From a virus, in IMG/VR virus record IMGVR_UViG_3300047655_000013, positions 1 through 64,000 of that record: 64,000 nt of DNA; one strand, given 5' to 3'. Each line of letters opens with the position of its first letter. Within the stretch, counting starts at the first letter, position 1. The notes under the pieces are model-generated. The model made no database searches. It had not been told where the DNA came from and was given only the letters and a program-made list of their open reading frames with translations. Shown here one piece after another: positions 1-64,000 of the stretch. Made by a program: the position numbers and the translations under genes.

Positions 1-216
1 GTGCAGCCACGGCAAGCGGCTCACGCGGTGCAGCCACGGCAAGCGGCTACAGCGGTGCAGCCACGGCAAGCGGCGATAGCGGTGCAGCCACGGCAAGCGG
101 CTCACGCGGTGCAGCCACGGCAAGCGGCTCACGCGGTGCAGCCACGGCAAGCGGCTACAGCGGTGCAGCCACGGCAAGCGGCGATAGCGGTGCAGCCACG
201 GCAAGCGGCGATAGCG
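1..216 (+). repeat. Eight tandem 27-bp repeats inside the coding sequence
   Basis: Units start at 1, 28, 55, 82, 109, 136, 163 and 190, with a degenerate ninth at 217. They are identical except for two codons near the end (tcacgc, tacagc or gatagc). The unit is a multiple of three, so gain or loss of copies keeps the frame. The near-identity suggests recent slippage or recombination. Confidence 0.9.
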
Positions 217-446
217 GTGCAGCCACGGCAAAGGGCAAACATTCCGTCGCGATGGCATCCGGGTTCGAAGGGAAGGCCAGGGGTAATGACGGAACCGCGC
301 TCTTTCTGGTGTACCGAGACGGCGCACCGAACGACGACATCTACGGACGAATCGTCCACGCCAAGGCCGTGATCGTCGGACAGAACGGAATCAAACCGAT
401 GGTTTTTTACGCGTTGAATTCTGATGGCGAGATCGTCGAAGCCTAA
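3..446 (+). CDS. 3' end of a 9-residue-repeat phage protein
   Basis: The gene is cut by the left edge; its frame is open from the first bases. Eight copies of a 9-residue unit (AATASG followed by SR, YS or DS and G) run into a non-repeated cap starting KGKHSVAMASGFEGKARG and ending GEIVEA. I recognise this layout from phage and prophage proteins that carry an N-terminal DUF7666-type domain, a run of nonapeptide repeats and a conserved C-terminal cap. The function of that family is unknown to me. The repeats probably stack as a beta-solenoid (inference). The missing N-terminus would lie beyond the left edge. Confidence 0.7.
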   Translation, partial: AATASGSRGAATASGYSGAATASGDSGAATASGSRGAATASGSRGAATASGYSGAATASGDSGAATASGDSGAATAKGKHSVAMASGFEGKARGNDGTALFLVYRDGAPNDDIYGRIVHAKAVIVGQNGIKPMVFYALNSDGEIVEA

Positions 447-472
447 CGCACGGCGGTGAACAGGAGAGAGCC

Positions 473-583
473 ATGTCCACCTTGGCCCGCAAACTCATGC
501 AACTCGAAGCGCTCATGCCCGGGGCGCTTGTCGAACATCTTCTGCGGGCCATCGCGGCTGAATTGATAGCCGCAGGAGCATGA
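473..583 (+). CDS. Small hypothetical protein, 36 aa
   Basis: A short reading frame with a good ribosome site (caggagag) six bases before the ATG. The product is a single Leu/Ala-rich helix with no recognisable motif. It fits the packed early operon, ending one base before the next start codon. Existence is supported only by the ribosome site and spacing. Confidence 0.45.
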   Translation: MSTLARKLMQLEALMPGALVEHLLRAIAAELIAAGA

Positions 584-584
584 C

Positions 585-806
585 ATGAAAACCGAAGAAT
601 TGGATGCCTGGCGCGCTCGCACCATGTCCGTCCGAACGCTTGAGCGCTGCGACCACTGTTCGACTCTCCAAGAGGGCGTTGAACACCGGACTCAAAAGAA
701 TTATTGGCCGACATGGGAAGTGAATCTCAAATCGTGCCCAGGCTGTTTCGAAGCTGCGAAGAAGAAAGCCGCCGACGATGCGTATGCGGGATCGGTTTGT
801 TGTTGA
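585..806 (+). CDS. Small Cys-rich protein, possible zinc ribbon
   Basis: 73 aa with two CxxC knuckles (C22/C25 and C51/C54), the spacing of a zinc ribbon, and a terminal Cys-Cys pair. An aggag element lies just before the ATG. The partner or nucleic acid bound is unknown. It sits between a 36-aa gene and an HNH nuclease gene in the same operon. Confidence 0.6.
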   Translation: MKTEELDAWRARTMSVRTLERCDHCSTLQEGVEHRTQKNYWPTWEVNLKSCPGCFEAAKKKAADDAYAGSVCC

Positions 807-815
807 GGAGGGGAT

Positions 816-1322
816 ATGAATACTGAGGCGTTGCGTGCGGCGGATGCCCGCGCAAAGTTCAAGGAGTGGCTTGAGCGGAACGGTTGCGCCGTGCTGGAAC
901 CAACCAGCGAATGGGAATTGGTTCGATACCGCGGTGCAAACGGAACCGGCGTGCTGTACACCAACAAGAAAAACCAACTCACGCCGAACGGTCCAATGCG
1001 CGCGATTCTAACCTTCTACCTGACCGGGAAGGAATACACGCCTGGCACCAAGAGGAAGAGGCGCGACAAACGTCAGCAAGTCGTTGACCGACTGTTGATT
1101 CGAGACGGTCATTCGCTGTGCTTCTACTGCATGCGGGAAATGTCGGAGAACGATCGGACGCTTGAGCATCTGGTCGACCTGAAGTATCAGGGTCCGGACA
1201 ATATCCACAACATGGTGCTTGCTCATACGAAGTGCAACAACGAGCTATCGCACCTTACACCAATCGAGAAAATTCGCATTCACGATCGGGCGATTCTCAC
1301 TGTCGGAAAAGATTCCTCTTAG
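816..1322 (+). CDS. HNH endonuclease
   Basis: 168 aa. The C-terminal half carries a classic HNH core: zinc knuckle C102/C105, the E117-H118 pair in TLEHLVD, the N130/H131/N132 segment, and a second Cys pair ending at C140 (HTKCNNEL). The N-terminal 80 residues are not recognised and end in a Lys/Arg-rich stretch that may contact DNA. Start chosen for the very strong gaggagggg ribosome site. It may be a free-standing homing enzyme or a phage DNA-processing nuclease; the sequence does not tell which. Confidence 0.8.
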
Positions 1323-1330
1323 GAGGCGAA

Positions 1331-1435
1331 ATGTCTATCAACCCAACTTTGCTTTGGTCAGTGGTGATCGGCTGGAGCGCTTTATCGTTACTGGCGCTGG
1401 CTTTCAACTTCGGCGCGCATGGGAGGAAGAAGTGA
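1331..1435 (+). CDS. Single-pass membrane miniprotein, 34 aa
   Basis: A near-perfect ribosome site (aggaggcgaa) precedes the ATG. The product is one hydrophobic helix (about residues 7-27) with a short basic tail (HGRKK), predicting an inner-membrane protein with its C-terminus inside. Its stop overlaps the GTG start of the acyl carrier protein gene, so the two are probably translationally coupled. Confidence 0.6.
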
Positions 1436-1686
1436 GCGAAATTCGTCAAGGAAGCATCGAGGAGCGCGTGAAAAAGGAAGTCGCGTTCCACGCCGGCCAA
1501 ACGGCTGAGTCGATCAGGAGCGAGGATTCTTTCCTTGCCGATCTGGAGTTCGACTCGCTGGATGCAGTCGAATGCCTCATGTCGATCGAGGACGAATTCG
1601 GAATGGAAATTCCGGATGGAGACGCCGAGAAGATCGTCACTGTTCAGGATGCGATTGATTACGTGACGGCGAACGTCAAGGCGTGA
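1432..1686 (+). CDS. Phage-encoded acyl carrier protein
   Basis: 84 aa, typical length for a stand-alone ACP. The motif EFDSLDAVE carries the serine (S42) that would receive the 4'-phosphopantetheine arm. The acidic helix II and the later [19 protein letters not shown] region match family architecture. GTG start chosen because it overlaps the upstream stop (GTGA) and gives normal family length. ACPs shuttle acyl chains in fatty-acid and lipid synthesis. No ketosynthase or ligase is encoded here, so it would have to work with host enzymes (inference). Confidence 0.85.
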
Positions 1687-1701
1687 AATTTAAAGCGACG
1701 G

Positions 1702-1853
1702 CCGCTTTCAGTTTCTATAAGCCGCTAGCGGGAAGAGCCTGCCGCTTGGTCTCCGTTATCGGACCGCCCTGATGAACGGTGATTGAGCCTGCACGTATTG
1801 GGACGTACCGGGAACGCCGCCCCGGCAGTCATCGTCCATCAGGGTGAAAGCGG
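1702..1853 (+). ncRNA. Candidate structured RNA of about 150 nt
   Basis: No convincing reading frame covers this gap. A perfect 9-bp outer stem (1702-1710 with 1845-1853) stacks directly on an 8-bp stem (1767-1774 with 1837-1844), extended by GGTGAT/ATCGTC after a 3-nt bulge. Inside the left arm are hairpins AGCGG/CCGCT (1727-1731 with 1742-1746) and GGTC/GACC (1748-1765). Inside the right arm is CCGGG/CCCGG (1808-1812 with 1821-1825). This is a nested multibranch fold, not a simple terminator. Strand is assumed from the surrounding operon. The class is unknown to me. Confidence 0.5.
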
Positions 1854-1934
1854 ATGCGCGCGGAAGGCGGTACGAGTAAGCGCGACGTAGCGAAGTAACT
1901 CTGCAAAACGGATAGTTGTCCTCTGGAGATAGCC

Positions 1935-2162
1935 ATGGGCAAATTTCACAATGCCGAAGTGTTTCGGCAATTCAAGCCGCTCGACACAGCACCCGAGGCA
2001 TGGGAAGAGCCGGAGCCCGTTGTCCTGACGGACTACGAAGCCGATCAGGAAGCTAGTGACGCCTACTGGACGAAGCTCGACGCAGCCCCTCGCCGCGTGA
2101 CATTGCCCGACGAAATGTATGCGCCCGGCGTCAGACATGTGCGGTTGCCCGGAGATCGTTGA
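1935..2162 (+). CDS. Hypothetical acidic protein, 75 aa
   Basis: First gene after the structured gap. The product is acidic in the middle (EEPEPVVLTDYEADQEASD) with no known domain. An acidic miniprotein in a phage early region could be a decoy for a DNA-binding host protein, but nothing proves this. Its stop overlaps the next start. Confidence 0.55.
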   Translation: MGKFHNAEVFRQFKPLDTAPEAWEEPEPVVLTDYEADQEASDAYWTKLDAAPRRVTLPDEMYAPGVRHVRLPGDR

Positions 2163-2344
2163 TGCGCCGCTACCTCTTCCACCGCCTCGCCGGCCGGATC
2201 GTTCGTCGCGTGATTGGTATCCAGCGCGAGCCTGTCCGGCAATTGACCGAGGCCGATTATCGCGCAGTTGATCACATGTTCGCCGCCCTTTCTGCATCTC
2301 TGGCTGCAATAGCGGTCGCCATTGTCTTGAGACTCTTACATTGA
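2162..2344 (+). CDS. Small membrane protein with C-terminal anchor
   Basis: 60 aa. The basic N-terminus (RRYLFHRLAGRIVRR) is followed by a hydrophobic C-terminal helix (residues about 41-58), so a tail-anchored inner-membrane protein is likely. The ATG overlaps the preceding stop (TGATG). A TTG three bases earlier is an alternative start. Function unknown. Confidence 0.5.
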   Translation: MRRYLFHRLAGRIVRRVIGIQREPVRQLTEADYRAVDHMFAALSASLAAIAVAIVLRLLH

Positions 2345-2352
2345 GGTGTGAC

Positions 2353-2577
2353 ATGAACCTACACATGGTTGACTTACGCACGATTCAGACGACCGCGCGC
2401 ATCACCCAGGCCGAGCGCATGGAAGCGCAGATGCGCCACACGGTGGCCCGCAACGACGCCGAACGCAAACGCGCGAAAGAGTACAACGCGCATCGCGGAC
2501 TCACGCCGATGGCGATTGGTCAGCACTATCTGCCCGCAAGCGTGGCTCGCGCTTACCTGCATGTGAAGGTGGCGTGA
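2353..2577 (+). CDS. Hypothetical basic helical protein, 74 aa
   Basis: A Gln/Arg-rich amphipathic helix spans about residues 10-46, followed by a short conserved-looking tail (LPASVARAYLHVKVA). No domain recognised. The ATG is preferred over an upstream in-frame TTG because of the gaggtgtgac ribosome-site spacing. The stop overlaps the next ATG. Confidence 0.5.
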   Translation: MNLHMVDLRTIQTTARITQAERMEAQMRHTVARNDAERKRAKEYNAHRGLTPMAIGQHYLPASVARAYLHVKVA

Positions 2578-2924
2578 TGAGCATCCTTCAAAAAGTCCCT
2601 GTCACCCGTTGCGAAGATGGCTATTGGAGCCATCCCGACCTCATCCACTTCTGGCACGTTGAAATGAACGATGCAGAGCATTGCACAAAAGAGCAATGGG
2701 CCGATCTGGAGCGCCGCGCAGGCATCAAGACGCAGATCATCTATCTCGAAAGTGAATCGTTGGAGCATCCCGCATACGTTTCCTATTTCGATAACGGCAA
2801 CACGGACATTTCGGAATGGGACCCTTCGCCACCGCCGGACTGGTGGCTCATTGACATATGTGACAACGAAGACGGGCCATTCGCAGTTTGGGCGACGCAT
2901 ACGAACGACGCAGAGGCATCGTGA
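2577..2924 (+). CDS. Hypothetical protein, 115 aa
   Basis: An acidic, aromatic-rich protein (several Trp, Tyr and Asp residues, DPSPPPDWWLIDICD near the C-terminus). I do not recognise the family. It is coupled by TGATGA overlap to the gene before and by GTGA to the gene after. Confidence 0.5.
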   Translation: MSILQKVPVTRCEDGYWSHPDLIHFWHVEMNDAEHCTKEQWADLERRAGIKTQIIYLESESLEHPAYVSYFDNGNTDISEWDPSPPPDWWLIDICDNEDGPFAVWATHTNDAEAS

Positions 2925-3448
2925 GTCCCACCCCCTATCAAATCAGCCTCCTGCATCACACTCTGGGCCTGAGCGAGCAGCGCCGCGAATCGTATCGGAA
3001 TCACTTCGTGGCCGGTCACGGGCATAGCGACATGCGCCATCTTGAAGCGCTTGAACAAGCCGGATTCATGGAACGCCGGGCCACGCCGAAGTTTCTCGAC
3101 ACTGGCGACATTGTGTTCGCGGTCACCGATGCAGGTCTCGAGGTCGCCGTTCGGGCGTTGCCGGAACCAGTAAAGCTCGCGAAGGCTCAATCACGTTATG
3201 AGCAGTATTGCGATGTCAGCGAATGCTATGACTCGTTCGGCGCGTTCCTTGGCATTCCCGAGGTCAACTTCGAGGAGAGGAACAACAGCGGCTATCCAGA
3301 CTATAGGCGGGTTAGGGAATACCGCATGTATCGCGGTAGCCGATGGGGGAGCTTCAGCGCCGAGATCAAGGGCGAATGGGCGCCAACCAAAAAGGAAGCC
3401 AAGGCTAGCTATAAGGCTGTGCTGAAGGCTAAACGGGAGTCGTCATGA
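2921..3448 (+). CDS. Conserved phage protein with winged-helix-like N-terminus
   Basis: 175 aa from the GTG that overlaps the previous stop. The first 80 residues (HTLGL...YRNHFVAGHGHSD, then LEALEQAGFMERR and VFAVTDAGLE) recall a family often seen in Burkholderia phages and look like a winged helix-turn-helix. Residues 85-175 form a separate unit with Tyr/Arg-rich segments and a Lys-rich tail. DNA binding is an inference from the fold pattern. Confidence 0.6.
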   Translation: MSPTPYQISLLHHTLGLSEQRRESYRNHFVAGHGHSDMRHLEALEQAGFMERRATPKFLDTGDIVFAVTDAGLEVAVRALPEPVKLAKAQSRYEQYCDVSECYDSFGAFLGIPEVNFEERNNSGYPDYRRVREYRMYRGSRWGSFSAEIKGEWAPTKKEAKASYKAVLKAKRESS

Positions 3449-3597
3449 TCCGAAAACTCGACCGCCTCTACCAACGCCATCCCCGCCTGACATTTGCCGG
3501 AATGGTTCTCCTTGCAGTACTAACACTTTACGCCGCCGACAGGGCTGATCGGGATAACCGGGTGCTGTGGGCGGCTACTCAAAGAGGTTCGACATGA
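3445..3597 (+). CDS. Single-pass membrane protein, 50 aa
   Basis: Basic N-terminus (IRKLDRLYQRHPR), one transmembrane helix (about residues 15-31), then a charged tail (DRADRDNR). The positive-inside rule puts the N-terminus in the cytoplasm. It overlaps genes on both sides by four bases. Function unknown. Confidence 0.55.
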   Translation: MIRKLDRLYQRHPRLTFAGMVLLAVLTLYAADRADRDNRVLWAATQRGST

Positions 3598-4796
3598 GCG
3601 AAACCAAAGAATTGACTGTCCCGGAGCGCGCAGCGGTTGCCCTTAAATCCAGCGAGCACGAAGAAAACCTCCGTGCCCTGGTGCTGTCCACGGCCGATAT
3701 CAAGGTCGTCAACAGTAAGGCCGGTCGCGATCAGGTGCATGCCGCAGGCATGGTGCTTTTGAAGTCCCGCACTGGTCTGGTTGCAGTCTCGGAATCTGCG
3801 GTCGAAGACGCCAAGGCCTTCACCAAAGCCGTGAAGGCAGAAGTGGCACGGCTGCTTGAAATTTCCGAAGCCGAAGAAAAGCGTCTGTTTGCTTTGCGCG
3901 ACGCTTGGGACGCTGAGGTCGCAGCCGAAAAAGCCGCGAAGCTCGCTGTCGAGAAAGCCCGAGTCGACCTGATCCGCAGGATGATCGATGAGATCAAGAC
4001 CTGTCCCGCCGAATGCATCGGCCGGTCAGCCGTCGAGATTCAAGGCGCGATCGACACCATGACGAATCATGAGATCGCTCTTGAAGAGTTCATGGAATTT
4101 GCCGGCGAAGCTCAGATGGCAAAGGTTGCGGCGCTGGCGAAGCTCAACGATGCGCTCGCCTCTCAGGAAGCCCACGAAGCCGAACAGGCCCGAATCGTCG
4201 CCGAGCGTGCCGAACTTGAGCGTCTGCGCGCCGAGCAGGCCGAGCGCGACCGTCTCGCCACCATTGAGCGCCAGCGCGTCGAAGATGAAGAGCGGATCGC
4301 TCGCGCCAAAGCACAAGCTGCAATGCTTGCAGAGCAACAAGCGCACGAAGCACGGTTGCAGGCTGAGCGCGACCGTGCCGCTGCAGAGTTGTGCGCCCAG
4401 CAGGAAGCACACGCAAAGCTGGTCCGCGAACAACAGGCGGAGATAGATCGCCAACAGGCCGAAATCGATGCAGCCCGAGCCGAACAGGAGCGTAAAGAGC
4501 GGGAGGCACGCGAGGCCGTAGAGGCTGCCGAACTCGCCGAGACAGAGCGTGTCGCCGCCGAGCAATCTGCAGCGGCTCAGGAAGAAGCCGATCGCGTTTT
4601 CGCGGAGCAGCAGCGGGTTGAGACGGAGCGTCGCGCAGCGGAAGCGGAGCAACTGCGTCGTGCGCAGATCCAGTTCGAAACTATCGGCCCGGATGCAGAC
4701 GAGATCCTGTCTGTGCTTGCCAGCCACTACGACGTAAGCAATGAGGTCGCGCGACACTGGCTTGGGCGGCACGCATGGATGGAGAAAGCAGCATGA
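3594..4796 (+). CDS. Long coiled-coil protein upstream of the recombination genes
   Basis: 400 aa. The N-terminal 180 residues look like a folded helical domain. Residues about 190-350 are almost pure Ala/Glu/Gln/Arg heptads, a long coiled coil of TolA-like composition. The C-terminal 45 residues (DADEILSVLASHYDVSNEVARHWL) look like a small helical domain. Similar proteins often precede annealing proteins and exonucleases in phages, so a recombination-accessory or DNA-scaffold role is possible (inference). Confidence 0.65.
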   Translation: MSETKELTVPERAAVALKSSEHEENLRALVLSTADIKVVNSKAGRDQVHAAGMVLLKSRTGLVAVSESAVEDAKAFTKAVKAEVARLLEISEAEEKRLFALRDAWDAEVAAEKAAKLAVEKARVDLIRRMIDEIKTCPAECIGRSAVEIQGAIDTMTNHEIALEEFMEFAGEAQMAKVAALAKLNDALASQEAHEAEQARIVAERAELERLRAEQAERDRLATIERQRVEDEERIARAKAQAAMLAEQQAHEARLQAERDRAAAELCAQQEAHAKLVREQQAEIDRQQAEIDAARAEQERKEREAREAVEAAELAETERVAAEQSAAAQEEADRVFAEQQRVETERRAAEAEQLRRAQIQFETIGPDADEILSVLASHYDVSNEVARHWLGRHAWMEKAA

Positions 4797-5257
4797 GCAA
4801 TCCGACTACACCGGAAGCGCGAGCGAGAAAGTCTGAATGGCAACGCGAGAGTCGTCGCAAATTTGCGGAGGAGCGCGGGTATTCCACGACTGCCAATTAC
4901 GGCGCAGGCGGACATCGCGAAGAAGTCCTGGAGCGCGACGGTTATGAGTGCGTTAAGTGCGGCATGACAGACGCGGAGCACAAGGAAAGGTGGGATCGCT
5001 CGATCACGATTGATCACAAAAACAAGGATCGCGGCGACAACTCCATGGAAAATCTTCAGACGCTCTGCCTGACGTGCCACGGAAACAAGGATTTGATACC
5101 TCGCTTGCGGGCGCAGCGCGTCGCACCGTTCAAAGACCAGATTCTCGCCATGAGAGCGGCCGGCAGAACCTATCAACAAATTGCCGATGAACTCGGCTTT
5201 AGCGTCGCAACCATCTGGAAGTGGTGCGGCTCATGGGAGAGCGCAAGCCATGAATGA
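4793..5257 (+). CDS. HNH nuclease with C-terminal helix-turn-helix
   Basis: 154 aa. HNH core at residues 53-96: C53/C56 knuckle, D74-H75 in ITIDHKNKD, N87, then C92/C95-H96. A resolvase-type HTH follows (TYQQIADELGFSVATIWKW, about residues 127-145), a layout common in self-splicing-element and phage homing nucleases where the HTH gives target choice. ATG overlaps the previous stop. Confidence 0.8.
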   Translation: MSNPTTPEARARKSEWQRESRRKFAEERGYSTTANYGAGGHREEVLERDGYECVKCGMTDAEHKERWDRSITIDHKNKDRGDNSMENLQTLCLTCHGNKDLIPRLRAQRVAPFKDQILAMRAAGRTYQQIADELGFSVATIWKWCGSWESASHE

Positions 5258-6185
5258 AATAATCGAAATGCCCCGGCAGCAGGCGGCTCTCGTCAATGCT
5301 GGCCGAATGTCCGCAATGGAGGTTGTGGCGCATACCGCAGCCGTCCAGGAGGTGATGCGCGCGGTAATGAAGCCAGACGTGCATTACGGAAAAATCCCCG
5401 GCACACCGAAGCCTGCGCTTTACAAAGCGGGCGCGGAAGTCCTATGCATGTCATTCCGCATTGCCGACGAGTACGAGGTAGATGACCTGTCTACACCAGA
5501 CATGATCCGTTACCGAGTGACATGTGTCGGCAAACACCAGACGAGCGATACCAAGCTTGGGTCGGGAATGGGGGAAGCCTCGACCGGCGAGGAGAAATAC
5601 AAATGGCGCGGCGCAGTTTGCGATGAGGAATTCGAGATCACGCCAGCTACGCATCGCCGCATCAAGTTCGGCAAGAAGCAGGGCGGCGGGTTCTACAAGG
5701 CAAATCAGGTTCGCACCGAACCGTCTGACCTCGCCAACACGGTCCTCAAGATGGCCTGCAAGCGGGCAAAGATGGCGATGGTCCTCAACGTCACCGCAGC
5801 GTCCGATATTTTTTCGCAAGATTTGGACGAGTTGGACGAAACACTTCGCGATCACCTCGCAGGTCAGGATGGCGGCGGTCAACCCGTGTTGAGTACGCTG
5901 GGCGTAAAACTTGTCGCAGAGGCGAACGCCATCACAACCCGCGAACAGTTCGAAGCGCTCTGGAAACGAGGCGTCCAGGAAATCAATGCCGCCAAAGACG
6001 CCACCGCGTCCGATGCGTTCAAGGCTGCAATGGAGGCAAAGAGCAAGCTGCTTCCAGCCAAAGCAGCAGAACAGGCCAAGGACACCGAATCGCAGCGCGA
6101 ACCGGGCTCTGACGAAGCCGAGATGGAGGCCGATTTCCAGCGTCAGGTGGCGCGCGAACGGGAGAGTCAAAGTGCAAATAATTGA
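5250..6185 (+). CDS. Probable single-strand annealing (recombinase) protein
   Basis: 311 aa. The gene lies directly before, and overlaps, a YqaJ-type exonuclease gene, the standard place for a phage annealing partner. The core (MKPDVHYGKIPGT, YKAGAEVLC, then DLANTVLKMACKRAKM) has the look of the Rad52/Erf/RecT-like annealing group, where a conserved Ala/Lys/Arg helix contacts ssDNA. I cannot assign it to a named family with certainty. The C-terminal 80 residues are Lys/Glu-rich and probably mobile. The ATG at 5250 removes a spurious extension that would overlap the HNH gene. Confidence 0.55.
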   Translation: MNEIIEMPRQQAALVNAGRMSAMEVVAHTAAVQEVMRAVMKPDVHYGKIPGTPKPALYKAGAEVLCMSFRIADEYEVDDLSTPDMIRYRVTCVGKHQTSDTKLGSGMGEASTGEEKYKWRGAVCDEEFEITPATHRRIKFGKKQGGGFYKANQVRTEPSDLANTVLKMACKRAKMAMVLNVTAASDIFSQDLDELDETLRDHLAGQDGGGQPVLSTLGVKLVAEANAITTREQFEALWKRGVQEINAAKDATASDAFKAAMEAKSKLLPAKAAEQAKDTESQREPGSDEAEMEADFQRQVARERESQSANN

Positions 6186-6939
6186 GTGTCCGCAAGGATC
6201 AGAGTCGTGGCATCAGGCCAGGGCGGGCGTAATAACTGCCAGCATGTTCTCCACGATCCGCAAAAAGGTAGGCGAGCTCGACGAACGGCAAAAATACTTT
6301 GTCGCACTGCGCATCGCGGGAACGCCCGAAAAAGCCGCTGCAGAGGCCGCTGGCTACAAAACTTTGCCGAAGTCCGACATCATCACTCGCGCACTAAATG
6401 GCGAGAAGATCGGTGACTGGTCCGATGCAGCAAAAGATTACGCCTTCAGATTGGCGATCGAGCGCATCAGCGGGAAGCCTCTCGACGAAGGCTTCGAAAC
6501 GTGGAGCATGAAGCGCGGCCATGATCTCGAGCCAGAGGCGAGGATGGAACACGAAGCCTTGACGGGGTTGTTCGTTAAACGCGCCGGGTTCGTAAAAACC
6601 GACGATGGAATTTTCGGCGCAAGCGCTGATGGCCTGATCGACCCTAAGGGCGGCAGCGAATACAAGTGCTTCATCGCGCCTGACAAGCTTCGCCCGATTG
6701 TGCTTGAGCACGATGTCAGCGAAGTAAAAGATCAAGCCCTCGGGTGTATGTGGCTATGTGGTCGCGACTGGTGGCATGTGGGACTGTATTGTCCCGCGCT
6801 CGCGCCGGCCAACAAGCAATTCACGATGGTGGAAGTCAAGCGTGACGATGATTTCATCGAAAAGATGGAACAGGATCTTTGGCAGTTCGCGCTATTCGTC
6901 GACCAATACGAAGCCGCTCTGCGCAAACAAGCGGCCTAA
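6172..6939 (+). CDS. YqaJ/lambda-exo-type exonuclease
   Basis: 255 aa from GTG. Shows the recombinase-exonuclease signature: G9-S10-x-S12-W13 near the N-terminus, the WxMKRGHDLEPEAR helix (residues 111-124), and the catalytic D154 followed by E163-x-K165 (SADGLID, then GSEYKC). This is the PD-(D/E)xK metal site that degrades one strand of dsDNA to feed the annealing protein. Residues about 31-88 form an extra block between the first two motifs, containing TPEKAAAEAAGY, which resembles a helix-turn-helix and is absent from lambda exo. Confidence 0.8.
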   Translation: MQIIECPQGSESWHQARAGVITASMFSTIRKKVGELDERQKYFVALRIAGTPEKAAAEAAGYKTLPKSDIITRALNGEKIGDWSDAAKDYAFRLAIERISGKPLDEGFETWSMKRGHDLEPEARMEHEALTGLFVKRAGFVKTDDGIFGASADGLIDPKGGSEYKCFIAPDKLRPIVLEHDVSEVKDQALGCMWLCGRDWWHVGLYCPALAPANKQFTMVEVKRDDDFIEKMEQDLWQFALFVDQYEAALRKQAA

Positions 6940-6943
6940 CCAA

Positions 6944-7014
6944 ACCCCCACCCCTCCCGACCGGAATAGGCGACTACGAGTCGCAGTCTCTCCAAATGGG
7001 AAGAGGGTGGGGGT
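6944..7014 (+). repeat. Long inverted repeat after the exonuclease gene
   Basis: A 10-bp perfect arm pair (6944-6953 with 7005-7014, C-rich against G-rich) encloses a small hairpin CGACT/AGTCG (6971-6983). It lies in a 182-base gap. It could protect the 3' end of the upstream mRNA or mark an old module border. Confidence 0.55.
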
Positions 7015-7066
7015 CTAACGATCAAGTAACCCTCGGACCGCGCTCCCCAAGGGCGCGGCGTTTGCA

Positions 7067-7095
7067 AGGGGCGCAGTCCCGGCCCCGCTTTTTCA
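7067..7095 (+). terminator. Rho-independent terminator before the variable-protein gene
   Basis: Stem GGGGC/GCCCC followed by GCTTTTT. A second hairpin, CCGCGC/GCGCGG (7038-7043 with 7053-7058), sits just upstream. Together they would end transcription from the recombination operon, so the next gene probably has separate expression. Confidence 0.55.
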
Positions 7096-7121
7096 AATCC
7101 GACTTTTTGGAGTTCATCCAT

Positions 7122-7712
7122 ATGAGCAACGATCAGACCTTATCGCGCCGTTTCGGCGCCGCAGAGGTAAAGGTGCCGGCCGACGAACTGTTTTCGGCCT
7201 GGTTCAAACAGCAGCTTGGCATGACGGTCAACGTCGGTCGTGATGTGCCTTCGATCGGCGCGGTGTGGCCGGGCGAAGGTGGTGTGAACGGTGGCTTGGG
7301 CCGCAAGGAAGATGGCACACCCGAGTGGCTGATCGTGCCGCCGATCAAGGTCGGCTATTTCAAGGAAGTCACCTACGGCGGCTACGGCAAAGATGTGCCG
7401 GGTGCAGCGAGTTGGTACGACGGCCGCGCGAACACGGCCGCATTGTTGGCGGCCGGGGATGCCTACCAGGCTGCCCGGAAATGCTCCGACCTGTCGCACG
7501 AAGGGCACGCCGATTACTTCCTGCCGGCGAAGCTGCAACTGGCGCAGGTCTACGCCAGCCTGCATGGGGTCATCCCGAAGGAGTGGGTGCTGTCGTCTAC
7601 GCAGTACTCGGCCAACCACGCCTGGAGCCAGCACTTCTACAGTGGCGACACCACCTTCTGGGACGAGGACGACAAAGCCGGCGCGCTCGCCGTCCGCAGT
7701 ATTAGTTTTTAA
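7122..7712 (+). CDS. DUF1566-like protein, former DGR variable target
   Basis: 196 aa, preceded by a ggag ribosome site. The C-terminal half (YFLPAKLQL, then LSSTQYSANHAWSQHF and ALAVRS at the end) has the Trp/Ser-Ser-Thr, Ala-Trp and AVR landmarks of C-type-lectin-like DUF1566 proteins, which are frequent targets of diversity-generating retroelements. Codons at the expected variable positions (cac, agc, cac, tac, gac, acc, acc, ttc, gac) all end in C and differ from AAC only at adenines, the fingerprint of adenine mutagenesis. The template repeat is not found and the reverse transcriptase is broken, so the sequence is probably frozen. The natural ligand is unknown. Confidence 0.7.
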   Translation: MSNDQTLSRRFGAAEVKVPADELFSAWFKQQLGMTVNVGRDVPSIGAVWPGEGGVNGGLGRKEDGTPEWLIVPPIKVGYFKEVTYGGYGKDVPGAASWYDGRANTAALLAAGDAYQAARKCSDLSHEGHADYFLPAKLQLAQVYASLHGVIPKEWVLSSTQYSANHAWSQHFYSGDTTFWDEDDKAGALAVRSISF

Positions 7713-7764
7713 TTCTTCAATCCTTTAACACCATGGCAATCCGCGCAGATGCACGCACTGTCGA

Positions 7765-7950
7765 TCACTCATCGTCAGATGGCGGGGACTCTTTAGGTGC
7801 CTTAGCACGCTGTATGAGTTGGCGTAGCCAGCCGATGCCGTACGCATCCACCTTGGCCCACTGTGCGGCGGTAAGCCTGATAGAGCGCTGTTCAAGGCGC
7901 TCTTCAGGAGGTGTTGGGGGGCGGCCCCGTGATCGTTTGGTCTGTTCCAT
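7765..7950 (-). CDS. Ribbon-helix-helix-like small regulator
   Basis: 61 aa on the strand opposite to its neighbours. A basic AT-hook-like start (SRGRPPTPP) leads into RSIRLTAAQWAKVDAYG, the beta-strand/helix pattern of CopG/Arc-type repressors. The ATG at 7950 is chosen over an upstream GTG. A palindrome lies about 20 bases before the start and could be its own operator. Its position inside the decayed DGR cassette suggests it belongs to that module. Confidence 0.55.
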   Translation of the reverse strand: MEQTKRSRGRPPTPPEERLEQRSIRLTAAQWAKVDAYGIGWLRQLIQRAKAPKESPPSDDE

Positions 7951-7971
7951 GTGCGCATTGTATCGCATTTG

Positions 7972-7982
7972 TTGTGACACAA
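7972..7982. promoter_or_regulatory. Palindrome, possible operator
   Basis: TTGTGACACAA, an 11-bp palindrome with central base, lies in the divergent gap between the minus-strand RHH gene and the plus-strand HNH gene. Autoregulation by the RHH protein is a guess from position. Confidence 0.3.
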
Positions 7983-8047
7983 AAATACCTTGCTCTTCAG
8001 TATTTGTTGAATCACAATAAATGCATCACCAAACAAGGATACCGACC

Positions 8048-8521
8048 ATGGCATTTAACAAACTCTCGCTGGAACAAAGGCTTCTGAACAAGGTGGAGCA
8101 GGTTGGGGCATGTCTTCTATGGATCGGTCAGAAGGACAAGAAGGGGTACGGGCGAATCAGTGTTGGCGGGAAGGTGCGACGCGCGCATATCGTGCACTTC
8201 GAGCTTCACAATGGCCCAGTGCCGGAGGGGAAGATTTTGATGCACTCATGCGATACCCTGGCATGCATCCACCTCGGGCACCTCACGCCGGGAACGCAAC
8301 TGGAGAACGTGCACGACATGCTGGCAAAGGGTCGCGCGAACAAGTGCAGGGGCGAGAAGGCAGTCCACGCGAAATTGACCGAGGAGCAGGTATTGGAGAT
8401 TCGACGCCTCTATGAACCGGGTAAGTATGGCCGTGGATCACATGCGTTGGCGAAGCAGTTTGGAGTTTCACAGGCATCTATCCATTCAATCTTGACAGGC
8501 GAGTCATGGAAGCACGTCTAA
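8048..8521 (+). CDS. HNH homing endonuclease inserted in the RT gene
   Basis: 157 aa. The HNH core is of the phage homing type: MHSCDTLACIHLGHLTPGT (about residues 65-83) with N87, followed by a C-terminal HTH (LAKQFGVSQASIHSIL) and the common ending WKHV. The stop codon lies exactly at the point where reverse-transcriptase homology resumes (RLNPKKT), so this gene appears to have replaced the 5' part of the RT gene. Weak ribosome site aagga before the ATG; an in-frame ATG at 8021 is an alternative start. Confidence 0.8.
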   Translation: MAFNKLSLEQRLLNKVEQVGACLLWIGQKDKKGYGRISVGGKVRRAHIVHFELHNGPVPEGKILMHSCDTLACIHLGHLTPGTQLENVHDMLAKGRANKCRGEKAVHAKLTEEQVLEIRRLYEPGKYGRGSHALAKQFGVSQASIHSILTGESWKHV

Positions 8522-8811
8522 ACCCGAAGAAGACGATTCTTCAGCCTGTCGATCGCGGCGTTGACTTTGTCGGCCATGTCATCAAACCGTGGCGCCGTTC
8601 AACGCGACCACGCACGGTTAATGAGGCATTGCGCCGCACAGCCGCCAGTGCGCCGGCTGATGTGCATCAGCTCGCGAACAGCTATTTCGGCTTGCTCAGG
8701 CAGGCACCGTCCAGCCACCACGACCGCGCGCGGCTCGCGAATGTGGTTCGCGATCGCGGGCATGCCGTCGACCGAGCGCTGACGAAGACTTTTCGCGGGT
8801 CGGTCGGATGA
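8506..8811 (+). pseudogene. C-terminal remnant of a DGR-type reverse transcriptase
   Basis: About 98 residues remain. RLNPKKT, then GVDFVGHVIKPW and LANSYFGLLRQA, are the thumb-region landmarks that follow the catalytic palm in group-II-like and DGR reverse transcriptases. The palm with its YxDD box is absent here, and no copy occurs elsewhere in the window. The frame opens inside the last codons of the HNH gene. It cannot be a working polymerase. A nine-C tract follows shortly after the stop (8827-8835). Confidence 0.7.
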
Positions 8812-8869
8812 CCGTTCCAGCAACTACCCCCCCCCATACGCCGCGCAGTGGCTGCGCGAAGAGGAAATT

Positions 8870-9451
8870 ATGAACGTGCTTGTCGGTTGCGAAGAATCGG
8901 GCGCAGTACGAGATGCGTTCGCCAAGATCGGCCACAAGGTTCTATCTTGCGACCTGCTGCCGACGCGCACCGCGGGTCCGCATTATGAAGGCGACATTTT
9001 CGACGTGATCGACTACCCGTGGGATTTGGCTATTTTCCATCCTCCCTGCACCCACACGTCTGTCAGTGGCGCGCGTCACTTCGCAGAAAAGTGGATGGAC
9101 GGCCGCGGCGCTGCTGGCGTCTCGTTCTTCATGAATCTGGTTCGCCGGTCGACGCATATACCGAAGACGGCCTTCGAGCAGCCAGTGTCGATCATGAGTT
9201 CGCTTTATCGCAAACCGGACCAGGTAATTCAGCCATGGCAGTTCGGTCACGGCGAGACGAAGGCGACGTGTTTATGGCTGAAAGGCTTGCCGCTGTTGAT
9301 GCCGACACAGGTCGTCGAAGGTCGCGCCGATCGCATCCACAAGATGGCGCCGGGACCTGAGCGGGCCCGCGAGCGCTCAAAGACCTACGACGGCATCGCC
9401 CGAGCAATGGCAGCGCAATGGGGTGGCGACCTCGTTTCGCAAGCCGCCTAA
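8870..9451 (+). CDS. C5-cytosine methyltransferase-like protein
   Basis: 193 aa, much shorter than a full C5 methyltransferase. Motif I-like AdoMet loop at the N-terminus (VGCEESGAVRDAF, then D28), motif IV-like HPPCTHTS (residues 57-64, Pro-Cys) and FEQPVS in the place of the ENV motif. There is no recognisable target-recognition domain. Such mini-MTases are common in phages; some may protect DNA, others may have lost activity. Activity here is not proved. Confidence 0.65.
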   Translation: MNVLVGCEESGAVRDAFAKIGHKVLSCDLLPTRTAGPHYEGDIFDVIDYPWDLAIFHPPCTHTSVSGARHFAEKWMDGRGAAGVSFFMNLVRRSTHIPKTAFEQPVSIMSSLYRKPDQVIQPWQFGHGETKATCLWLKGLPLLMPTQVVEGRADRIHKMAPGPERARERSKTYDGIARAMAAQWGGDLVSQAA

Positions 9452-9497
9452 CCCCATCCGCGCAGCGCGCGAAGCAATCGAACTATAGGACAACATC

Positions 9498-9839
9498 ATG
9501 AGCGATCAACTTGCACTGGAATTCGATGCCCCAAGAATGGTATTTGCAAGACGAAGCGCAGCCGATGAAATTCGTCGCGTCCTTATGGACGTTTTGCCTG
9601 AAGGTGTTCCTCCGTCATTCGGGCGCGTCGTTGCGGCTCGATTTTCAGGCAAGTCTCGCGTCGTCGCCGAACTGGAAATGGTCGATGGTTTGCGGGCTGA
9701 GGTTGAGGCATGGCAATGGTGTCAAGACGCGTGGGCGCACCGCTGGGTGAAGCTGGAAGGCGGGGACCTGTCTTGGGAGAACGGCGCTTGGGTTCGCATA
9801 CCAACGGAGCAACCGCAGGCGATGGAGATAACCGCATGA
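9498..9839 (+). CDS. Hypothetical protein, 113 aa
   Basis: A mixed alpha/beta composition with many Trp residues in the second half (EAWQWCQDAWAHRWV). I do not recognise it. A weak ribosome site (aggaca) precedes the ATG, and the stop overlaps the next start. Confidence 0.5.
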   Translation: MSDQLALEFDAPRMVFARRSAADEIRRVLMDVLPEGVPPSFGRVVAARFSGKSRVVAELEMVDGLRAEVEAWQWCQDAWAHRWVKLEGGDLSWENGAWVRIPTEQPQAMEITA

Positions 9840-10351
9840 ACACCGTCAATCACAACATCATGAGCGATACCACTAAAGATGCAGGGCCGAGCGAAGACGC
9901 GATTGAGCAGGAATGCCCCGAGTGTGGCGCGCTTTGCTTGTTCGACGACGGCAATTATGTGGCGATCGAGTCTTTGCCTGTAGAGAGCGAAGTTTCGCCT
10001 CAGAATGCGCCCGATGTGCGAAACGCGCTGGTATCGCTTGAATGCGTGAGGCAATGGCTCAATGGGGGGTGCGATCCGAAAGCTGCTTCCGTCGAGATCA
10101 CGGGAATTATGCGCATGCTGCAAGGCGATGCCCCCGCCCAAGTGCAGGCGGAGGCAGTCCGGGTGCCGGACGGCTGGAAGCTGGTGCCGATCAAACCCAC
10201 GGCCGAGATTGTCAAGGCAGGCGGAAAAGCTCGCATGGACGACTTCAACCGTAACGGCACGACCCTTTCTATCAAAGATGCCAACCGCGTCGCTGAAGCA
10301 ATGTACCGCGCAATGATCGAAGCCGCTCCATCTACCGGTGACCAGTCATGA
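9836..10351 (+). CDS. Hypothetical phage protein with zinc knuckle, 171 aa
   Basis: A CPECGALC knuckle lies near residues 25-32. The segment VPDGWKLVPIKPTAEIVKAG followed by a helix ending AMYRAMIEAAP is a C-terminal module that recurs in many phage proteins of otherwise different build. Function unknown. The modular look resembles the 614-aa gene downstream. Confidence 0.6.
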   Translation: MNTVNHNIMSDTTKDAGPSEDAIEQECPECGALCLFDDGNYVAIESLPVESEVSPQNAPDVRNALVSLECVRQWLNGGCDPKAASVEITGIMRMLQGDAPAQVQAEAVRVPDGWKLVPIKPTAEIVKAGGKARMDDFNRNGTTLSIKDANRVAEAMYRAMIEAAPSTGDQS

Positions 10352-10575
10352 GTCGAAATCTACTTCATAAGACGAAGCTCGAAGATTTCAAGGCGTGGCT
10401 GGACTCGAAAAAGATCGAGCATCGACCTGCACGCGGCGATTTTCAGGTGCTTCAGGTGAAAACAAAGAACGGTCAATGGCAATGCATCTTTGATCGGATT
10501 GACGCGAAAGAGCACTACACAGTTGCGTGGCCTCTTGAGCCGATCGTTCATCGCTTCATTAAGGACCGACCATGA
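10348..10575 (+). CDS. Hypothetical protein, 75 aa
   Basis: A compact alpha/beta pattern: helix (EDFKAWLDSKKIE), then strands (FQVLQVKT and WQCIFDRI). Such small proteins are common in phage early operons. The ATG overlaps the previous stop and the stop overlaps the next start. Confidence 0.55.
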   Translation: MSRNLLHKTKLEDFKAWLDSKKIEHRPARGDFQVLQVKTKNGQWQCIFDRIDAKEHYTVAWPLEPIVHRFIKDRP

Positions 10576-12416
10576 CCGCAACCCAGCCCGAGGGATTGGA
10601 TATGACAGACGAACAGATTCGCAAGATCGCCACGCAGGTCTACGGCACGCTCGCAACCGAGCAAGAAATGCGCTTCGCCTTCGCCCTGCTATCTGCAAGC
10701 AAGCCTGCCGCGACTCAGGCGTTGCCTCAGTCGGTGCTGGACGCGCTGCGCTTCTATGCACACGGTCACCATTACAACATCGACGACGATCATCAGCAGT
10801 TCGATACCGTCAGCGGAGAGCCGCAGAACTGGCTGTTCAGCGAACGCGACGACGACTGCACCATGATCGAGGATGGAAGCATCGCGAAGGCCGTGTTGCT
10901 TGGCGGTCTGCCGGGGGTTGAGGAGCCGACTGAGCCGATTGAGGGCGAAGTTTTCACCGCCTCTCCGACGTTCGATCTTTCTCAAGAGTTTGTCACAATG
11001 GCCAGTGAGGATGCTGATGCGCCAAGCGTGATCGGCAATACGAGCCCTGCCGCGCCCTCGGTCGAGCAGGACGAGCGCGGGGCATGGCAGTCGACCCAGA
11101 AAACGCCTCCCGTAGAATTCATGGAATGGTATGGCGACCAGTTCAGCGCGCCCGTTCTATTGCATGACGGTGAGAAGGTATTGGACGTTGTAGCGCGGTG
11201 GAGTTTCGTTGAAGACGGCTGGGTAGGGTCACATTTTTCTGACGGTCCGTCACCTAGCGATTACGTCTTTCTCAACACAAAGTCGATGCGTTGGATTCTT
11301 CTCTCGGATGCCTGCTGCTGCGCCGCATCAACTTCCGCCAATGTGGCGCAGGGTGCGGAGGCGCAAGCGGAGGCGCCGATGGCTGACGCTTATGTTGGGG
11401 CGCGTGAAGATTTATCGATCTGGAAAAAACGAGCTCTTGAGGCCGAGGAACTGAACCGAAAGTTCATGGCATCGGTGAACGGGCCGACGCATATTGGCGA
11501 GCCGGTTGTCGCAGCCCCAATTTATGCATACGAGTGGGATTGTGGCCCCGGCGTGGTTCATCGTGATTTCCAGCATTGCAGCTATAACGGGCGGTACCCG
11601 GATAGAACGCTTACTCTCTACGCCGCCCCGCCAGCACAGACAGCGAAATCTGCCGTAGCGCTGGACGATGAGCAGCGTAATTGTCTTGATGTGGTGATCA
11701 AAGACCTGGCTACGGCGCATTCGCTGGATAGAACTGCGGATGGCAGCTGGATTTTCGAGAATCACAACCTGTTCAAGTTTGCCTATGCCGCTCGTGCCGC
11801 ATTCCCGCAACCTGTAGCGCAACCAGTGGAGCAGATTGAGTTCCCATATCAGCGCACGTTCAATTCTATAGCGGCAGCAACGTCTATGTCGTCCAGTAAT
11901 GCCATCAGCATCTCTGTTCGGGCATTTCAGGAAGCCTATAACGCTGGCGCGCAACCAGTGGAGCAGACGCCACCAACCATCGGCACGCAAGCACCGTTCT
12001 CGAATTGCCGGTTCAAGTGCTGTGACCTGCCGGGACAGTGCCGCGACGAGGGTAAGTGCCACCACCCAGCAGTGCCAGCCGCGCAACCAGTGGAGCAGAC
12101 CGCGCAATCAGACTTCAAGAATTTCCATCGCCTTCTGTGCGAGCGGTTTGGCTATGTGCACGATGAGCAGGACTGGCAGCGCGATCAGCTTTCGTTGATC
12201 GAGTGGATCGCTTCCCGCGCCGCATCTCCGCAACCATCCCGGCCCGTGGAAGTTGGCGAGGCGAAACGATTCCCGACGCCGATCTCGATCAGCACCGACA
12301 AGATTTTCGAGATCGCAAGCAAATACAACTTGGGCAATCCGCGCCTTGATGCGCTGCGCGGTTTCGTCAACGAAGTAATCCTCGTCAACGAGGCTGAATA
12401 TGCCAAATCCGAATGA
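10572..12416 (+). CDS. Mosaic multi-module phage protein, 614 aa
   Basis: A patchwork of short modules joined by repeated linkers of the form QPVEQ. Visible units are an N-terminal helical piece, a Trp-rich unit resembling DUF551 (residues about 175-250), a VALDDEQ-type helical unit (about 365-415), a Cys-rich unit (CRFKCCDLPGQCRDEGKCHH) and a helical tail. The linker DNA is repeated exactly three times. The architecture suggests assembly by recombination at the linkers. No enzymatic motif is visible, so the role is unknown. Confidence 0.6.
   Translation: MTATQPEGLDMTDEQIRKIATQVYGTLATEQEMRFAFALLSASKPAATQALPQSVLDALRFYAHGHHYNIDDDHQQFDTVSGEPQNWLFSERDDDCTMIEDGSIAKAVLLGGLPGVEEPTEPIEGEVFTASPTFDLSQEFVTMASEDADAPSVIGNTSPAAPSVEQDERGAWQSTQKTPPVEFMEWYGDQFSAPVLLHDGEKVLDVVARWSFVEDGWVGSHFSDGPSPSDYVFLNTKSMRWILLSDACCCAASTSANVAQGAEAQAEAPMADAYVGAREDLSIWKKRALEAEELNRKFMASVNGPTHIGEPVVAAPIYAYEWDCGPGVVHRDFQHCSYNGRYPDRTLTLYAAPPAQTAKSAVALDDEQRNCLDVVIKDLATAHSLDRTADGSWIFENHNLFKFAYAARAAFPQPVAQPVEQIEFPYQRTFNSIAAATSMSSSNAISISVRAFQEAYNAGAQPVEQTPPTIGTQAPFSNCRFKCCDLPGQCRDEGKCHHPAVPAAQPVEQTAQSDFKNFHRLLCERFGYVHDEQDWQRDQLSLIEWIASRAASPQPSRPVEVGEAKRFPTPISISTDKIFEIASKYNLGNPRLDALRGFVNEVILVNEAEYAKSE
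11817..12098 (+). repeat. Three exact 18-bp linker repeats, 132 bp apart
   Basis: The 18-mer gcgcaaccagtggagcag occurs at 11817, 11949 and 12081, each time in the same frame and each time 132 bp after the last, while the sequences between them are unrelated. Looser copies of the same linker lie near 12232 and 12812. Confidence 0.85.
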
Positions 12417-13023
12417 TGTAGCGCTGAAAGCAATCCATGAGTTTCTAGGAATTGCACAGAAGAAGATCTGCCCGCAGCCGGACAAGCCTGAAAGCGATTG
12501 GGCAAAACTGAAAGCAGCGGTAGACGGTCTGGCGTTGCTCGCAGCGTCGCAGTTTTCTGCCGTGGTGCTGGACGATGAGCGGGCGGCGTTTGAGCTTAAA
12601 AGCTTCGAAGCTGCGTTGTGGGCTCTCGTAGAACAGGCGCGTTCATGGGAGAAAGCGTATAGCAACCCTTCTGAACTATATGAGGCACTTGACGCTTACA
12701 AAGGCAACGTCGAACGAGAATTACATTATCTCGTCAGTCTGCATCGCACGCAGCTTGAACGGGAGAAATCCACGTTGCGACAGTTTAGGCAATTCGCCAG
12801 CGCCGCATCCCCGAAACCAGTAGCACAGACAGAGCGGGCGCTGACGGATGCGCCACAGTTCGACGCCAAGCACGTAAGCCTGAAAGAGCGGCCGGACGGC
12901 AAGCTGGTTCTGACGCTTCTGCTGGATGGCGTCGAAGGTGCGCCGCGATACAAGGTGATGCCGGTCAATCCCGGTGTCGTTCGTACCGCCGCGCAGCCAG
13001 CAAGCGTAGCATCCAATGACTGA
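12400..13023 (+). CDS. Helical phage protein sharing modules with upstream gene
   Basis: 207 aa, overlapping the 614-aa gene by 17 bases. Contains an SPKPVAQTE linker akin to the QPVEQ linkers, and a VVLDDERAAFE unit that matches VALDDEQ in the upstream protein. The C-terminal part (LKERPDGKLVLTLLLDG) looks like a small beta domain. It is probably a product of the same module shuffling. Confidence 0.55.
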   Translation: MPNPNDVALKAIHEFLGIAQKKICPQPDKPESDWAKLKAAVDGLALLAASQFSAVVLDDERAAFELKSFEAALWALVEQARSWEKAYSNPSELYEALDAYKGNVERELHYLVSLHRTQLEREKSTLRQFRQFASAASPKPVAQTERALTDAPQFDAKHVSLKERPDGKLVLTLLLDGVEGAPRYKVMPVNPGVVRTAAQPASVASND

Positions 13024-13402
13024 CCTAGAAGAGTTTGAGGCGCATATCAAGAGCGCCGCCTGGTATCTAGCCCTTTCTGAAGCCGCCAAAGCCGATGACG
13101 AGGCCGCAAGCGTCTTCCGTATGGCGAAGATGGCAGCGAGTGAGGCTTGGCAAGCCTCTCGGCGTGCGGCAGTGGCTGAAATGGTGGGGCGATGGGATGT
13201 CAAGATGGAGGATGCTACGGCTTACCCGAGCCCATCCGCCAAATATCCAGATCTGCGCGCATATCACCTTGGCGTAGCTGGGCATGGCGAGCACGCCTAC
13301 AACTGGACCGATAAACCGCACCGACTGGTTTATGACCTGACGCGCATGGTTGCTGATCTTCGCGATGAGATCCGGGCCATTGCTACTGGAGAAAAAGCGT
13401 GA
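13016..13402 (+). CDS. Hypothetical helical protein, 128 aa
   Basis: Ala-rich helices at the N-terminus and a short central block with His, Tyr and Trp (HLGVAGHGEHAYNWTDKP). No family recognised. It overlaps its neighbours at both ends, in keeping with a translationally coupled operon. Confidence 0.5.
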   Translation: MTDLEEFEAHIKSAAWYLALSEAAKADDEAASVFRMAKMAASEAWQASRRAAVAEMVGRWDVKMEDATAYPSPSAKYPDLRAYHLGVAGHGEHAYNWTDKPHRLVYDLTRMVADLRDEIRAIATGEKA

Positions 13403-13656
13403 GTGATCTGATTAAACGGTTGCGCGAAAATTATGCATATTCATTGAGTATCACATCTTCCCCATATCGGCATGTCGTTTCACGGCTTCCCGTAGAGGCC
13501 GCCGACGCACTCGAGGCCGCAAATTCACGAATTGCCGAACTCGAACAAGAGCTTCGCCACATCGCCAACGCCGATACGGTTGAATGGGACGACCCTACGC
13601 AGTTTGAAGCGTGGGCGAAGAGCCGCGCGCGATACACGCTAGGGAAGGGAAGATGA
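13399..13656 (+). CDS. Hypothetical coiled-coil protein, 85 aa
   Basis: Residues 30-55 (VEAADALEAANSRIAELEQE) form a clear coiled coil, a unit common in phage ead/Ea22-like proteins. The remainder is unremarkable. Confidence 0.55.
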   Translation: MSDLIKRLRENYAYSLSITSSPYRHVVSRLPVEAADALEAANSRIAELEQELRHIANADTVEWDDPTQFEAWAKSRARYTLGKGR

Positions 13657-13928
13657 CCGACCTAATTCTTCCGCTCAAGCGCGAGTACTTCGATGCCATC
13701 AAGTCAGGCGAGAAAACCCAGGAATACCGGCTCGTCAACGACTACTGGTATCGGCGGCTCGCCTTACGGGATTTTAGCCGGATCGTCCTGACGCTTGGCT
13801 ATCCAAAGCGTGACGACCATGAGCGCCGCCTAATCCGACCTTGGCGCGGCTACGTCGAACAAACAATCCAGCATCCGCACTTCGGGCCTGATCCGGTGAG
13901 GGTGTTTGCTATTTATGTGGGAGCGTGA
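13653..13928 (+). CDS. ASCH-domain protein
   Basis: 91 aa. LPLKREYFDAIKSGEKTQEYR at the start is the ASCH signature (PUA-like fold, with the conserved GxKxxExR-type segment), and the ending VFAIYVG fits the last strand. ASCH proteins bind RNA or modified nucleobases, and some are nucleosidases. The substrate here is unknown. ATG overlaps the preceding stop. Confidence 0.8.
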   Translation: MTDLILPLKREYFDAIKSGEKTQEYRLVNDYWYRRLALRDFSRIVLTLGYPKRDDHERRLIRPWRGYVEQTIQHPHFGPDPVRVFAIYVGA

Positions 13929-13930
13929 AT

Positions 13931-14269
13931 ATGTCTGAAACCCTCTGGATGCTCCACATCCAAGGCCCCGATGACGTTGTTGCCGCGCCGTCGAAGGCCC
14001 AGGCCGAGAAGGTCGCCGCTGCGTTCAATGCGTACTGGAGCGAATGGCTCGGAAAGAAACGCGCCGAATCCGTCACCGAAGGCAAGAACCCGGACCACTG
14101 GCCAAGCATCAACGCGGTCGTTGTCGAGTGGGATAGCACAGCTAAGGCGCATGCAAAGAGTCTGGCGCAGTACTGGCCGGATTATGCGGAGTATGGTGGT
14201 ACTGAAGCGGTTGAGCCTGAGCCCACGCGCGACGACAAGACCATCGATATGTTCAGCGAGGCGCCATGA
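13931..14269 (+). CDS. Hypothetical protein, 112 aa
   Basis: Starts with a beta strand (LWMLHIQGPDDVVAA), then an Ala-rich helix and an acidic C-terminus (TIDMFSEAP). ATG at 13931 is favoured by a GGAG seven bases upstream over the overlapping GTG at 13925. Function unknown. Confidence 0.55.
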   Translation: MSETLWMLHIQGPDDVVAAPSKAQAEKVAAAFNAYWSEWLGKKRAESVTEGKNPDHWPSINAVVVEWDSTAKAHAKSLAQYWPDYAEYGGTEAVEPEPTRDDKTIDMFSEAP

Positions 14270-14460
14270 GAAACGTTATCACTTGCGCCTCCTGGTTGCT
14301 GTACTGGCTCGGCGACCTTGTCAGTCGACCAATGTCACGATGGGATGCTTTCTCGTGGCTGTATCCGGCCTATAACCGGCTGATGCTGGCCTCGTCTCGC
14401 TTGCAGGATTGGGGTGATGGGACTGGCCCGTGGAGTGATGTTGTTGGAGAGGAAAATTGA
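14266..14460 (+). CDS. Small hydrophobic protein, 64 aa
   Basis: An N-terminal hydrophobic stretch (ITCASWLLYWLGDLV) could be a signal anchor; the rest is Trp/Tyr-rich. Coupled to the gene before by ATGA overlap. Function unknown. Confidence 0.5.
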   Translation: MRNVITCASWLLYWLGDLVSRPMSRWDAFSWLYPAYNRLMLASSRLQDWGDGTGPWSDVVGEEN

Positions 14461-14594
14461 CCGACCTGAACGAGCTGAAAGCCGAGCTCCAGTGGTGCAT
14501 CGCAAATGCATCCGGCCCGCGCACCGAAGCCGCATTGCTCTGGGCGCTTGAACTTTTGGCTGAACTCGAAGCGGAGCAGCCATGCACCTCCTGA
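14457..14594 (+). CDS. Small helical protein, 45 aa, TTG start
   Basis: TTG overlaps the previous stop (TTGA) and is preceded by gagagg. One amphipathic Glu/Leu/Ala helix. The frame overlaps the next gene by 13 bases. Supported mainly by coupling and spacing. Confidence 0.4.
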   Translation: MTDLNELKAELQWCIANASGPRTEAALLWALELLAELEAEQPCTS

Positions 14595-14743
14595 CGCTAT
14601 ACCTCCTCATCGGCCTCTCATTCTCCCTAATCGAATCACAAGGTCAGCGTCCATCGCTAGAAATGATATGGCTATGGCCTCTGGCTTTGGTGTCGGTTTT
14701 TTGTGGGGTGGTTTTGGATAATCTTGAGGCGGGGGAATTGTGA
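14582..14743 (+). CDS. Two-helix membrane miniprotein, 53 aa
   Basis: Two hydrophobic segments (about residues 2-17 and 28-46) joined by a short polar loop (ESQGQRPSLE). A holin-like or host-membrane role is possible, but its early-operon place argues against the lysis holin. Stop overlaps the GTG of the next gene. Confidence 0.5.
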   Translation: MHLLTLYLLIGLSFSLIESQGQRPSLEMIWLWPLALVSVFCGVVLDNLEAGEL

Positions 14744-15003
14744 GCACAAGCTACGTGATTTTCTGCCAATCCTACGATGATCCGGTGTGGGGCGTGCAAA
14801 TAATAGACTGGATAAATACTGGCCTTGTGCGCGTCTATCGAAACAGCCTGAGAAAGGCAGTCTTTGAATATGTCGGATATCCCGGCTTGAAGTTCGACCT
14901 TGAACAAGTCCATCGCACTTATCCGATCTGCAAGTTTGCATTTATGGCGCACGATCCTGCCGTGAGAGGGTGCATGCCGTTTCCGGATCGGCGTAACGCA
15001 TGA
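14740..15003 (+). CDS. Hypothetical protein, 87 aa
   Basis: GTG start overlapping the previous stop. An aromatic-rich alpha/beta pattern with a C-terminal FPDRRNA. I do not recognise it. Confidence 0.5.
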   Translation: MSTSYVIFCQSYDDPVWGVQIIDWINTGLVRVYRNSLRKAVFEYVGYPGLKFDLEQVHRTYPICKFAFMAHDPAVRGCMPFPDRRNA

Positions 15004-15059
15004 CCGAAGCTGCACAACGCATCATTGAGAAAACGCGGGAATACTGGGAAATCAAATGA
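15000..15059 (+). CDS. Leader-like 19-residue peptide before rtcB
   Basis: A tiny frame (MTEAAQRIIEKTREYWEIK) that overlaps its neighbours by ATGA at both ends. It could be a coupling peptide or a remnant of a larger gene. Evidence is only the overlaps. Confidence 0.3.
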   Translation: MTEAAQRIIEKTREYWEIK

Positions 15060-17224
15060 AGAAAGTCATTCACGAAGAAGGTGCGCGTCCGATCAAGATT
15101 TGGACCGATGAGATCGAGGACTCGGCGCTTCAGCAATTGAAGAATATCGCACGCCTGCCATTCATCGCTGGCAATGGCGTCGCTTGTATGCCTGACGTCC
15201 ATGCTGGCATCGGCGCAACGGTCGGCACCGTGATCGCGACGGACAAGGCTATTGTGCCGGCCGCGGTTGGAGTTGATATTGGGTGCTTTGCTGGCGACAC
15301 GCTGGTATTCCTTGCGGACGGCAAAGATTATCGAATCGCGGATCTTGCGCAACGTGCGGAACCGTTCGCGGTCTATGGTTGCCGCCCGAGTGGCGATGTA
15401 GTCGCGGCCTATGCCACTGCCAAGAAAACAAGATCGGCCACAGCCGTCGTCGCCGTGACGCTGGACAACGGCGAGCGCATCCGGTGTACGCCAGATCATG
15501 AGTTCCAAATGCGCGATGGCACTTACCGGCAGGCTGAGAGCCTGTGCGCCGACGACTCGCTGATGCCGTTTTATCGCGAGATTGACCCCGAGGGATACTT
15601 GCGCATCAAGCAGAACCGTACAGGATATTGGCAGCGGGCGCACTGGATCGTCGGTCGATCATCTTTGCTCGGGAAAATTCCATCGTTTGAAGGACAAAAG
15701 ACGATCATCCACCACCGGGATTTCTGCGAATCGAACAACGACCCAAAAAACCTCGTGTTCATGGGTGATCGCGACCATAGCGCATACCATCGCTCGCTTG
15801 TTGACCGCAACACTCATTGGCAGTCGCCAGAATTCGAGGATCGCAGAAAGGCGGCCTTGCGCGCGCTGGCGGACACCGAAGAAGGCCGCGCCATGATGGC
15901 GGCACGCGGGACCGCAAACATTCAGAAGTACATGGCCGAGAATGGCGATGAGTGGCGGTCGTCCATTGCTGGCAACGGTGAGCGCGGCAAGGTCTATCTT
16001 CAGGATTACAACGCCAGCGTCGCTGGCCGACGCAAGAGCAGCGATAACGCCAAGCGCCTGCAACAGGTACCGCGCCAATGCCCGGACTGCGGGGTCGAAA
16101 TGCTCGGTCACCTTGCAGTCTTAGCGCATCGGCGCCGAGAACACGGTCTGCACTACAACCACAAAGTGGTGAGCGTGGAGGTGTTGACCGAAAGGGAAGA
16201 CGTTTATTGCCTCACCGTCCCGGACGTCGGTAACTTTGCACTGTCCGCCGGCGTGTTCGTCCATAACTGCGGCATGAACGCCGTGCGGCTGTCGCTGAAG
16301 GCAAGTGACCTTCCCGATAGCCTGCTGGCGATTCGCAACCAGATCGAACGCGACGTGCCGCTCGGTGCTGGGGGTACGCACCAAGAATCGCGCCCCCCCG
16401 AATTGCCCGCGGACCTTGGCGCACGGTATCTCGCATTGACTGCCAAAACACCGGGGATCACCAACAAGAACATGGCTAAGCAGCTCGGCTCTCTGGGCTC
16501 AGGAAACCACTTCATCGAACTGTGCATCGACGAAGCCCAGGACGTCTGGATCATGCTGCACTCTGGCTCGCGCGGCGTCGGAAACCTCATCGGACGTTAC
16601 TTCATCGAGAAGGCCAAGAAACGCATGGAGCAGTATTTCATCAGCCTGCCTGATGGTGATCTGGCCTACTTCCCGGAAGACACCGACGACTTCAACGATT
16701 ACGTCGAGGCGGTCAACTGGGCACAGGACTACGCGTTAGAGAATCGCCGGGTGATGATGGCCGCAGTCATTGCCGCCTTGCGTCGACACATTCCGATCGA
16801 ATTCTCGATCACGCATGAGGCCGTGAACTGTCACCACAACTACGTTGAGCGCGAGAACCACTTTGGCCGCAACCTCTGGGTGACGCGCAAAGGCGCTATC
16901 CGGGCGCGCGAGGGCGATCTTGGCATCATCCCTGGGTCAATGGGGCAGCGCAGCTACATCGTCCGCGGCAAGGGTAATTTGCAGTCTTACTGTTCATGCT
17001 CACACGGCGCCGGTCGGAAAATGAGTCGTGCTCAGGCTCGGCGCACTTTTACGGTGGCTGATCTTGAATCGCAGACGGCTGGCGTCGAGTGTCGCAAGGA
17101 TGACGCTGTGCTCGATGAGATTCCGGCCAGTTACAAGGACATTGACCAGGTGATGGAAAATCAGCGCGATCTGGTCGAGGTCGTGCATGTCCTTAAACAA
17201 GTTTTATGCGTTAAAGGCGCATAG
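15056..17224 (+). CDS. rtcB: RtcB-type RNA ligase interrupted by an intein
   Basis: 722 aa; removing the 328-residue intein leaves 394 aa, normal for RtcB. RtcB joins 2',3'-cyclic phosphate or 3'-phosphate RNA ends to 5'-OH ends using GTP and Mn2+. Visible signatures: GVDIG-CGM (metal-binding Cys), GSLGSGNHFIE, HSGSRGVG, NCHHNY, and CSHGAGRKMSR with the His that takes GMP. All key residues are present, so the spliced enzyme should work. In a phage it could repair tRNAs cut by host anticodon nucleases (inference). It lies just before xis and int. Confidence 0.9.
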   Translation: MKKVIHEEGARPIKIWTDEIEDSALQQLKNIARLPFIAGNGVACMPDVHAGIGATVGTVIATDKAIVPAAVGVDIGCFAGDTLVFLADGKDYRIADLAQRAEPFAVYGCRPSGDVVAAYATAKKTRSATAVVAVTLDNGERIRCTPDHEFQMRDGTYRQAESLCADDSLMPFYREIDPEGYLRIKQNRTGYWQRAHWIVGRSSLLGKIPSFEGQKTIIHHRDFCESNNDPKNLVFMGDRDHSAYHRSLVDRNTHWQSPEFEDRRKAALRALADTEEGRAMMAARGTANIQKYMAENGDEWRSSIAGNGERGKVYLQDYNASVAGRRKSSDNAKRLQQVPRQCPDCGVEMLGHLAVLAHRRREHGLHYNHKVVSVEVLTEREDVYCLTVPDVGNFALSAGVFVHNCGMNAVRLSLKASDLPDSLLAIRNQIERDVPLGAGGTHQESRPPELPADLGARYLALTAKTPGITNKNMAKQLGSLGSGNHFIELCIDEAQDVWIMLHSGSRGVGNLIGRYFIEKAKKRMEQYFISLPDGDLAYFPEDTDDFNDYVEAVNWAQDYALENRRVMMAAVIAALRRHIPIEFSITHEAVNCHHNYVERENHFGRNLWVTRKGAIRAREGDLGIIPGSMGQRSYIVRGKGNLQSYCSCSHGAGRKMSRAQARRTFTVADLESQTAGVECRKDDAVLDEIPASYKDIDQVMENQRDLVEVVHVLKQVLCVKGA
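15284..16267 (+). other. Intein within RtcB, with HNH homing domain
   Basis: Residues 77-404 of the precursor. Begins CFAGDTLV (block A, Cys1), has a TPDHEF block B with the conserved His, and ends FALSAGVFVHN (blocks F/G, terminal Asn) followed by Cys+1. Cys+1 is the catalytic metal-binding cysteine of RtcB (GVDIG-C-GMN), so ligase activity should depend on splicing. The central part carries an HNH motif (IIHHRDFCESNNDPKNLVF), so the element is probably a homing intein. Confidence 0.9.
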
Positions 17225-17234
17225 CGGAGGAAGT

Positions 17235-17456
17235 ATGGCAGCAGTGATTGACATGCCGAAACTGGTGACGCTTGAAGAGTGGGCTGAGCGCACGTTCGCG
17301 ACCAAACCGCATCGGAACACGCTGTACAACTGGCGTAGGGACGGCTGGATCGTGCCCGCCCCGATTAGGATCGGGAATAGGTATTTCGTCGAGCCGACCG
17401 CCGTGTATGCTGATAGCGATGGACAGATGGCCAGGAGACTCGGGAATGGCGGCTAG
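17235..17456 (+). CDS. xis: Excisionase
   Basis: 73 aa, strong ggagg ribosome site. The LVTLEEWAERTF...TLYNWRRDGWI segment followed by a strand (IRIGNRYFVEP) is the winged-helix pattern of phage excisionases. It overlaps the integrase gene by 11 bases, the usual xis-int pairing. It would bind the attachment arms and direct excision. Confidence 0.8.
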   Translation: MAAVIDMPKLVTLEEWAERTFATKPHRNTLYNWRRDGWIVPAPIRIGNRYFVEPTAVYADSDGQMARRLGNGG

Positions 17457-18561
17457 ACGGCGGGAGGCGAAGCGGCGTAACTGGCCGATGCATCTGAACC
17501 AGAACGGCGCCGGCTATTTCTACTGGCGCGACCCGGACACAAAGACAAGTCACGGACTCGGGCGCGACCAGGCGAAGGCATTTTCTGAGGCTCGGGCCGC
17601 CAACCTGGCTGTCGAGAAACGCCGCGGAAACGTTTCGCTTGCCCAGAAGATTTTGGAGCCCAAGGGCAAGACGCTGGACGACTGGACGGGAGAATACGAA
17701 GCAGTCTATATCGAGACCCGCAAGCCCACCGCATCGACTATCCGTACGGTGCAGGCAGGAATACGAGCGGTCCGGACGGCCCCGTTTCTGCGATTGAATC
17801 TGCGGTCAATCAAGACGCAGGAAATTTCCGAGTTCATCACTGCGGCTACTGCAACGCGCGGGCCCCAGATGGCGGCCCTGATTCGCAAGACGCTGATGGA
17901 CATGTTCCGGGAGGCGGAAACGAAGGGTCTCATAGACAACGGAACGAATCCGGTTACGGTGACGCGTGTCCCGTCATTTGAGGTTGAGCGCGCGCGCCTC
18001 ACGCTTGACCAGTTCAATGCGATCCACGAAGTGGCGTTGACGATGGACCCTTGGGTGGCGCGGAGCATGGAGATTGCCCTCGTCACAGCACAACGCCGCG
18101 AGGACGTTGCGAACATGCTATTCGCTGACGTGAAGGATGGCTTTCTGTTTGTGGAGCAGGAAAAAACGAAGCAGAGGCTGCGTATTCCGGTAATCCTGCG
18201 CCTCGACGCAGTTGGCCTCTCGATCGAAGACACCATAAAAAAATGCCGGGATCGGGCGATCTCCAAGTGGATGGTCCACCACAGCAAGCAGCTTCGCATC
18301 AGGAAGGCTGGCGACCCCGTAGACAAGGACGTCATCACGAAGGCCTTCCAGCGGGCCAGAATAGCGGCCGAGATAACCTGGGAAGAGGGCAGAACCGCGC
18401 CAAGCTTTCACGAAATACGAAGCCTGTCAGCTCGCCTCTACACGGACCAATATGACAAGGATTTCGCGCAGGCCATCTTGGGTCACAAGTCGGCCAGCAT
18501 GACGGAGTTTTATCGCGATACGCGCGGTGCGGAGTGGACGGAAGTGAAGTTTGCCGGGTGA
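17446..18561 (+). CDS. int: Tyrosine-recombinase integrase
   Basis: 371 aa. An N-terminal arm-binding region (residues 10-60), core-binding helices (75-165), then the catalytic domain with Arg in AQRRED (R217/R218), a Lys in the EKTKQR hairpin, H322-x-x-R325 (HEIRS), H347 (LGHKS) and nucleophile Y356 (EFYRD). All are present. It integrates the phage at a host att site. ATG lies inside the end of xis, and 265 bases of non-coding DNA follow. Confidence 0.9.
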   Translation: MAARRREAKRRNWPMHLNQNGAGYFYWRDPDTKTSHGLGRDQAKAFSEARAANLAVEKRRGNVSLAQKILEPKGKTLDDWTGEYEAVYIETRKPTASTIRTVQAGIRAVRTAPFLRLNLRSIKTQEISEFITAATATRGPQMAALIRKTLMDMFREAETKGLIDNGTNPVTVTRVPSFEVERARLTLDQFNAIHEVALTMDPWVARSMEIALVTAQRREDVANMLFADVKDGFLFVEQEKTKQRLRIPVILRLDAVGLSIEDTIKKCRDRAISKWMVHHSKQLRIRKAGDPVDKDVITKAFQRARIAAEITWEEGRTAPSFHEIRSLSARLYTDQYDKDFAQAILGHKSASMTEFYRDTRGAEWTEVKFAG

Positions 18562-18826
18562 AAATTCCAGATATTTAAGCGACGAATAAACGGAGAGCCT
18601 TGCTAGGTATGGTTCCCTATTACATCCGAGGTAAACCCGGTAATCGGATTGTTTTGCCTTTTAAATCATGACTTTATGAGCGATTTTGTGTGCTCGCGAC
18701 GTGCATATGAATGCACATCGGTTAACAAATAAAATCAGCTAGTTACAACGCTATTCCAGACGATGAATTTTTAGGCAGCGCGATTGTGGCAAAATCCTTG
18801 TGCTGTACATAAACACAGTACTCGCC
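18562..18826. other. Intergenic region, candidate attP
   Basis: An AT-rich gap directly after int and the most likely place for attP, though no core can be proved without the host site. It holds a TCCGA/TCGGA stem followed by a T-rich run (near 18626-18662), which may end the int transcript, and a perfect inverted repeat GTGCAT-atga-ATGCAC (18701-18716). The right end is the SOS promoter described separately. Confidence 0.4.
18784..18818 (+). promoter_or_regulatory. Promoter with LexA (SOS) box
   Basis: CTGT-N8-ACAG (18803-18818) fits the LexA consensus exactly, with TA following the right arm. It overlaps a plausible -10 (TACATA, 18806-18811) that lies 16 bases after TTGTGG (18784-18789). 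LexA binding would block the promoter and DNA damage would open it. It controls the gene at 18827 and perhaps the small operon behind it. Confidence 0.65.
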
Positions 18827-19141
18827 ATGCCCCATCGCCCGCCCCTAACCGCCGCCGACCTCGCCGCGATATACGACCGCGAACCGACTGAGACAGTCTT
18901 GCGCCTGCTGCGCGAAATTCATCGGTTGCGGTCTACGATCAAGCGTGCCGACCAGATTCGCAGGATGATAGGAAGCGTCGGCAGTTCGCACGTCGCGGGA
19001 ACGGTGTGGGAGTGTTTTGAGCGGGAGTTGGATGCGGAGCCATGCCTGACTGATCCACCGACGCCGCGACAGCAAAGGTTGACCGACGAGCGGATGAGGA
19101 TGCTCGCGGAGTGGCGGAAGAATGGACGGAAGAGGGATTGA
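18827..19141 (+). CDS. SOS-controlled hypothetical protein, 104 aa
   Basis: First gene after the LexA box. Highly charged and helical, with Arg-rich segments (LLREIHRLRSTIKRADQIRRM and RMRMLAEWRKNGRKRD). No known domain. Damage-induced phage genes often act in induction or host shut-off, but nothing here shows which. Confidence 0.6.
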   Translation: MPHRPPLTAADLAAIYDREPTETVLRLLREIHRLRSTIKRADQIRRMIGSVGSSHVAGTVWECFERELDAEPCLTDPPTPRQQRLTDERMRMLAEWRKNGRKRD

Positions 19142-19171
19142 TGCGCTACCTTGGGTAGGCGAGGAGGAGGA

Positions 19172-19429
19172 ATGAACTTGCGCTTTATAGACCCCGAAGA
19201 GCAGCAGCGCGACCTGAGAAGGAAGGTCGATCTTGCGTGTATGCAGGCATCACAGCAATGGATCGACAGTGGCGGTAGACCGGAAGAGATGAAATGCGTG
19301 GCGGTCTATATCGGCCCGATGTCTCTGGCGATCGAAGGAGGTAGCGAGAATGCGCGCTGGGCGATCATGAATCGCCTGCGCGAACTTGGGGTGGTAGTCG
19401 ATGGTGCGCCGTCAGTGACGGGCGATTGA
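19172..19429 (+). CDS. Hypothetical protein, 85 aa
   Basis: Preceded by a very strong gaggaggagg ribosome site. Alpha/beta pattern (CVAVYIGPMSLAIEGG), no family recognised. Second gene of the possible SOS operon. Confidence 0.55.
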   Translation: MNLRFIDPEEQQRDLRRKVDLACMQASQQWIDSGGRPEEMKCVAVYIGPMSLAIEGGSENARWAIMNRLRELGVVVDGAPSVTGD

Positions 19430-19454
19430 TGTGCGCTTAGGCGCGGGAGGCGGG

Positions 19455-19649
19455 ATGAAAGAAAGACTGAAAATCATGGCGGCCAGCGCTATAACGGGCC
19501 TTCTGATCATTATTTGTATTGCGCATTACACCGATCATTCAGACGATGCGAAAGCAACGATGATCGCCAAATGTGCTGCGCAGGGCGTTCTCGTAGACGA
19601 TAAGTCTACCAACGTCATTTGTGAGAATAATACGGCGAACGGAAGGTGA
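19455..19649 (+). CDS. Small membrane or exported protein, 64 aa
   Basis: Basic N-terminus (KERLK) and one hydrophobic helix (about residues 8-24), then a polar tail with two Cys (C42 and C57) that could form a disulfide in the periplasm. Ribosome site gcggg before the ATG. Function unknown. Confidence 0.5.
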   Translation: MKERLKIMAASAITGLLIIICIAHYTDHSDDAKATMIAKCAAQGVLVDDKSTNVICENNTANGR

Positions 19650-19679
19650 TTGATCGCCGCCAATGGCGAGAGGAGATGG

Positions 19680-20135
19680 ATGATGCTTGACGATGACGAA
19701 CCGCCGGTCGTTCTTTTCGACCCGGACCGCGCAGTACTGATTGGGAGTGGCCACGATCTGGATGCGGTCGGCGAGATGCCGGATATCAGCTTATCGCGCA
19801 ATAGCGTCGAGCCAGATCTAGATTACCGTTTTCGGCTACTCGCAAAGATGCGCTGGTTGCGCGGCGAGGGTGTGAGCATGGCAATTCACGGCGTCGATGC
19901 CTACTTGAAGTTCGAAGAGTACCTGGACAAGCAGACCGTCTGCGACATTGAGGGATTGCCATATCTCGTTCGCCATATCGAGATCGAAATGCCATCAGCG
20001 CGCGGACGGATTGGCGTTATCCCGGCGAGGCCGCTCGACCACGAATGGCGCGGCCCTATGGGCACCGAAACCACCGCACCAGCCGACGAACCCAAGCCCA
20101 ACCATGTCCGCGATGCGGTGCGGGCGAATCAATGA
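19680..20135 (+). CDS. Hypothetical protein, 151 aa
   Basis: Begins with an acidic stretch (LDDDEPPVVLFDPD), then a helical middle and a Pro-rich tail. The first of two in-frame ATGs is used, behind gaggaga. Not recognised. Confidence 0.5.
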   Translation: MMLDDDEPPVVLFDPDRAVLIGSGHDLDAVGEMPDISLSRNSVEPDLDYRFRLLAKMRWLRGEGVSMAIHGVDAYLKFEEYLDKQTVCDIEGLPYLVRHIEIEMPSARGRIGVIPARPLDHEWRGPMGTETTAPADEPKPNHVRDAVRANQ

Positions 20136-20347
20136 AACTTCGCCACGTCAAACGCCGCGCGCGTCCGCCAGATTTCAGACTGACAAAGTTGGGCGATATG
20201 GTGCTCATTGAGGTGAAGAGCGCCGCCTCAGTCGCCCGGTTCTTTGGGCCGACCAAGGAAGAAGATGATCGGTCAATGCAGTTTTTTAAGCCGCAGGAAT
20301 ATTTGGAATCACATTCTGCAGAAAATGATCCGAAATTGACGGAATGA
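20132..20347 (+). CDS. Hypothetical protein, 71 aa
   Basis: A basic N-terminus (KLRHVKRRARPPDFRL) and a beta-rich middle. The stop lies 62 bases inside the convergent lipase gene, so the plus and minus transcripts overlap here. No domain recognised. Confidence 0.45.
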   Translation: MKLRHVKRRARPPDFRLTKLGDMVLIEVKSAASVARFFGPTKEEDDRSMQFFKPQEYLESHSAENDPKLTE

Positions 20348-20873
20348 GCGTCGTCGACTTCCCGATGTGCGTCAGCAGGCCGGGATGCACGCCACCAAGG
20401 GGAAGATCCGGCACCGGGTCGGAACCGTTCCTCCACAGGTGCAACGGTACGTGCGATAGCAGAACCCGTAGCGTCATGTCGAAGCTCACACGAGGCGGCT
20501 CAAAGGCCCATGCGGCTAACGGCGGCTTTCCTGCCAAAGTGAGAGCCGCAGCAGCCAGCAAACAGATGGCGCCCCCGAGAGAGTGCCCGATCAACGTCAC
20601 AGGCTTGTCGCCAACGGCGGCCATGACTCCAGCCGACATATCCGTCCACGCGCAGTAGAAGCCGCGGTGCACGGCGCCCATCCCCGACACCAACGCTGGC
20701 ACGGAATCGAGATTGTGCAGCCACGAATCTAGATCATCTGACCCGCGGAACGCGATGCACAGACCGTCCGCAGTCTGCCGCACGATCGCGCGCGAGGCGC
20801 TATCCGCGATCCCGATGTCGGGCTTCGCGTCATAGGCCTCTTGCGCGAACAGGGCGTAATCCCTGGCGTTCAT
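20286..20873 (-). CDS. Class 3 lipase/esterase-like protein
   Basis: 195 aa. Nucleophile elbow GHSLGGA (Ser98), the FRGSDD strand-loop typical of lipase_3 proteins (oxyanion hole) and candidate Asp and His residues further on (DPVPDLP, then SDHF). An alpha/beta-hydrolase that would cleave ester bonds. At the distal end of the lysis genes it may help disrupt lipid or act on the surface of the next host. No signal peptide is visible. ATG overlaps the upstream stop. Confidence 0.75.
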   Translation of the reverse strand: MNARDYALFAQEAYDAKPDIGIADSASRAIVRQTADGLCIAFRGSDDLDSWLHNLDSVPALVSGMGAVHRGFYCAWTDMSAGVMAAVGDKPVTLIGHSLGGAICLLAAAALTLAGKPPLAAWAFEPPRVSFDMTLRVLLSHVPLHLWRNGSDPVPDLPLGGVHPGLLTHIGKSTTLIPSISDHFLQNVIPNIPAA

Positions 20874-21334
20874 CAAGCGCTCGCAGCAACCGGCGCGCTC
20901 GCGGGCGACGTCGGAACGACCGCCGGCGCATTCTGGTTGTAGACAACGAGCGCCGTCGACAGAGCGACGTTCAGAGCCGTCAGCGCGCCGATAATCGCGG
21001 GTTTCTGCGCTGCCGGAATCACGGTACTTGCGTTCACTGCAACGATGGCCGCGGGAATGCTAGTGCTGACCAGTGCGCTGATCGAAGTCACGTTGATCGT
21101 CGAGCTTGCCGTGCAGGCCAGATTCACGCCAGTGACAACCGCATTCGCAGTCGGATCGGTCGCAATGAAAATCTGCACGCTGGGTTCGGTTGCCTGAAAG
21201 ACCGTACACGCGCCGACGACATCCGTTTGCAGCTTGGCCAAGACTTGCTGCGCGTTTTGTTGCTGAGCGGTCGAACATGCGCCGAGTGCGAACGCGACTA
21301 CGCCTGCCGCAAAAGCGGCGAGAATCTTTTTCAT
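20873..21334 (-). CDS. Lipoprotein of the lysis region
   Basis: 153 aa. Signal peptide with lipobox LGAC (Cys19), then a Gln/Ala/Thr/Val-rich mature part. A lipoprotein among holin and endolysin genes may be a spanin-like or envelope-spanning factor, but the mature sequence lacks the coiled coil or Pro-rich build of known o-spanins. It could also be a lysogenic-conversion lipoprotein. Confidence 0.65.
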   Translation of the reverse strand: MKKILAAFAAGVVAFALGACSTAQQQNAQQVLAKLQTDVVGACTVFQATEPSVQIFIATDPTANAVVTGVNLACTASSTINVTSISALVSTSIPAAIVAVNASTVIPAAQKPAIIGALTALNVALSTALVVYNQNAPAVVPTSPASAPVAASA

Positions 21335-21372
21335 GGGGATTTCCTTCAGAGGTGCCGCGAGCGCGGCGGGAT

Positions 21373-21585
21373 TTACTGCGCGGGGGCGGCGGGTTGTTTG
21401 GCGGCAGAGCGCGATGCAAGCCAGTTATAACCAGCATGCAGAACCAGAACGATGCCGCCAGCGATAAGGGCGGACAGGTTGCTAGGTGCTGTGCCGTGAA
21501 AGCCTTCCAGTGCCCAATTGACGGTCGGTACGAGATCGGCCGCGCCGATGGTCAGGCCGCTGGTGATGAGAGGATTGCTGTTCAT
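21373..21585 (-). CDS. Holin-like membrane protein, 70 aa
   Basis: One clear hydrophobic helix (LSALIAGGIVLVLHAGYNWLA) after a moderately hydrophobic N-terminal third, ending in a Lys/Pro/Ala tail. Its size and place in the lysis block suggest a holin or pinholin. The second candidate is the gene at 23073. Confidence 0.5.
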   Translation of the reverse strand: MNSNPLITSGLTIGAADLVPTVNWALEGFHGTAPSNLSALIAGGIVLVLHAGYNWLASRSAAKQPAAPAQ

Positions 21586-22094
21586 TACAGATGCTCCGGG
21601 TCGTGGTGAATGACTTCAGTGGGGGAGAATTTCCAGCCCTCGACCGCATACTTGGTGAAGAGCCAGACCGGGAAAGGCAAGCGATGCAATCCCTCGTCTT
21701 TCCCGATGTGCTGCCCAGCACCGAGCAACATGCCGTTGACAGTCATGTCGTCGACGAAACGGTACGGGTCAAATGGCTGGGCGGACAGGAACGAATCCCA
21801 GTCGAATGCCTGCGCGTACGGCCCCCACTTCCCAGCCTTGCAATCGTCCGCAAAGCGCGGCCAGTCCCATGCCGTCGCGAAACAGCGTTCTACGGGATGG
21901 TGATGGGCTTGCAACGGCGCGCCGAGCTCTTCGGCGGTCATGTTGGTGATGAAGCAGCGGCCACCTTCACGTTCGATCAGGAGTTTCTTCGTGCGAGTGA
22001 ACAAGGAGGTCGTCTCGCGCTCGTCGTGTCCGGGCACGAAGTAATCAGCGCTCAGCGTGTCCTTCAGTTCATGCACTTCGGTAACGTCGGTCAT
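21585..22094 (-). CDS. HNH-like conserved phage protein
   Basis: 169 aa from MTDVTEV. Contains GGRCFIT, then HHHPVERCFA and a later VNGMLL...GKDEGLH, an arrangement resembling an HNH fold with altered metal ligands. The region is otherwise acidic and aromatic. It may be a degenerate nuclease fixed in the lysis block. Activity uncertain. Confidence 0.5.
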   Translation of the reverse strand: MTDVTEVHELKDTLSADYFVPGHDERETTSLFTRTKKLLIEREGGRCFITNMTAEELGAPLQAHHHPVERCFATAWDWPRFADDCKAGKWGPYAQAFDWDSFLSAQPFDPYRFVDDMTVNGMLLGAGQHIGKDEGLHRLPFPVWLFTKYAVEGWKFSPTEVIHHDPEHL

Positions 22095-22107
22095 TTCGTA
22101 TGGGCGC

Positions 22108-22130
22108 AAAAAAGCCGCCCGCAGGCGGCT
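22108..22130 (-). terminator. Stem-loop terminator
   Basis: Perfect 7-bp stem AGCCGCC/GGCGGCT with a 4-base loop, followed in the minus direction by six T. It lies after the DUF6527 gene and just before the HNH-like gene start. Confidence 0.75.
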
Positions 22131-22150
22131 TGAGGTGAGAGGATTCGGGA

Positions 22151-22444
22151 TTAGTCTTCGATGTTCGGCAAATCGATCGTCTGATTGGCGAGCGCATGAG
22201 TGCAGTCACCGAGAAACTGGATACGGCCATCGGTAACGAAGCTGTGGCAGATACGCGGCTTGCCATGCATCTCCCACGAAACCAGAACGGAAGGTTGAAA
22301 GGTCGGCGCTTCTAGCGATCGGTTCCATGCCCAGTTGGGCCGCGATTTTCCGTCGACGCGGACCGCATGCAGGAACCCGCAACCAGGGCAGTCGAATAGA
22401 ACGGACTGCTCGCCGTTGCCTAAGTCTTGGAGTTGCGCCTTCAT
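22151..22444 (-). CDS. DUF6527-type protein
   Basis: 97 aa. FDCPGCGFLHAVRV, then WNRSLEAPTFQPSVLVSW and CHSFVTDGRIQFLGDCTH are landmarks of a small phage family (DUF6527) often found by lysis genes, rich in Cys/His and likely to bind zinc. Role unknown. The ATG overlaps the stop of the endolysin gene. Confidence 0.7.
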   Translation of the reverse strand: MKAQLQDLGNGEQSVLFDCPGCGFLHAVRVDGKSRPNWAWNRSLEAPTFQPSVLVSWEMHGKPRICHSFVTDGRIQFLGDCTHALANQTIDLPNIED

Positions 22445-23076
22445 GCGAGGCTCATTGCTTTTTTCGCTGAGGTGTACAGCGCCAACCGCTGCGAGTAACT
22501 GCCCGGAGTTCCGGTCGCAGTTGCGCTGCCGAGGTTGACGGCCTTCGACAACCCAAGGAAATTGCCGACGTCGGCCAGCGCGTTCAGATTGCGATTGAAC
22601 CAGTACCAGGCTGATCCCATCGCGGCGTTCGCCGGTTGCTCGAGCAATTCCGGATGATTTAACAGATCCAGTTCGACGCCCATCGCGCACAGCGTGTAGT
22701 TGCGTCGCCCCGTAATCCCCATGCCACGCCCGCGGAATAGCCAACCGTCACCGCTCGCTTCATCGCCATTGCCGTTCCGATTTGCATAGACGCGATTCGC
22801 GATCATCGGCGGCTTGTTTGCATACTGTTGCGCCTCGGCTTCATCGAAGTATTTCGAGAACTCCGTCAGCAACCCGACAGCGCTGTAATTCAGGTTTTCC
22901 GATACAGCCGAAAGCCGCGCGGACTCGACGCCGATCTGGGCCAGAAACGCGGCAACCCGTAGCGGCGTGTTGATCGCGAACTTGTCGCAAGCTGCCTGCA
23001 GGGGCTGCAGCCATTGCGCTGCTCGCGCTGGCGATGCACCGCAACCAGCAACGATGATGTCTGTCGTCAGATTCAC
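22441..23076 (-). CDS. GH19-type endolysin
   Basis: 211 aa. AQIGVESARLSAVSENLNYSA holds the two catalytic glutamates (E51, E60) of the chitinase-19-like lysozyme fold, followed by GDGWLFRGRGMGITGRRNY, the family's most conserved segment. It would cut the glycan strands of peptidoglycan at the end of infection. No signal peptide, so release by a holin is expected. Confidence 0.88.
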   Translation of the reverse strand: MNLTTDIIVAGCGASPARAAQWLQPLQAACDKFAINTPLRVAAFLAQIGVESARLSAVSENLNYSAVGLLTEFSKYFDEAEAQQYANKPPMIANRVYANRNGNGDEASGDGWLFRGRGMGITGRRNYTLCAMGVELDLLNHPELLEQPANAAMGSAWYWFNRNLNALADVGNFLGLSKAVNLGSATATGTPGSYSQRLALYTSAKKAMSLA

Positions 23077-23450
23077 GCTATGTCCTTGTAGACCTTGTAA
23101 AGCGAGATCACCCAGTGCGTCCAGTCAGGGAGGCTTTTGAAGAACAGCCAGTGCAGCGCGGCATAGACGAGCACCAGCGCGATAAACCGCTTCGAGAAGA
23201 TCTGCTTGACTACCCATTCCCACGCGCGCGCGAGGCGGCAGAAAAACCGCGTGGCATTCACCCCGCCATCCCACATATCAACGATGGCCGCCGTGCTCTT
23301 GCCTTGTGCATCGATTTTTGCGCCCAGATCGGCATACATCGCGTCCTGGCGTTTCAGGTGTTCTGTAATCCCGGAAAGTGCAGTGGAGACTTCCGAAAAT
23401 TTTTCTTCACCTCTTTTCAAACGCTCGTTGATGGCGTCGATCTCGCTCAT
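23073..23450 (-). CDS. Coiled-coil plus transmembrane protein, holin candidate
   Basis: 125 aa. An N-terminal coiled coil (residues 1-45), an amphipathic middle and one C-terminal transmembrane helix (FIALVLVYAALHWLFF). This resembles the haemolysin/XhlA-type accessory holins. It directly precedes and overlaps the endolysin gene, the classic holin place. Confidence 0.55.
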   Translation of the reverse strand: MSEIDAINERLKRGEEKFSEVSTALSGITEHLKRQDAMYADLGAKIDAQGKSTAAIVDMWDGGVNATRFFCRLARAWEWVVKQIFSKRFIALVLVYAALHWLFFKSLPDWTHWVISLYKVYKDIA

Positions 23451-23465
23451 TCGGGCCCCGAAAGT

Positions 23466-23488
23466 AAAAAGCCGCCCAGAAGGCGGCT
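23466..23488 (-). terminator. Stem-loop terminator upstream of the lysis genes
   Basis: 7-bp stem AGCCGCC/GGCGGCT with a 5-base loop and five T in the minus direction. It would separate the lysis block from leftward transcription entering from the tail fibre gene. Confidence 0.7.
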
Positions 23489-23538
23489 GTTGGTCGAATC
23501 TTTATTGGCTATACGGTTTTCCGTGTGGAAGGCTTGCG

Positions 23539-23682
23539 ATGAGCAATAACCTTCTTCGTGTTGAAACGCGGCTCGCATACGTCGCATACCAGGGCGCGCT
23601 TCGCACGCTGGCCACGAGTCACTGGCGGCAACGCGAGGCTGCAGTCTTGGCTCCCCTTATTGCGCAGATCGCAAATCACTGA
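23539..23682 (+). CDS. Possible small protein of the moron unit, 47 aa
   Basis: A helical, Ala/Arg-rich frame with a ggaagg ribosome site, reading toward the acyltransferase. It may be an independent small gene or chance. No motif seen. Confidence 0.35.
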   Translation: MSNNLLRVETRLAYVAYQGALRTLATSHWRQREAAVLAPLIAQIANH

Positions 23683-23745
23683 TTTCTGTCAAATTCCCGG
23701 ATTACGGTAATATCCGGGGACTTTCTGTAAGGCTTGGGGGCGGCG

Positions 23746-24828
23746 ATGAATAAAAACAATCTGAGGCTGGAAGGCCTATCCAGCCTGCGAGGCGTCGCGG
23801 CAATATCCGTGTTGCTGTTCCACGTCCGCGGCTACATGTGGATCGTCGGCAATAACCATACGTCAGCCTTCGAGATATTTACAGGCGTCTTCAGCCTCGG
23901 CGCGACGCTGTTTTTCGCCATCTCCGGCTTCCTGATGGCGCACCTGATCGAGACCGGCTACCGGAATTTCCTCGTGCGGCGTTTCGCGCGGATCTATCCG
24001 ACTTTCTTTCTCGCAGTCGGACTATCGATCTTCGCCAAGGTGCTGTTCCTGGGGACGGTCACGCAACCCGATCTCATCCGCTCGATATCCCTACTGCCTT
24101 TCGGCGTGATTCCCTATCCGCTGGATATCGAATGGACGCTGGTCTACGAAGTGTTTTTCTACATCGTCTGCGCGGCCTTCACGATCGGCAATGCAAAGCG
24201 CATATTCCCGTATTTCCTCACCTTGTGGCTTGCGGGCGTCATCGTGGCGAGACACGGATTCCACCTGGAGAGCGCGATCACGCCGACGATTGAGACGATC
24301 CCGCTTCAGATCTTCAACATGTTCTTCATCGTCGGGGCGCTGACCTACTATGCCAACCGGCGCCTGAATGTGCCATCGATCTTTGCGCGCGCGATCCTGG
24401 CCGCATGCGCCGCGCTCATCATCGCATGGCCGTTCCTCGAGCGCATTCCCATGTTCGCGGTCCATGAGCTTTACGTATTCGCCGCGTGCTGCGTCGGCAT
24501 CCTGTTATCGGCGAAGGAACTCAGCGGGGCATCTATCCTGACGCGCGCGCTAGCGAAGGCCGGCGATTATTCCTATGGGATCTACCTGATTCATGCCAGC
24601 GTGCTCTACATTGTTTTAACGCTTGCATTGCAGCACTTCGGAAATTTGCCCTCAGCCTTCGCCTTTGCCGGATTCGCGCTAGCTTTGCTGGCAGGGATTG
24701 GCATGGGGATGCTTGATGTGCGAATCCATACCGGAATTTCTGCATGGATTCGCGCTCGATCAGTAGAGCGGGTACCAGTTAGTAGCTACGCCCCGGCAAA
24801 TGTAGGCGTGGCCAACTCCGATGGCTAA
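23746..24828 (+). CDS. Acyltransferase 3 family membrane protein (moron)
   Basis: 360 aa with about ten transmembrane helices. RLEGLSSLRGVAAISVLLFH near the N-terminus contains the conserved His (FHVRG) and VRRFARIYPTF the Arg motif of OafA/OPG-type acyltransferases, which acetylate O-antigen or other surface sugars. The gene runs against the late operon and its end overlaps the tail fibre gene by 69 bases. A lysogenic-conversion gene that changes the receptor and blocks superinfection is the likely role (inference). Start at 23746 follows a GGGGGC element. Confidence 0.85.
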   Translation: MNKNNLRLEGLSSLRGVAAISVLLFHVRGYMWIVGNNHTSAFEIFTGVFSLGATLFFAISGFLMAHLIETGYRNFLVRRFARIYPTFFLAVGLSIFAKVLFLGTVTQPDLIRSISLLPFGVIPYPLDIEWTLVYEVFFYIVCAAFTIGNAKRIFPYFLTLWLAGVIVARHGFHLESAITPTIETIPLQIFNMFFIVGALTYYANRRLNVPSIFARAILAACAALIIAWPFLERIPMFAVHELYVFAACCVGILLSAKELSGASILTRALAKAGDYSYGIYLIHASVLYIVLTLALQHFGNLPSAFAFAGFALALLAGIGMGMLDVRIHTGISAWIRARSVERVPVSSYAPANVGVANSDG

Positions 24829-26496
24829 CGACGTATTTGGTGCCGTCACAGTGCTGCTCGTAGCATTGAGCGTAAGTGACGTAATAGTCTGGAAGCTGAC
24901 GAATCGAACAAGTGAGCCATCATATCCGGCGCTGCATTGAGGCATCGTAATTGTCAGCGCGGCGAGAGTGCCGGCCGGAGCAATCAATAGAGTCTCAGTC
25001 CCCGCTGACATCGTCAGAGTTTGACCCGTTGTCGGCTGCTGGAAGCTATAACTCGTATCGCGCTCTTGCTGCGAATGCAGAACGGCGGTGAATGCGCCTG
25101 CATTTGGTGCCGTACACCCTATGCAGGGCGGCGATGCCAAATAGCTGGAAAAGCCCGTACCACTTACCGTCCCACTCGCTGCGAGTGTGGTGAACGAACC
25201 CGTACTACCGCTGATGGGCGTGCCGGTGATGCCATCGGACATCGTGACAGCGCCGGTCGAGTTCGATATCTGAAGGGGAATGTCGGCGAACGTGCCACCG
25301 ACAAATCTACTCACACCCCAAAGCGCACCGCTGTTGCTCTGCCCAAACATCTGCCAACGGACGGTTCCGTTCGAATCGAAGTTGATCGCCGACTGATTGG
25401 TACCGGAGGTGTCGTTGATTGTGAATGTTGGGCTAACGTAACTCAGCCCACTAGGGCCCGTGAACGTCGCCCCCGCCAACGGCGCATACGGCGCCAGCAG
25501 AGAAGTAAAGCCCGAACCGCTGACCACCCCTGTTGCTGTTAGCCCGCCGCTAATCGATGCACCTCCCGCCGATACATTCAATCCGCCAGAAGTCCCGATG
25601 CCGCCTGGTGCAGTGATCGCGCCCAGACCCGAGATCACGAACCCGTTTGGCCCCGCAAGCAGGCTCCCGGAGATGGTCCAATGCGATAGGTCAATGCCGG
25701 TACCGATGGTGATACCGGTGGTATCGGTACAAATCACGCAACCAGTTGTATCGAGAGGAGGGCCGCCGTTCAGGCTGCTCAGATTAAGTGCCTGGTGCCA
25801 CGCGCCACCGGAGTTAAAGCTCCCCACGTGAAATGCGGCATCATTGGCGAGTATCGAGCCTTGATTCGCCCCATTCTGGACGACGCTTACCCCATATCGA
25901 ATCGCAGTTGAGCATCCATTGCACTGGACATTGACTTCTTCGCCCGCGATACCAAACAGATTCTGGGCGCCCGAGTTGGCCACAACCACCGGATTCATTG
26001 CAAAGAAACTGCCTCGTCCATTGGTGGTGTTCGGTGCGGTACCATTATCTCCGCTGTTCGTGATCAGCTCGGCTGCGATGGCCACATAACCGGGAAGCGG
26101 ATTTGCGGGGTTCGATGGTGCCGTGAAATTGCCGATCACATCCAACAGTTGACGGCCACCAGTCAGTGACGAGCCGCCGTAATTGGCGGCAAACTGCCAT
26201 TCATCCAACACCGTCCCTGATGCTGCTGCCGCGTTGTCGCTCGACACATAGAACAAATTCGCGCACGGGTACATGATTAGCGTCGTGGTCGTGCAATTCG
26301 CGGACGTCGTGCCCGTCACGGCCTGGCTGACGTTGATGTCCTTGACCAGCGATGCGGGTGTAGGGCCGATTGAAAGACCGGTATTGACCTGCAGGTTAGA
26401 TGTCGTCGTCGTTGCGAACGTAGGCGACGGAAAGGTCTGCGCAAAGGCCGACAACGAGAGCAGCCCCGCGGCGATTGCAGCGAATAGTTTTTTCAT
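24760..26496 (-). CDS. Tail fibre-like protein with an apparent signal peptide
   Basis: 578 aa. Gly/Ser/Thr/Asn-rich with many short beta-repeats (GGIGTSGGLNVSAGGASISGG), as in fibre shafts. Conserved Cys pairs (CNGCSTA, CVICTD, CIGCTA) and a C-terminal head (LNATSSTVTAPNTSLAIG) complete it. The N-terminus MKKLFAAIAAGLLSLSAFAQ reads as a standard Sec signal peptide, odd for a virion protein assembled in the cytoplasm. As the distal gene of the tail module it should decide receptor binding. Confidence 0.7.
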   Translation of the reverse strand: MKKLFAAIAAGLLSLSAFAQTFPSPTFATTTTSNLQVNTGLSIGPTPASLVKDINVSQAVTGTTSANCTTTTLIMYPCANLFYVSSDNAAAASGTVLDEWQFAANYGGSSLTGGRQLLDVIGNFTAPSNPANPLPGYVAIAAELITNSGDNGTAPNTTNGRGSFFAMNPVVVANSGAQNLFGIAGEEVNVQCNGCSTAIRYGVSVVQNGANQGSILANDAAFHVGSFNSGGAWHQALNLSSLNGGPPLDTTGCVICTDTTGITIGTGIDLSHWTISGSLLAGPNGFVISGLGAITAPGGIGTSGGLNVSAGGASISGGLTATGVVSGSGFTSLLAPYAPLAGATFTGPSGLSYVSPTFTINDTSGTNQSAINFDSNGTVRWQMFGQSNSGALWGVSRFVGGTFADIPLQISNSTGAVTMSDGITGTPISGSTGSFTTLAASGTVSGTGFSSYLASPPCIGCTAPNAGAFTAVLHSQQERDTSYSFQQPTTGQTLTMSAGTETLLIAPAGTLAALTITMPQCSAGYDGSLVRFVSFQTITSLTLNATSSTVTAPNTSLAIGVGHAYICRGVATNWYPLY

Positions 26497-26510
26497 TTGT
26501 TTAGCGCAAT

Positions 26511-26530
26511 AAAAAACCGCCCTGAGGCGG
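26511..26530 (-). terminator. Stem-loop terminator
   Basis: CCGCC/GGCGG with a CTGA-type loop and a run of six T in the minus direction, between the small tail protein gene and the fibre gene. Confidence 0.65.
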
Positions 26531-26553
26531 CTATTGATGAACTTTGCTTTCGG

Positions 26554-26775
26554 TCAAGACAGGGAAATAACCCCGTTGTCGCTCCAGACGACACCCGCTG
26601 TAGTGGGGGGTGAAGTTGGCAAACCTGCTGCCCATGCTGTCGATGATCCGCTCAGGAGAGGCGCCAAATCCGAAAGCGGCATCGTGCATGTCACAATCTG
26701 GCCACCTTGAACTTGCTGGACCGTCACGGTCTCAGCGCCAGTCAGGGGTTGGAGTGCGCCGTAAATCTGAGCCAT
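26554..26775 (-). CDS. Small tail-fibre-associated protein, 73 aa
   Basis: MAQIYGALQPLTGAETVTVQQ begins a short all-beta domain that ends DNGVISLS. Proteins of this type follow fibre genes in related phages and share their C-terminal WSDNGVIS motif with the baseplate gene at 27595. Probable virion part. Confidence 0.55.
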   Translation of the reverse strand: MAQIYGALQPLTGAETVTVQQVQGGQIVTCTMPLSDLAPLLSGSSTAWAAGLPTSPPTTAGVVWSDNGVISLS

Positions 26776-27588
26776 TTATCGATATTCCGCAAAGGTTGCC
26801 GACCCCGAAACTGAGCCGCTTGTGACAAATTCATAATTGGCGCCGGGCGGAACAGGAGCCCATACGCACAAAGCAACACCGCCTGTCGTTGCTGTCGAGT
26901 TGGTGAATTCGAAGCCATTAACGAAAATGCCTATCGATCCAGCCCCTGTCGATGAGGTCGCAGCCGTCACAAAAATCAGCGCATTCGTGCCGTTTGAATA
27001 TATGGTGTTGTAATTGCGCGAAACTGCCTGAAGTGTCTGTCCAATACCAAAAACATTCCCGCCGCTTGCTCCGTTGATGAAAAAAGGAAGCGCGGAATTA
27101 CCCGCCTCAACTTGGTTGGCGGCGTTACAGAAAAGCGCAGAAAACGGTCCGGATGTCGAAGTGAGAGAATAGGCAACGTTATTCGGGACTGAAAAACCAG
27201 AGTCGGCGGTGACAGTCCCGTCCACAGTCACTGATGCAGAAAACGCGTTGTTGGCGCTCCACGTATTGTTCGCTCCCAGTTGCCCGAACCCCGCCTGTTG
27301 TCCTGCGGTCGGCGGGCTGTATGCAAAGTCGCCGGTCAGCCACGTAAGCGCTGCCGTACCCTCCTGAGCACGCAAAACCGTAAGAGTCGCTCCAGATACG
27401 GCGGTGGCGTACATGACCTCGAAATTCTGGCGCGTCGCCTGATCATTTAAAGTGATGACCAGTACTTGGCCGGCCGGGATGGAGGTCGGAAGGTGCGTCG
27501 CACTAGACAGCGTGATAGTCGTTGCTGAGGACGAAATCGCCCCCGCCAACGTCGTATCAACGTTGTTGGCGAACATGAAGATTGTCAT
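26776..27588 (-). CDS. Tail appendage protein, 270 aa
   Basis: The N-terminal 90 residues (VDTTLAGAISSSATTITLSS, then VLRAQEGTAA) are a recognisable attachment domain of phage fibre or spike proteins. The C-terminal part is Gly/Asn/Thr-rich beta structure. It probably docks on the baseplate and carries the receptor-binding parts. Confidence 0.6.
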   Translation of the reverse strand: MTIFMFANNVDTTLAGAISSSATTITLSSATHLPTSIPAGQVLVITLNDQATRQNFEVMYATAVSGATLTVLRAQEGTAALTWLTGDFAYSPPTAGQQAGFGQLGANNTWSANNAFSASVTVDGTVTADSGFSVPNNVAYSLTSTSGPFSALFCNAANQVEAGNSALPFFINGASGGNVFGIGQTLQAVSRNYNTIYSNGTNALIFVTAATSSTGAGSIGIFVNGFEFTNSTATTGGVALCVWAPVPPGANYEFVTSGSVSGSATFAEYR

Positions 27589-27594
27589 AGGGTC

Positions 27595-28491
27595 TCAGGC
27601 GATCGAGATGGCGCCGCCGTTATTCCAAAGTTGACCTGAACCAACTCCAGGATTGGAAAGGGGAAGATTTCCCCCTCCCAGCACAAGAAGTTGAGCCGCC
27701 GAGATGTTGATGAAATAAACGGGAGGTGCCGCCGGGTTGGGCGTTATGCCGGGAACCACCGCTGCGACGCCGCCGTCATTCCAGATAGAGCCGGCTGGCA
27801 GTGAAACAGGGTTGGTTGGCCATCCCGCCGCACTCGCGACCTGCAGGAGTCCGCCGTTGCTGGACAGGTAGTTAGCAACCACCACCTGATACTGGAACGG
27901 GAAAGACAGCGCGCCATTGGCCAACAATTGCTGAAGCGCGACGAACATGGCGCTGGAAGTGGCCTGAATCGTGAAAACGTTCCCCGACACGCTTATTGAG
28001 GGCGGGTTATTTAAAACTGGATAGTCAGTCCCATTTGCGCCATTCAGGAACCTGTTCACTCGATTTTTCAGCCATCCAATCGTGAACATCTGACCATCGC
28101 CCCGATACAGATTCCACGTCATCACGCGCTTGTAAATGTCGTCCGTGGCAATCGTCGCATTGCCAGATGTGCTGTAGCGGTCCCCGTTGTATGCGAGTTC
28201 GTTGTAAGCGATCGCGTTGTAACTTGCTTTGCGATTGATTGCCAAAGTGGAGAGGACTGGTCTGCTGATCCCATAGACGCCCTGGCCTATCCAGTCGAGC
28301 AGTGGGCCCGTCACATAGGGCGATATATACACCCCAAGCGGGGTCTGATTGAACCAAGCCAAGTACCCCTGTGCGAGACTGTTGTAACTGTCGATAAACG
28401 CCTGAAGGCTTGGGTCATCTGCATATTCCTGGTATAGATAGGCCGGGATGATCTGCTGGAGGGACTGCGCAGAGAAAGTTTCGAGTTGCAT
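27595..28491 (-). CDS. Baseplate protein, DUF2612 type
   Basis: 298 aa. The N-terminus (IIPAYLYQEYADDPSLQAFIDSY) and the LLDWIGQGVYG segment match DUF2612, found in simple contractile tails next to baseplate protein J; it joins the wedge to fibres. The C-terminus has LWNNGGAIS-type repeats also seen in the neighbouring 73-aa protein. Confidence 0.75.
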   Translation of the reverse strand: MQLETFSAQSLQQIIPAYLYQEYADDPSLQAFIDSYNSLAQGYLAWFNQTPLGVYISPYVTGPLLDWIGQGVYGISRPVLSTLAINRKASYNAIAYNELAYNGDRYSTSGNATIATDDIYKRVMTWNLYRGDGQMFTIGWLKNRVNRFLNGANGTDYPVLNNPPSISVSGNVFTIQATSSAMFVALQQLLANGALSFPFQYQVVVANYLSSNGGLLQVASAAGWPTNPVSLPAGSIWNDGGVAAVVPGITPNPAAPPVYFINISAAQLLVLGGGNLPLSNPGVGSGQLWNNGGAISIA

Positions 28492-28492
28492 A

Positions 28493-29914
28493 TCACTGCA
28501 CCACCGTCACGCCGGTATTGCTGCAAGAGAAATAGCTCTCAGGATCCGAAGGGATAATGCTGGTGCCGGCTGTTGGACTCGCTGTTACGCCGTTAATCGT
28601 CACGACGTATGTGAGCGTGGTGATGTTAGGTGCTGAAATAACAGCAGAAACCGCCTGCTGAAAAACAGCGCTCATCTCGAGGATGTTGATCGGCTGCCCG
28701 ACACAAATGGAATTTATGTATGACTGCAACGCAGGAGCGGCAAGCTGGTTGACGGAACTTCCTGCCGTGAAGTTCGGCAGTGTGGTGTTCCATGTCGCAG
28801 CGATCGTAACAATCTGCTGAGGCGGATTAACCGATAGAATGGTGTAGGTGTTCGGATTCTGGAACAACGATACCGACACATTTCTCGGATTAGGCGTCAG
28901 TTGCGCGCCTGCGGAATAGGCTCCGAAACTACTGCCATTCGTCGTCGTCGTGATGGTCGTTGCAGTGACCGACGCTATTGTGTATATCATGTTATAGGCG
29001 CTCGGCGTGGCCCCCGTCACTATCACCGTTTGTCCAGCGATATAGCCGTGAATCAGGTTCGTCGTGATAACAACCGGATTGGCATTGGACATGCCGACAA
29101 TGGCGAGTTGAGAACCTTGCAAGGTCGCAATGTCGGGAACTCCCTGCAGAATGGCATTGGCGACAGCATAGGCATCCCCGCCGCCGCAGATTACTTGCCA
29201 ACCGCCGGCAACGGCATTGATTGAGACCAGTCTCTGCTGCACTCCGCTTATTTTTTGCAGCAGGGTGCTCAGGTATGCCGGCGTGCCAGTCGATGCAACT
29301 ATGCCGGCCTGCAGCACTCTTCCGCGATAGCTTTGAACGCTTTCCGAGCCCGTTGCTGGAGTACCGGCTTGGGGATTGTTGACCGTGACGGTGTAGGAAC
29401 TCGGGATCGATGTCACGATCTGGGTGATCGTATTTGCCGGAATAGCAAAAGTGCCGCTATTGGTGGCGACGGCCGTTAGTTGTGGCGTCTGGCCGCCAGT
29501 CTGAATGACGCCACCGTCAAGAAGCGCATACTGGTTGGTGCCATCTCCCACCGTAAAGCCAGGTTGAAAGACATAGCCCGTCGGCCCGCTGAAGACGACG
29601 TTGACGCTTCCATTGGCCGGCGTACCCTGCGGAATCCCAAATTGCTGACCGAGTTGGGCAAGGATGTATGCATTGGCCCCATAGGGCGTCACCGATGCGA
29701 CCGCATCAACACGCGCCTGGTCAATCGCAATCAGAGCCCCCGTTGCGGTCGACGAAACGTCCTCAATCAAGAGGCCAGGAAGGTTCGCCGTATAATCGGG
29801 AACTTCGGCCGCGACTCCGTTGATCAGGGCTGTATTGAGCGTTGCGGGCGGTGTCGTTTGAGGACCAGCCGCCGTCATCACCAGAGGAACGTTCGTAGGC
29901 GTAATCGTGGTCAT
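28493..29914 (-). CDS. Baseplate J-like protein with inserted beta module
   Basis: 473 aa. The conserved core of baseplate J proteins is present (LLIEDVSSTATGALIAIDQARVDAV near the N-terminus, then GSESVQSYRGRVLQA and the C-terminal part). Residues about 270-350 (MSNANPVVITTNLIHGY...TTTTNGSSFGAYS) form an extra immunoglobulin-like module not needed in J. It builds the baseplate wedge. Confidence 0.8.
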   Translation of the reverse strand: MTTITPTNVPLVMTAAGPQTTPPATLNTALINGVAAEVPDYTANLPGLLIEDVSSTATGALIAIDQARVDAVASVTPYGANAYILAQLGQQFGIPQGTPANGSVNVVFSGPTGYVFQPGFTVGDGTNQYALLDGGVIQTGGQTPQLTAVATNSGTFAIPANTITQIVTSIPSSYTVTVNNPQAGTPATGSESVQSYRGRVLQAGIVASTGTPAYLSTLLQKISGVQQRLVSINAVAGGWQVICGGGDAYAVANAILQGVPDIATLQGSQLAIVGMSNANPVVITTNLIHGYIAGQTVIVTGATPSAYNMIYTIASVTATTITTTTNGSSFGAYSAGAQLTPNPRNVSVSLFQNPNTYTILSVNPPQQIVTIAATWNTTLPNFTAGSSVNQLAAPALQSYINSICVGQPINILEMSAVFQQAVSAVISAPNITTLTYVVTINGVTASPTAGTSIIPSDPESYFSCSNTGVTVVQ

Positions 29915-30258
29915 GTGGCGACAATTTTATTGAGCAGGGCACCGCTGTGACATACCGCGGCGATGTTGTATTGCGGGGGAAAGGAGCCCGGAGCCCGAAC
30001 GATGGCGAGAGATGCGAAATACTGTGCGTATTGCTGCTGGATCTGACTGACATACCAGTCAGGAAAAACCTGCGTCAGGATCGTTTGCTGTTGCGGTATC
30101 CCGCTGTTTGCATAGAAAGGCGATTCGCCAAGATTTAACTTGATGACCTGAGAGATGGCGGTTAGATAGCAGTTGTCGGAGAACCCATTTGCATCGGTCG
30201 TAATGGCAACCCATTGATAGGTGCCATCTTCGTTGTATGTTCTGCCCCATACGCGCAT
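29911..30258 (-). CDS. Baseplate protein, 115 aa
   Basis: Its place between baseplate J and the spike/hub genes, length and start (MRVWGRTY...W) fit the gp25/W-like wedge component of simple myoviruses. Assignment rests on order more than on motif. It overlaps the J gene by four bases. Confidence 0.6.
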   Translation of the reverse strand: MRVWGRTYNEDGTYQWVAITTDANGFSDNCYLTAISQVIKLNLGESPFYANSGIPQQQTILTQVFPDWYVSQIQQQYAQYFASLAIVRAPGSFPPQYNIAAVCHSGALLNKIVAT

Positions 30259-30278
30259 TTCATAACCCTTGACTAACG

Positions 30279-30926
30279 ATGCCCAAGACCGAAGCGCCCA
30301 GTTTTTTTACGCATGAAAACCTTTCGGCTCTGTCGCGCGATTACCTCGTGCTCGCGCTATTCATGAACAGCCGATCGGGAGCATTTGATCTGGCGATGGA
30401 CGTGGCAAAGCTCGCTCCGCTGTTCGTGGAACGGGATCTCGGGCAAATGAAAATTTATGTGGCTGGATTCGCGCTGTCATATGAAGGCGCGGTACAGGCC
30501 GTCGATCTGATTCACTACATCCGCGGGTGGAAGGGCACACACCTTTACGCGCGCGGACGCATGATCATCGGAGAGATGAAACAAGCCTATGATCTTGAAT
30601 CTGTACTGCATTGCTTCACCGACTCATGCCGCGCCGACGATTGGCATGCTCATTGCCAGCGAACTATCGACACACCATATTTTCCGGTACATGCAAGGCT
30701 CAAGCTCGAGTACATTCACCCAATGTTTCGCCACATCACAGCCGCCTCGAACGAGGGGAACTTCCTGTTTCCATGCTCGCATATGCTGCAATGGTTCGAG
30801 GCTCAGCCCGATCATCCATCGTCGGTGCGTGATCAGATTCAGGCTGAAGGCGTTGCAAAGATGTGTGACGTATGCCCCAGATTCGCACCCGACGATTTTG
30901 GGTTTAATCCGATGAAGAAGAGGTAG
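30279..30926 (+). CDS. Moron gene of unknown function, 215 aa
   Basis: Lies on the strand opposite to the tail operon. An alpha-helical protein rich in His, Cys, Trp and Arg, with C-terminal CSHMLQWFEAQ and MCDVCPRF that may bind metal. I know no function. The next gene follows within three bases, so the two form a unit, probably expressed in the lysogen. Confidence 0.6.
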   Translation: MPKTEAPSFFTHENLSALSRDYLVLALFMNSRSGAFDLAMDVAKLAPLFVERDLGQMKIYVAGFALSYEGAVQAVDLIHYIRGWKGTHLYARGRMIIGEMKQAYDLESVLHCFTDSCRADDWHAHCQRTIDTPYFPVHARLKLEYIHPMFRHITAASNEGNFLFPCSHMLQWFEAQPDHPSSVRDQIQAEGVAKMCDVCPRFAPDDFGFNPMKKR

Positions 30927-30928
30927 CT

Positions 30929-31114
30929 ATGACGCAAACGATTCAGAAAACCGGAAAGACCTATAAGGCGATGATTCTCATCGGGCAACTTTCAATACTT
31001 GCCTCGCCATTCCTATTTTTTAATCACCACGGCGCTGCTTCGGCTGTCGCCCTCATGGTCGGCGTGGCGATTTATCTCGCGGGCAAAGCTGGTGCGTGGT
31101 GGAATCACGGCTAG
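30929..31114 (+). CDS. Two-helix membrane protein of the moron unit, 61 aa
   Basis: Two transmembrane helices (about residues 14-29 and 33-52) with short polar ends (TQTIQKTGKTY, then KAGAWWNHG). Size and build resemble superinfection-exclusion membrane proteins, but this is only an analogy. Its stop overlaps the end of the convergent spike gene by four bases. Confidence 0.55.
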   Translation: MTQTIQKTGKTYKAMILIGQLSILASPFLFFNHHGAASAVALMVGVAIYLAGKAGAWWNHG

Positions 31115-31794
31115 CCGGTCATCGTGCCGGTGTTTCCTGTGCCAGTCTGCACGCCAGGATGATAGTGCCCATTGACCGCACCATTCGGCAGGATGACGTC
31201 GGGAGCTTGGATCGGCAGTGTAGAGACCGCCTGAGTTCCGCCCCATGTGAAGGTTTGGCCGTCGACCGTCAGCGCAATGCCTGCAGCATTGATGACAAGA
31301 GTCGTCGTCCCGAATGTAATCGTCGTGCCATTTGCGTTGGTCACGATTGAAGACGTTGGGCCCACGGTGGTTTGCAAAATCACACCGTTTGGCCCTTGGA
31401 TCTGGGCGGCGTTCGGATCGATCGGCGAGAACGACTTCTGGCCCACCGGAACAAACACCAGCGCAGTCAGATTGCCTCGCTGCCGGAAGTCGGATGTTCC
31501 ACTTCCCAAGCCAGAGATCCCGCCGAGGTAAGCGTCGGCCGGCATCGTCAGGCCAACATCCCCTTCCTGCGTTGGCTCGGTCAGCCATGAGCTTTCCGCT
31601 TTGGGGATAGTCACCGGTGGCAGCGTCCATGGCGCCGTATCCATCTCAAACTCAACCGTCACGATCTTGCCGATGACGTTTGTCACGCGGCATGGAAGTG
31701 CCTTGCCAAGTCTTTTGATCGCCTGCTGAGCCCGCGTAATCGCAGTTTGGTTCAGATTGCCCTGAAACCACAATTTGGCAAAATCATCGCTCAT
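31111..31794 (-). CDS. Baseplate spike protein (gpV-like)
   Basis: 227 aa. An OB-fold-like N-terminal half is followed by a beta-helix (TTITFGTTTLVINAAGIALTV, repeat-like) and a C-terminal NGHYHPGVQTGTG segment typical of spikes that bind a metal at the tip. It pierces the outer membrane after sheath contraction. Confidence 0.75.
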   Translation of the reverse strand: MSDDFAKLWFQGNLNQTAITRAQQAIKRLGKALPCRVTNVIGKIVTVEFEMDTAPWTLPPVTIPKAESSWLTEPTQEGDVGLTMPADAYLGGISGLGSGTSDFRQRGNLTALVFVPVGQKSFSPIDPNAAQIQGPNGVILQTTVGPTSSIVTNANGTTITFGTTTLVINAAGIALTVDGQTFTWGGTQAVSTLPIQAPDVILPNGAVNGHYHPGVQTGTGNTGTMTG

Positions 31795-32759
31795 ACGCTA
31801 CCTGCAAGGCACTTCACAATAGTCGACCAAGACGCTCCGTCGGTCGATCGGTATGAGCCTATATGCCGCAACTCCGATGCCGTGAATACTCCCTGAAACG
31901 CTGTCTGATAGTTGTTGCTTGACGGAAATGATTGCGCGGTTGTATTTACGAATCCGGGCCTGTTCTGCAATCCCTGCGGCATCTGGATCACCGACCCTAA
32001 CTGGATATCATGTCGCAACACCAGTTTGCAAATCATGGTGTTGACATCGATCCAGGTCGGCTGCCCCACAAAATCAGTGAAATTGATCTGTATAGGTGTT
32101 GGGTTGTAGGTGCTGTCCCAGACGAAGAACTGCCCATTCTGGCAAGTCAGATTGACGCCGCTATAGTTCGGCCCGACGAAATATCCTTGCGTTATGCCTT
32201 GAATGCACTGGCACAGCTCCTGCAAGGTTGAGCAGAAGTGGAGTTCGTCAAAATCCTGAACCAGTTGAGGTGCTACATTCGCCGTGAATGGCACGCCCGG
32301 ATAGGCGACAGACAAGGTTTGCTGGAGAGCCTGCGGAAGCGACTGGCCAGCCTGCCAGTTGAGAACGATGTTGCCTGGATTGTCCAATGTGTACGTCGAC
32401 GGTGCGATGACGAGATCAAGTCTCATATCGACGCCTTCCCAGTTTCCGTATGACTGGAATACCGTACCGGCCACAAGCAGACCGGCTTGCCGCGGATTTG
32501 CCAACGGTAGCCCTGCCTGCATGCCGCCTTTCATGCTGAACTGCATGCCCGTGAACTGCTGGGCTTGAGACAAGTCGGCAAGAGACACGCCGTGGATTGT
32601 CACGGTGAATACCTGTGCCGATGTCGCGACATCAGCCACTTGGCAATCAAATTCAATATCGAGTGCGTTGGGGTCAAAAACTCCGCCAGGATGAGACTGC
32701 CATTGACGGACTGGCTTTGCCTGACCATTTTGCGTCAGCGAAATATCGTAGTAACGCAT
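31791..32759 (-). CDS. Baseplate hub protein (gpD/gp27-like)
   Basis: 322 aa located between plug and spike genes, the conserved order of simple myoviruses. The mostly beta sequence and the DGASWSTIVKCLAG ending fit the hub fold. It would form the trimer holding the spike. Assignment is by order and composition. Confidence 0.65.
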   Translation of the reverse strand: MRYYDISLTQNGQAKPVRQWQSHPGGVFDPNALDIEFDCQVADVATSAQVFTVTIHGVSLADLSQAQQFTGMQFSMKGGMQAGLPLANPRQAGLLVAGTVFQSYGNWEGVDMRLDLVIAPSTYTLDNPGNIVLNWQAGQSLPQALQQTLSVAYPGVPFTANVAPQLVQDFDELHFCSTLQELCQCIQGITQGYFVGPNYSGVNLTCQNGQFFVWDSTYNPTPIQINFTDFVGQPTWIDVNTMICKLVLRHDIQLGSVIQMPQGLQNRPGFVNTTAQSFPSSNNYQTAFQGVFTASELRHIGSYRSTDGASWSTIVKCLAGSV

Positions 32760-33037
32760 CAGGGATTGACTTCGAAGTTGCCCGTATCTTCACGCCAGAG
32801 AATCGTTGAGGTGCCGAAGATTCCGGGCGCGAGCGGAATATCAAAACCAGGCGGCGACCCGACCAAAGGCCCGTTCCAGACCACGTTCGCAAACTGATCG
32901 CTAAGCGTGAAATACCACCGTTGCGCCGTAATATTCCACGTCACCGATCCCGGGTATGACGCACTGTCCAGCGTGAAAACGTAGGAGAAGGGCGGCGACG
33001 TGGAGTTATTCAGCGATAGGGCAATGAGCGTCGTCAT
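32759..33037 (-). CDS. Baseplate plug-like protein, 92 aa
   Basis: The pattern FTLDSASYPGSVTWN, QRWYFTLSD, then GTSTILWREDTGNFEV matches the small plug family of simple contractile phages. It seals the lower end of the tail tube. One base after the ATG overlaps the hub start. Confidence 0.7.
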   Translation of the reverse strand: MTTLIALSLNNSTSPPFSYVFTLDSASYPGSVTWNITAQRWYFTLSDQFANVVWNGPLVGSPPGFDIPLAPGIFGTSTILWREDTGNFEVNP

Positions 33038-33038
33038 T

Positions 33039-33776
33039 CTATTGAGTCAGGAAACTGTTGACGGCGCCTGTGATGCCATTGATGCCCTGCGTTGCACCTT
33101 GCGCCGCGGAACCAACCGCCGATGCTGCGCTTGACCAGATCGATGTACCCGCCAACCCAGTGGGAGTGATTTGCTGCCCACCGGTTAGTATCGACATCAA
33201 CGAACTCTGAGCATTCTGCGCGTCCGAGAGCGAAACCAGCGGCTGAAAGAAGTCCCATTGGAATTGCACCATCTGCTGTTTGCCCAATTCCCCGCTCGTC
33301 ACATCCGTGATGTTATTAAGGAGACAGTTGGGGTAAATATGCGCCGGCGTCGCGATATGGAACGTTCCGCCCGCAGCAACATGCGCCTCGATAGAACTGC
33401 GCAGCGCCTCGAAGATCGCCAACTTCGTCAGATAACCGCCCGTATCCTGCACGGGCGCATACATGATCAGGGAAACGTTCTTCGGTTGCTTGATGACCGC
33501 ATTAGCTGCCACGAACTGATTGGCAAAGGGATATGTCGCCGTAGCATTGGCAACGAGCGTACTCCCGGGCGCGGGCACGAACCTGGCGAACGGCTCGACG
33601 TTACCCGACAGCAGTCCTTGGGCGAGCGCAGCCAATTGGCCAGTCAACCCAATGATCGGCATCATGCCGCCCAGCGTATTCGCTACGATTCCGCCGTTCA
33701 GAATGATGGGAGATATCTGAAATGCGAGGTCGTACGCTGAACTGAACGCCGATTGCGTGATGGTCGAAAGGCTCAT
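33039..33776 (-). CDS. Baseplate/tail protein after the tape measure, 245 aa
   Basis: Situated between the tape measure and plug genes. The middle (PKNVSLIMYAPVQDTGGYLTKLAIFEALRSSIEAH) and the C-terminal Ala/Gly-rich helix are seen in tail-initiator proteins of this phage type. I do not know the exact role. Confidence 0.55.
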   Translation of the reverse strand: MSLSTITQSAFSSAYDLAFQISPIILNGGIVANTLGGMMPIIGLTGQLAALAQGLLSGNVEPFARFVPAPGSTLVANATATYPFANQFVAANAVIKQPKNVSLIMYAPVQDTGGYLTKLAIFEALRSSIEAHVAAGGTFHIATPAHIYPNCLLNNITDVTSGELGKQQMVQFQWDFFQPLVSLSDAQNAQSSLMSILTGGQQITPTGLAGTSIWSSAASAVGSAAQGATQGINGITGAVNSFLTQ

Positions 33777-35647
33777 TGGGCTGCGGCTGCGTTGGCTTGT
33801 ACTGCGACTCGTGCGGAAGTGTTGTTCTGGATCGTGACCTTGGCGCCCTGCGTTTGGCCCTTGAGTAGCCTGGCGATCTTGATGTAGTCAAGAGTTTCGG
33901 ACGGAAGTCCTTTCTGCCAGTTCTGACCATTTGCATTGATGGACTTGTCGACTCTTCCTATCCCATAGTCATATGCGGCCAGGGCCTGCGCGATGTCGCC
34001 TTTGTAATGCTTCGACAGAAAGCCCATATAGGCGCCGCCGGCGTTGGCCTGATCACGAAAATTCCATCGATCACCGCCTTTCCCCCACTCCTTCCACGTC
34101 GCTCCGGTAAATTGCAAGTCGCCAATTGCCTGATCGCCGTTGCGCAGCACTGGCCCAACCAGATTCCTTCCTTCCGTAGATTCCTTTGCCCACATAGCCT
34201 CCAGCGTTCCAGCAGGAAGGCCGTTTTTTGCATCCATATCGCCAAGTATGGCGCGTGGATCGGAGGGCATATTCAGGAAGTGGCGTGTATAGCCAAGCGC
34301 CTTGTCTGCAGATGAGATGCCGCCGAAACCTCGCACTCTGCCGCGCGTTTCGCGCTGCACTTCGTCAGGATCAAGCCCCGGATTGACGTCGATGGCGTGC
34401 GGGCTAGAAGTCGACGGCCCAACATCAATACCAAGGAATTTCGCCGCCTTTCGCAAGGCCCCCGCTACGGCAGTTACCAATCCGGCGAAGTCCTTCATGT
34501 CCTGCTGAAACTGACTCGAGCCAAGATACTTCGTAAAACCGTTGATGCCATCTTCCAGCGAGCTCAGATTAGCCGGCGTGAAAATCTCATCAATCAGCTT
34601 CATCGCGTCCTTGCCGATGACCTCCACGAAATGCTGGAGTGGCCCGGAAAGCGAAACCAGCTTGTTTTTCAGATCCGTCTCGATGGTGTTGCCTGCATCC
34701 TTGATCTGGCGCAGAAACCCATACCAGGCATCCGTGTTCTTGTCGCTGACGTTGAATCGTCCTTGGTCTGAGCCGTATTGCGACGCCGCTCGCTGGAGTT
34801 CGGACAGAGGTGTATTCCCCAATTGCCGCATCATTGATAGCGAGAACCCAGCTTGAGAAAAACCGGTCGACTGCAGCATCTCCGCCGTGCGCATGTTTTC
34901 TGGTGTGTTGGACCACCAGTTATGCGCGCGGATAGCAAGTTGACCCGCAAGCTGACCCGGGTCTTCACTGGACACCTGGTTGATGCCCTGACCGGCCGCT
35001 CGAGCGAGCCATACGCGCCCTGCAAAGCTGTTCTGCGCGCCGGCGATCGAACCTAGAACACTGGGATCAATGTAGCGTTGACCAAAGTCCTGATTGAACG
35101 CTGTCAATTGCCCCGGCGACATACCCAATCCACGGGCGCTGCGCTGGGTATCCACCGCGGATGACGCGAGATCCTTCAGGCCAATGCCACCGAGCAATCC
35201 GCCGAGGCCGGCGAGTCCACCACCGAGAGCCCCCAGTTTTAGCAGCCACTTTCCCATGCCGAAGATCGAGGAAGCCAGTCCCTCGGCATTCTTCTTCATT
35301 GAAGAGAGGGCCAACGAGCCACGCTCAGATTCATCCGCAAAGCTTTTCTGTGCCTTGAGATTTTTCGACAGACTTTCAAATAGGGCGTTGTTGGCTGCCC
35401 CGGCTTTTCTGATTTCGCGCGCGATGATCTCGGACTGGGTTGCTGCGATAACAAGAAAATCTTTCGACGCCTTGGATGCTTCGGCGAAATCGCCCATTTC
35501 GCTACCAGCGTCGCCGATCGTCTCTTCGACTTTCTTCCATTCAGCCGGCGCACTCTTCAGATGCTCGTGGTATTCCTGATAAAGATCAAGGAAGGCTTTG
35601 AACTGGGTATCATCGACTTGGACTTTGACGATCGACGTTGCTGCCAT
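33773..35647 (-). CDS. Tape measure protein with lytic transglycosylase domain
   Basis: 624 aa. N-terminal helices and coiled coil (residues 1-130), a hydrophobic Gly-rich stretch (LLKLGALGGGLAGLGGLLGG), a long helical middle, and a C-terminal SLT-type lysozyme domain with MWAKESTEG (catalytic Glu), GDLQFTGATWKEW and YDYGIGRVDKS. It sets tail length; at roughly 1.5 Angstrom per residue this is a tail near 90 nm. The lysozyme domain opens peptidoglycan during DNA entry. Confidence 0.85.
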   Translation of the reverse strand: MAATSIVKVQVDDTQFKAFLDLYQEYHEHLKSAPAEWKKVEETIGDAGSEMGDFAEASKASKDFLVIAATQSEIIAREIRKAGAANNALFESLSKNLKAQKSFADESERGSLALSSMKKNAEGLASSIFGMGKWLLKLGALGGGLAGLGGLLGGIGLKDLASSAVDTQRSARGLGMSPGQLTAFNQDFGQRYIDPSVLGSIAGAQNSFAGRVWLARAAGQGINQVSSEDPGQLAGQLAIRAHNWWSNTPENMRTAEMLQSTGFSQAGFSLSMMRQLGNTPLSELQRAASQYGSDQGRFNVSDKNTDAWYGFLRQIKDAGNTIETDLKNKLVSLSGPLQHFVEVIGKDAMKLIDEIFTPANLSSLEDGINGFTKYLGSSQFQQDMKDFAGLVTAVAGALRKAAKFLGIDVGPSTSSPHAIDVNPGLDPDEVQRETRGRVRGFGGISSADKALGYTRHFLNMPSDPRAILGDMDAKNGLPAGTLEAMWAKESTEGRNLVGPVLRNGDQAIGDLQFTGATWKEWGKGGDRWNFRDQANAGGAYMGFLSKHYKGDIAQALAAYDYGIGRVDKSINANGQNWQKGLPSETLDYIKIARLLKGQTQGAKVTIQNNTSARVAVQANAAAAQ

Positions 35648-35649
35648 TA

Positions 35650-35945
35650 TTAGCCCCTCAAAGCTTCGATGATGTATCTTTCGCGGTGTTCGAGCGCACT
35701 GCGAAACGGGAATTCATGCCGCTCCGCGAACTCGCGAAATCCGGCTGTCGCCACGTAATTCAGGATGGAACCGATGATGCCGCCTTGACCGCGGAAGTCG
35801 CGGCCACTGTCGAGCTCGGCAAGGAAGCGACCCACACCGACAAGGGAGAGGGCGTAGTCGACGCTTTCAGGAACGAAGCCGTGCTCTGTCCGATTCGTTG
35901 CCGATCCACCTTTTTCGCCATGGACCAATGGCAGCAGAAAAAAAC
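35650..35945 (-). CDS. Downstream frame of the tail assembly chaperone (-1 frameshift)
   Basis: This frame overlaps the gene at 35760-36419 in the -1 register and ends just before the tape measure start. It has no good ribosome site of its own. Read by frameshift at 35943-35937 it gives a 256-residue fusion: 161 residues of the first gene followed by LLPLVHGEKGG and on to IIEALRG. This is the gpG/gpGT arrangement used to load the tape measure. Confidence 0.7.
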
Positions 35946-36419
35946 AATAGCAGCCTCCACTTCTTCCCATTCTTCCGCGTCAATCTTGCCGCCTGAGATT
36001 GCGAGGTCCACGGGAAGCATTTCCCATCCAGCCGCACCCGGGCAAAGAATTGTCGTGAGTCGGCGCAACTCGGCAAAGAATGCTTTGACTTCATCATCCT
36101 TTGGATTGCCGCGATCATCCACGTTGCCACGGCTCTCGGCATCTCGCAGCCCTTCGTCACGAAGGGTCAATGCTGCGACGCGTGGACCTGCGGACATAAG
36201 ATACTGGCGCCCCTTATTTTCGAGGGTGGCTTTCGTAGAAGCGAGCAGAGCGAAGTTCTGGTCGAACACCGCTTTGCTGATGGGCGTATGAAATGCGTGG
36301 ATGCGCACGATGTTTTCGGCCACATCCTTTTCTTCGCCCGTCACTTTGTCTTTTTCCTTCCTGACCACGCGCTCCGTGACAACCGGAAAGATGACGTTAA
36401 AGCTTTCATCGACTTGCAT
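35760..36419 (-). CDS. Tail assembly chaperone, zero-frame product
   Basis: 219 aa from MQVDESF. Acidic and helical, located between the tube gene and the tape measure gene, where lambda G analogues sit. The C-terminal part after residue 161 is used only when no frameshift occurs. It should coat the tape measure and recruit tube protein. Confidence 0.75.
   Translation of the reverse strand: MQVDESFNVIFPVVTERVVRKEKDKVTGEEKDVAENIVRIHAFHTPISKAVFDQNFALLASTKATLENKGRQYLMSAGPRVAALTLRDEGLRDAESRGNVDDRGNPKDDEVKAFFAELRRLTTILCPGAAGWEMLPVDLAISGGKIDAEEWEEVEAAIVFFCCHWSMAKKVDRQRIGQSTASFLKASTTPSPLSVWVASLPSSTVAATSAVKAASSVPS
35937..35943 (-). promoter_or_regulatory. Slippery heptamer T-TTT-TTC for -1 frameshift
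   Basis: In the minus-strand reading gtT TTT TTC (codons 159-161 of the chaperone gene) both tRNAs can re-pair one base back, after which the next codon is ctg of the second frame. The site lies in the overlap of the two open frames. A second, weaker candidate (G-AAA-AAG) follows near 35910. Confidence 0.75.
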
Positions 36420-36507
36420 TCTCAATCCCTTTGAGATCCCTATGGAGGAGCTGCGGAGGCCGGTAGGGAGGCCGGTTTTCGAGAGCGACTCTATCCGCAG
36501 CAAATCA

Positions 36508-36954
36508 TCAGAACGACCAGAGTGCAGCGTTGATCGGATACGAGCCACGGAGGATCAATCGAACCACTGGATCGGTACCGTCGAATGCGCCCGGGTCGAT
36601 GCGGATAATCGACGCGTTCACCATGCTGGTGACCGGGAAAGTCGACGTATCGCTATGGACGTTCACCTGGCCGATGTAGGTTGCCTGCTGGCCCTGTGCG
36701 ACCCAGTTTGCTGCAAGGGCCTGGGTGCGCAACAGATTCACCGTCACCTGCGCCATGATGTACGGCTCGGGCGAGTTGACGACGCCCGTACCGGTACCAA
36801 TCTGACCGGTCCAGTCGCCTTCAAACTCGAGTCGGGCGAATCCTTTCGACATGTACGGAGCGGTGATATTGAGCGCCGTATTGCTCGGGATAACGATCGC
36901 AGTGAGGACGCGATTAAGGACGCCCTGCGCGATCTGAGGGTTTTGGATTGCCAT
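36508..36954 (-). CDS. Tail tube protein
   Basis: 148 aa, all-beta, directly after the sheath gene. ARLEFEGDWTGQIGTGTG, then VRLILRGSYPI at the C-terminus fit the DUF3277-type tube of simple contractile phages. It forms the inner tube through which DNA passes. Confidence 0.75.
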   Translation of the reverse strand: MAIQNPQIAQGVLNRVLTAIVIPSNTALNITAPYMSKGFARLEFEGDWTGQIGTGTGVVNSPEPYIMAQVTVNLLRTQALAANWVAQGQQATYIGQVNVHSDTSTFPVTSMVNASIIRIDPGAFDGTDPVVRLILRGSYPINAALWSF

Positions 36955-36963
36955 TTGTCGTCC

Positions 36964-38511
36964 TTATGCGAACTGCACGGCGGCCAGCGCGAAGCCGATT
37001 ACGAGAAAACCGTTCTGACCCACGACAGTGGCCGAAAAGCCCCTGTAAAGGCCGGCCTGATAGTCGTTGGGATTCGCCGTGGTATAGGCCGCGAACGGCG
37101 TTGCGTTAATCGTGATGCTTAGCGCACACTGGAACTGGACTGCACTGTTCGCGACGCCCTGCGCCACGGCCAGCAGGGAATTAATCCCATTCTGGTCATA
37201 GATCAACGGCGGGTTCTGGTTCGAACCATTGATGACGGCAGCGGCGAGAGCCTGCTGCGCCTGAATCTGGAACCAGTCGAGCCCATACCACCAGGCGGCC
37301 TGGGTGCCGTCCATGGTGGTGCCTTTCCAGATGCCGGCCTTGGAAATACCACCTTCCGACGTCGGATAGATGATGTTGCCATAACCCGTCAGGACGTTGT
37401 TGATGTTGGTCTGATTGCCTGAGATAGCCCACGGCGTGACGCCCGTCAGGTACCGATAAGACATCGGTCCAAGAGGGTTTGATGCCGAAGGATTGTTCAC
37501 CAGCCATTGGTAGAACATCGCGCCTGCGTCGAATTCTTGAGACGTAGCCGTCGGCGCCGGCACGGTTGCATAAACCGATTTCAACGTCGCGTAGTTCGAC
37601 AGATTCGCGACTGAGGTCGTCGCAAAGAAATATGTTTTGCTGGTCGGATTGGCGTACTGGCCCGCGAGGATATTCATCGCAGAAGCAAGATTTGCAGTTG
37701 CTGCGGCCCCAACGCCACCACCACCGCTAAAGGTGACCGTCGGCGCCGCAGTATAGCCGGAGCCCGGATTGGTGATCGTCACGGCAACGACAGCACCATT
37801 CTGGATAATGGCCGTGCCTGCGGCGCCCGTTCCGCCACCACCACCACTAAACGCAACCGTCGGCGCCACCGTAAAACCATTGCCACCGTTGTTGATGACA
37901 ACCGACCCGACCTCATCCTTCGAGTAATCCCAGGCAGCCGGGGTGAGATACCCGTAGAAAACTCCCGGGTTATTCGTGATCCACGTGTTCAGCGCGGCAA
38001 TCTGCGCGTCCACGCCGACAATATCGCCCAGTTCAAGAACGTAGACGCCGACGGCCGTTCCTTGCGCGAAAAACGATGACGCCGGGTAGGTGATCGACGA
38101 TGCGCCCGAGATCGTGAAGTAACCGGGCGTCGTTTCGGTGCCCGGGCTCGACGCGAGCGCATACGTGAACGTGGTCGAGGTCGCAACGGTCGCGATGTAC
38201 GTGCCGTTATATGCACTCGGCACGGCACCAGAAATGGTCGTCGTGAACTGCGTGCCGATCGTCGGCAGAATACCGCTTGAGACCGTCGCCGTGACGGTGC
38301 TTGACGTCCACGCTAGCGAAGTAATCGCATACGAGGTTGCCGAGATAGAATTAATTGCGGACAGGTTGCCGCAAAACTGATAAGCGCCGGGCGCAAGAGT
38401 CGTGCCACCCACCGAGACGATCGCGCCGCTTTGCTGAAGCTGGGACGGTACCGGCGCCGTGGTGACGACCGCGGTGAGATTGACGATCTGAGGGGTGATC
38501 GTTTGTGCCAT
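36964..38511 (-). CDS. Tail sheath protein with inserted beta modules
   Basis: 515 aa. DUF3383-type sheath: the N-terminus (TPQIVNLTAVVTTAPVP), YFFATTSV in the middle and the C-terminal NPNDYQAGLYRG/VGQNGFL region are present. Two additions interrupt it: an Ig-like module (about residues 58-136) and a double Gly-rich repeat (GNGFTVAPTVAFSGGGG and GSGYTAAPTVTFSGGGG, about 210-270). They would decorate the sheath surface. Confidence 0.8.
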   Translation of the reverse strand: MAQTITPQIVNLTAVVTTAPVPSQLQQSGAIVSVGGTTLAPGAYQFCGNLSAINSISATSYAITSLAWTSSTVTATVSSGILPTIGTQFTTTISGAVPSAYNGTYIATVATSTTFTYALASSPGTETTPGYFTISGASSITYPASSFFAQGTAVGVYVLELGDIVGVDAQIAALNTWITNNPGVFYGYLTPAAWDYSKDEVGSVVINNGGNGFTVAPTVAFSGGGGGTGAAGTAIIQNGAVVAVTITNPGSGYTAAPTVTFSGGGGVGAAATANLASAMNILAGQYANPTSKTYFFATTSVANLSNYATLKSVYATVPAPTATSQEFDAGAMFYQWLVNNPSASNPLGPMSYRYLTGVTPWAISGNQTNINNVLTGYGNIIYPTSEGGISKAGIWKGTTMDGTQAAWWYGLDWFQIQAQQALAAAVINGSNQNPPLIYDQNGINSLLAVAQGVANSAVQFQCALSITINATPFAAYTTANPNDYQAGLYRGFSATVVGQNGFLVIGFALAAVQFA

Positions 38512-38528
38512 ACAGGCTCCAGAAAAGC

Positions 38529-38552
38529 GAAACCCCGCTCAATGGCGGGGCT
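38529..38552 (-). terminator. Stem-loop between small structural gene and sheath
   Basis: CCCCGC/GCGGGG with a 6-base loop; in the minus direction it is followed by only a short T-run (GGTTTCGC). It may be a partial terminator or an mRNA-processing hairpin. Confidence 0.45.
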
Positions 38553-38575
38553 AGGAAGAAGGGCGGCGAGACGCG

Positions 38576-38860
38576 TTACGGATTGAAAGTCAGTGCTACG
38601 CCAAGATTTACGAGAGCGTTCGATGAGGGGGCGGTGCTCCACGTAAATGTCACGGACGTGCCACTGAGAACGGCAGTCGGAGTAACTCCCTGATCAACCG
38701 ATACTTGGTAAATGCCGTTCGGAATCTTGTTGCGGATTTTGTTATCTGCAGCGATTTGGCTGTAGTAATCGACAGTCGTAGTCGTGGAAGTGCCATCGCC
38801 AACCAAACCGACGTTATAGCCATACTGGCTACCGCTGCCATTGGTAAGTTGAATTGCCAC
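38576..38860 (-). CDS. Small structural protein, 94 aa
   Basis: Beta-rich, Ser/Thr/Val-rich sequence ending in LVNLGVALTFNP. Lies between connector and sheath genes, so a neck or head-tail joining part is likely. Not recognised as a named family. Confidence 0.5.
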   Translation of the reverse strand: MAIQLTNGSGSQYGYNVGLVGDGTSTTTTVDYYSQIAADNKIRNKIPNGIYQVSVDQGVTPTAVLSGTSVTFTWSTAPSSNALVNLGVALTFNP

Positions 38861-38872
38861 AAATCCTCCCGA

Positions 38873-39175
38873 TTACGACCACGAAACAGCAATGGTGTAG
38901 CCGGTCGGCGGCACCACGACAATTCCGTTGGCCGTAGGCGCGGCATTGAAATTGATCGGCGCACCAACTGCCGCAGCGATCACACCGACCTGATTGGCTA
39001 CGGTATTGCCGCTCGTCGAGGTCGCGTCATAGACGGCGCCCGCCGTGCTGCCGGTGCCGGACACAACCGAAACTGTGAACACGCGCCCGGGCGACGATTT
39101 GATAACCGTGGCTGTCGTGATATCAAGCGTCGTCGTGGTGCCGCCGGGAATTGGGGCGAGAGGATATTGGGGCAT
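38873..39175 (-). CDS. Small structural protein, 100 aa
   Basis: Beta-rich. TATVIKSSPGRVFTVSVVSGTG, then VYDATSTSGNTVANQVG is the pattern of a small virion decoration or fibre-like domain seen in other phages (an Ig-like or cement module). Exact role unknown. Confidence 0.5.
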   Translation of the reverse strand: MPQYPLAPIPGGTTTTLDITTATVIKSSPGRVFTVSVVSGTGSTAGAVYDATSTSGNTVANQVGVIAAAVGAPINFNAAPTANGIVVVPPTGYTIAVSWS

Positions 39176-39188
39176 TCAAAACTCCAAA

Positions 39189-39212
39189 GAAAAAAGCCCG
39201 CTCAAGGCGGGC
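39189..39212 (-). terminator. Stem-loop terminator
   Basis: GCCCGC/GCGGGC, 5-base loop, and a run of Ts in the minus direction, in the gap after the 100-aa gene. Confidence 0.65.
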
Positions 39213-39238
39213 AGGGGCGTCATGCGGGAATGCCCCGT

Positions 39239-40198
39239 CTAGACGGTTATGGAAGAGAATCCAGCAGACAGAATGAGTCGACGCGCAACAGCATCTGCGG
39301 CTGACTGGTAGTACCAGGCGACGATGTTGATCGTCTTCTTCATGGCAATTGCGCCGATTTCGACCTGAGTCCGCTTTTCATCGCGAGGAACTGGCGTATT
39401 GCCGAAACCGAAGTTGCCGGAATTGACGGAATAGTCGATAAGCATGGCCAGATACTGGATGGCCATCTGGTTCGTGAACCCGTAGAGGATCAGTTTCACG
39501 TTATCTTTCGCGAGTTGCGATGCGGACATCTGTTGCAAGGCGGTCAGGGGACTCGGATTTCCGGGCCATTGATAAATCGGAAACGATGGCGCTTCGGTAA
39601 GATCGGGTTCGACGTGCGCCACTACATAGGGCGGCACAACGTTGTCTGGCACGAGATATGACGCGTACACCGGAATCGTCGTTGCCCCGAATGTCGTTTG
39701 CGCGAGCCAGATTGGAAGGCTGTTCGAAACGATCGGTTCTGGCGGCAGATCGGCTATGCTGCCGACCAACTGGGCAGACATGGCCGGGTAGACCGCAAAT
39801 CCGCGGTAGTGCCAGAGACCTGCCTGCTGATAGTTCGCGCCCGTTTCCGAGAATGCGACCTGCAGGGTTGTTCCATCAACCTGCCACGTCCCAACCCACA
39901 TGGTCCCGGGTGCGATCGCGTTGAGTTGCGACACTTCTCCGGTTGCAGTGAAAACCATCTTGTTCGCGGCGATGGTCTGATCTTCTTCCTGCTTGCGGTC
40001 AGTCAGGATATGCAGAGAACCTGTGAACTGCTGTACGGTGCCGCTCGCTACCCAGAACACATAGCCATCTGTCGGCAGCGTGGACTTTGTATATTGCTGG
40101 AACTGAACCGTCTGGTTGTTCGAAATCTGCGCGACGCCAGCGGCCAGCGATGCGGCAAGTTGCGACGGCGCGCCGGCGGCTTCGGAGATCAGGCTCAT
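39239..40198 (-). CDS. Structural protein of the neck region, 319 aa
   Basis: Mostly beta N-terminal half (DGYVFWVASGTVQQFTGSLHILTDR) and a mixed C-terminal half (QMAIQYLAMLIDYSVNSGNFG). Located upstream of the sheath gene on the minus strand. I recall similar proteins in Burkholderia myoviruses without assigned function. A tail terminator or neck role is possible. Confidence 0.5.
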   Translation of the reverse strand: MSLISEAAGAPSQLAASLAAGVAQISNNQTVQFQQYTKSTLPTDGYVFWVASGTVQQFTGSLHILTDRKQEEDQTIAANKMVFTATGEVSQLNAIAPGTMWVGTWQVDGTTLQVAFSETGANYQQAGLWHYRGFAVYPAMSAQLVGSIADLPPEPIVSNSLPIWLAQTTFGATTIPVYASYLVPDNVVPPYVVAHVEPDLTEAPSFPIYQWPGNPSPLTALQQMSASQLAKDNVKLILYGFTNQMAIQYLAMLIDYSVNSGNFGFGNTPVPRDEKRTQVEIGAIAMKKTINIVAWYYQSAADAVARRLILSAGFSSITV

Positions 40199-40671
40199 GA
40201 TTCGCTATTGGAAAGCCACGCACGGAAAGACGCGCTGTAAAGGCCGGTATCCATAAACTCCGAACGCGCCTGCCGTTTCTTGTTCGGCTGCTTTTTGCGC
40301 AGCGTCGAGCCCTGTTCCGCAGCGTCAACCGTCTGGCCGCTGACGCTCTTCCACTCGCGCGAGTCTAGATAGTCCCTGAACGCTTCCTCAATCCGGCCGT
40401 TGACACTTTGACCTTCGATTACGCGATCGCCTAGCTGAGTTGTCACGTCCTGACTGCCGAAAGCTATGACCGGTTTGCCTTGTGCAAGAGATTCAATTTC
40501 GCCCGACATCGCATCAGCAAGGAAATCGCCTATGTCATCTTCGTGAAGCTCCAGAAACGTCCGGATGACGTGGTATTCCTTCTCAAGATAACCAGCCACT
40601 TCTCCAGTCGTCGTTGCGCCATCGCCATCTGAATAGGCCACATCAACAACGCCGAGATTTAGCGTAACCAT
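40195..40671 (-). CDS. Head-tail joining protein candidate, 158 aa
   Basis: Acidic N-terminal half with helices and a very basic C-terminal third (LRKKQPNKKRQARSEF). The size, order and SGLYSASFRAWL-like ending fit HK97 gp10-type connectors. Weak assignment. Confidence 0.45.
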   Translation of the reverse strand: MVTLNLGVVDVAYSDGDGATTTGEVAGYLEKEYHVIRTFLELHEDDIGDFLADAMSGEIESLAQGKPVIAFGSQDVTTQLGDRVIEGQSVNGRIEEAFRDYLDSREWKSVSGQTVDAAEQGSTLRKKQPNKKRQARSEFMDTGLYSASFRAWLSNSES

Positions 40672-41321
40672 TAGCTAACGCCCACAATGTTCGGCCCGTA
40701 ACTCTGCGCATACGCCAGATATTCGCGACCCCACGGCGTATTCAGCAAATCCAGCCCTTGCATGGTGAGGCCTTTGATGAAATCTGCAGTCACCAAGGTT
40801 TCGGACGTCGCCTGATCAGCCGAGGCAGCTACTGGCCCCGCCTGGAACGTCAGTAAATTGAATGCTTTTCGTTGGGCGGAGAAAAAGGTCTGCCCGGACT
40901 GGTCCTGCGCGACCTTGAGCAACTGGTGCATGCCAAGGTTGTACACAGCCAGGACATACATAAGTGGCGGCATACATGCCGGCGGTATCAGTGCAACGCC
41001 GATCGCCACACTGAACGCCCATGCCAGATAGGGCGAATATGTTGCCGCTGTCGCGACTTCAACTGCGGCGGTAGGGGCGGGCGCAACCGTACCGCTATTC
41101 GTGCCACCGTTCCATGTCGCGATGTAAGCACTAATGCCCAGCCCGACAATGGCCATCCCGGGTGCGACTGTGCCCGCCGAAGCTGTTGCTGTCAGGTTGC
41201 CAGATGTATCGATTCCGACCGTCGTCAATGAACCGTTCGGGAGATCGGCCGAGGGCACGCCCTGATTCAACACAAACGCGTTGAAGTCCGGCAAATTCGG
41301 GATGGTCGGATTCGAGAACAT
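40671..41321 (-). CDS. Head-tail connector with inserted Ig-like module, 216 aa
   Basis: N-terminus (PTIPNLPDFNAFVLNQGVP) and the helical C-terminal part (NLGMHQLLKVAQDQSGQTFF, then TPWGREYLAYAQSYGP) match a DUF4054-like connector. Between them a beta module (GNLTATASAGTVAPGMAIVGLGI) has been added, as in the sheath and baseplate J. Confidence 0.55.
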   Translation of the reverse strand: MFSNPTIPNLPDFNAFVLNQGVPSADLPNGSLTTVGIDTSGNLTATASAGTVAPGMAIVGLGISAYIATWNGGTNSGTVAPAPTAAVEVATAATYSPYLAWAFSVAIGVALIPPACMPPLMYVLAVYNLGMHQLLKVAQDQSGQTFFSAQRKAFNLLTFQAGPVAASADQATSETLVTADFIKGLTMQGLDLLNTPWGREYLAYAQSYGPNIVGVS

Positions 41322-41584
41322 CAGGGCACCGAGATGACTTGACCGCCTAGCGCGATGTAGTCAGCGAGATCGAGTGCGGCCGGCAGCGCCGCGATATATG
41401 GCATGTTCTGAGCCAAGGCAATCTGCCGCGGCGCATGCGACCAGACGGCATGCCCGCGAGAAATGCAGATCTTCATGCCCTTCGACATAAGTGATCTGAC
41501 TTCTTCGATATGCGTCATAGGCGCGATGCTTGTGGCCGCATCAACTGCGGCACGCGCCTCTTCAGTAAGTCGTATGGCCTTCAT
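41321..41584 (-). CDS. Small virion or connector protein, 87 aa
   Basis: Compact alpha/beta protein between capsid and connector genes. No motif. One-base overlap with the next gene suggests coupling. Confidence 0.45.
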   Translation of the reverse strand: MKAIRLTEEARAAVDAATSIAPMTHIEEVRSLMSKGMKICISRGHAVWSHAPRQIALAQNMPYIAALPAALDLADYIALGGQVISVP

Positions 41585-41586
41585 GG

Positions 41587-42099
41587 TCAGATAGCAAGTT
41601 GCGCGTTTTCGGGGGCGGCCGAATCTACCGTTACGCTCATCGTTACTTCATTTCCAGTTGGCTTATCGCGCGGGCCAATGTCTTGCTGGACTTCGACCTG
41701 TGTCACTTTCGCGAGGCGTTTGCGCCGATCGCCGGGCAGGCGATTAGCCTGATCCATCGCGAGCGCGCCACGCTGTGCCTCTACCGCCGAAACTTTTTCC
41801 TGCGCCTCGACGCGCGCTTCGTGACCGCTACGGATCTGCGTCTCGGTAGTCGCCTTGTCGACGCTGTACATAAAGCCAGAGAAGTTCTCAAGCCGGCCGT
41901 TTGTTTCGCTTGATCGGCGGAACCCGGCGGTTTCAAGCTGCTTGATAAAGTACTCGACAGTCGTATCAGTCCAACCTTCGCCAATCTTTTCCTGACGACC
42001 AGAATGCACATCCAGTTCGTGGATACGGTTGGACTCGGGCAGGCGATAGTTGAATTTCAGGCGTTGTTTCGAACCGTTCGCAACGTAAATAATGGTCAT
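41587..42099 (-). CDS. Structural protein with helical tail, 170 aa
   Basis: The N-terminal half (FNYRLPESNRIHELDV, then EYFIKQLETAGFRR) is a small alpha/beta domain; the second half is helical and Gln/Arg-rich. The second ATG is preferred because aggggatgaac gives it normal spacing. Located just after the capsid gene, so a head protein is likely. Confidence 0.5.
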   Translation of the reverse strand: MTIIYVANGSKQRLKFNYRLPESNRIHELDVHSGRQEKIGEGWTDTTVEYFIKQLETAGFRRSSETNGRLENFSGFMYSVDKATTETQIRSGHEARVEAQEKVSAVEAQRGALAMDQANRLPGDRRKRLAKVTQVEVQQDIGPRDKPTGNEVTMSVTVDSAAPENAQLAI

Positions 42100-42114
42100 G
42101 TTCATCCCCTAAAA

Positions 42115-42137
42115 TGAAAAAACCGCCCATGGACGGC
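42115..42137 (-). terminator. Stem-loop terminator after the capsid gene
   Basis: GCCGTCC/GGGCGG-type stem with one wobble pair and a long T-run in the minus direction, placed between the capsid gene and the next gene. It could reduce downstream expression and so keep capsid in excess. Confidence 0.6.
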
Positions 42138-42220
42138 TGCTTCCCTGAAAGTTGAGCCCGCACCAGGCCGGACAGGGACCGGCTTTTCGGATGCGCAATC
42201 CTAGGTGCGGGGGTTAAGCG

Positions 42221-43246
42221 TCAATGCGGAATCGACAAAATGTAGAGGCCCGCGCCGCGGACATTCCAGCCGCTGCTAATCCGGTTCTCGTACACCGTGG
42301 TAATCGCACCGTCTTCCGTCGGAGTCGGGATTTCAGCCGGGGCAGCCATCGCTGCGTACTGGACGTTCACAGCCTTCATCGACGGCGAGACTTCACCGAA
42401 GGCGTTGGTGTTGATGCCCGGGATATCCGGCACTTCTACTTCCGGAATCGTCAGGATCACCGCGTCGGCACCGCCTGCGCCCTTTCCGATCAACGTGTCG
42501 TCGAAGAACCACACGAGATCATCGCCGGCCGCTGCCACGTTCTCCTGAGCGACGTTCGCCGTGGTCGACGTGCCGGCACCGGGGCGTTGATACGCAGTAA
42601 CCTGAACGATGTTCGCGATCTGGGCTTGCAGAAAGATTCGCTGCGGGCTGATGACGACGATCTTGTTGTGGATCTTGCCGCCCGACTGAAACATGCCGAT
42701 CTTCAGGTTCACGATCTGCGTGAGAAGCCACAGGGCCATCGCGCCGTTGTCGTATGTCGAGAACGTCGTGTTGCCGTACGGGTCAGGCGGCAACGTCACT
42801 TGCGTGGCACCCGGAGCGTTCAACAGACCTTCTCCGTTCGACGGCTGATACCCATACAACAACGCCGTACGGTATTGCTGGTAGTGACCCTGGCGTGCGG
42901 CAAGGCTTTGGGCGGCCGGCAAGCTGACGTTGTAGTTCGCTGCGGCAGCGGTGTCGTGACGGTCCCATACCGACCGCGTACGCACGAGGTAGGTCGCGGT
43001 GCTGAACTGTTCGCCGACAAGCGTTGCCGAGGGCAGAAAGTTCGGAGCGGCGCCAGAAGCCTGCGCCTCCGTGCGCAGATCGAGCGAGTTCACGTAGACG
43101 TACAGGTCGTCCAGGCTGATCTTGACGCGCGGTTTGCCGCCCTGCAGAGCTTCGAATGCACCCGATGCCTGCGCATAGGTGACGATGAGGTCGGGCTCGG
43201 CGAAATGCGGGTTGATCCGCGCGCGGGCCGGAAACAGATTTGCCAT
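42221..43246 (-). CDS. Major capsid protein
   Basis: 341 aa, DUF2184-like HK97-fold coat. LWLLTQIVNLKIGMFQSGG, then PQRIFLQAQIANIVQ and EVEVPDIPGIN with PEIPTPTEDG at the C-terminus fit this family. It follows the decoration and protease/scaffold genes, the standard order. The mature shell is made of several hundred copies. Confidence 0.8.
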   Translation of the reverse strand: MANLFPARARINPHFAEPDLIVTYAQASGAFEALQGGKPRVKISLDDLYVYVNSLDLRTEAQASGAAPNFLPSATLVGEQFSTATYLVRTRSVWDRHDTAAAANYNVSLPAAQSLAARQGHYQQYRTALLYGYQPSNGEGLLNAPGATQVTLPPDPYGNTTFSTYDNGAMALWLLTQIVNLKIGMFQSGGKIHNKIVVISPQRIFLQAQIANIVQVTAYQRPGAGTSTTANVAQENVAAAGDDLVWFFDDTLIGKGAGGADAVILTIPEVEVPDIPGINTNAFGEVSPSMKAVNVQYAAMAAPAEIPTPTEDGAITTVYENRISSGWNVRGAGLYILSIPH

Positions 43247-43258
43247 GTCTTGGGCTCC

Positions 43259-43864
43259 TTAGAGTTGGATCATTGCTGCATTACCCGTCGTCCAGGTCAA
43301 TGCCCCGGTGCCCGAGTTGTAGCTGATGGTCTTGCTGGTGGAATTCAACGAAAGAATCTTCGTCGTCGCCGGCAGTGCAAACGCACCGGAAGTACCCGAT
43401 GCGGTGAGTTGCTGGAGTGCCGGATCCCAGTACAGCGTCTGGTTGATCGCGCCGCTGTCGAGCGTGGCGACGATGCTGCCGAGAACGCCTACCGCGATAC
43501 GGATGTTCGAGCCGAACCGGTAGTAGTTGATCGTCATGCCCGCGACGGACTGCTGTACGGTATTGCCCGGCACGATGATCATGTTGTGCGCCTGGTCGAA
43601 CACGGTGAAACCAGTCACGTTGCCAGCGGCGCTTGCCAGTACGAGCGAATTCCCCAGTTGGTTGGCGTTCACCGTCGCGACTTCTTCGGTGATCGCCATG
43701 CCGCCCCAGACGGGTTGTGTGACGCTCGATGCGACAACGCCGGACGTCAGCCACATGCGCGAAGAGGTATCGTCGAAGGTGGCCCCCTGGACGTACCCTT
43801 CCGTAGATTGGAGGAAGGTATTGGACGGCGAAGTCGTCAACTGCGGATTGAAAGAGACAGTCAT
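43259..43864 (-). CDS. Capsid decoration (structural cement) protein
   Basis: 201 aa, beta-rich, between protease/scaffold and coat genes. SNTFLQSTEGYVQGATFDD, VASSVTQPVWGGMAITE and the NSLVLASAAGNVTGF segment match the cement-protein group often annotated Gp24. It would stabilise the expanded capsid. Confidence 0.7.
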   Translation of the reverse strand: MTVSFNPQLTTSPSNTFLQSTEGYVQGATFDDTSSRMWLTSGVVASSVTQPVWGGMAITEEVATVNANQLGNSLVLASAAGNVTGFTVFDQAHNMIIVPGNTVQQSVAGMTINYYRFGSNIRIAVGVLGSIVATLDSGAINQTLYWDPALQQLTASGTSGAFALPATTKILSLNSTSKTISYNSGTGALTWTTGNAAMIQL

Positions 43865-43875
43865 CTATCGACTCC

Positions 43876-45765
43876 TTAGTGTTTCTGACGGGGATCGAGC
43901 AGGCGAACGCTCTGACCTTGGTGTTTGAAGAAGCCGAGCCATCCGTCCATGTCGCCATCCCACTCAGTGATCTGGCGACCGGCTGCGTCGTTGTACCGGC
44001 GCGGAGTGAGCTTGCCGGCGGTGACGGCTGCGGGGCTGCGTGCGAAGGCTTGCGCATCCATGCGGATCTGTTCTTCGACGGTATCGAACACAACGCCGTC
44101 GATTGAATCCAGGCGGATTCCCTTGAACTTGTCGCTGTGCTTCTGAAACTTTGCAGCCAGTCGCTGGCGATAGGCGATCGGGCTTTCGCCGTGGAGCGGT
44201 GCCGGTACGCTGTCGCCGAACATCTGTGCGACCGAATCCCAGCGGGCTTGGGCTGCGCTGAGTTGATCGCGATCGGTGACCGAGAGGGGAGTCGTGAGCG
44301 AAGTGAGTCGCGCATTCATTTCCTCGATCTGCTTCTTCATGCCCGCGTTTTCGCTGCGCAGTTGCGAGTCGGAACGAACGCGCGCATCTTCTGCGTCCTT
44401 GCGCTCTTTTGCTTCTTTCTCGACACGTTCCTTTTCTTCGGAATCGAGGCGAGCCGAATCGGCGCGACGTTGCGCTTCTTCCGAATCACTCCGCTCTTTG
44501 GCTTCGCGTGCGGCCTTGGCTTCCGCCGTTTCCTCAACAGCGCCAGCGGCCTCGGCAACCTTCAACTCCGAGGCGACCGAATCGGCGGCCAGCGCAGCAG
44601 TCGGCATTGCATCGCCACCCTTGTTTTCGAGTGCATCGAGCCGCGCGCCCATTGCCGAGCATGCTTCGTCGAATCGCTTGCCAAGGGCATCAGCCCAGGC
44701 CGGAACCTGCTCTTGCGTTTCATCCATCTCTGTTTCTCCAGTGTTAATTCCGCTGGGCTCCCCCCCTTTGTCCCACACGCCCACCGGGCATATCGCCAGG
44801 TGATCGAGGTAGGATGGGTTGCCTTCGATAAGAACCGTCTTCCCATCAACTTCCAGGAATTCGGCTGAGCCCGCGTCGCGGAAAATCACCGCGGGACTAG
44901 TCGACTCGTGCGTCGTCAACATCAGTTGAACGGCGTCCGTGTCGATGATTCGTGCTACACCGCGGACTTCATCGCCCGCGATATAGGGATAGAAAATCGA
45001 GCCGACGTTGCGCTCGCGGTATTCTTTGGTATCAAGCAGACCAGGCGGGTGTTCGAAGATGACCGGCAGTCCGTTGCAGCGCTCGCGGAACTCTTCCGTC
45101 AGGAAGGTTTTGGGAGGACGGTAGACATACTCGTCGAGGGCCTTGCGGTAGCTCGTACCGGTGCCAGTGATGCGCAGATCAAAAAACCATGCGCCTTCGT
45201 ATTTCTGGGGAGACAGCAGATAGCCCGCGGCCATCCGCTTCGCGATGTCGAGTTCATTGCCCGTGACGAGCTCGATCGTCCGCGCTACCGGCGCGAGCAT
45301 GTTCTCGGGCAGCGCATCAGGTGCGGCCCATTGCCATGCGGTGTGCTCGTCGTTTAGCTTCGGCTCGAACGGCTCAGGAACGTCCTGCAGGAAGCAGGTG
45401 TATTCGCCATTACCGCCGGGAATCGGGTTGCGGCGCGCCGGCCAGCGAGCGCCCTCAGGGCACACGCCGATCTCTTCGACACATTCACGCTCGGCAGCAG
45501 CTTCGGGCGTTTCTTCGCCTTCGGCGTGACCGCCAGGTTGCTCCCATTCACCGGTATCGCTGCGACGGACCAAAAGATAGCGAGGGCCGGGAGCGCGGAA
45601 GAGTATGCCGGCGCAGATGATGGGTGCGGTTTCGGCATCCTTGCGCGCGTTACCTGCTTCATGCTCGGCGACCGCGATTGCCTGATTCTCAGGATGCCCT
45701 GCATGACGAAGTTCGGCAATATTGGCGCTGACCGCCTCTTGCGACGAACCTTGTTCTAGGGGCAT
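43876..45765 (-). CDS. Nudix hydrolase fused to head protease/scaffold
   Basis: 629 aa. Residues 1-40 hold the QEAVSANIAELRHAGHP motif typical of phage head-assembly proteins. Residues 45-160 form a Nudix domain with a complete box (G79-x5-E85-x7-R93-E94-x2-E97-E98-x-G100). From about 185 comes a DUF2213-like maturation protease (FEHPPGLLDTKEYRERNVG, then SPAVIFRDAG), and a coiled-coil scaffold region (residues 400-500) follows. The first ATG with normal spacing is used; a TTG is 12 bases upstream. Confidence 0.75.
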   Translation of the reverse strand: MPLEQGSSQEAVSANIAELRHAGHPENQAIAVAEHEAGNARKDAETAPIICAGILFRAPGPRYLLVRRSDTGEWEQPGGHAEGEETPEAAAERECVEEIGVCPEGARWPARRNPIPGGNGEYTCFLQDVPEPFEPKLNDEHTAWQWAAPDALPENMLAPVARTIELVTGNELDIAKRMAAGYLLSPQKYEGAWFFDLRITGTGTSYRKALDEYVYRPPKTFLTEEFRERCNGLPVIFEHPPGLLDTKEYRERNVGSIFYPYIAGDEVRGVARIIDTDAVQLMLTTHESTSPAVIFRDAGSAEFLEVDGKTVLIEGNPSYLDHLAICPVGVWDKGGEPSGINTGETEMDETQEQVPAWADALGKRFDEACSAMGARLDALENKGGDAMPTAALAADSVASELKVAEAAGAVEETAEAKAAREAKERSDSEEAQRRADSARLDSEEKERVEKEAKERKDAEDARVRSDSQLRSENAGMKKQIEEMNARLTSLTTPLSVTDRDQLSAAQARWDSVAQMFGDSVPAPLHGESPIAYRQRLAAKFQKHSDKFKGIRLDSIDGVVFDTVEEQIRMDAQAFARSPAAVTAGKLTPRRYNDAAGRQITEWDGDMDGWLGFFKHQGQSVRLLDPRQKH

Positions 45766-45775
45766 GCGATGTACC

Positions 45776-45802
45776 AAAAGAAAAAGCCACCCGGAGGTGG
45801 CT
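45776..45802 (-). terminator. Stem-loop terminator
   Basis: Perfect AGCCACC/GGTGGCT stem, loop of four, long T-rich run in the minus direction, directly before the Nudix-protease gene. Confidence 0.7.
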
Positions 45803-45823
45803 TTGTGTGTGAGCGATGCAGGG

Positions 45824-46132
45824 CTATACGTTACCGAGCGGATCGCTTAACCCGACAAACTTGCCATCGGAAAACTTGCCAAAGCGGCTGCTTGCACTGG
45901 AGATCTGTTCGTCGGTTAAAGCCACGATCGCCATGTATTGCCTCCACCGAGCGTCATAAAACCTCGGGCTTACCTTCGCCAGATCTTCGCCATCCATGTT
46001 GCGGGCCGCAAGGTGGTAGGAGGAGCTGCCACCAATGACGATCTCGAAGCAGTAAGCGATGCCATCGGGCAACCCATCGCTACCACCTTGGGCGCGGAAA
46101 ATGTATGGTTTGCAGTTCTCAAGCGGGTTCAT
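45824..46132 (-). CDS. Hypothetical head-region protein, 102 aa
   Basis: Alpha/beta composition (AYCFEIVIGGSSSYHL, DEQISSASSRFGKFSDG). Overlaps the MuF-like gene by four bases. No known family. Confidence 0.5.
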   Translation of the reverse strand: MNPLENCKPYIFRAQGGSDGLPDGIAYCFEIVIGGSSSYHLAARNMDGEDLAKVSPRFYDARWRQYMAIVALTDEQISSASSRFGKFSDGKFVGLSDPLGNV

Positions 46133-46977
46133 GCTGCCACCTTTCTTTTCAGTCGCGTCTGCTCGAGAAGATCCTTACCTTTGCCGGTCAGCATTTCTTC
46201 GGGCAGATCTCGAAGCGCATACAACGCCACGACGTAGCATTGACAGAACGGCTCCTGGGCAGCCGCAGTTACTTCGTCGTAATACCCCGCCGCCCCTCTT
46301 TTAACGAGCCCCTGATCCTGCGCCCAACTACCGCGGACCAGATAGATGAGCTGATCGCGCTCCTTATGGTCCTCGCGATAGTCATACCCGGGCTGTTTCC
46401 AGCGGCTTCGCCACCGGTAAGCGATCACACCGTTTTGCTGGGCTACCACTTCATTGATGGCAGCAACCAGCTTGGCACCCTGATCAATGCTGCACCGACG
46501 CGCCTCATATTTCACTTGCTGGATCGGCTTGGCGATGTGCTCCTTGACGTCGATCTTGTCTACGATGCGCGAGCCTTGGTCAGGAATCGATGTAGCCCAG
46601 CCCGAGAATCGCTGAAGCGTCTTGTCGATTGCCTGTTCTCGGTTCAATTTGATCAGTTGCGTGCTCGCCCGGATTCGCCTATCCAGTTCTTCACGCGCAA
46701 ATGGCTTTAGCCGCTCCGCCGTGAATGTCGGCACACCCGGGTGATACTTCAGCGTCGATGACTTCGAAAACGTCCGATCGAACACGGTCTGCATTGCCAA
46801 CTGCATCCGGCTCTGGATTTCCTCGGGACTAGGCAGATCAGCAATAGCAGCTAGTCGCAACTTGCGAAGCCAATCGTCCAGCCGCGCGACATCGTCGTAG
46901 CCGTTTTCGGAAATGTCTCGGACTGCGGCCGTCAAAACCTCCTGGAAGGTTTGATTGGTGGACGCGCGCGAGGTCAT
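46129..46977 (-). CDS. MuF-like minor head protein
   Basis: 282 aa between portal and protease/scaffold genes, the usual MuF place. The helical first half and the C-terminal GWATSIPDQGSRIVDKIDVKEH plus WRSRWKQPGYDYREDHKERD region carry the His/Asp/Cys signature of the MuF domain (CQCYVVALYAL near the end). It is packaged with the head and may be injected. Confidence 0.75.
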   Translation of the reverse strand: MTSRASTNQTFQEVLTAAVRDISENGYDDVARLDDWLRKLRLAAIADLPSPEEIQSRMQLAMQTVFDRTFSKSSTLKYHPGVPTFTAERLKPFAREELDRRIRASTQLIKLNREQAIDKTLQRFSGWATSIPDQGSRIVDKIDVKEHIAKPIQQVKYEARRCSIDQGAKLVAAINEVVAQQNGVIAYRWRSRWKQPGYDYREDHKERDQLIYLVRGSWAQDQGLVKRGAAGYYDEVTAAAQEPFCQCYVVALYALRDLPEEMLTGKGKDLLEQTRLKRKVAA

Positions 46978-48431
46978 TCGTGGCTGCTTTCGACGATAGG
47001 CTTGGGCTCTTGAAGAGTTGGTCCTTCGTAATTGGCGATTAGATCTTCGTCTAGCTCGATCGGCGTCGAAAACATTGATTTCCGCTCATTCATGACTTCA
47101 GATCCCCAAATGACCAAGCGCGCCTTTTCGCTAGGGGGCAACATCGGGGCGGCGACTTCCATGAAAGCAATCGCCGCCTTCGTGATCACGTCGTCTTTTT
47201 TAGCTTTTTCGCTATCCGGCTCGACCAACAGATTCGGCCACTTCGCAGTGAAGGCGTTCTTCCATTCGTAGAAGGCCGTCTCGTATGGGATGCGCTGAAA
47301 CTCTGCGTACTTGCGCTGGATAATCTTGTAGAAATTCGGACTCCACGCCCGCCGCATGACGATTTCGTCCATGAACCGGTAATCCGGGTTCATCTCGATC
47401 CGCATCCGGTCAATGAAACGCGCGATGATCTTGGCGTCTTCCGAACCTTCCCCAAAGCCTTCCGTCAGCGTTTCCTGATAAAGCATCGCCGCCGGCATCT
47501 TCGCTGCGGTCGAAATATTCTTGATGCAGTTGTTGCGGGAGAACTCTGCGGCATCGCGCAGGTTCTTCAGGTCAACCGATTCGATGCCTTCGTCGATACC
47601 GATCGAAATGACGTTGCCTGTCTTCGCGCCCTTTAGCGCCGAGCGTTTGAAACCGAACCACTGGCGCGCGCGTTGGTCGATCACCGAGCCCGGCGATTTC
47701 ATCTTCATCACCAGCAGCGCAGCCTTTTCAGCCACCGCCTGATCGGTGATCATCGTCTGAATGTAGGTCTTGAGCGGGAATAGGGCGCGCTGGTAGACCG
47801 AGCGGCCGACGAATCCGAATGCGCTGTTCGTCCATTCGATGTAGATCGGTGACTCATTGAGCGCGATCACCGCGCGCGACGAGTGGTAATCCTTGCCCGC
47901 AACGCGAATGTATTGCGGCTTCTGAAAATCCGGAGCGTTCGGATCCTGATTCAGCGTGAGAGACCCCGCCGTATTGAGAGGGTCCCACGTATTGAAGTAC
48001 AACTCCATTTCGTGGAGCCGGTCATACGGGAGCGGCTGGCTTGTCGGGAAATCGTCGCCATTCAGCATGCGGCCACCGACGCCCAGAGACGCAATGCCGT
48101 AGACGCGTTTGAGCGTCTGATGTGCCTTGATGATCTCGTCAGCACCCGTCATGCCGATCGCCATCCATTCGCGGTTGAACGCGGCGATCAGATCGTCTTC
48201 AGGGCCACCCGGAACCGTGATCTCGCGTTCCTGCGACTGCGCTTCTTCAATCGGCGCTTCGGCCATCTTGGCGCCGAGCGGATGAAAGCTGTAAATGTCC
48301 TTGGCCAGTTGATACGACGGCGCAGATCCGGGCACGATGTCATCGGCCATCAGGATCTGCATGAGCGATGACGGAACACTAGCGCCAGTACCCACTGTCG
48401 CGGCGCCGCCGTCGGTTTCGATATCGCTCAT
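46974..48431 (-). CDS. Portal protein
   Basis: 485 aa, DUF1073-type. GASVPSSLMQILMADDIVPG near the N-terminus, GVGGRMLNGDDFPTSQPLPY, and LYQETLTEGFGEGSEDAKII are family landmarks. A twelve-subunit ring at one vertex through which DNA is packaged and ejected. Overlaps the MuF gene. Confidence 0.88.
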   Translation of the reverse strand: MSDIETDGGAATVGTGASVPSSLMQILMADDIVPGSAPSYQLAKDIYSFHPLGAKMAEAPIEEAQSQEREITVPGGPEDDLIAAFNREWMAIGMTGADEIIKAHQTLKRVYGIASLGVGGRMLNGDDFPTSQPLPYDRLHEMELYFNTWDPLNTAGSLTLNQDPNAPDFQKPQYIRVAGKDYHSSRAVIALNESPIYIEWTNSAFGFVGRSVYQRALFPLKTYIQTMITDQAVAEKAALLVMKMKSPGSVIDQRARQWFGFKRSALKGAKTGNVISIGIDEGIESVDLKNLRDAAEFSRNNCIKNISTAAKMPAAMLYQETLTEGFGEGSEDAKIIARFIDRMRIEMNPDYRFMDEIVMRRAWSPNFYKIIQRKYAEFQRIPYETAFYEWKNAFTAKWPNLLVEPDSEKAKKDDVITKAAIAFMEVAAPMLPPSEKARLVIWGSEVMNERKSMFSTPIELDEDLIANYEGPTLQEPKPIVESSHE

Positions 48432-49706
48432 TTACCAGCCTTCAGAGTCGCCGAGGCTGATTGCCACGCTGTAGCAGAAGACATCGAGCGCGTCCATATG
48501 GTGGGGGGTTTTGGTACCAATGCGGAAACCGCAAACCTGTGACAGCAGATGATTCCTGGTCTGCCCTTTGTAGTTCGTCATCTTGTCGTAGGCATAGCGA
48601 CTGAACTTCACGTCGCCGCGGTAGACATAGCCGCTGACTGAAAGGGCGCGCCCTTCTTTCCCGAGGCTGACAATATCTTCATCAATGGGATAGACAGGTA
48701 AATCGCGCCTCTGCGACTGTTGGATCAGGACGGTGCCGCTACCCTTGTCTTCCACCCAGATGCCGACATTGCCTTGGCGAGCGCCAGTTTCCTTGGCCAG
48801 ATCCTCAAGCCGCTGATTGACCGATGGAAGCCACTCTTCGAGCAGTGCTCCCTGAATCTGGATCAGATCCCAGTCCAGAATGATCAGTGGATGGCCGGCG
48901 ATCTTGTTGCGAGCGCAATAAATGACCGCTGTACCGTCATGCTCCAGTCCATCCTTCAGCGCGGTGTCAACGACAGCAAAGACTTGGTCGCAACGGGTCG
49001 GATACTCGACCGGCTGGCCATCCTCAAGCAGACTAAGTTCCGAGAAGAAAGCCGAGCCGCGCCAGTCGACAAAATCGGCGAGATATTCCTGCTGGTAGAC
49101 CAGCGGTGGGTAATCATGAATCAGCTTCGCGACGACTTCCGGGTCCAGATGCGGGTTGGACGCCGTCGGCGCATGAAACTCCACCCACCCCTCAGTAGGA
49201 TTGGTGCACGCCTCATAGAAATAGTTGTCAGGGTCGATGCCTTTCGGCGTACCGGCCATGATGATCGAGCCGTTATAGTCCAACAGCGTTGGACGAATCG
49301 ACTGATCGATGATCTCTTTGAGGCCCTTCGCCTTGAGGCTTGCCTCGTCGACGATGACCTTGTGATACTTTCGGGACCGGCCCGCGTTCTCATCTTCCAA
49401 GGTCCAGAATTCAACCAGGCCTCCAGTATTAAGCTGGATGAGCTGGTCGATTTTCGACTTGGACTGAATGACAGGCTTCAGCGTATGGATCAGATTTCCA
49501 TACGTCGGCGCATTCAGCTTGTACTTCGGCCCGAGCCAGCCAACGCGCTCACCATTGAATGCCCACTTGGCGGCACATCGCTCGAGAAGGCTTGTTTTCC
49601 CGAAACGCCGGCCGCAGCGAATCACAACCTTTTTATGCTGCTGGAATCCGCGGGCGATCTCGATCTGGCGGTCATGAAGCTTCTGGAGCTTGACGGATTC
49701 CTTCAT
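48432..49706 (-). CDS. Terminase large subunit
   Basis: 424 aa. Walker A GRRFGKTS (residues 32-39) and Walker B VIVDEA (117-122) in the ATPase half. The RNase H-like nuclease half contains VVDTALKDG (first Asp) and ends HHMDALDVFCYSVA (later Asp). It cuts concatemers and pumps DNA into the prohead. Adjacent small subunit and portal confirm it. Confidence 0.93.
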   Translation of the reverse strand: MKESVKLQKLHDRQIEIARGFQQHKKVVIRCGRRFGKTSLLERCAAKWAFNGERVGWLGPKYKLNAPTYGNLIHTLKPVIQSKSKIDQLIQLNTGGLVEFWTLEDENAGRSRKYHKVIVDEASLKAKGLKEIIDQSIRPTLLDYNGSIIMAGTPKGIDPDNYFYEACTNPTEGWVEFHAPTASNPHLDPEVVAKLIHDYPPLVYQQEYLADFVDWRGSAFFSELSLLEDGQPVEYPTRCDQVFAVVDTALKDGLEHDGTAVIYCARNKIAGHPLIILDWDLIQIQGALLEEWLPSVNQRLEDLAKETGARQGNVGIWVEDKGSGTVLIQQSQRRDLPVYPIDEDIVSLGKEGRALSVSGYVYRGDVKFSRYAYDKMTNYKGQTRNHLLSQVCGFRIGTKTPHHMDALDVFCYSVAISLGDSEGW

Positions 49707-50221
49707 ACGTCAGGATTCGGGTCGTCAAGCGCGGGCGGATCATCCGGGTTGGCGAATATCTCTTTGTTCGCCTTGACCAGATTGAGCCCTATCTCACTGG
49801 CCTCGTTGGCCATCCGCGTAAGTACGGCGATGTCTTTAAGCGATTCCCGACTTTTATCATCCAGCGGAGTTGCATCGTCAATCTCAGCCACTTTCATATT
49901 CGCAATACCCGCGAGGCGATGCGAAGTGGCTGCGTTGTAGGCCGCGGCAGAACTTAGATGCCCAAGGGTATTAGTCAGATTGCGCAGTATCGAAACAGTA
50001 TCGAATTGTTCCGAAACGGAAAGCTTCCTAAACGAAACTTCTGCCGCAACTATTTGTTTTGCAACGTCTTTTACTGCGCTTGCGCGTTTCGAAACGTTTT
50101 CGCTAATGCGAGTTTTCGAGACCCCGAACTCTCGGGCAAGGTCAGCCGCCCTCTCGCCATCCAGCAGTCGGCGTCGAATCTCATCCCACTGCGCTTCTGT
50201 CAGTTTGGATGGTCGGCCCAT
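49703..50221 (-). CDS. Terminase small subunit
   Basis: 172 aa. GRPSKLTEAQWDEIRRRLLD followed by ADLAREFGVSKTRISENVS is an HTH able to bind the packaging site. The C-terminal half is a helical oligomerisation region. Overlaps the large subunit by four bases, as usual. Confidence 0.85.
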   Translation of the reverse strand: MGRPSKLTEAQWDEIRRRLLDGERAADLAREFGVSKTRISENVSKRASAVKDVAKQIVAAEVSFRKLSVSEQFDTVSILRNLTNTLGHLSSAAAYNAATSHRLAGIANMKVAEIDDATPLDDKSRESLKDIAVLTRMANEASEIGLNLVKANKEIFANPDDPPALDDPNPDV

Positions 50222-50413
50222 GGCTATTCATGGGCGACTGCCCCAGTTGAGTTAAAAATTTCTCTCTGCTCGGTGCCCATGAGTAGATTCTATTTGGTGA
50301 GGCCGTCCACACCGGGCGCTTAGGTCCGAGGATTGGCTACCCCGAGACTGGCAAGGAATTATGTGGCCGGCCTCAAAGCTTCCAATCAACACAGGTAGCT
50401 GCAGAAGCAAGAA

Positions 50414-50436
50414 TAAAAACGCCGCCGAAGCGGCAA
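50414..50436 (-). terminator. Terminator after tRNA-Gly
   Basis: GCCGC-TTCG-GCGGC followed by GTTTTTATT in the minus direction, about 30 bases after the tRNA 3' end. It separates the tRNA transcript from terminase. The remaining 190 bases to the terminase start show no gene and may hold a promoter or packaging site. Confidence 0.75.
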
Positions 50437-50465
50437 ACGTCGAGGAGTCGACGCGAGGAGATTGC

Positions 50466-50541
50466 TGGAGCGAACTGTCGGATTCGAACCGACGACCGAG
50501 TGCTTGGAAGGCACTCGCTCTGCCATCTGAGCTAAGTCCGC
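50466..50541 (-). tRNA. tRNA-Gly (anticodon UCC), CCA encoded
   Basis: Reads GCGGACT for the 5' acceptor strand and AGTTCGC for the 3' strand (one G-U pair), discriminator U, then an encoded CCA. D-arm TTAGCTCAGATGGCAGAGC, an AGTGC/GCACT anticodon stem with loop cTTCCAA, and GTTCGAATC in the T-arm are all normal. 73 nt before CCA. Confidence 0.92.
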
Positions 50542-50686
50542 GGATAGGTTGAGAGCGACCAGTGCTGATCCCTGGCTTGATGACCTCACTGGCGCACACC
50601 GATGTCTCAGCATGCCGCGTTACCGCCATCCGACGAACCGGGTGCGAGCCGGCATCCGTGCACAGTCAGCACCTGCGCATTCACTC

Positions 50687-50807
50687 TCATTGAAACCGCC
50701 AACCCGTTCGCCGCTCGGGCGCGCTTGGCCATCCAGGACGGCAGTCTGCGGTTTCAATGAAAGGGCTCGTTTCGTGAGCCGGTCGGCTTGCGCGTCCGCA
50801 AGCACCG
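50687..50807 (-). ncRNA. Structure-rich non-coding element upstream of tRNA
   Basis: Between the tRNA and the gene at 50973 there are about 430 bases without a convincing gene. It holds a perfect 13-bp stem (50687-50699 with 50748-50760) enclosing smaller pairings, a GGCTC/GAGCC hairpin (50764-50780), and a GCTTGCG/CGCAAGC hairpin with GGT/ACC extension (50781-50806). A further GGCCAGCC/GGCTGGCC pair lies near 50928-50966. It may be a structured RNA of the leftward transcript or a packaging or replication site. Strand is assumed. Confidence 0.4.
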
Positions 50808-50972
50808 TTGGGGCATAGCTTCTTGCCGGGATGGCATTTCATCACGCCCATGTGAATGGCGACCAACGCCGGATTTCAGGTCCGAGGTCTGCGACGGTTG
50901 GCATACCAAGCCATTCATATGGGCGGCCAGCCCGTAGTCAAGCTGCCGAGCCTATCGGCTGGCTGGCCGAAA

Positions 50973-51170
50973 TCAATGCCGTGTAGCGAACAACGCGTGG
51001 GCGCCTTCTTCCGGCGTCAGCCCAGCGCTGTAATAGCCCGCAAGCTGCTCGTAGACGCCGAGTGTCGGTTTCCATGGCACGACGATCAGGCCGGCATGCA
51101 AGGCGGCGTCGATCGCCGAGCGAGACCATTCACTCAACATGGCTTGCTCGGCCTCTGACAGGTCGTTCAT
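50973..51170 (-). CDS. Hypothetical helical protein, 65 aa
   Basis: Helical, with TLGVYEQLAGYYSAGLTPEEGAHALFA in the second half, a pattern common in uncharacterised phage proteins between Q and terminase. ATG chosen to overlap the upstream stop. Confidence 0.5.
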   Translation of the reverse strand: MNDLSEAEQAMLSEWSRSAIDAALHAGLIVVPWKPTLGVYEQLAGYYSAGLTPEEGAHALFATRH

Positions 51171-51448
51171 ACATATAGCTCGCGAGGATGCACGCCACGA
51201 GGCAATGCGAGGTGCTGCACTCGGCCATGTGCCCAGCAATACCCGACATTCAAGTCTCGCTCGGCCATGCGAGCCGCACTTTCGCTTCGGTACAGCTTAG
51301 GCTCACTATGCCACGCGGTTAGCTGCGTATCGTTCTGACCCATATACCGCCACCAGACGCACCATGGATAGTCATAGAGCCGCGCGCCGCAGTACTCACA
51401 GTGGCTTGCGTCTTCTGCGTTCTCGCGGGTACATCCAACGCATTTCAC
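51167..51448 (-). CDS. Zinc-ribbon protein, 93 aa
   Basis: GTG start overlapping the previous gene. CVGC and CEYC (residues 3-6 and 17-20) form a zinc knuckle pair at the N-terminus; the rest is Trp/Arg-rich (YPWCVWWRYM). A nucleic-acid-binding role is possible. Confidence 0.55.
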   Translation of the reverse strand: MKCVGCTRENAEDASHCEYCGARLYDYPWCVWWRYMGQNDTQLTAWHSEPKLYRSESAARMAERDLNVGYCWAHGRVQHLALPRGVHPRELYV

Positions 51449-51567
51449 TTCTGCAAAGCCCGAAGCGCATCGAGTTGAGCGATGTACCACGCCTTCAATG
51501 CCGGATCGAGGTTGCGCTGGCGCTCTACTGCTTGCTCCAGGCTGTCGATGATTTCTGCTGCAGTCAT
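51445..51567 (-). CDS. Small helical protein, 40 aa
   Basis: MTAAEIIDSLEQAVERQRN and DALRALQK form two amphipathic helices. Both ends overlap neighbours by four bases (ATGA and GTGA), which is the main support. Confidence 0.45.
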   Translation of the reverse strand: MTAAEIIDSLEQAVERQRNLDPALKAWYIAQLDALRALQK

Positions 51568-51803
51568 ACGAACAGGCTCTCCAAGGCTTCCCACGCAGCA
51601 CTTCGCGGCTTCGGCGCCGTTTCTTCAGCCAGAAATTCCGCAAACGATTTGGTCTGACGCTTCACTTCAGGTTCGATCCAGCGGCGCGGGAATTCGGGAA
51701 GAGGCGAGTTGGTGACGCGCTCACGTTGCTGGCGATTCTCCCGCGATTGCTTCGCCGACAAGATTTCCATCGGATCACGGTATGCGCGAGAAGCGAGGGC
51801 CAT
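51564..51803 (-). CDS. Hypothetical basic protein, 79 aa
   Basis: Arg/Gln-rich N-terminus (AKQSRENRQQRERV) and an acidic helical C-terminus. First gene after the leader terminator at 51821, so its expression should depend on read-through. Not recognised. Confidence 0.5.
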   Translation of the reverse strand: MALASRAYRDPMEILSAKQSRENRQQRERVTNSPLPEFPRRWIEPEVKRQTKSFAEFLAEETAPKPRSAAWEALESLFV

Positions 51804-51820
51804 TTGACGCCTGGAATGCA

Positions 51821-51842
51821 AAAAGCCCGCTAGTTAGGCGGG
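51821..51842 (-). terminator. Leader terminator (tR'-like)
   Basis: GCCCGCC/GGCGGGC-type stem (GCCCGC with GCGGGC) followed by CTTTTTGC in the minus direction. It lies about 150-170 bases after the promoter at 51999-52027 and before the first gene of the late operon, the layout of lambda tR'. Confidence 0.7.
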
Positions 51843-51998
51843 CTTATCAGTAAATTCTGGAGACGACTATCCAGCGAAAGCCGGAGTGAGCATTGGTATG
51901 ACTGCAAGTGGCTCGTGCTGGTTGTCAGGGGATTGCCGCTGGTTTTGCGGTAGCGCCTACCTGGCCGGACACGTAGCGGTTAATATTCGCTCGCCATT

Positions 51999-52027
51999 AG
52001 TATATGACGAAATTTAGGGGTATACAA
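51999..52027 (-). promoter_or_regulatory. Strong promoter, probable late promoter (pR'-like)
   Basis: Minus strand: -35 TTGTAT (52027-52022), 17-bp spacer, -10 TATACT (52004-51999). The expected start is near 51992. The transcript would be a leader of about 170 nt that ends at the terminator, with no gene in it. The block lies just after the Q-like gene. Confidence 0.6.
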
Positions 52028-52035
52028 TAATTATT

Positions 52036-52308
52036 TTACGCTGGAGAAATGGTCTTATCGATCAGCTTCATCGCGTCGTTCATTCGGACGGCAAGGTGTG
52101 GGATTGATTGATCCATCAGGATTTCGCGGATTTCCTGCAAGGCAACACGGCGAGACCGCTGCCAGGCATCCCAGGCCCATCTTATTTCGTCTCGCTCGTA
52201 ACCGAACTCTTCACTGCGGTTTGCCTTCATTTCTGCAAGGGCGGACGCTCGAAACATTTCCGGAACGTCGCTGACCCAATGATTCTCGAATTGCTCCCGA
52301 TCTGTCAT
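52036..52308 (-). CDS. Hypothetical protein after the Q-like gene, 90 aa
   Basis: Acidic and helical (MTDREQFENHWVSD, then EIRWAWDAWQRSRRVALQEIREI). A common Trp-containing helix of phage nin-region proteins. ATG overlaps the Q-like gene's stop. Confidence 0.5.
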   Translation of the reverse strand: MTDREQFENHWVSDVPEMFRASALAEMKANRSEEFGYERDEIRWAWDAWQRSRRVALQEIREILMDQSIPHLAVRMNDAMKLIDKTISPA

Positions 52309-52847
52309 GCCGCCTCCGCCGTTTCTTCAAACGCCCCAAACGCTTTCATTGCACCGACCCGATGAGAGGACACGGCGCCACGAAGGCATTCGAGGATGGT
52401 TTCATAGTCACGTTCGTGTTGCCTCCATGCGCCGGCGGCGAGCCTCGCCATGTGCGCCCGTTCATGTTCGCCGTACACGTGTACACCCGTCCCACTGCAC
52501 GACGGACATTCGCTGATGACGCCTCGCTTGTCCGTGATGACTGCGCGGCCACCGCACTTCCGGCAGTTGTCGTTCAACCATTCCTTAACAGCGGCATGGC
52601 ATAGCGTCTTGAGAACGTTCCTGCCGCGACGCGCATAGAAGCGCTCGCCGAGCAGATGAACGCACCGGCCGTAGACCGTGTGATCGTGCGCCCACTTCAG
52701 GCGCTCAAGCATCGCGCCGAGTTTGTCGCCTGACATGCCGCGCGCGGCGATGTAGTCAGCGTCAGTCGGCGCGGTATCGGACCATCGGAGATTTCCCGAA
52801 TTAACGGCCCGCGCTTCACGTCGTCGAAAACCCGAGAAACTTGTCAT
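52305..52847 (-). CDS. Q-like antitermination protein (zinc-binding)
   Basis: 180 aa. Zinc site C95/C98 and C114/C117 (CRKCGG, then CPSCSGTG), as in Q proteins of phages such as 82. The N-terminal helical part (DADYIAARG, LERLKWAHDHTVYG) and a C-terminal Arg/His helix fit a DNA/RNA-polymerase-binding role. It stands directly before the promoter-terminator pair it should act on. It could instead be an unrelated nin-region zinc protein; order favours Q. Confidence 0.6.
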   Translation of the reverse strand: MTSFSGFRRREARAVNSGNLRWSDTAPTDADYIAARGMSGDKLGAMLERLKWAHDHTVYGRCVHLLGERFYARRGRNVLKTLCHAAVKEWLNDNCRKCGGRAVITDKRGVISECPSCSGTGVHVYGEHERAHMARLAAGAWRQHERDYETILECLRGAVSSHRVGAMKAFGAFEETAEAA

Positions 52848-52963
52848 TTGAACCCCGCAGCACGATATCTAGTTGGACCCAACAAGCCGTACACAACCGG
52901 TTGCGATATTCTACCAAAAACTAAGGACAACTACAATTATTTAGTTCTGTCAACAGTCAATTT

Positions 52964-53200
52964 TCATTGATCTTCGTGCCCCGTCAAGTTGATAAACCGA
53001 TAGTCCACTCCGCCAGTCCGTTCGCGCTCCAATTCCTCCATCCCCTCCTTCAACTCACCGAACAGGTCCCGCTCGGGGGAGTCGCGGTGTTTGCGGCGAT
53101 GAAATGTTGGCGGCGGCACACGATGCACACGCATCAGCACAACCATCGTGAGCAAGCCGAAGGTGAGGGCGCCTGTTAGGTAGGCTAGGATGTAGAGCAT
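52964..53200 (-). CDS. Membrane protein with cytoplasmic tail, 78 aa
   Basis: One N-terminal transmembrane helix (ILAYLTGALTFGLLTMVVLM), then a basic/acidic charged tail (RRKHRDSPERDL, EELERERTGG). Function unknown. It overlaps the upstream gene by 16 bases. About 115 bases of unassigned DNA separate it from Q. Confidence 0.5.
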   Translation of the reverse strand: MLYILAYLTGALTFGLLTMVVLMRVHRVPPPTFHRRKHRDSPERDLFGELKEGMEELERERTGGVDYRFINLTGHEDQ

Positions 53201-53370
53201 ATGTCCCTCGGGTCGGTGACTCGCATCAGACGCCAGAAATAGGCTATTCGTATGGCACTATCCAGAGTTGGCGAATGAAATGCCGCTTGGCCGGGGAAGC
53301 GTACCCACCACATCGGATCGCCGTATTTGCGCGTCATGCCAGCGCGCGGCTTTACTGTTTGCAGGTTCAT
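53185..53370 (-). CDS. Hypothetical protein, 61 aa
   Basis: MNLQTVKPRAGMTRKYGDPMWWVRFPGQ begins a small beta/alpha protein with an AIRIAYFWRLMR helix. Similar short proteins occur in Burkholderia phages, function unknown. Confidence 0.5.
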   Translation of the reverse strand: MNLQTVKPRAGMTRKYGDPMWWVRFPGQAAFHSPTLDSAIRIAYFWRLMRVTDPRDICSTS

Positions 53371-53558
53371 AGTGCCCTCCCATTCGGCACGCATGACAGG
53401 GCGGGCGAGTTGCCGTTATAGCCGCCGTCCTTGACTAGAACGCAATGCGCCCATGCCGTGTCGAATTCCTGATAGCCTTTGTCGTCTGCCCTAGTCCGGT
53501 CTGAGCAACCTCCCAAGATGAGCGTCAGATACAGTGAAACGGCGATTGCGTTTTTCAT
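53367..53558 (-). CDS. Small lipoprotein, 63 aa
   Basis: Signal peptide with lipobox LGGC (Cys18), then a short mature part with two further Cys residues (AHCVLV, LSCVPN) that could form a disulfide. Likely anchored in the inner or outer membrane. A superinfection-exclusion or periplasmic role is possible. Confidence 0.55.
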   Translation of the reverse strand: MKNAIAVSLYLTLILGGCSDRTRADDKGYQEFDTAWAHCVLVKDGGYNGNSPALSCVPNGRAL

Positions 53559-53845
53559 GCTGACCCCTTGGAGATCTCTGAATCGATATAAGAATCAGCA
53601 TCCTCTTCCGTCAGCAGATACAAGGCGCCATCTTCTCCCTCGCAATCAATCCAACATCCTGCCGCCGGACCTTCGGCGTCCAAGCATGCGCGGCGGTTAA
53701 TGCTGCGGAGATAGCAATAGCGCGCCGCATCAGCTCGCAACGCCCGAACCTCGACGATAAGAGCGAGGACGGTTGCTCCAGATACCGGAGCGCCCGGTAA
53801 TTTGCTGGAGTTGATTAGCCTCTCCAGTTCTTCGAGATTGGTCAT
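53555..53845 (-). CDS. Hypothetical phage protein, 96 aa
   Basis: Begins with a helix (TNLEELERLINSSKLPG), then VLALIVEVRALRADAARYCYLRS and a C-terminal EGEDGALYLLTEEDADSYID. This ead/Ea22-like motif order recurs in phage accessory proteins. Overlaps both neighbours by four bases. Confidence 0.5.
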   Translation of the reverse strand: MTNLEELERLINSSKLPGAPVSGATVLALIVEVRALRADAARYCYLRSINRRACLDAEGPAAGCWIDCEGEDGALYLLTEEDADSYIDSEISKGSA

Positions 53846-53973
53846 GCCGACCTCGGATAGTTGATAAGGAGAAGGAGGATGAGTGGCCACCCTGTTTGCG
53901 TCCAGTGGATGCCGATCACGACCAATAGCATGATCACGATGTTTTCGATTACTGCCCATGCGTAGTCGGTCAT
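53842..53973 (-). CDS. Membrane miniprotein, 43 aa
   Basis: Two hydrophobic stretches (IENIVIMLLVVIGIHW and WPLILLLLI). Both ends overlap neighbours by four bases. Function unknown. Confidence 0.45.
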   Translation of the reverse strand: MTDYAWAVIENIVIMLLVVIGIHWTQTGWPLILLLLINYPRSA

Positions 53974-54158
53974 CTGGTCTCCGCATCATGAATGCACACA
54001 TAATCGACCTGCTGATATGTGCGCTGAAGTTTCCCGGCGACAGCTTGACCCGCGGCCTCACACGCATTTTGTTGATAGAAGCGCGCGTTGGTGATGGCAA
54101 TATCGTCGTTATGCGACATCATCCCGGCGTGAATCATGACTAGCAAAATCCAGTTCAT
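53970..54158 (-). CDS. Small exported or membrane protein, 62 aa
   Basis: Hydrophobic N-terminus (NWILLVMIHAGMM) and a polar body with two Cys (NACEAAG, YVCIHD). Looks like a short signal-anchored periplasmic protein. Overlaps NinG by four bases. Confidence 0.45.
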   Translation of the reverse strand: MNWILLVMIHAGMMSHNDDIAITNARFYQQNACEAAGQAVAGKLQRTYQQVDYVCIHDAETR

Positions 54159-54754
54159 TCCACCATCTCCAGTTGATTGACTTCGTTTGCCTTCTTCATC
54201 CGCCGGACCTCGGCGCGGTAGTACGCTTTCATTTCGACGATCTCGGGGATAGTTAGCTTTAGCGGCTCTTGCGGGCCTTCCAGTCGCTCGACTTCGGCGA
54301 GACCAATTTTCTTGACCAGATTGACGCGATATGCGACCAGGAAGCCGGATTGATGACGGTTGCATGGCAAACACTGCTTATGGACGTTGGCCGCGTCGAA
54401 ACGAATAGCAGGGCTGGAACCTCGAGACAAATAATGCCCCGCGTCCCATTGACCTTGCCACGATGCCGGGCGGCCGCACGAGATGCATGGTAATTCTGCA
54501 TCCCGACCACGCACCCATGCGTTGAACGCCGCCTGCAATTCCTTCAGATGCTCCCCGCGAGTCTTGACCTTCTCAAGAGCGGCGCGGAGGGATTTCTTTT
54601 CTTCGCGCTTGGCTCGCGCTTCTTTCTGTGCCCGCTGTTTCGCTGACCATGCTTGAGCGCAAGCGGGCGAGCAGGCAAACTGAAGCGTCCGTTGCGGAAC
54701 GAAAACAACGGGGCACATGCGGCACTTCTTGGGTTTGTGCGAGGCGCGCATCAT
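54155..54754 (-). CDS. ninG: NinG/Rap-type recombination nuclease
   Basis: 199 aa. N-terminal zinc finger (CRMCPVVF, then CSPACAQAW), a basic helix, and an HNH-like C-terminal half (CISCGRPASWQGQWDAGHYLSR, CLPCNRHQSG) typical of lambda NinG (Rap), a structure-specific nuclease that cuts recombination intermediates. Sits in the nin-like region beside DUF1367 and NinI-like genes. Confidence 0.88.
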   Translation of the reverse strand: MMRASHKPKKCRMCPVVFVPQRTLQFACSPACAQAWSAKQRAQKEARAKREEKKSLRAALEKVKTRGEHLKELQAAFNAWVRGRDAELPCISCGRPASWQGQWDAGHYLSRGSSPAIRFDAANVHKQCLPCNRHQSGFLVAYRVNLVKKIGLAEVERLEGPQEPLKLTIPEIVEMKAYYRAEVRRMKKANEVNQLEMVE

Positions 54755-55224
54755 TGCTCGAACTCCACCAAAACAGCCTCCACCGTTCTCTCCCGGCCTT
54801 CGTCGTTCAAATGTGGCCATAGATATCGATAGGCCTGCGGCGAACGAATGAATGCCTTGATACCTTCGTGGACGTCATGGAATTCGACATCGTCCAAAGC
54901 CTCGTAAGCGATCGACTTCGGGAGCGCCACTAGTGAACCATCCGGACCTGGGACGAAATCGCAATGACCCGCACCAGTTTCTAGCCACTTGCGCATGTGC
55001 TCGGCATCGTCAAACACTTCCTGCGTGGCGAAGAACGCGCCAAGCATTGCAAAATGGAGGCGATGAAATTTGGCGCTGCGCGGAATCTTGAAATCGAACG
55101 CGAGCGTCTGGCCCGGCCGCAGATTGGCCAACTTAGTGCGAAATCGCCCGTAGGCGCGTTCGTCCTTTTCGGTCAGGCCGGCGAGCTTGCCGCTCTCGTC
55201 TATCTGGAGGATGACTTTGCTCAT
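54751..55224 (-). CDS. DUF1367-type phage protein
   Basis: 157 aa. RPGQTLAFDFKIPRSAKFHR, then LHFAMLGAFFATQEVFDD and the C-terminal YRYLWPHL match DUF1367, a nin-region protein near ninG. Function unknown; a DNA-metabolism link is inferred from its neighbours. Confidence 0.75.
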   Translation of the reverse strand: MSKVILQIDESGKLAGLTEKDERAYGRFRTKLANLRPGQTLAFDFKIPRSAKFHRLHFAMLGAFFATQEVFDDAEHMRKWLETGAGHCDFVPGPDGSLVALPKSIAYEALDDVEFHDVHEGIKAFIRSPQAYRYLWPHLNDEGRERTVEAVLVEFEQ

Positions 55225-55949
55225 TGGTCGGACCACTCCAGTTTCTGCGGAAGCGGCGGAATCGTCTCCAGCGTCTCCAGGTTGATGAATGTGAAATACC
55301 CGTCCCGGAACACAGCGCCCGTGTCGATGTGATAGACGTTCCCCAACACAGCAGGGCGCTTGAGCGGCGTGTGTCCCACAATCACCGCGCGCACATCGGA
55401 AACGCCCGAATGGTCCTCAGATTGGATTCGGTTGCGATCCCACAGGCAATGATTCGTGATTGCCTTGAGTTTGTTGTTGCTCGTGACCTTTGAAAACTGA
55501 TCAACCATCTGCGCCCAAGTTTCGCCGGCCACATCTGCATGCACGATGCCGATCATCCCCTCGGCCGTGTCAACTTCGATGGCGTAGGGCAGCGTCGCCA
55601 GGTTAAGCGCATATTCGTTCTGCTCGTGAGGCGTCGTGCCGATCAGCCACGCCCCGCCGTTGGCCGCGTAGTGGTGGGGGTCGCGGTTGCCGGGATCGAC
55701 GTATCTTATTGCCATATCCTCATGATTCCCCTGCACGGCGTGAAACCACGGCTTGGCAATCCATTCAAGACACAATTCGGAATCCGGGCCGCGGTCGACC
55801 AGATCGCCGACGCTAAAAAGTCGGTCAACCGCTGGGTCAAAGCCGATACCGTCAAGAGCGATTTGCAGCGATTTGAAACATCCATGGATATCGCCGACGG
55901 CGAAATCGCGGCCGACAGTGTTGCGCTCGAAGTGTTTGACGAAGTTCAT
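55221..55949 (-). CDS. NinI-like Ser/Thr protein phosphatase
   Basis: 242 aa. Metallophosphatase signature: GDIHGCF (motif I), GDLVDRGPDS (II), GNHED (III), then the later His (H in IVHADVAG and VGHTPLKRP). The same fold as lambda NinI/lambda-phosphatase, two-metal catalysis. It may dephosphorylate host or phage proteins. Confidence 0.9.
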   Translation of the reverse strand: MNFVKHFERNTVGRDFAVGDIHGCFKSLQIALDGIGFDPAVDRLFSVGDLVDRGPDSELCLEWIAKPWFHAVQGNHEDMAIRYVDPGNRDPHHYAANGGAWLIGTTPHEQNEYALNLATLPYAIEVDTAEGMIGIVHADVAGETWAQMVDQFSKVTSNNKLKAITNHCLWDRNRIQSEDHSGVSDVRAVIVGHTPLKRPAVLGNVYHIDTGAVFRDGYFTFINLETLETIPPLPQKLEWSDQ

Positions 55950-56023
55950 GCCAACACCACCCAACAGCAAAGGAAAACACCGAACCACAGAAATCCCGTA
56001 TCGGTGACGCCGTGAATATTCAT
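55946..56023 (-). CDS. Tiny membrane peptide, 25 aa
   Basis: MNIHGVTDTGFLWFG leads into a hydrophobic run (VFLCCWVVLA). Overlaps the phosphatase start by four bases. Weak support. Confidence 0.3.
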   Translation of the reverse strand: MNIHGVTDTGFLWFGVFLCCWVVLA

Positions 56024-56095
56024 TTAGGCCGCTACTGCAGCGAGCCCGATGCCAAGACCGGCGGTGATGAGACGGCGGATTTTGGATTGGTTCAC
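56024..56095 (-). CDS. Tiny hydrophobic peptide, 23 aa
   Basis: GTG start overlapping the previous stop; a basic N-terminus (NQSKIRRL) then a hydrophobic Gly/Ala/Leu helix. Could be a membrane miniprotein. Weak support. Confidence 0.3.
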   Translation of the reverse strand: MNQSKIRRLITAGLGIGLAAVAA

Positions 56096-56409
56096 GCTTC
56101 CTCCGGAACAAGGTCGGCCAGATGAAACACCTCCAACCCTAACTTGTCGGCAACCATGCGCTCGATCTTCGCGCCGAAGGATTCGGTCCAGCCGGGCAGG
56201 AGACAAATTGCCGTGCAACCCTTCATCGCCAGCAGATCAGCCGCGATGCAATCGAGCCAGTTCGCCGCTTCATCAGGGTTGATCTCGACTGGATTCACGA
56301 CTTCCCATCGCATGTTGCGCAAGCGGACTGCCGTTCGATTGAACAAGGGGAAGTTGAGGCGCGGAATATCGCTCATCGGCCCGCTGATGTAGATCTTGCC
56401 TTTAGTCAC
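56092..56409 (-). CDS. DUF4406-type nucleoside deoxyribosyltransferase-like protein
   Basis: 105 aa. IYISGPMSDIPRLNFPLFN, then CIAADLLAMKGCTAICLLPGW and ESFGAKIE are the DUF4406 pattern, related to nucleoside 2-deoxyribosyltransferases. The glycosidic reaction is not proved here. GTG with an aaggaggctt ribosome site. Confidence 0.8.
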   Translation of the reverse strand: MTKGKIYISGPMSDIPRLNFPLFNRTAVRLRNMRWEVVNPVEINPDEAANWLDCIAADLLAMKGCTAICLLPGWTESFGAKIERMVADKLGLEVFHLADLVPEEA

Positions 56410-56599
56410 ACAAGCCTCCTTCGCTTTCCTCAACCGTTGCCACCGCCGGCCCATCAGCGCACAGCGTGGCCCGAATGGCGCGCTGCTGAAGCTCGATCGC
56501 AAGCCTCTTGAATCGGTCAAGGCTGCAATGGATCCCGGCGCCGCCCATTAATTCGATGATCTCGGCAGTCGTATAGCCGATGACGGTTGTCGTAGTCAT
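56402..56599 (-). CDS. Hypothetical protein, 65 aa
   Basis: A small helical protein (TTAEIIELMGGAGIHCSLDR and RLAIELQQRAIRA). No family. It overlaps the genes on both sides. Confidence 0.5.
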   Translation of the reverse strand: MTTTTVIGYTTAEIIELMGGAGIHCSLDRFKRLAIELQQRAIRATLCADGPAVATVEESEGGLCD

Positions 56600-57138
56600 A
56601 CAGTCTCCAGTTCATCATGCAGATGAATCACCATGTCTTGCTTATAGACTCGGCCTTTCGTTCCGGCGGGTGCGGAGACCTGACCGGAAGCCGTGGCGAA
56701 TGGGTTGACCATTTTTCTCCCGACCTTCTGGCCTTTGGATGCGAAGGGCTTTGGCAGATCAGGCATACCGTTGGCGATTCCCCATTTGGGAGCCCATTTG
56801 CCCGCACCCGGAGGCGGCTCCCATCCAGCGATGCGAAACTCGTCCCGATAAAGGCTCTTCAGGTTTTCGACGGCGCGATATTTGATGCCGAGACGCTTCC
56901 CGATTTCTCGCGAGGTCAGCGCGATCTCCGTCTCGAGCAACTTCAGCATCCGGTCAAGGCCCGGACGAACCTTAACGACACCGGCCAGCGGGCGCGACAG
57001 CCCCTCTATGCGCGCAGTCCGCCGCACTGATGCGGGAGTGTGACGCGGGAAAAGTGCCATCAGTTCGGCGCAAGAAGAAGCGGTCGCGTATTGATCACGC
57101 AACAAGGTGATTTCCGTTGTGAGCCAGTCGTTTTTCAC
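56596..57138 (-). CDS. DNA-binding protein with SANT/HTH-like N-terminus
   Basis: 180 aa. DWLTTEITLLRDQYATASSC followed by TPASVRRTARIEG looks like a SANT or GcrA-like unit; a second segment (LTSREIGKRLGIKYRAVENL) is a winged-helix HTH. The tail is basic (KGQKVGRKMVNPF). A regulator of phage transcription or replication is likely, unproven. Confidence 0.6.
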   Translation of the reverse strand: MKNDWLTTEITLLRDQYATASSCAELMALFPRHTPASVRRTARIEGLSRPLAGVVKVRPGLDRMLKLLETEIALTSREIGKRLGIKYRAVENLKSLYRDEFRIAGWEPPPGAGKWAPKWGIANGMPDLPKPFASKGQKVGRKMVNPFATASGQVSAPAGTKGRVYKQDMVIHLHDELETV

Positions 57139-57623
57139 GCGGCCTCCTTTGCCTGAAAATCCGCGTACACGTCGCCGCTTTTGACGCGCCCGATGATCGT
57201 GTTCGCCGCCTTGCGCAGTTCACTGCGGTCAGCAATTGCAAGCTGCTGGTCATGAACGCTCAACGCGATTTTCAAAGCGGCAATCGCCTCGGCGTCCAAT
57301 GCGTAGCTGCCAGTGCTTTCGGCCCGACGCATCGCGCGCATCATGCCGATCATCGCGGCCTTGATGTCTTCGATGTACTCGACGCCAATTCCCTGCTCAC
57401 AGAGGATCAGGGCCATGTTGAGATTGCCGGCAAGGTCGTACCACGATTCGCTAGTCGGACAGCGCATTAGAGCTTCAAAAGACATGTGATGACCGAGCGC
57501 TATTTCGGTCTGACGCTGTTCGTTGAGCGGCTTTGCATCCATCCGGCGTTCATTGGCGGTGACGGCACGCTCGAGCCAACGATTCGGGTTGTAGCGCTTG
57601 CGAGGTTTTTTGTTGTCAGCCAT
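57135..57623 (-). CDS. Conserved phage helical protein, 162 aa
   Basis: Basic N-terminus (KKPRKRYNPNRWLERAV), a mostly helical middle (MALILCEQGIGVEYIEDIK), and a C-terminal Lys/Arg helix. Located directly downstream of the DnaC-like loader in the replication block. It may be a replication accessory; no family recognised. Confidence 0.5.
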   Translation of the reverse strand: MADNKKPRKRYNPNRWLERAVTANERRMDAKPLNEQRQTEIALGHHMSFEALMRCPTSESWYDLAGNLNMALILCEQGIGVEYIEDIKAAMIGMMRAMRRAESTGSYALDAEAIAALKIALSVHDQQLAIADRSELRKAANTIIGRVKSGDVYADFQAKEAA

Positions 57624-58429
57624 TACGCCGCCTGCCTGCGGTAGCTGGCCCAATCAAACACCACCAGACGACCGCCGTTCTCGCGCAAACGGTCAATTGA
57701 TCGCTCACCGATGAATTCGCCCAGCGCCTCTTTGGCAAGATTGCTGATAACGAGCGTCGGCTTCAATTGCTCGTACCGGCCGTTGATGATCTCAAACAGG
57801 ATCATCTTTTCGGTGTCGCTACCAAACTGCACACCTACTTCGTCCAACACCAGAAGATCGGGATTGACGAACTCGTTAAGGGCCTGGCGTTCCGTATCGT
57901 CGCTACCCTTCGAATAGGTTTCCTTGACCGTGCGCACTGCATTCATGACCGAGACGAAGCGCACACGCAACTTCATATCGAGCACCGCGTTGGCAATGCC
58001 AATCGCTAGGTGAGTCTTGCCTGTGCCGACGCCGCCGCAGAAAATCAGGCTTGCGCCATCCTTGTGGGTTTCCTCGAAGTCCTGCACGTAGCTCCGGGCC
58101 ACCGCCAATGCGCGCTTGGCACCATCGGTATGCGGCACGAAGTTTTCAATCGTGCGGTCAGCAAAGCGTAGGGGAATTTGTGCGGCAGCGATGAGCCGGC
58201 GCTTTTCCTGCTGCTCGGCTTCGCGGCGACGCTCGGCGTATTCGGCGTCCTGCCTCGATTTCTGTTCAAGGTCTGCACAGGCGCCGCAGCCGCTCCAATC
58301 CGTTGCGTTAGGGTGCTTGTACGCCACGTAGTCGCCATGCTTATCGCACGTCGCGGGTTGCGACGGGAACTTAAAAAGACCCGTCATCCCCAACGCCTTC
58401 CCGATAGTCTTGATTTCCGAATCCGCCAT
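57623..58429 (-). CDS. DnaC-like helicase loader (AAA+ ATPase)
   Basis: 268 aa. N-terminal Cys/His cluster (CDKHGDYVAY, then CGACADLE) that may bind zinc or the helicase, Walker A GGVGTGKT (residues 132-139), Walker B LLVLDEVG, sensor-1 Asn in VISNLA and an Arg finger region (ERSIDRLRENGG). Loads host DnaB at the phage origin. Overlaps the initiator gene by 59 bases. Confidence 0.88.
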   Translation of the reverse strand: MADSEIKTIGKALGMTGLFKFPSQPATCDKHGDYVAYKHPNATDWSGCGACADLEQKSRQDAEYAERRREAEQQEKRRLIAAAQIPLRFADRTIENFVPHTDGAKRALAVARSYVQDFEETHKDGASLIFCGGVGTGKTHLAIGIANAVLDMKLRVRFVSVMNAVRTVKETYSKGSDDTERQALNEFVNPDLLVLDEVGVQFGSDTEKMILFEIINGRYEQLKPTLVISNLAKEALGEFIGERSIDRLRENGGRLVVFDWASYRRQAA

Positions 58430-59207
58430 GTTTGTTCGCCTTCGATTTGGGTTTCATGCGAGAGTTGATCGCAGCAGAAATCCACGCTGCAGGTTCAACC
58501 GGTTTTTCGCGCATGAATTGCTGTGCAAGCTCCCACGCGCCTTCATCTTTCAACTGCTTGCGAGCGGCACCCATAAGGGACCGCGCGTTCTTGTCAGGAA
58601 CGCCGCGCTCAACAAGCCACGGCACGGCAATCTTGAAAATCGCTTCCTCGGCCGTCAGACCTGGAATCTCTTCGCCGCCTTCCGGTTTTTCTGGCGGCGA
58701 CGCGTCAGCGTCCGTTACGTCAGTAACGGAAGGGTTTGTAGTTGAAGAAGAAGATGAAGAAGAAGGGGGGGGATTTTCTCCATCCGTAAGGGGGGTTTTT
58801 AAACCCCCCTTATCTTTTGGGGGCCTCCCCCCTTTTTTTCCAAATTCAGCACCTTTTGCACCGTGTTCGGCACCCGCCTTGCCGCCTTCTGCGCGAACAT
58901 TGCGAATTCGTTCGTCCTTAACCATGCGCCGGGAGAAGATCCGGCCATCGGAATCACGGCTGAATACGCCTGCGTCTTCAAGTTCCTGCAATAGCTTCTT
59001 GACGCCCTTTTCGGGCTCACCAACGAGACGGGCGAGCTGCGGCACACCCATAGCTCGGCCATTGACCGATAACGTTCCGTACGGGTCGCATTCATGCATG
59101 ATGCACATCATCTCGGCCCACAATCCGCGCGAGCACAGGGAACAGCTTTGCAGCGCTGCGTCCTTTCGCCAGTCGGCGGGATAAAACTGGAAAGCCGGTC
59201 GCTTCAT
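58371..59207 (-). CDS. Replication initiator-like protein
   Basis: 278 aa. FQFYPADWRKDAALQSCS with SRGLWAEMMCIMHE is the winged-helix initiator start of DUF1376/phage O-like proteins. A linker of Pro/Ser (ENPPPSSSSSSSTTNPS) separates it from a C-terminal helical part that likely meets DnaC/DnaB. The linker coding DNA is unusually G/C-homopolymeric and palindromic, as an origin within the gene would be. Confidence 0.75.
   Translation of the reverse strand: MKRPAFQFYPADWRKDAALQSCSLCSRGLWAEMMCIMHECDPYGTLSVNGRAMGVPQLARLVGEPEKGVKKLLQELEDAGVFSRDSDGRIFSRRMVKDERIRNVRAEGGKAGAEHGAKGAEFGKKGGRPPKDKGGLKTPLTDGENPPPSSSSSSSTTNPSVTDVTDADASPPEKPEGGEEIPGLTAEEAIFKIAVPWLVERGVPDKNARSLMGAARKQLKDEGAWELAQQFMREKPVEPAAWISAAINSRMKPKSKANKHGGFGNQDYREGVGDDGSF
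58787..58812. repeat. 12-bp-arm palindrome with G6/C6 tracts, origin candidate
   Basis: TAAGGGGGGTTT-tt-AAACCCCCCTTA is a perfect inverted repeat in the linker part of the initiator gene. It is followed at 58819-58832 by GGGGG-cct-CCCCC and a seven-T run. Homopolymer tracts next to the initiator domain resemble lambdoid origins located inside O genes. Confidence 0.5.
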
Positions 59208-59218
59208 TAAAAACTGTC

Positions 59219-59608
59219 CTAAAAAGCTTTCCGCCCAATCATGGTGATCGCGCGCTTCGCCGCGCCAAGCGCTTTCTTGGCTGCCTTGCGCTCGAGCACG
59301 AACTCGTATGCCTTAAGGCAGCAGGCGCAGTTCTCGTAGAGGTATTCACGGATCTCGACATCAGTCATCCAAACCTGCTGGCCGGCGCCCCATCCATCGT
59401 CCTCAACATCGGGCCGGAACGCCTCTGAGAGATGCGTCGGGTCATCGTGATCACCGTACTTCATGCCGCCGTCACCGATGCCGCATGTCCCGTGCACACC
59501 CTTGCAGTAGTGCAGTGCGTCACTGATGGATTTCGTAAGCAGCCTGATTTCCGCGTTGAGGCGAGCGTAGTCCGCGCAGGCGCGAAGGGCTTTCTGGTCG
59601 GAAGTCAT
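59219..59608 (-). CDS. Hypothetical phage protein, 129 aa
   Basis: Acidic middle (KYGDHDDPTHLSEAFRPDVEDDG) and a Cys pair (ENCACCLKAYEF) near the C-terminus. Conserved in related replication blocks as I recall, no function known. Start at 59608 removes a low-complexity extension. Confidence 0.5.
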   Translation of the reverse strand: MTSDQKALRACADYARLNAEIRLLTKSISDALHYCKGVHGTCGIGDGGMKYGDHDDPTHLSEAFRPDVEDDGWGAGQQVWMTDVEIREYLYENCACCLKAYEFVLERKAAKKALGAAKRAITMIGRKAF

Positions 59609-59769
59609 CGAACCGCCTCCCAAACCGCCATAACCAGACAAGCCACAACAGCCGCTAGGCAGACCAGACCGACATACCGATGCTCGAACACTGAGCGGGC
59701 AGCCTGGCGTTTCTGGGAGGCTTCCCACTGGGCGCGTTGGAGTTCGGTTGTATTGCCTGTTCGAGTCAT
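59605..59769 (-). CDS. Single-pass membrane protein, 54 aa
   Basis: Polar N-terminal 30 residues and a C-terminal transmembrane helix (YVGLVCLAAVVACLVMAVW), so tail-anchored. Overlaps neighbours by four bases at both ends. Confidence 0.5.
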   Translation of the reverse strand: MTRTGNTTELQRAQWEASQKRQAARSVFEHRYVGLVCLAAVVACLVMAVWEAVR

Positions 59770-61406
59770 GAAGCCTCCGCGAACATGTCGGTTTGCCTAG
59801 TAGATTCGATTAGCGCCTGATCGACGCGATCGGCTTCGAATTGAATCCGCGCTTTAGCGATCTCGACGTATTCCGGCGTCATGTCGATGCCGATGAACCG
59901 GAAGCTTTCACGCATAGCGGCCTTCCCTGTGCTGCCCGATCCCATAAAGGGATCGAGGACGGTCCCGCCGGGCGGAGTCACCAGACGGCACAGATAGGCC
60001 ATCAGATCAGTCGGCTTGACAGTCGGATGGAAGTTGCCGTTGCGCTTCCGCCAATCAGCCGTTTCGCGATCGCGCATCGTTGCTTCCGTTTCGACTGCGG
60101 GCGTGTCACTGCCGCCGAGGCCTTCATTTCGATCGGCGCGGGATGCTTTAGCGCAATAAAAAAACCGGGCAGCAGAGCCGGCATCAAGCCGACGCGCACC
60201 GGGCTTCATGGCGAAGTTCGCCCCGCCGTTGTCCGCATACACGCGATCGCGGCTTGGCTCGTGCCCGCGATTCATTGCGCCATAGACGTTTTGCGTTTTG
60301 CGTGCGCCGTCCTGATAACTCACGTCAGCCATCTGGCCGGGCGCATCCGGGAATGCCTCGAGTACTTCGGCCGACCCGTCATGAATGACGTTGGCGGGCC
60401 AACGGCCAATGTCGCTTGGCATCCAGTCCTCAGGACGCTTGTGCATGCGCCAGCCATCCGCCTCAGTCCGATTGCCAAACGGCTGCGCTTGGCCGGGAAT
60501 ACGGCAGGCATCAATGTTCAGTGCACCAGTACCGAACGCCTCAACGTTCGCTACGACCGTTCCGACCAGCGGCTTGCGCGCCACACAAATCGGCTCGTGC
60601 GCCGGTTTGAGTGCCGTTCCCCAGCCTTCCCATTGGCGCGCGGCATCGGTTGCAGGCGCGGTAATGTCGAATTCAGCAGCGAAGCCATAGGACTTTTCCT
60701 CACCAGCATGCCGGCCGCTACCGCCTGCTATGCCGTTCTCACTGCGCGAGATAACCTCGCGTTCCACCGCCTCGATGCTATCGAACGGAAGCCTGAACGT
60801 ATCGCGGATCAGGTTGAACTGTTCCGGAGTCGGCATGTTCAAACCTAGCTCCCAGTTAGCCACACACCCGGTTAGGCCACCTGTCTTGCTGGGGAACAGA
60901 GAGGCAACCGCTTTCTGTGTAACGCCGTTTGCTTCGCGCCATCCACGAAACCACGGCCCGAACCACGCAACCGACTTTCCGCCCGCCTTGTCGATCGCCT
61001 TGCTCACGTCCATAGACTTCGGAAATCCTGACCCGTACAACCACATGATCTGATCGCGCACTTCGAAGCCCGCGTCCTCAATGGCGCATGCCATGCGGTG
61101 ATAGGTCCGCGGACCAGAGAAAGCGAGTAGATGACCACCCGGCTTGAGTACTCGCAGGCATTCCGACCACATTTCGACGCGGTGCGCAATGTCGCCGCCG
61201 TCCCACACCTTACCCATGAATCCCTTGTCACCGATGCGATGCCGGCCGTGCGGCATGTCCGGGTTGTTCGTGCGAGCGTGGCCGCCGCGCGATGCCTGCG
61301 TCAGGTGATATGGCGGATCCGTTACGATCGAGTCGACCGACGCATCCGCGAACGTCTTGAGCACGTCCATGCAGTCGCCGCAGTGGAGAGTGAAACACGC
61401 ACTCAT
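59766..61406 (-). CDS. DNA methyltransferase (N6/N4) with embedded HTH
   Basis: 546 aa. DPPY catalytic motif (residues 33-36 region, VTDPPYHL) comes before the AdoMet loop DPFMGSGSTG near the C-terminus, the beta-class order. Residues about 155-205 (WREANGVTQKAVASLFPS, then CVANWELGLNMPTPEQ) form an Xre-like HTH inserted between them. A modifying enzyme without partner nuclease, it probably protects phage DNA from restriction. Target site unknown. Confidence 0.85.
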   Translation of the reverse strand: MSACFTLHCGDCMDVLKTFADASVDSIVTDPPYHLTQASRGGHARTNNPDMPHGRHRIGDKGFMGKVWDGGDIAHRVEMWSECLRVLKPGGHLLAFSGPRTYHRMACAIEDAGFEVRDQIMWLYGSGFPKSMDVSKAIDKAGGKSVAWFGPWFRGWREANGVTQKAVASLFPSKTGGLTGCVANWELGLNMPTPEQFNLIRDTFRLPFDSIEAVEREVISRSENGIAGGSGRHAGEEKSYGFAAEFDITAPATDAARQWEGWGTALKPAHEPICVARKPLVGTVVANVEAFGTGALNIDACRIPGQAQPFGNRTEADGWRMHKRPEDWMPSDIGRWPANVIHDGSAEVLEAFPDAPGQMADVSYQDGARKTQNVYGAMNRGHEPSRDRVYADNGGANFAMKPGARRLDAGSAARFFYCAKASRADRNEGLGGSDTPAVETEATMRDRETADWRKRNGNFHPTVKPTDLMAYLCRLVTPPGGTVLDPFMGSGSTGKAAMRESFRFIGIDMTPEYVEIAKARIQFEADRVDQALIESTRQTDMFAEAS

Positions 61407-61471
61407 ACCCACCACCCACAGGCTCTAGCCATAACAGATGGGTAAATGAAGATGTAGAGGGGGAATGTCAT
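61403..61471 (-). CDS. Tiny peptide, 22 aa
   Basis: MTFPLYIFIYPSVMARACGWWV, hydrophobic, overlapping the methyltransferase start (ATGA) and the previous stop. Possibly a coupling peptide. Weak support. Confidence 0.25.
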   Translation of the reverse strand: MTFPLYIFIYPSVMARACGWWV

Positions 61472-61887
61472 GCGGCTCTCCCGAGGATCTTCGCCCGCAA
61501 CGCTGCAGCCTTCATTTCAGCCTCATGCAGCTCGCGCAGGTCGTCGCTGTAGAGCATTTCCTCTTGATGCGCAATCCATTGCGTCAAGAGGGTATGACCC
61601 ACGAGACATTGAAAGCCGGCAATCTTCGTGATCGGAAGGTTCCATATCTTCCCGGCGCGATCGCGGCCGTTCTTGATCTTCGAAAACTGGGAGGCCGAGA
61701 GCCCGAGGTAGCCCGCATAGGTCTTTTCGAGGAACTTGAAACGGCTCAGTTCGATTGCTTTCCGAACGAGTGCGGATTGATCGGAGATCGAGACGACGAC
61801 CTCCTGATCGACCGTGCGAGGCCGTTCCATGCGGCACATCAGCGGCAAATCTGCCTGACTATCAACAGTTGACACTTGAGTGGACAC
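61468..61887 (-). CDS. HTH regulator in the CII position
   Basis: 139 aa from GTG; a downstream ATG (61830) is an alternative. TYAGYLGLSASQFSKIKNG is an HTH (about residues 57-75), and the C-terminal helix (ELHEAEMKAAALRAKI) is suited to oligomerise. It is the second gene after the repressor operators, after a tR1-like terminator, the place of lambda cII. A CII-like role in the lysis-lysogeny choice is inferred from position. Confidence 0.6.
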   Translation of the reverse strand: MSTQVSTVDSQADLPLMCRMERPRTVDQEVVVSISDQSALVRKAIELSRFKFLEKTYAGYLGLSASQFSKIKNGRDRAGKIWNLPITKIAGFQCLVGHTLLTQWIAHQEEMLYSDDLRELHEAEMKAAALRAKILGRAA

Positions 61888-61900
61888 TCGAAGCTCCGCG

Positions 61901-61925
61901 AATATAAAGGCGTCACAAGGACGCC
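61901..61925 (-). terminator. tR1-like terminator between Cro-like and CII-position genes
   Basis: GGCGTC-CTTGT-GACGCC followed by TTTATATT in the minus direction, in the 75-base gap. It should limit read-through unless an N-like antiterminator acts. Confidence 0.65.
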
Positions 61926-61962
61926 AACAAAAATAGGACTACATACCGTGCATCAGAAACCG

Positions 61963-62277
61963 CTACGCCGCCCGCTCCCGCATCTCTTTAGTCCCGCGAT
62001 CCGAGGTGCCGCCGGTGGGGGATTGGGCGTCGTCACTGGACTTGATGCGCTCAGCAATTTCAGGCTTCGGTTCGCGGGGCGGATAATCATCCGGGACTTG
62101 AGACCAATCGAAATTAGGCTTGGCGAGTCTGAGGAACTGCACGCGCGGACGCGGCATGCCCTTCGTGCGCCACATCGAAACGGCGGCGTCAGAGCAATCG
62201 CAAAGTTCGGCGACAGCTTTCGTTCCACCGTTTCCGTCGATGATCAGGCTTGCAATAGGGTCGTGTGCTTTGTCCAT
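61963..62277 (-). CDS. Cro-like repressor
   Basis: 104 aa from MDKAHDP. NGGTKAVAELCDCSDAAVSMW is a Cro/YdaS-type HTH (residues 15-35), with the RTKGMPRPR loop typical of YdaS proteins. The C-terminal half is disordered (PREPKPEIAERIKSSDD). Divergent from the CI gene across the operators at 62284-62347. It would repress CI synthesis. Confidence 0.75.
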   Translation of the reverse strand: MDKAHDPIASLIIDGNGGTKAVAELCDCSDAAVSMWRTKGMPRPRVQFLRLAKPNFDWSQVPDDYPPREPKPEIAERIKSSDDAQSPTGGTSDRGTKEMRERAA

Positions 62278-62283
62278 GTCTAG

Positions 62284-62347
62284 ATTTAAGCACACTTAAA
62301 TGCAAAGGTAAAGCACCCTTAAGCGAAAAATAGTTAAGCTACCTTAA
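62284..62347. promoter_or_regulatory. Three repressor operators between CI and Cro
   Basis: Copies of TTAAG-N4-CTTAA: O1 at 62284-62301 (perfect palindrome ATTTAAG-CACA-CTTAAAT), O2 at 62309-62322 (one mismatch), O3 at 62334-62347 (TTAAG-CTAC-CTTAA), which abuts the CI start codon. The arrangement resembles a lambda OR with three sites. Promoters are not clearly resolved. Confidence 0.7.
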
Positions 62348-63136
62348 ATGAAAACGACAATTACGCGACTGATGCATGCGGTCACGGACAGGGAGTCCGC
62401 GTGGAACCGGCGCATCCTAAAAAAAGAGCTCGCGCAAGCTGCCGGGGTGACATCTTCAGCCGTTAGTTTCTGGTTGAACAACGAGGACACCGAACTCAAG
62501 GCGGAATGTGTCTTTGGCCTAGCGAAGTTCTTAAGGATTTCAGCCGAGTGGTTGCAGAGCGGCAAGGGCGATATGCTGGCGGTCCAGCACGATCCAGCTT
62601 TTACTGATTCGCTGAACACTGCACCAAAGACGCGCAAGATTGTTAAATCGACGCCTGACGATGCGACTAGCATTACGGAAAAGAAGCCTGCTGCGTACGG
62701 CAATTTCGACCGTGCTGCGGTGGGATATAGAGAGATCCCCGTAATAAGCTATGTTCAGGCGGGCATGATGACCGAGGCGATAGACCCATTCTCATTGGGC
62801 GATGGTTTTGAAGTTATTACGACAGACCTAGATCTGTCTGGCGGGGCTTTTGGGCTGATCATCAGAGGCCCGTCGATGGAGCCCGAGTTCAAGGAGGGCG
62901 ACAAGGTCATCATTGACCCCGCCGTCTCTGCCCAGCCTGGCGACTTCGTTGTCGCAAAGAATACGCAGGAAGAGGCGACCTTCAAAAAATACCGGCCGCG
63001 CGGCACCAGCGACCGCGGCGAAATGGTGTTCGAGCTTGTGCCGCTCAATGACGACTTTGCCACCCTACATAGCGAGCGGGACCATCTGCATATCATCGGG
63101 GTAATGGTCGAGCACCGTAAGTACCGCCGCCGCTAG
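62348..63136 (+). CDS. CI-type repressor with S24 self-cleavage domain
   Basis: 262 aa. N-terminal HTH (LKKELAQAAGVTSSAVSFWL, residues 25-44), linker, and a LexA/S24 peptidase domain with cleavage site A138-G139 (VQAGM), Ser176 (PSMEP) and Lys213 (ATFKKY). RecA-stimulated cleavage would induce the phage. The ATG lies against operator O3 and no ribosome site is seen, so the message may be leaderless, as lambda cI from PRM. Confidence 0.9.
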   Translation: MKTTITRLMHAVTDRESAWNRRILKKELAQAAGVTSSAVSFWLNNEDTELKAECVFGLAKFLRISAEWLQSGKGDMLAVQHDPAFTDSLNTAPKTRKIVKSTPDDATSITEKKPAAYGNFDRAAVGYREIPVISYVQAGMMTEAIDPFSLGDGFEVITTDLDLSGGAFGLIIRGPSMEPEFKEGDKVIIDPAVSAQPGDFVVAKNTQEEATFKKYRPRGTSDRGEMVFELVPLNDDFATLHSERDHLHIIGVMVEHRKYRRR

Positions 63137-63157
63137 AAGTCCACACTCCCTTAGCGA

Positions 63158-63182
63158 AGCCAGCCAAGAGCTGGCTTTTTTT
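63158..63182 (+). terminator. Terminator after the CI gene
   Basis: AGCCAGC-CAAGA-GCTGGCT followed by seven T, 20 bases after the CI stop codon. A perfect 7-bp stem. Confidence 0.9.
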
Positions 63183-63193
63183 CATTCACGAAA

Positions 63194-63241
63194 TTAAGCG
63201 CACTGAAATTTTGCTTGCGCTTGAAAATTAAGTGTGCTTAA
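63194..63241. promoter_or_regulatory. Second operator set right of CI
   Basis: TTAAG-CGCA-CTGAA (63194-63207, one mismatch) and TTAAG-TGTG-CTTAA (63228-63241, perfect) match the left operators. Between them is a weaker candidate (TTGCTTGCGCTTGAA, 63211-63225). They precede the next rightward operon, so CI should control it, a lambda OL counterpart. Confidence 0.7.
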
Positions 63242-63294
63242 ATGAATTCCATCGCACCGCACACCCCACCACCAACCTACTAGTGGAGATGGAA

Positions 63295-63558
63295 ATGAGC
63301 AAGAAGCACGAGCAGCGCACGCGAGCAGAGATTCTCGCCAAGCGGAACCAGCCGATCCAGGAAGTGCGCGTGATCCGCACGATTCAATCGCCGAAAGGCC
63401 CTATCGACGTTCCGCAGTCGACGTCGAGCGAGAAGTTGCGCGCCGCGTTTAACGCCTCGAAGTACATGCCGCACTTCGGCAATAAACAGCGGGCGAAGTT
63501 GATGGCGAAAGCTGCGCAGCCTGAGGCATTCAAGGGCTGGCTATCGGTGACGGCGTAA
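63295..63558 (+). CDS. First gene of the rightward early operon, 87 aa
   Basis: Basic protein (SKKHEQRTRAEILAKRNQ, then FGNKQRAKLMAKAAQ). The second ATG is chosen for spacing from tggag. Directly under the right operators; position matches the first early gene after pL in lambda, such as an N-like antiterminator, and the Arg-rich start would suit RNA binding, but the likeness is only positional. Confidence 0.6.
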   Translation: MSKKHEQRTRAEILAKRNQPIQEVRVIRTIQSPKGPIDVPQSTSSEKLRAAFNASKYMPHFGNKQRAKLMAKAAQPEAFKGWLSVTA

Positions 63559-63563
63559 CCATC

Positions 63564-63737
63564 ATGAACCTTCAGCAACTAGTTACTTTTGCGACGGACG
63601 GTCGTGATCAATGCGATCCTGACCTGAACATTGAGTTGCAGTTCGAGATCAAGCTTAGCCCGGAATTGCGTGGCGATCCGTATCCGCTCGAAGTTGCATC
63701 TGTGGACTACACGACGAAGGTGATTTTGTTGTATTGA
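63564..63737 (+). CDS. Hypothetical protein, 57 aa
   Basis: Begins MNLQQLVTFATDGRD and continues with a beta-rich segment (NIELQFEIKLSPELRGD). Five bases after the previous gene. No family recognised. Confidence 0.45.
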   Translation: MNLQQLVTFATDGRDQCDPDLNIELQFEIKLSPELRGDPYPLEVASVDYTTKVILLY

Positions 63738-64000
63738 CTGTCCGCAGCGAGAAGCGACCGCGCTTCTCAGTGCGAATAGCACCGCAGTAGAGGAGCACAG
63801 GCGCATGGCGTCGCCTGGTTGGAGCAACGTTCTTTAACCTGACTAGAAGGCATACCAGTAATGGCGGGGCCAACGCGCTACCCCGGAAAAGATCAGCGCC
63901 TATCAAACCGTGGTGGTTCGGCTAGTGATCCACGGTGAGATTGATAACCGCATGCGTGACCCGGAGCTGGCTCGGCCAGGAGTGGCCGGGCGCGTATGCA
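63738..64000 (+). other. Right-edge region with hairpin and partial frames
   Basis: Holds a perfect hairpin GAGAAGCG-ACCG-CGCTTCTC (63749-63768) without a T-run. A short frame from 63861 (MAGPTRYPGKDQR) ends at 63938. In another frame the translation EKISAYQTVVVRLVIHGEID runs to the edge and may be the start of a gene that continues outside the window. Neither is certain. Confidence 0.3.

What the first reader, a model, noticed from the sequence alone, without database searches (positions are those of the whole stretch)
1702..1853. Unassigned structured RNA after the phage ACP gene
Two stacked long-range stems (9 bp and 8 bp, both perfect) close a multibranch fold with at least three inner hairpins, in a gap without a convincing gene. 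This much nested pairing is unlikely in random intergenic DNA and is not a terminator.
Basis: seen in the sequence. Interest (0 to 1): 0.75.

Follow-up and report, generated by a model that had tools for sequence, protein, structure and literature searches.

The report
Phage RNA scaffold holding tRNA mimics
A non-coding stretch in a temperate phage of Paraburkholderia-type bacteria is a genuine folded RNA of an undescribed family, whose last hairpin is an exchangeable slot that in some related phages holds recognisable tRNAs with ruined anticodon arms, so it probably works as a tRNA look-alike or tRNA holder rather than as a gene for protein.

Summary
The fold is real. The strongest + strand long-stem hairpin of the whole 64 kb window lies at 1766-1845. 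Eighteen related loci from IMG/VR phages and Paraburkholderia genomes keep its 18-position helix although the sequence changes: 14 of 18 pairs change on both sides, 66 such cells against 18.6 in shuffles. Two relatives share 97% of the hairpin interior but have unrelated, fully complementary stems. Rfam has no matching family. The element is larger than reported: a 33-nt leader, nearly invariant in the loci that have it, right after a stop codon; variable hairpin modules; the long terminal hairpin; then a small-protein gene. In L075 and L058 the terminal hairpin encloses tRNAs that ARAGORN calls at default score, with an extended acceptor helix and a broken or interrupted anticodon arm. Four canonical T-arms occur in 16 elements against 0.01 expected. 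Best reading: a new phage ncRNA family that carries an exchangeable tRNA-like cassette. That it acts as a non-decoding tRNA mimic is inferred; a cis-acting operon spacer is the main rival.

The parts
1693..1725 (+). 5' leader module AAGCGACGGCCGCTTTCAGTTTCTATAAGCCGC, 6 nt after the stop codon of the ACP gene; one copy in the window
   Evidence: Exact motif, no other match in window with up to 3 mismatches, 0 expected; same 33-nt frame in 11 distinct elements with at most 1 mismatch; variants in L058, L075-L077
1748..1765 (+). short hairpin GGTCTCCGTTATCGGACC abutting the terminal hairpin; counterpart of GGTCCCCGTAACGGACC (L040), GGTCCCCGTCAACGGACC (L025), GACAGCCGGAGAGACGGC (others)
   Evidence: Read from relatives
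1766..1845 (+). terminal long hairpin: extended acceptor-type helix 1766-1785/1826-1845 around a 40-nt interior with a T-arm-positioned hairpin CCGGG[AACGCCGC]CCCGG; the slot that holds a tRNA in L058 and L075
   Evidence: z -3.5; covariation 14/18 pairs; 83% identical copy in G142 prophage; tRNAs in the same slot of L058, L075
1846..1903 (+). 3' module (AAAGCGGATGC ... GACGTAGCGAAGTAACTCTG), shortened here relative to L040, L050, L051
   Evidence: Second aligned block to G142, 84%; read in L040, L050, L051, L058, L059
1935..2162 (+). downstream small-protein gene (75 aa), family MGKxxN..., found after most copies of the RNA
   Evidence: Weak alignment of seven downstream proteins; no Pfam, PHROG or NCBIfam match
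1432..1686 (+). phage acyl carrier protein gene directly upstream
   Evidence: TIGR00517 above cut-off; PF00550; phrog_5934

Best explanation
The segment is the distal part of a modular structured RNA of a so far undescribed phage family, lying between and co-oriented with its neighbour genes. Anatomy (shown from sequence): a conserved 33-nt leader, short hairpin modules that are shuffled between phages, and a terminal helix of about 18 pairs that extends an acceptor stem around an exchangeable tRNA-like cassette. The cassette ranges from a nearly whole tRNA to a 5-nt loop. Where a cloverleaf is visible the acceptor stem, D arm and T arm are kept but the anticodon arm is broken or carries a 56-64 nt insertion. 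Mechanism (inferred): it is co-transcribed with its neighbours; the extended acceptor helix ties leader and trailer together, so the cassette is not matured into a decoding tRNA. It is presented as a stable acceptor/T-arm tRNA mimic that engages proteins which recognise that half of tRNA (processing, modifying or tRNA-attacking enzymes) during infection. The copy in this window is a reduced cassette without a recognisable anticodon arm.
For: Covariation: A4, 19 members, 86.3% of cells paired against 67.6% shuffled and 25-43% when slid; 66 double-sided cells against 18.6; covariation score 0.540 against 0.177. Arm-swap permutation on 11 members 0 of 20000. L045 and L076: interior 97% identical, inner stem 33% identical, both perfectly complementary. 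tRNA nature of the slot: ARAGORN default-score tRNA in L058 (56-nt insertion in the anticodon loop) and L075 (cloverleaf, anticodon stem mostly mispaired); lower-score tRNA with 64-nt insertion in L043; four canonical T-arms against 0.01 in shuffles, maximum 1. T arms and D arms read in the direction of the flanking genes. No Rfam family.
Against: The cassette is reduced to 5-8 nt in L050, L044 and L061, so a tRNA mimic cannot be the whole function. The window's own cassette matches no tRNA model. Only two cassettes are ARAGORN tRNAs at default score. G.U and A.C counts in the helix do not by themselves fix the strand (22 and 16). No transcript data; no protein partner known.
Confidence: 0.5

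Rival explanations
1. Cis-acting operon element: the leader and terminal helix form a structured 5' UTR or intergenic processing/stability signal for the downstream small-protein gene, and tRNA pieces and homing endonucleases are neutral insertions in a tolerant loop.
For: Always between two co-oriented genes in the loci examined; leader starts a few nt after a stop codon; the terminal hairpin or 3' module is followed closely by a Shine-Dalgarno-like stretch; downstream genes are usually of one family; cassette can be almost absent (L050, L044, L061); an HNH endonuclease ORF sits inside the element in L050.
Against: Downstream gene looks unrelated in L025, L026 and L075; neutral debris would not be expected to keep elbow arms (D, T, acceptor) while losing the anticodon arm; stems are re-made when sequence changes.
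Confidence: 0.35
2. DNA-level element (replication origin, recombination or integration hot spot) whose hairpins act as cruciforms or single-stranded DNA structures, like integron attC sites.
For: Conserved frame with variable centre and mosaic modules resembles structure-recognised recombination sites; A.C mismatches recur at fixed helix positions.
Against: Canonical tRNA T and D arms in one orientation are an RNA signature; no integrase or recombinase gene was noted in the ORFs within 2.5 kb, though most of those ORFs in relatives were not run against family libraries; single-copy leader, no iterons; attC core motifs GTTRRRY/RYYYAAC are not at the helix ends.
Confidence: 0.08
3. Decaying phage tRNA genes: the slot is a graveyard of tRNAs that lost function, without any role.
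For: Range from near-complete to unrecognisable; anticodon arms damaged.
Against: Helix pairing is restored after sequence replacement with the interior unchanged and 86% of helix cells stay paired across 19 divergent members; the leader is nearly invariant.
Confidence: 0.05

Closest known systems
GOLLD RNA (phage and prophage giant RNA)
   Same: Phage-borne, function unknown, part conserved and part variable, phage tRNAs sometimes sit in a linker of the RNA (PMC12286853)
   Different: No Rfam model matches, GOLLD included; the element is about 120-790 nt against >800 for many GOLLDs; tRNA is enclosed by an extended acceptor helix, not in a linker; found here only in phages of one bacterial group
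Phage-encoded tRNAs with altered anticodon loops (PMC10264068)
   Same: tRNA bodies carried by phages with changed anticodon loops
   Different: Here the anticodon arm is destroyed or interrupted and the acceptor stem is fused into a longer helix, so decoding is unlikely
Proteo-phage-1 RNA (RF03044)
   Same: Small structured RNA of proteobacterial phages; one lies in the same phage as L050
   Different: Different fold and sequence; no match to any copy of this element
Retron msr-msd RNA
   Same: Drawn fold of the window copy looks alike: flanking stem, short hairpins, one long hairpin (resemblance from memory)
   Different: No retron RT beside it; flanking stem not conserved; long hairpin holds tRNAs in relatives

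Membership tests
tRNA (RF00005 / ARAGORN) | Cloverleaf with acceptor, D, anticodon and T arms scoring above threshold | tested here: not met
   Window copy: no tRNA match at E<=10 or by ARAGORN default; relatives L058 and L075 do score in the same slot
GOLLD | Match to the Rfam covariance model | tested here: not met
   No match for the window copy or the relatives scanned
GOLLD | Homo-oligomeric cage formation | not testable with these tools
   Needs cryo-EM or native gels
ROOL | Match to the Rfam covariance model | tested here: not met
Retron ncRNA | Reverse transcriptase gene adjacent | tested here: not met
   Flanking genes are HNH, ACP and small proteins; the only RT noticed in the window is a fragment at 8425-8808 of the phrog_1423 family
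Retron ncRNA | Conserved a1/a2 inverted repeat | tested here: not met
   Outer stem partner missing in 11 of 15 leader-bearing relatives
Group I intron | Rfam group I core | tested here: not met
   No match in window copy or scanned relatives, including L050 with an HNH ORF inside the element
Integron attC | Terminal GTTRRRY / RYYYAAC boxes | tested here: not met
   Helix ends are GCCCTGA / CAGGGC in almost all members, read from alignment A4
Proteo-phage-1 | Rfam covariance model match | tested here: not met
   Only found elsewhere, in L071
Intrinsic terminator | GC stem followed by U tract | tested here: not met
   The simple scan reports only a weak stem at 1692-1708 with an interrupted T tail (2 sites in the region, 0.9 expected); the same leader in relatives lacks the T tail; the long hairpin 1766-1845 is not called

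The most novel reading that the evidence does not exclude
A new class of phage RNA: a scaffold with a standardised helical socket into which different phages place different non-decoding tRNA bodies, used as interchangeable tRNA mimics against (or to recruit) tRNA-recognising host enzymes, with further long-stem RNAs in the late tRNA region of the same phage.
Probability: 0.3. Interest if true: 0.88.

Novelty: new variant of a known kind. Interest (0 to 1): 0.72.

Why it matters
Structured RNAs are rarely annotated in phages, and several known ones (GOLLD, ROOL) have no known function yet recur next to tRNAs. A small, modular, strongly covarying family with a tRNA in a defined socket offers a tractable case for asking what phages do with tRNA bodies that cannot decode. 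It also shows that intergenic gaps in temperate phages of one genus hold a whole undescribed RNA family.

Tried and rejected
Direct homology: no blastn match of the window copy in 50,697 phage or 72,556 plasmid records, nor of a longer relative, L041. Synteny route through the gene at 2574 gave loci without the RNA. The ACP route gave two unrelated phages without it. Nine genome hits to the leader (L028-L036) are coincidences in one host protein-coding region and were discarded (I take the gene for penicillin-binding protein 2 from its wording, not tested). Hammerhead-like CUGAUGA ... GAAA was considered; CUGAUGA is base-paired in the helix, so rejected. A conserved peptide in module C (ELNATPAGPVVGARSGATAGETA) was considered: changes seen between relatives are mostly amino-acid changing and it is absent from the window copy, so not supported as protein. 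ARAGORN at reduced thresholds gives many overlapping calls and was treated as noise, apart from the L043 call that fits the slot exactly. A strict leader pattern in 398 family genomes found one match, so the element is rare outside this group of phages. A first bracket string for the second RNA was off by one column and was redone.

Full report
What is in the sequence. The window is part of a 65,076-base virus record. Its terminase is 88% identical to that of a locus in Paraburkholderia phenazinium. Between the acyl carrier protein gene (1432-1686; TIGR00517) and a 75-aa gene of unknown family (1935-2162) lies a gap of about 250 bases without a convincing ORF. Its core is the hairpin 1766-1845: 9 bp, an A.C mismatch, 10 bp, with a 40-nt interior. 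It has the highest score of any + strand long-stem hairpin in the 64 kb, and two locally shuffled windows reached 36 and 34 against 43. Rfam has no match even at E<=10.

Finding relatives. blastn against phage and plasmid records found nothing. Searching 144 genomes of the genus of the P. phenazinium genome gave real matches in G142 (83% over the hairpin plus a 3' block) and G019 (79% over the 5' part), both near an ACP gene. A 33-nt leader recognised in these (AAGCGACGGCCGCTYTNAGNNNCTATAAGCCGC) was scanned against IMG/VR and gave 11 loci; a module pattern and a looser leader pattern gave L058-L062 and L075-L077. Nineteen distinct terminal hairpins, counting the window's, were collected. Six of 144 genus genomes match part of the element of L041 at E<=0.001; a strict leader pattern finds 1 of 398 family genomes.

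Architecture. The leader follows the stop codon of the upstream gene by a few nucleotides in the loci that have it, and was seen once per locus or phage stretch searched. It is followed by a short hairpin, then by zero to several modules that recur in different combinations (read), then by the terminal long hairpin, then in some copies by a 3' module (AAAGCGGATGC ... GACGTAGCGAAGTAAC), then by a Shine-Dalgarno-like stretch and a small gene. Copies range from about 120 nt (L044) to the 790 nt examined for L051, and L050 has an HNH-type endonuclease ORF inside the element. L051, L059, L060, L061 and L062 lack the standard leader but keep other modules.

Structure test. The two 18-nt arms of the terminal hairpin of all 19 members align without gaps (A4). 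The interior was replaced by a fixed GAAA linker for this test, so only the helix is tested, and the arms were put in register by hand, which leans towards the structure. 86.3% of cells pair against 67.6% in column shuffles; 14 of 18 pairs show changes on both sides; 66 cells against 18.6; every slid register falls to 25-43% paired. On the first 11 members an arm-swap permutation gave 0 of 20,000 as good as the true pairing. The cleanest single case is L045 against L076: interiors 97% identical, inner stems 33% identical, each perfectly complementary (GAGTAGCGG/CCGCTACTC and GGAACGGAG/CTCCGTTCC). Part of the inner-arm covariation may come from whole cassettes arriving with their own stems, but this case and the window/L051/L040 group show replacement within one cassette type.

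Its 3' partner AAAGCGG is absent from 11 of 15 leader-bearing members and present in L051 and L059, which lack the leader (for L044-L046 and similar the flank read is short, but the next gene follows at once). Folding a wider stretch also replaces it by a local hairpin. It is not a conserved feature.

What the terminal hairpin is. In L058 ARAGORN at default threshold calls a tRNA exactly in the hairpin, with a 56-nt insertion in the anticodon loop; the D arm TGGCGGAATTGGTAGACGC and T arm CCGGGTTCGAGTCCCGG are canonical, and the acceptor stem runs on without break into the conserved GCCCTGATGG/CCATCAGGGC helix. In L075 ARAGORN calls a 72-base cloverleaf whose anticodon stem has mispaired positions; again the acceptor continues towards GCCCTG/CAGGGC. 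L043 gives a weaker tRNA with a 64-nt insertion. Across 16 elements there are four T-arm motifs with full 5-bp stems against a shuffle mean of 0.01; two of them are in the middle module of L040, not in the terminal slot, and L025 has a fifth with a 4-bp stem. In the window copy the interior has a 5-bp hairpin directly abutting the acceptor 3' strand, the position of a T arm, but no tRNA model matches; calling it tRNA-derived is an inference from the shared slot. Three members have almost no interior (L050, L044, L061).

How it may work. Shown: the direction of the flanking genes and of the tRNA arms agree; the helix is kept paired while its sequence changes; the cassette is exchangeable; in the three members where a cloverleaf can be drawn the decoding arm is the damaged one. 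Inferred: co-transcription with the neighbours; that pairing of leader and trailer hinders RNase P and 3' maturation (general knowledge of tRNA processing, not tested), so the product is more likely a tRNA look-alike than an adaptor. Candidate partners are enzymes that recognise the acceptor/T-arm half. Phage tRNAs have been proposed to evade host tRNA nucleases by anticodon-loop changes (PMC10264068), and GOLLD sometimes carries phage tRNAs in its linker (PMC12286853), which makes a tRNA-related role plausible. The main rival, a cis-acting operon element with a tolerant insertion loop, is not excluded and is favoured by the members with minimal loops.

Relation to the ACP gene. A profile of the ACPs finds one upstream in seven of the examined elements (window, L050, L052, L051, L042, L060, L059), and the L077 upstream gene reads as one too, but not in the others, so a functional link is not established.

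Limits. The literature search covers only open-licence papers, and no paper on such an element was found. Rfam covers only described families. No expression data were available. Strand assignment rests on tRNA arms and gene direction, not on G.U counts.

Noticed in passing
50684-50763 (-): Second long-stem RNA, 16-bp closing helix around a core AGACTGCC...AAGCGCGCC...ACGGGTTG; relatives L063, L064 and L067 keep core and pairing; 4 of 14 pairs changed on both sides with only 4 sequences, no Rfam match.
   Followed up: partly
50845-50925 and 50298-50375: Two further long-stem hairpins beside the tRNA-Gly (50466-50541, -); 50845-50925 on the + strand has z -6.2.
   Followed up: partly
7122-8811 (+): Probable wrecked diversity-generating retroelement: a protein matching phrog_4245 with a variable-protein-like C-terminus (from wording), then an HNH endonuclease ORF (8048-8518), then only a C-terminal piece of a reverse transcriptase (phrog_1423). 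In related phage L040 an RT-15 RNA (RF03018) lies downstream of the element.
   Followed up: partly
42143-42211 and 36438-36501 (-): Two int-alpA RNA (RF02996) matches in one phage.
   Followed up: no
1-243 (+): 27-nt tandem repeat encoding GAATASGxS repeats; looks like a head-repeat adhesin or tail fibre end.
   Followed up: no
L071 1776-1856 and 1598-1666: Proteo-phage-1 RNA beside a tRNA-like element that scores against mascRNA, in the same phage as L050.
   Followed up: partly
L050 element interior; L045/L054: HNH homing-type endonuclease ORF inserted between RNA modules in L050; in L045/L054 a GIY-YIG-like ORF (by wording) directly follows the RNA.
   Followed up: no

Follow-up and report, generated by a model that had tools for sequence, protein, structure and literature searches.

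Replacement of avd-TR-RT by an HNH endonuclease module beside the variable protein of a former phage diversity-generating retroelement

Results

A variable protein, two intervening genes and the end of a reverse transcriptase

The window is the stretch analysed here, i.e. positions 1 to 64,000 of IMG/VR record IMGVR_UViG_3300047655_000013. The record of 65,076 bases represents a temperate phage with an integrase-like gene at 17272, a terminase at 48432 and a repressor-like gene at 62348. The locus of interest resembles a diversity-generating retroelement (DGR) that retains its target gene with the variable repeat (VR) but lacks avd, the template repeat (TR) and most of the reverse transcriptase (RT) gene. 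Its features are as follows (related loci are referred to by L numbers):

7122..7712 (+): DGR target, Lcl_C/DUF1566-type variable protein of 196 aa (L073/L074 homology, PHROG 4245, Lcl_C in the family)
about 7600..7699 (+): VR (blastn with the TRs of relatives, and alignments)
7733..7741 (+): left junction, where the lost avd apparently began (ATGGCAATC) and beyond which similarity stops (alignment with the avd starts of L073, L053 and L062)
7765..7980 (-): gene for a small regulator-like protein of 70 aa, together with the region upstream (DNA similarity to L143)
8021..8521 (+): free-standing HNH endonuclease gene (HNH_3) in place of avd-TR-RT (Pfam, PHROGs 1872/6254, alignment)
8515..8811 (+): RT C-terminal remnant, open up to the natural stop (PHROG 1423, alignment with the L059 RT, codon-position profile)
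8870..9451 (+): DNA methyltransferase-like gene adjoining the locus (PHROG 757, E 2e-59)

The target, which is present as a single copy in the record, matches PHROG 4245 (E 3.5e-22) and shares 46% identity along its full 196 aa with the target of L073/L074, where the DGR is intact; L073 has its closest target homolog. Pfam Lcl_C matches the C-terminal part of the window protein weakly (E 0.1) and is matched by 17 of 17 aligned members of the target family (best E 4.3e-7). At the level of sequence, 7122-7712 is thus confirmed as a DGR target of the Magia/Cruim01 family. An AlphaFold model of the protein has a pLDDT of 79, with low values in the VR, and a PDB fold search returned no match below E 1; positions 119-193 of the target-family profile match a single solved structure, 8q4e 'HbP1' (E 5.6e-6).

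The TRs of L053, L055, L064 and L062 align to window 7599-7699 (blastn, E 2e-12), and the VR is closed at 7692-7699 by GTCCGCAG, the same conserved sequence that marks the 3' ends of VRs and TRs in relatives. Because the phage's own template is missing, adenine specificity was assessed against the templates of relatives. The first 38 bases of the VR contain three differences, all at template A, while over 84 bases 13 of 29 A sites and 12 of 55 non-A sites differ (Fisher p 0.027). For comparison, the TRs of two relatives (L053/L073) differ from each other at 4 A and 14 non-A positions. The first-pass annotation described the codons of the variable region as nearly all adenine-only changes; the direction of this claim is borne out, but it cannot be exact in the absence of the phage's own template.

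The ORF at 8506-8811 matches PHROG 1423 (reverse transcriptase) only at profile positions 352-452 (E 1.8e-14). Its DNA is 72.7% identical to that of the Burkholderia phage Magia RT gene and, from the onset of RT homology at 8515, 78% identical to the RT of L059. The codon-position pattern of the remnant against intact RTs is that seen among intact RTs, i.e. there is no sign of decay, and the loss is thus either recent or the piece is still constrained. Selection for keeping the remnant was considered as an explanation and set aside, as a profile that equals that of intact RTs neither supports nor contradicts it. All that remains of Avd is the apparent start codon. An adenine-tolerant scan of both strands of the whole 65,076-base record found no TR (the best candidates have at least 35 non-A mismatches per 100), while the L073 TR, used as a positive control, was recovered at 0 non-A mismatches; likewise, tblastn found neither Avd nor an RT palm, nor a second RT, in the record. 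The first-pass annotation was therefore right that a DGR target lies here beside the C-terminal end of an RT (PHROG 4245, PHROG 1423 and the alignment with relatives' TRs), with neither a TR nor an intact palm. Its term "fossil" overstates the age, given a remnant without decay.

Two genes overlooked in that annotation stand between the target and the remnant, a small antisense gene and an HNH endonuclease gene. Window 7800-8035 is 73% identical in DNA to L143, a phage without a DGR in which the same small gene lies beside RecT and an exonuclease. Another phage with a homolog of this gene, L144, encodes a different RT (9021-9953, -; about 37% to DGR RTs) near tail-fibre-like genes, and no TR/VR was found around it. 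The HNH gene product scores 29.3 bits against Pfam HNH_3 (cut-off 24.8). The central Asn of its H-N-H motif is His, at a position that is unconserved in the nearest homologs too, and the enzyme may on this account be inactive. At the right junction, the TAA stop codon of the HNH gene sits inside RT-derived bases. Thus, the inserted genes begin at the Avd start codon and end within the RT gene, and they replace avd-TR-RT. A gene related to the adjoining methyltransferase-like gene follows the HNH gene in L150 too.

Elsewhere in the record, an RtcB RNA ligase gene (15056-17224, +; PHROG 1075) is interrupted by an apparent intein (GVDIGC-FAGDTLVF to VFVHN-CGMNAV), inside which lies an HNH-type match (PHROG 7545), i.e. 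another selfish endonuclease in this phage. The half with the structural genes has two matches to the int-alpA RNA family (RF02996), at 42143-42211 (-; 62.5 bits) and 36438-36501 (-; 45.8 bits). A tRNA-Gly lies at 50466-50541 (-).

Intact DGRs in related phages

Nearly all relatives of the RT and the target found in viral contigs have the order target(s)-Avd-TR-RT. When the loci were scanned for repeats that deviate from each other solely at adenines of one copy, nearly every locus with an RT yielded a TR together with one VR or two, a typical pair having 8-17 A mismatches and 0 others per 70 bases. In L073, for instance, the target is followed by Avd (6562-6933), the TR (about 7091) and the RT (to 8309). 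The first-pass annotation proposed that an active DGR once operated here and suggested a search for a relative with intact RT, Avd and TR; such relatives exist, with the same protein and with TR/VR differences that are purely adenine-specific, in agreement with that proposal. It also correctly placed the target in the early region. However, there is nothing peculiar in this position, because intact DGRs of the Magia/Cruim01 family occupy the early region as well. Among distinct target loci, the survey counted about 40 intact DGRs, and none has an insertion between target and RT.

Some related phages (L012, L025/L108, L055 and L226 (G304)) have extra targets at a distance of roughly 3-8 kb from TR or RT, and one RT apparently serves three VRs in them. 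The Pseudomonas genomes G099 and G359 encode more distant members of the target family with no RT of that family, i.e. orphan targets.

HNH genes recurrently stand in place of avd-TR-RT

The gap between target and RT end holds an HNH gene in several groups of relatives. A NUMOD4-HNH_3 gene is present in L004/L005/L006, L235, L236 and phages Aurca01 and Medea1, and in L041 there is one that is 54% identical to the HNH of the L004/Aurca01 group. HNH_3 genes occupy the gap in L010/L011/L015, in L150 (a locus found with the HNH as query) and, in frameshifted form, in L027; the gap of L035 holds a PHROG 374 member (E 4e-61). In the window, L004, L027, L035 and L041, the HNH gene runs directly into an RT C-terminal remnant, which shows that the DGR state is ancestral. 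By contrast, L014 has Avd and an RT remnant but no HNH, and both RT and HNH are absent from L030, L037 and L224. The junctions vary between cases: on the left they lie at the Avd start, at the VR end or after Avd, and on the right at RT aa about 283-344.

Of the 9 RT-deficient locus types found with the target as query, 6 have an HNH gene of one of several subfamilies precisely in the gap, against about 0.15 expected by chance. Over all gaps, the count is 7 of 11 against about 0.2 expected (P about 2e-9), an enrichment that serves as a guide only, because the loci are related by descent and some of these HNH genes went into the HMM; the expectation derives from the density of HNH ORFs in RT-intact loci (0.012/kb). 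These comparisons of sequences show that HNH genes have recurrently taken over the site of avd-TR-RT in related phages and that the targets remained. The first-pass annotation regarded relatives with the same protein and no RT nearby as speaking against its reading. Several such relatives exist, but they leave the DGR origin unharmed because most of them carry RT remnants or an HNH gene in the place of the RT.

Occupied and unoccupied alleles are mosaic

Aurca01 and L005 (HNH) and Cruim01 and L008 (DGR) provide occupied and unoccupied alleles with near-identical flanks. L005 and Cruim01 are 96.1% identical as far as the VR end and 97.6% identical beyond it, and L005 has 536 bases (HNH) where Cruim01 has 2,401 (second target, Avd, TR and most of the RT). 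P. syringae CC1557 was the isolation host of both Aurca01 and Cruim01, and both came from apricot soil. On the right side of the locus, the two phages share 99.86% identity along 4.3 kb that begin exactly at the end of the HNH gene. The N-termini of the two targets of Aurca01 are each identical to those of the DGR-bearing L008 (480/480). The HNH genes of Aurca01, Medea1 and L005 are the same (0/560 differences). Thus, one HNH sits in mosaic backgrounds, after the first target in L005 and after the second in Aurca01 and Medea1. All three have the same junction, CCCGTCCG|ACG, within the VR end sequence, suggesting that recombination took place through this repeated sequence. A third allele is found in phiPSA1 (L239), in which both targets, Avd, TR and RT are missing between flanks about 90% identical to those of Cruim01; MR13, MR15, psageB2, psageK9 and PSA-2T match in the same way. 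For the window, searches of viral contigs (with target, RT remnant, HNH and small gene) and of GTDB contigs (with the target) returned no close sister; because its nearest DGR-bearing relative is just 78% identical in RT DNA, the event can be neither dated nor polarised by a close pair.

Targets that changed after the RT was lost

A single bacterial genome (IMG 2684622590) harbors both L010 and L011 as prophages, each with an HNH gene and no RT. Over 6.4 kb (2790 to 9192) the two are collinear and differ by 4 SNPs scattered along this stretch and by another 12 changes, every one of which lies inside 50 bases of the VR of the first target and falls on A of the TR common to L007, L012, L013 and L017. 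This TR fits each VR of L010/L011 with one shared non-A difference, and those of L015 with none. A GTT variant occurs in both VRs of L010/L011. The simplest reading of these patterns is that another DGR in the cell acted in trans by mutagenic retrohoming after the HNH replacement. A search for the helper TR with the exact VR-end pattern matched only the VRs of L010/L011 themselves and one VR in L224, and identified no helper DGR. Accordingly, the first-pass annotation's description of the target as "frozen" is unsupported as a rule, since in one sister case targets without RT and with HNH kept changing at template adenines.

In the P. syringae group, HNH-linked VRs agree with the Cruim01 template at 66-67 of 67 non-A sites and deviate from it at 11-16 of 30 A sites; pairs of distinct VRs are separated by 11-17 differences at A sites and 0-1 at non-A sites. 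We did not accept this divergence as sole proof of action in trans, because identical HNH genes in differing target backgrounds show that HNH moves between backgrounds by recombination. In L004, L005 and L006 the target is identical, VR included.

Discussion

Based on these comparisons, we suggest that the window locus probably descends from an autonomous DGR, carried by a temperate phage, in which a mobile HNH module replaced avd-TR-RT, while the variable protein, its VR and the VR end were kept. In this model, HNH genes would spread by intronless homing, by analogy with known systems. During co-infection, the HNH endonuclease would cut a DGR-bearing relative near the VR end or the RT 3' end, and repair from the HNH-bearing genome would turn the DGR allele into an HNH allele. 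The remaining target would then rely on the DGR machinery of another phage in trans or, if none is met, become fixed. Because the junctions differ between cases, illegitimate recombination fits as well. More generally, and tentatively, DGR loci of these phages could exist in autonomous and non-autonomous forms, in which HNH homing endonucleases repeatedly delete avd-TR-RT and the targets are diversified in trans by the DGRs of co-resident phages; we regard this wider proposal as a serious possibility that falls short of being probable.

Several other explanations have to be weighed. The first-pass annotation held that the allele was fixed when the RT was broken, i.e. that the variable protein has stayed the same ever since a single loss of the RT. 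The RT is indeed broken, although by replacement of avd-TR-RT with an HNH module and not by simple breakage. A record without RT, TR and Avd and with a single target copy fits such a history, as do the identical targets and VRs of L004, L005 and L006, whereas the undecayed RT remnant, the intact VR end sequence of the window and the altered VRs of L010/L011 after RT loss count against it, and we consider it possible but rather doubtful. It is unlikely, in our view, that chance deletion removed the DGR and a common HNH gene then moved in, with neither homing nor any DGR-specific relation. Such a history would account for the variable junctions, for the RT losses without HNH in L014, L030, L037 and L224, and for the absence of the whole cassette in phiPSA1-type phages, and the RecT/Erf recombinases that adjoin the locus could have favored it; it does not account well for HNH genes that lie exactly in the gap far more often than expected in RT-deficient locus types, or for identical HNH genes in mosaic backgrounds.

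Two further possibilities are refuted by the data. Since one RT apparently serves distant extra targets in some related phages (L012, L025), a second DGR in the same record might diversify the target, but searches of all 65,076 bases for a second RT, Avd or TR were negative, making this very improbable. An accidental resemblance, in which a stray piece of RT happens to lie next to an unrelated Lcl_C-type protein, would agree with the weak Pfam score of the window protein; with a full-length homolog directly before Avd-TR-RT in L073, the template alignment and the same placement relative to the RT remnant, it is exceedingly improbable.

The replacement model relates the window to several known systems. 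With the DGRs of Magia (PMC7883833), Pseudomonas phage Cruim01 and L073 it shares the RT family, the order of Avd and RT, and the location of putatively lectin-like targets in the early/recombination region; unlike these, the window lacks Avd, TR and RT palm and has an HNH module instead. The partial DGRs of nanoarchaea consist of target and VR only, and their authors (Paul et al. 2015, PMC4372165) allowed both for fossils and for diversification from a distance. The window is similar in having a target with a putatively A-directed VR and no complete RT nearby. However, the loci described here belong to phages, have HNH replacements and RT remnants, and include one sister pair that changed after the loss. 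In intronless homing, free-standing endonuclease genes spread between related phages with co-conversion and marker exclusion (reviewed in PMC2988022). Free-standing endonuclease genes likewise appear to spread among the related phages here, but the lost marker here is a DGR, and cleavage and biased inheritance would be predicted. In the BPP-1 DGR, the VR end (IMH) and a nearby hairpin are the sufficient cis target (Guo et al. 2011, PMC3240598). Similarly, L010/L015 retain a GGGCGC-GATA-GCGCCC hairpin after the VR, whereas neither the window nor the short pre-avd gap of its closest intact relatives has such a hairpin. Judged by titles and abstract openings, none of the few open-access matches on DGRs together with HNH or homing endonucleases concerns this relation.

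RT-anchored annotation of DGRs would overlook targets without an RT. The isolated pair Aurca01 and Cruim01, from one host and one soil, makes homing into DGRs and diversification in trans directly testable. If true, displacement by selfish endonucleases would be a concrete route of DGR loss and would explain orphan hypervariable targets without an RT. The resulting arrangement would then be a parasite-driven counterpart of autonomous and non-autonomous retroelements.
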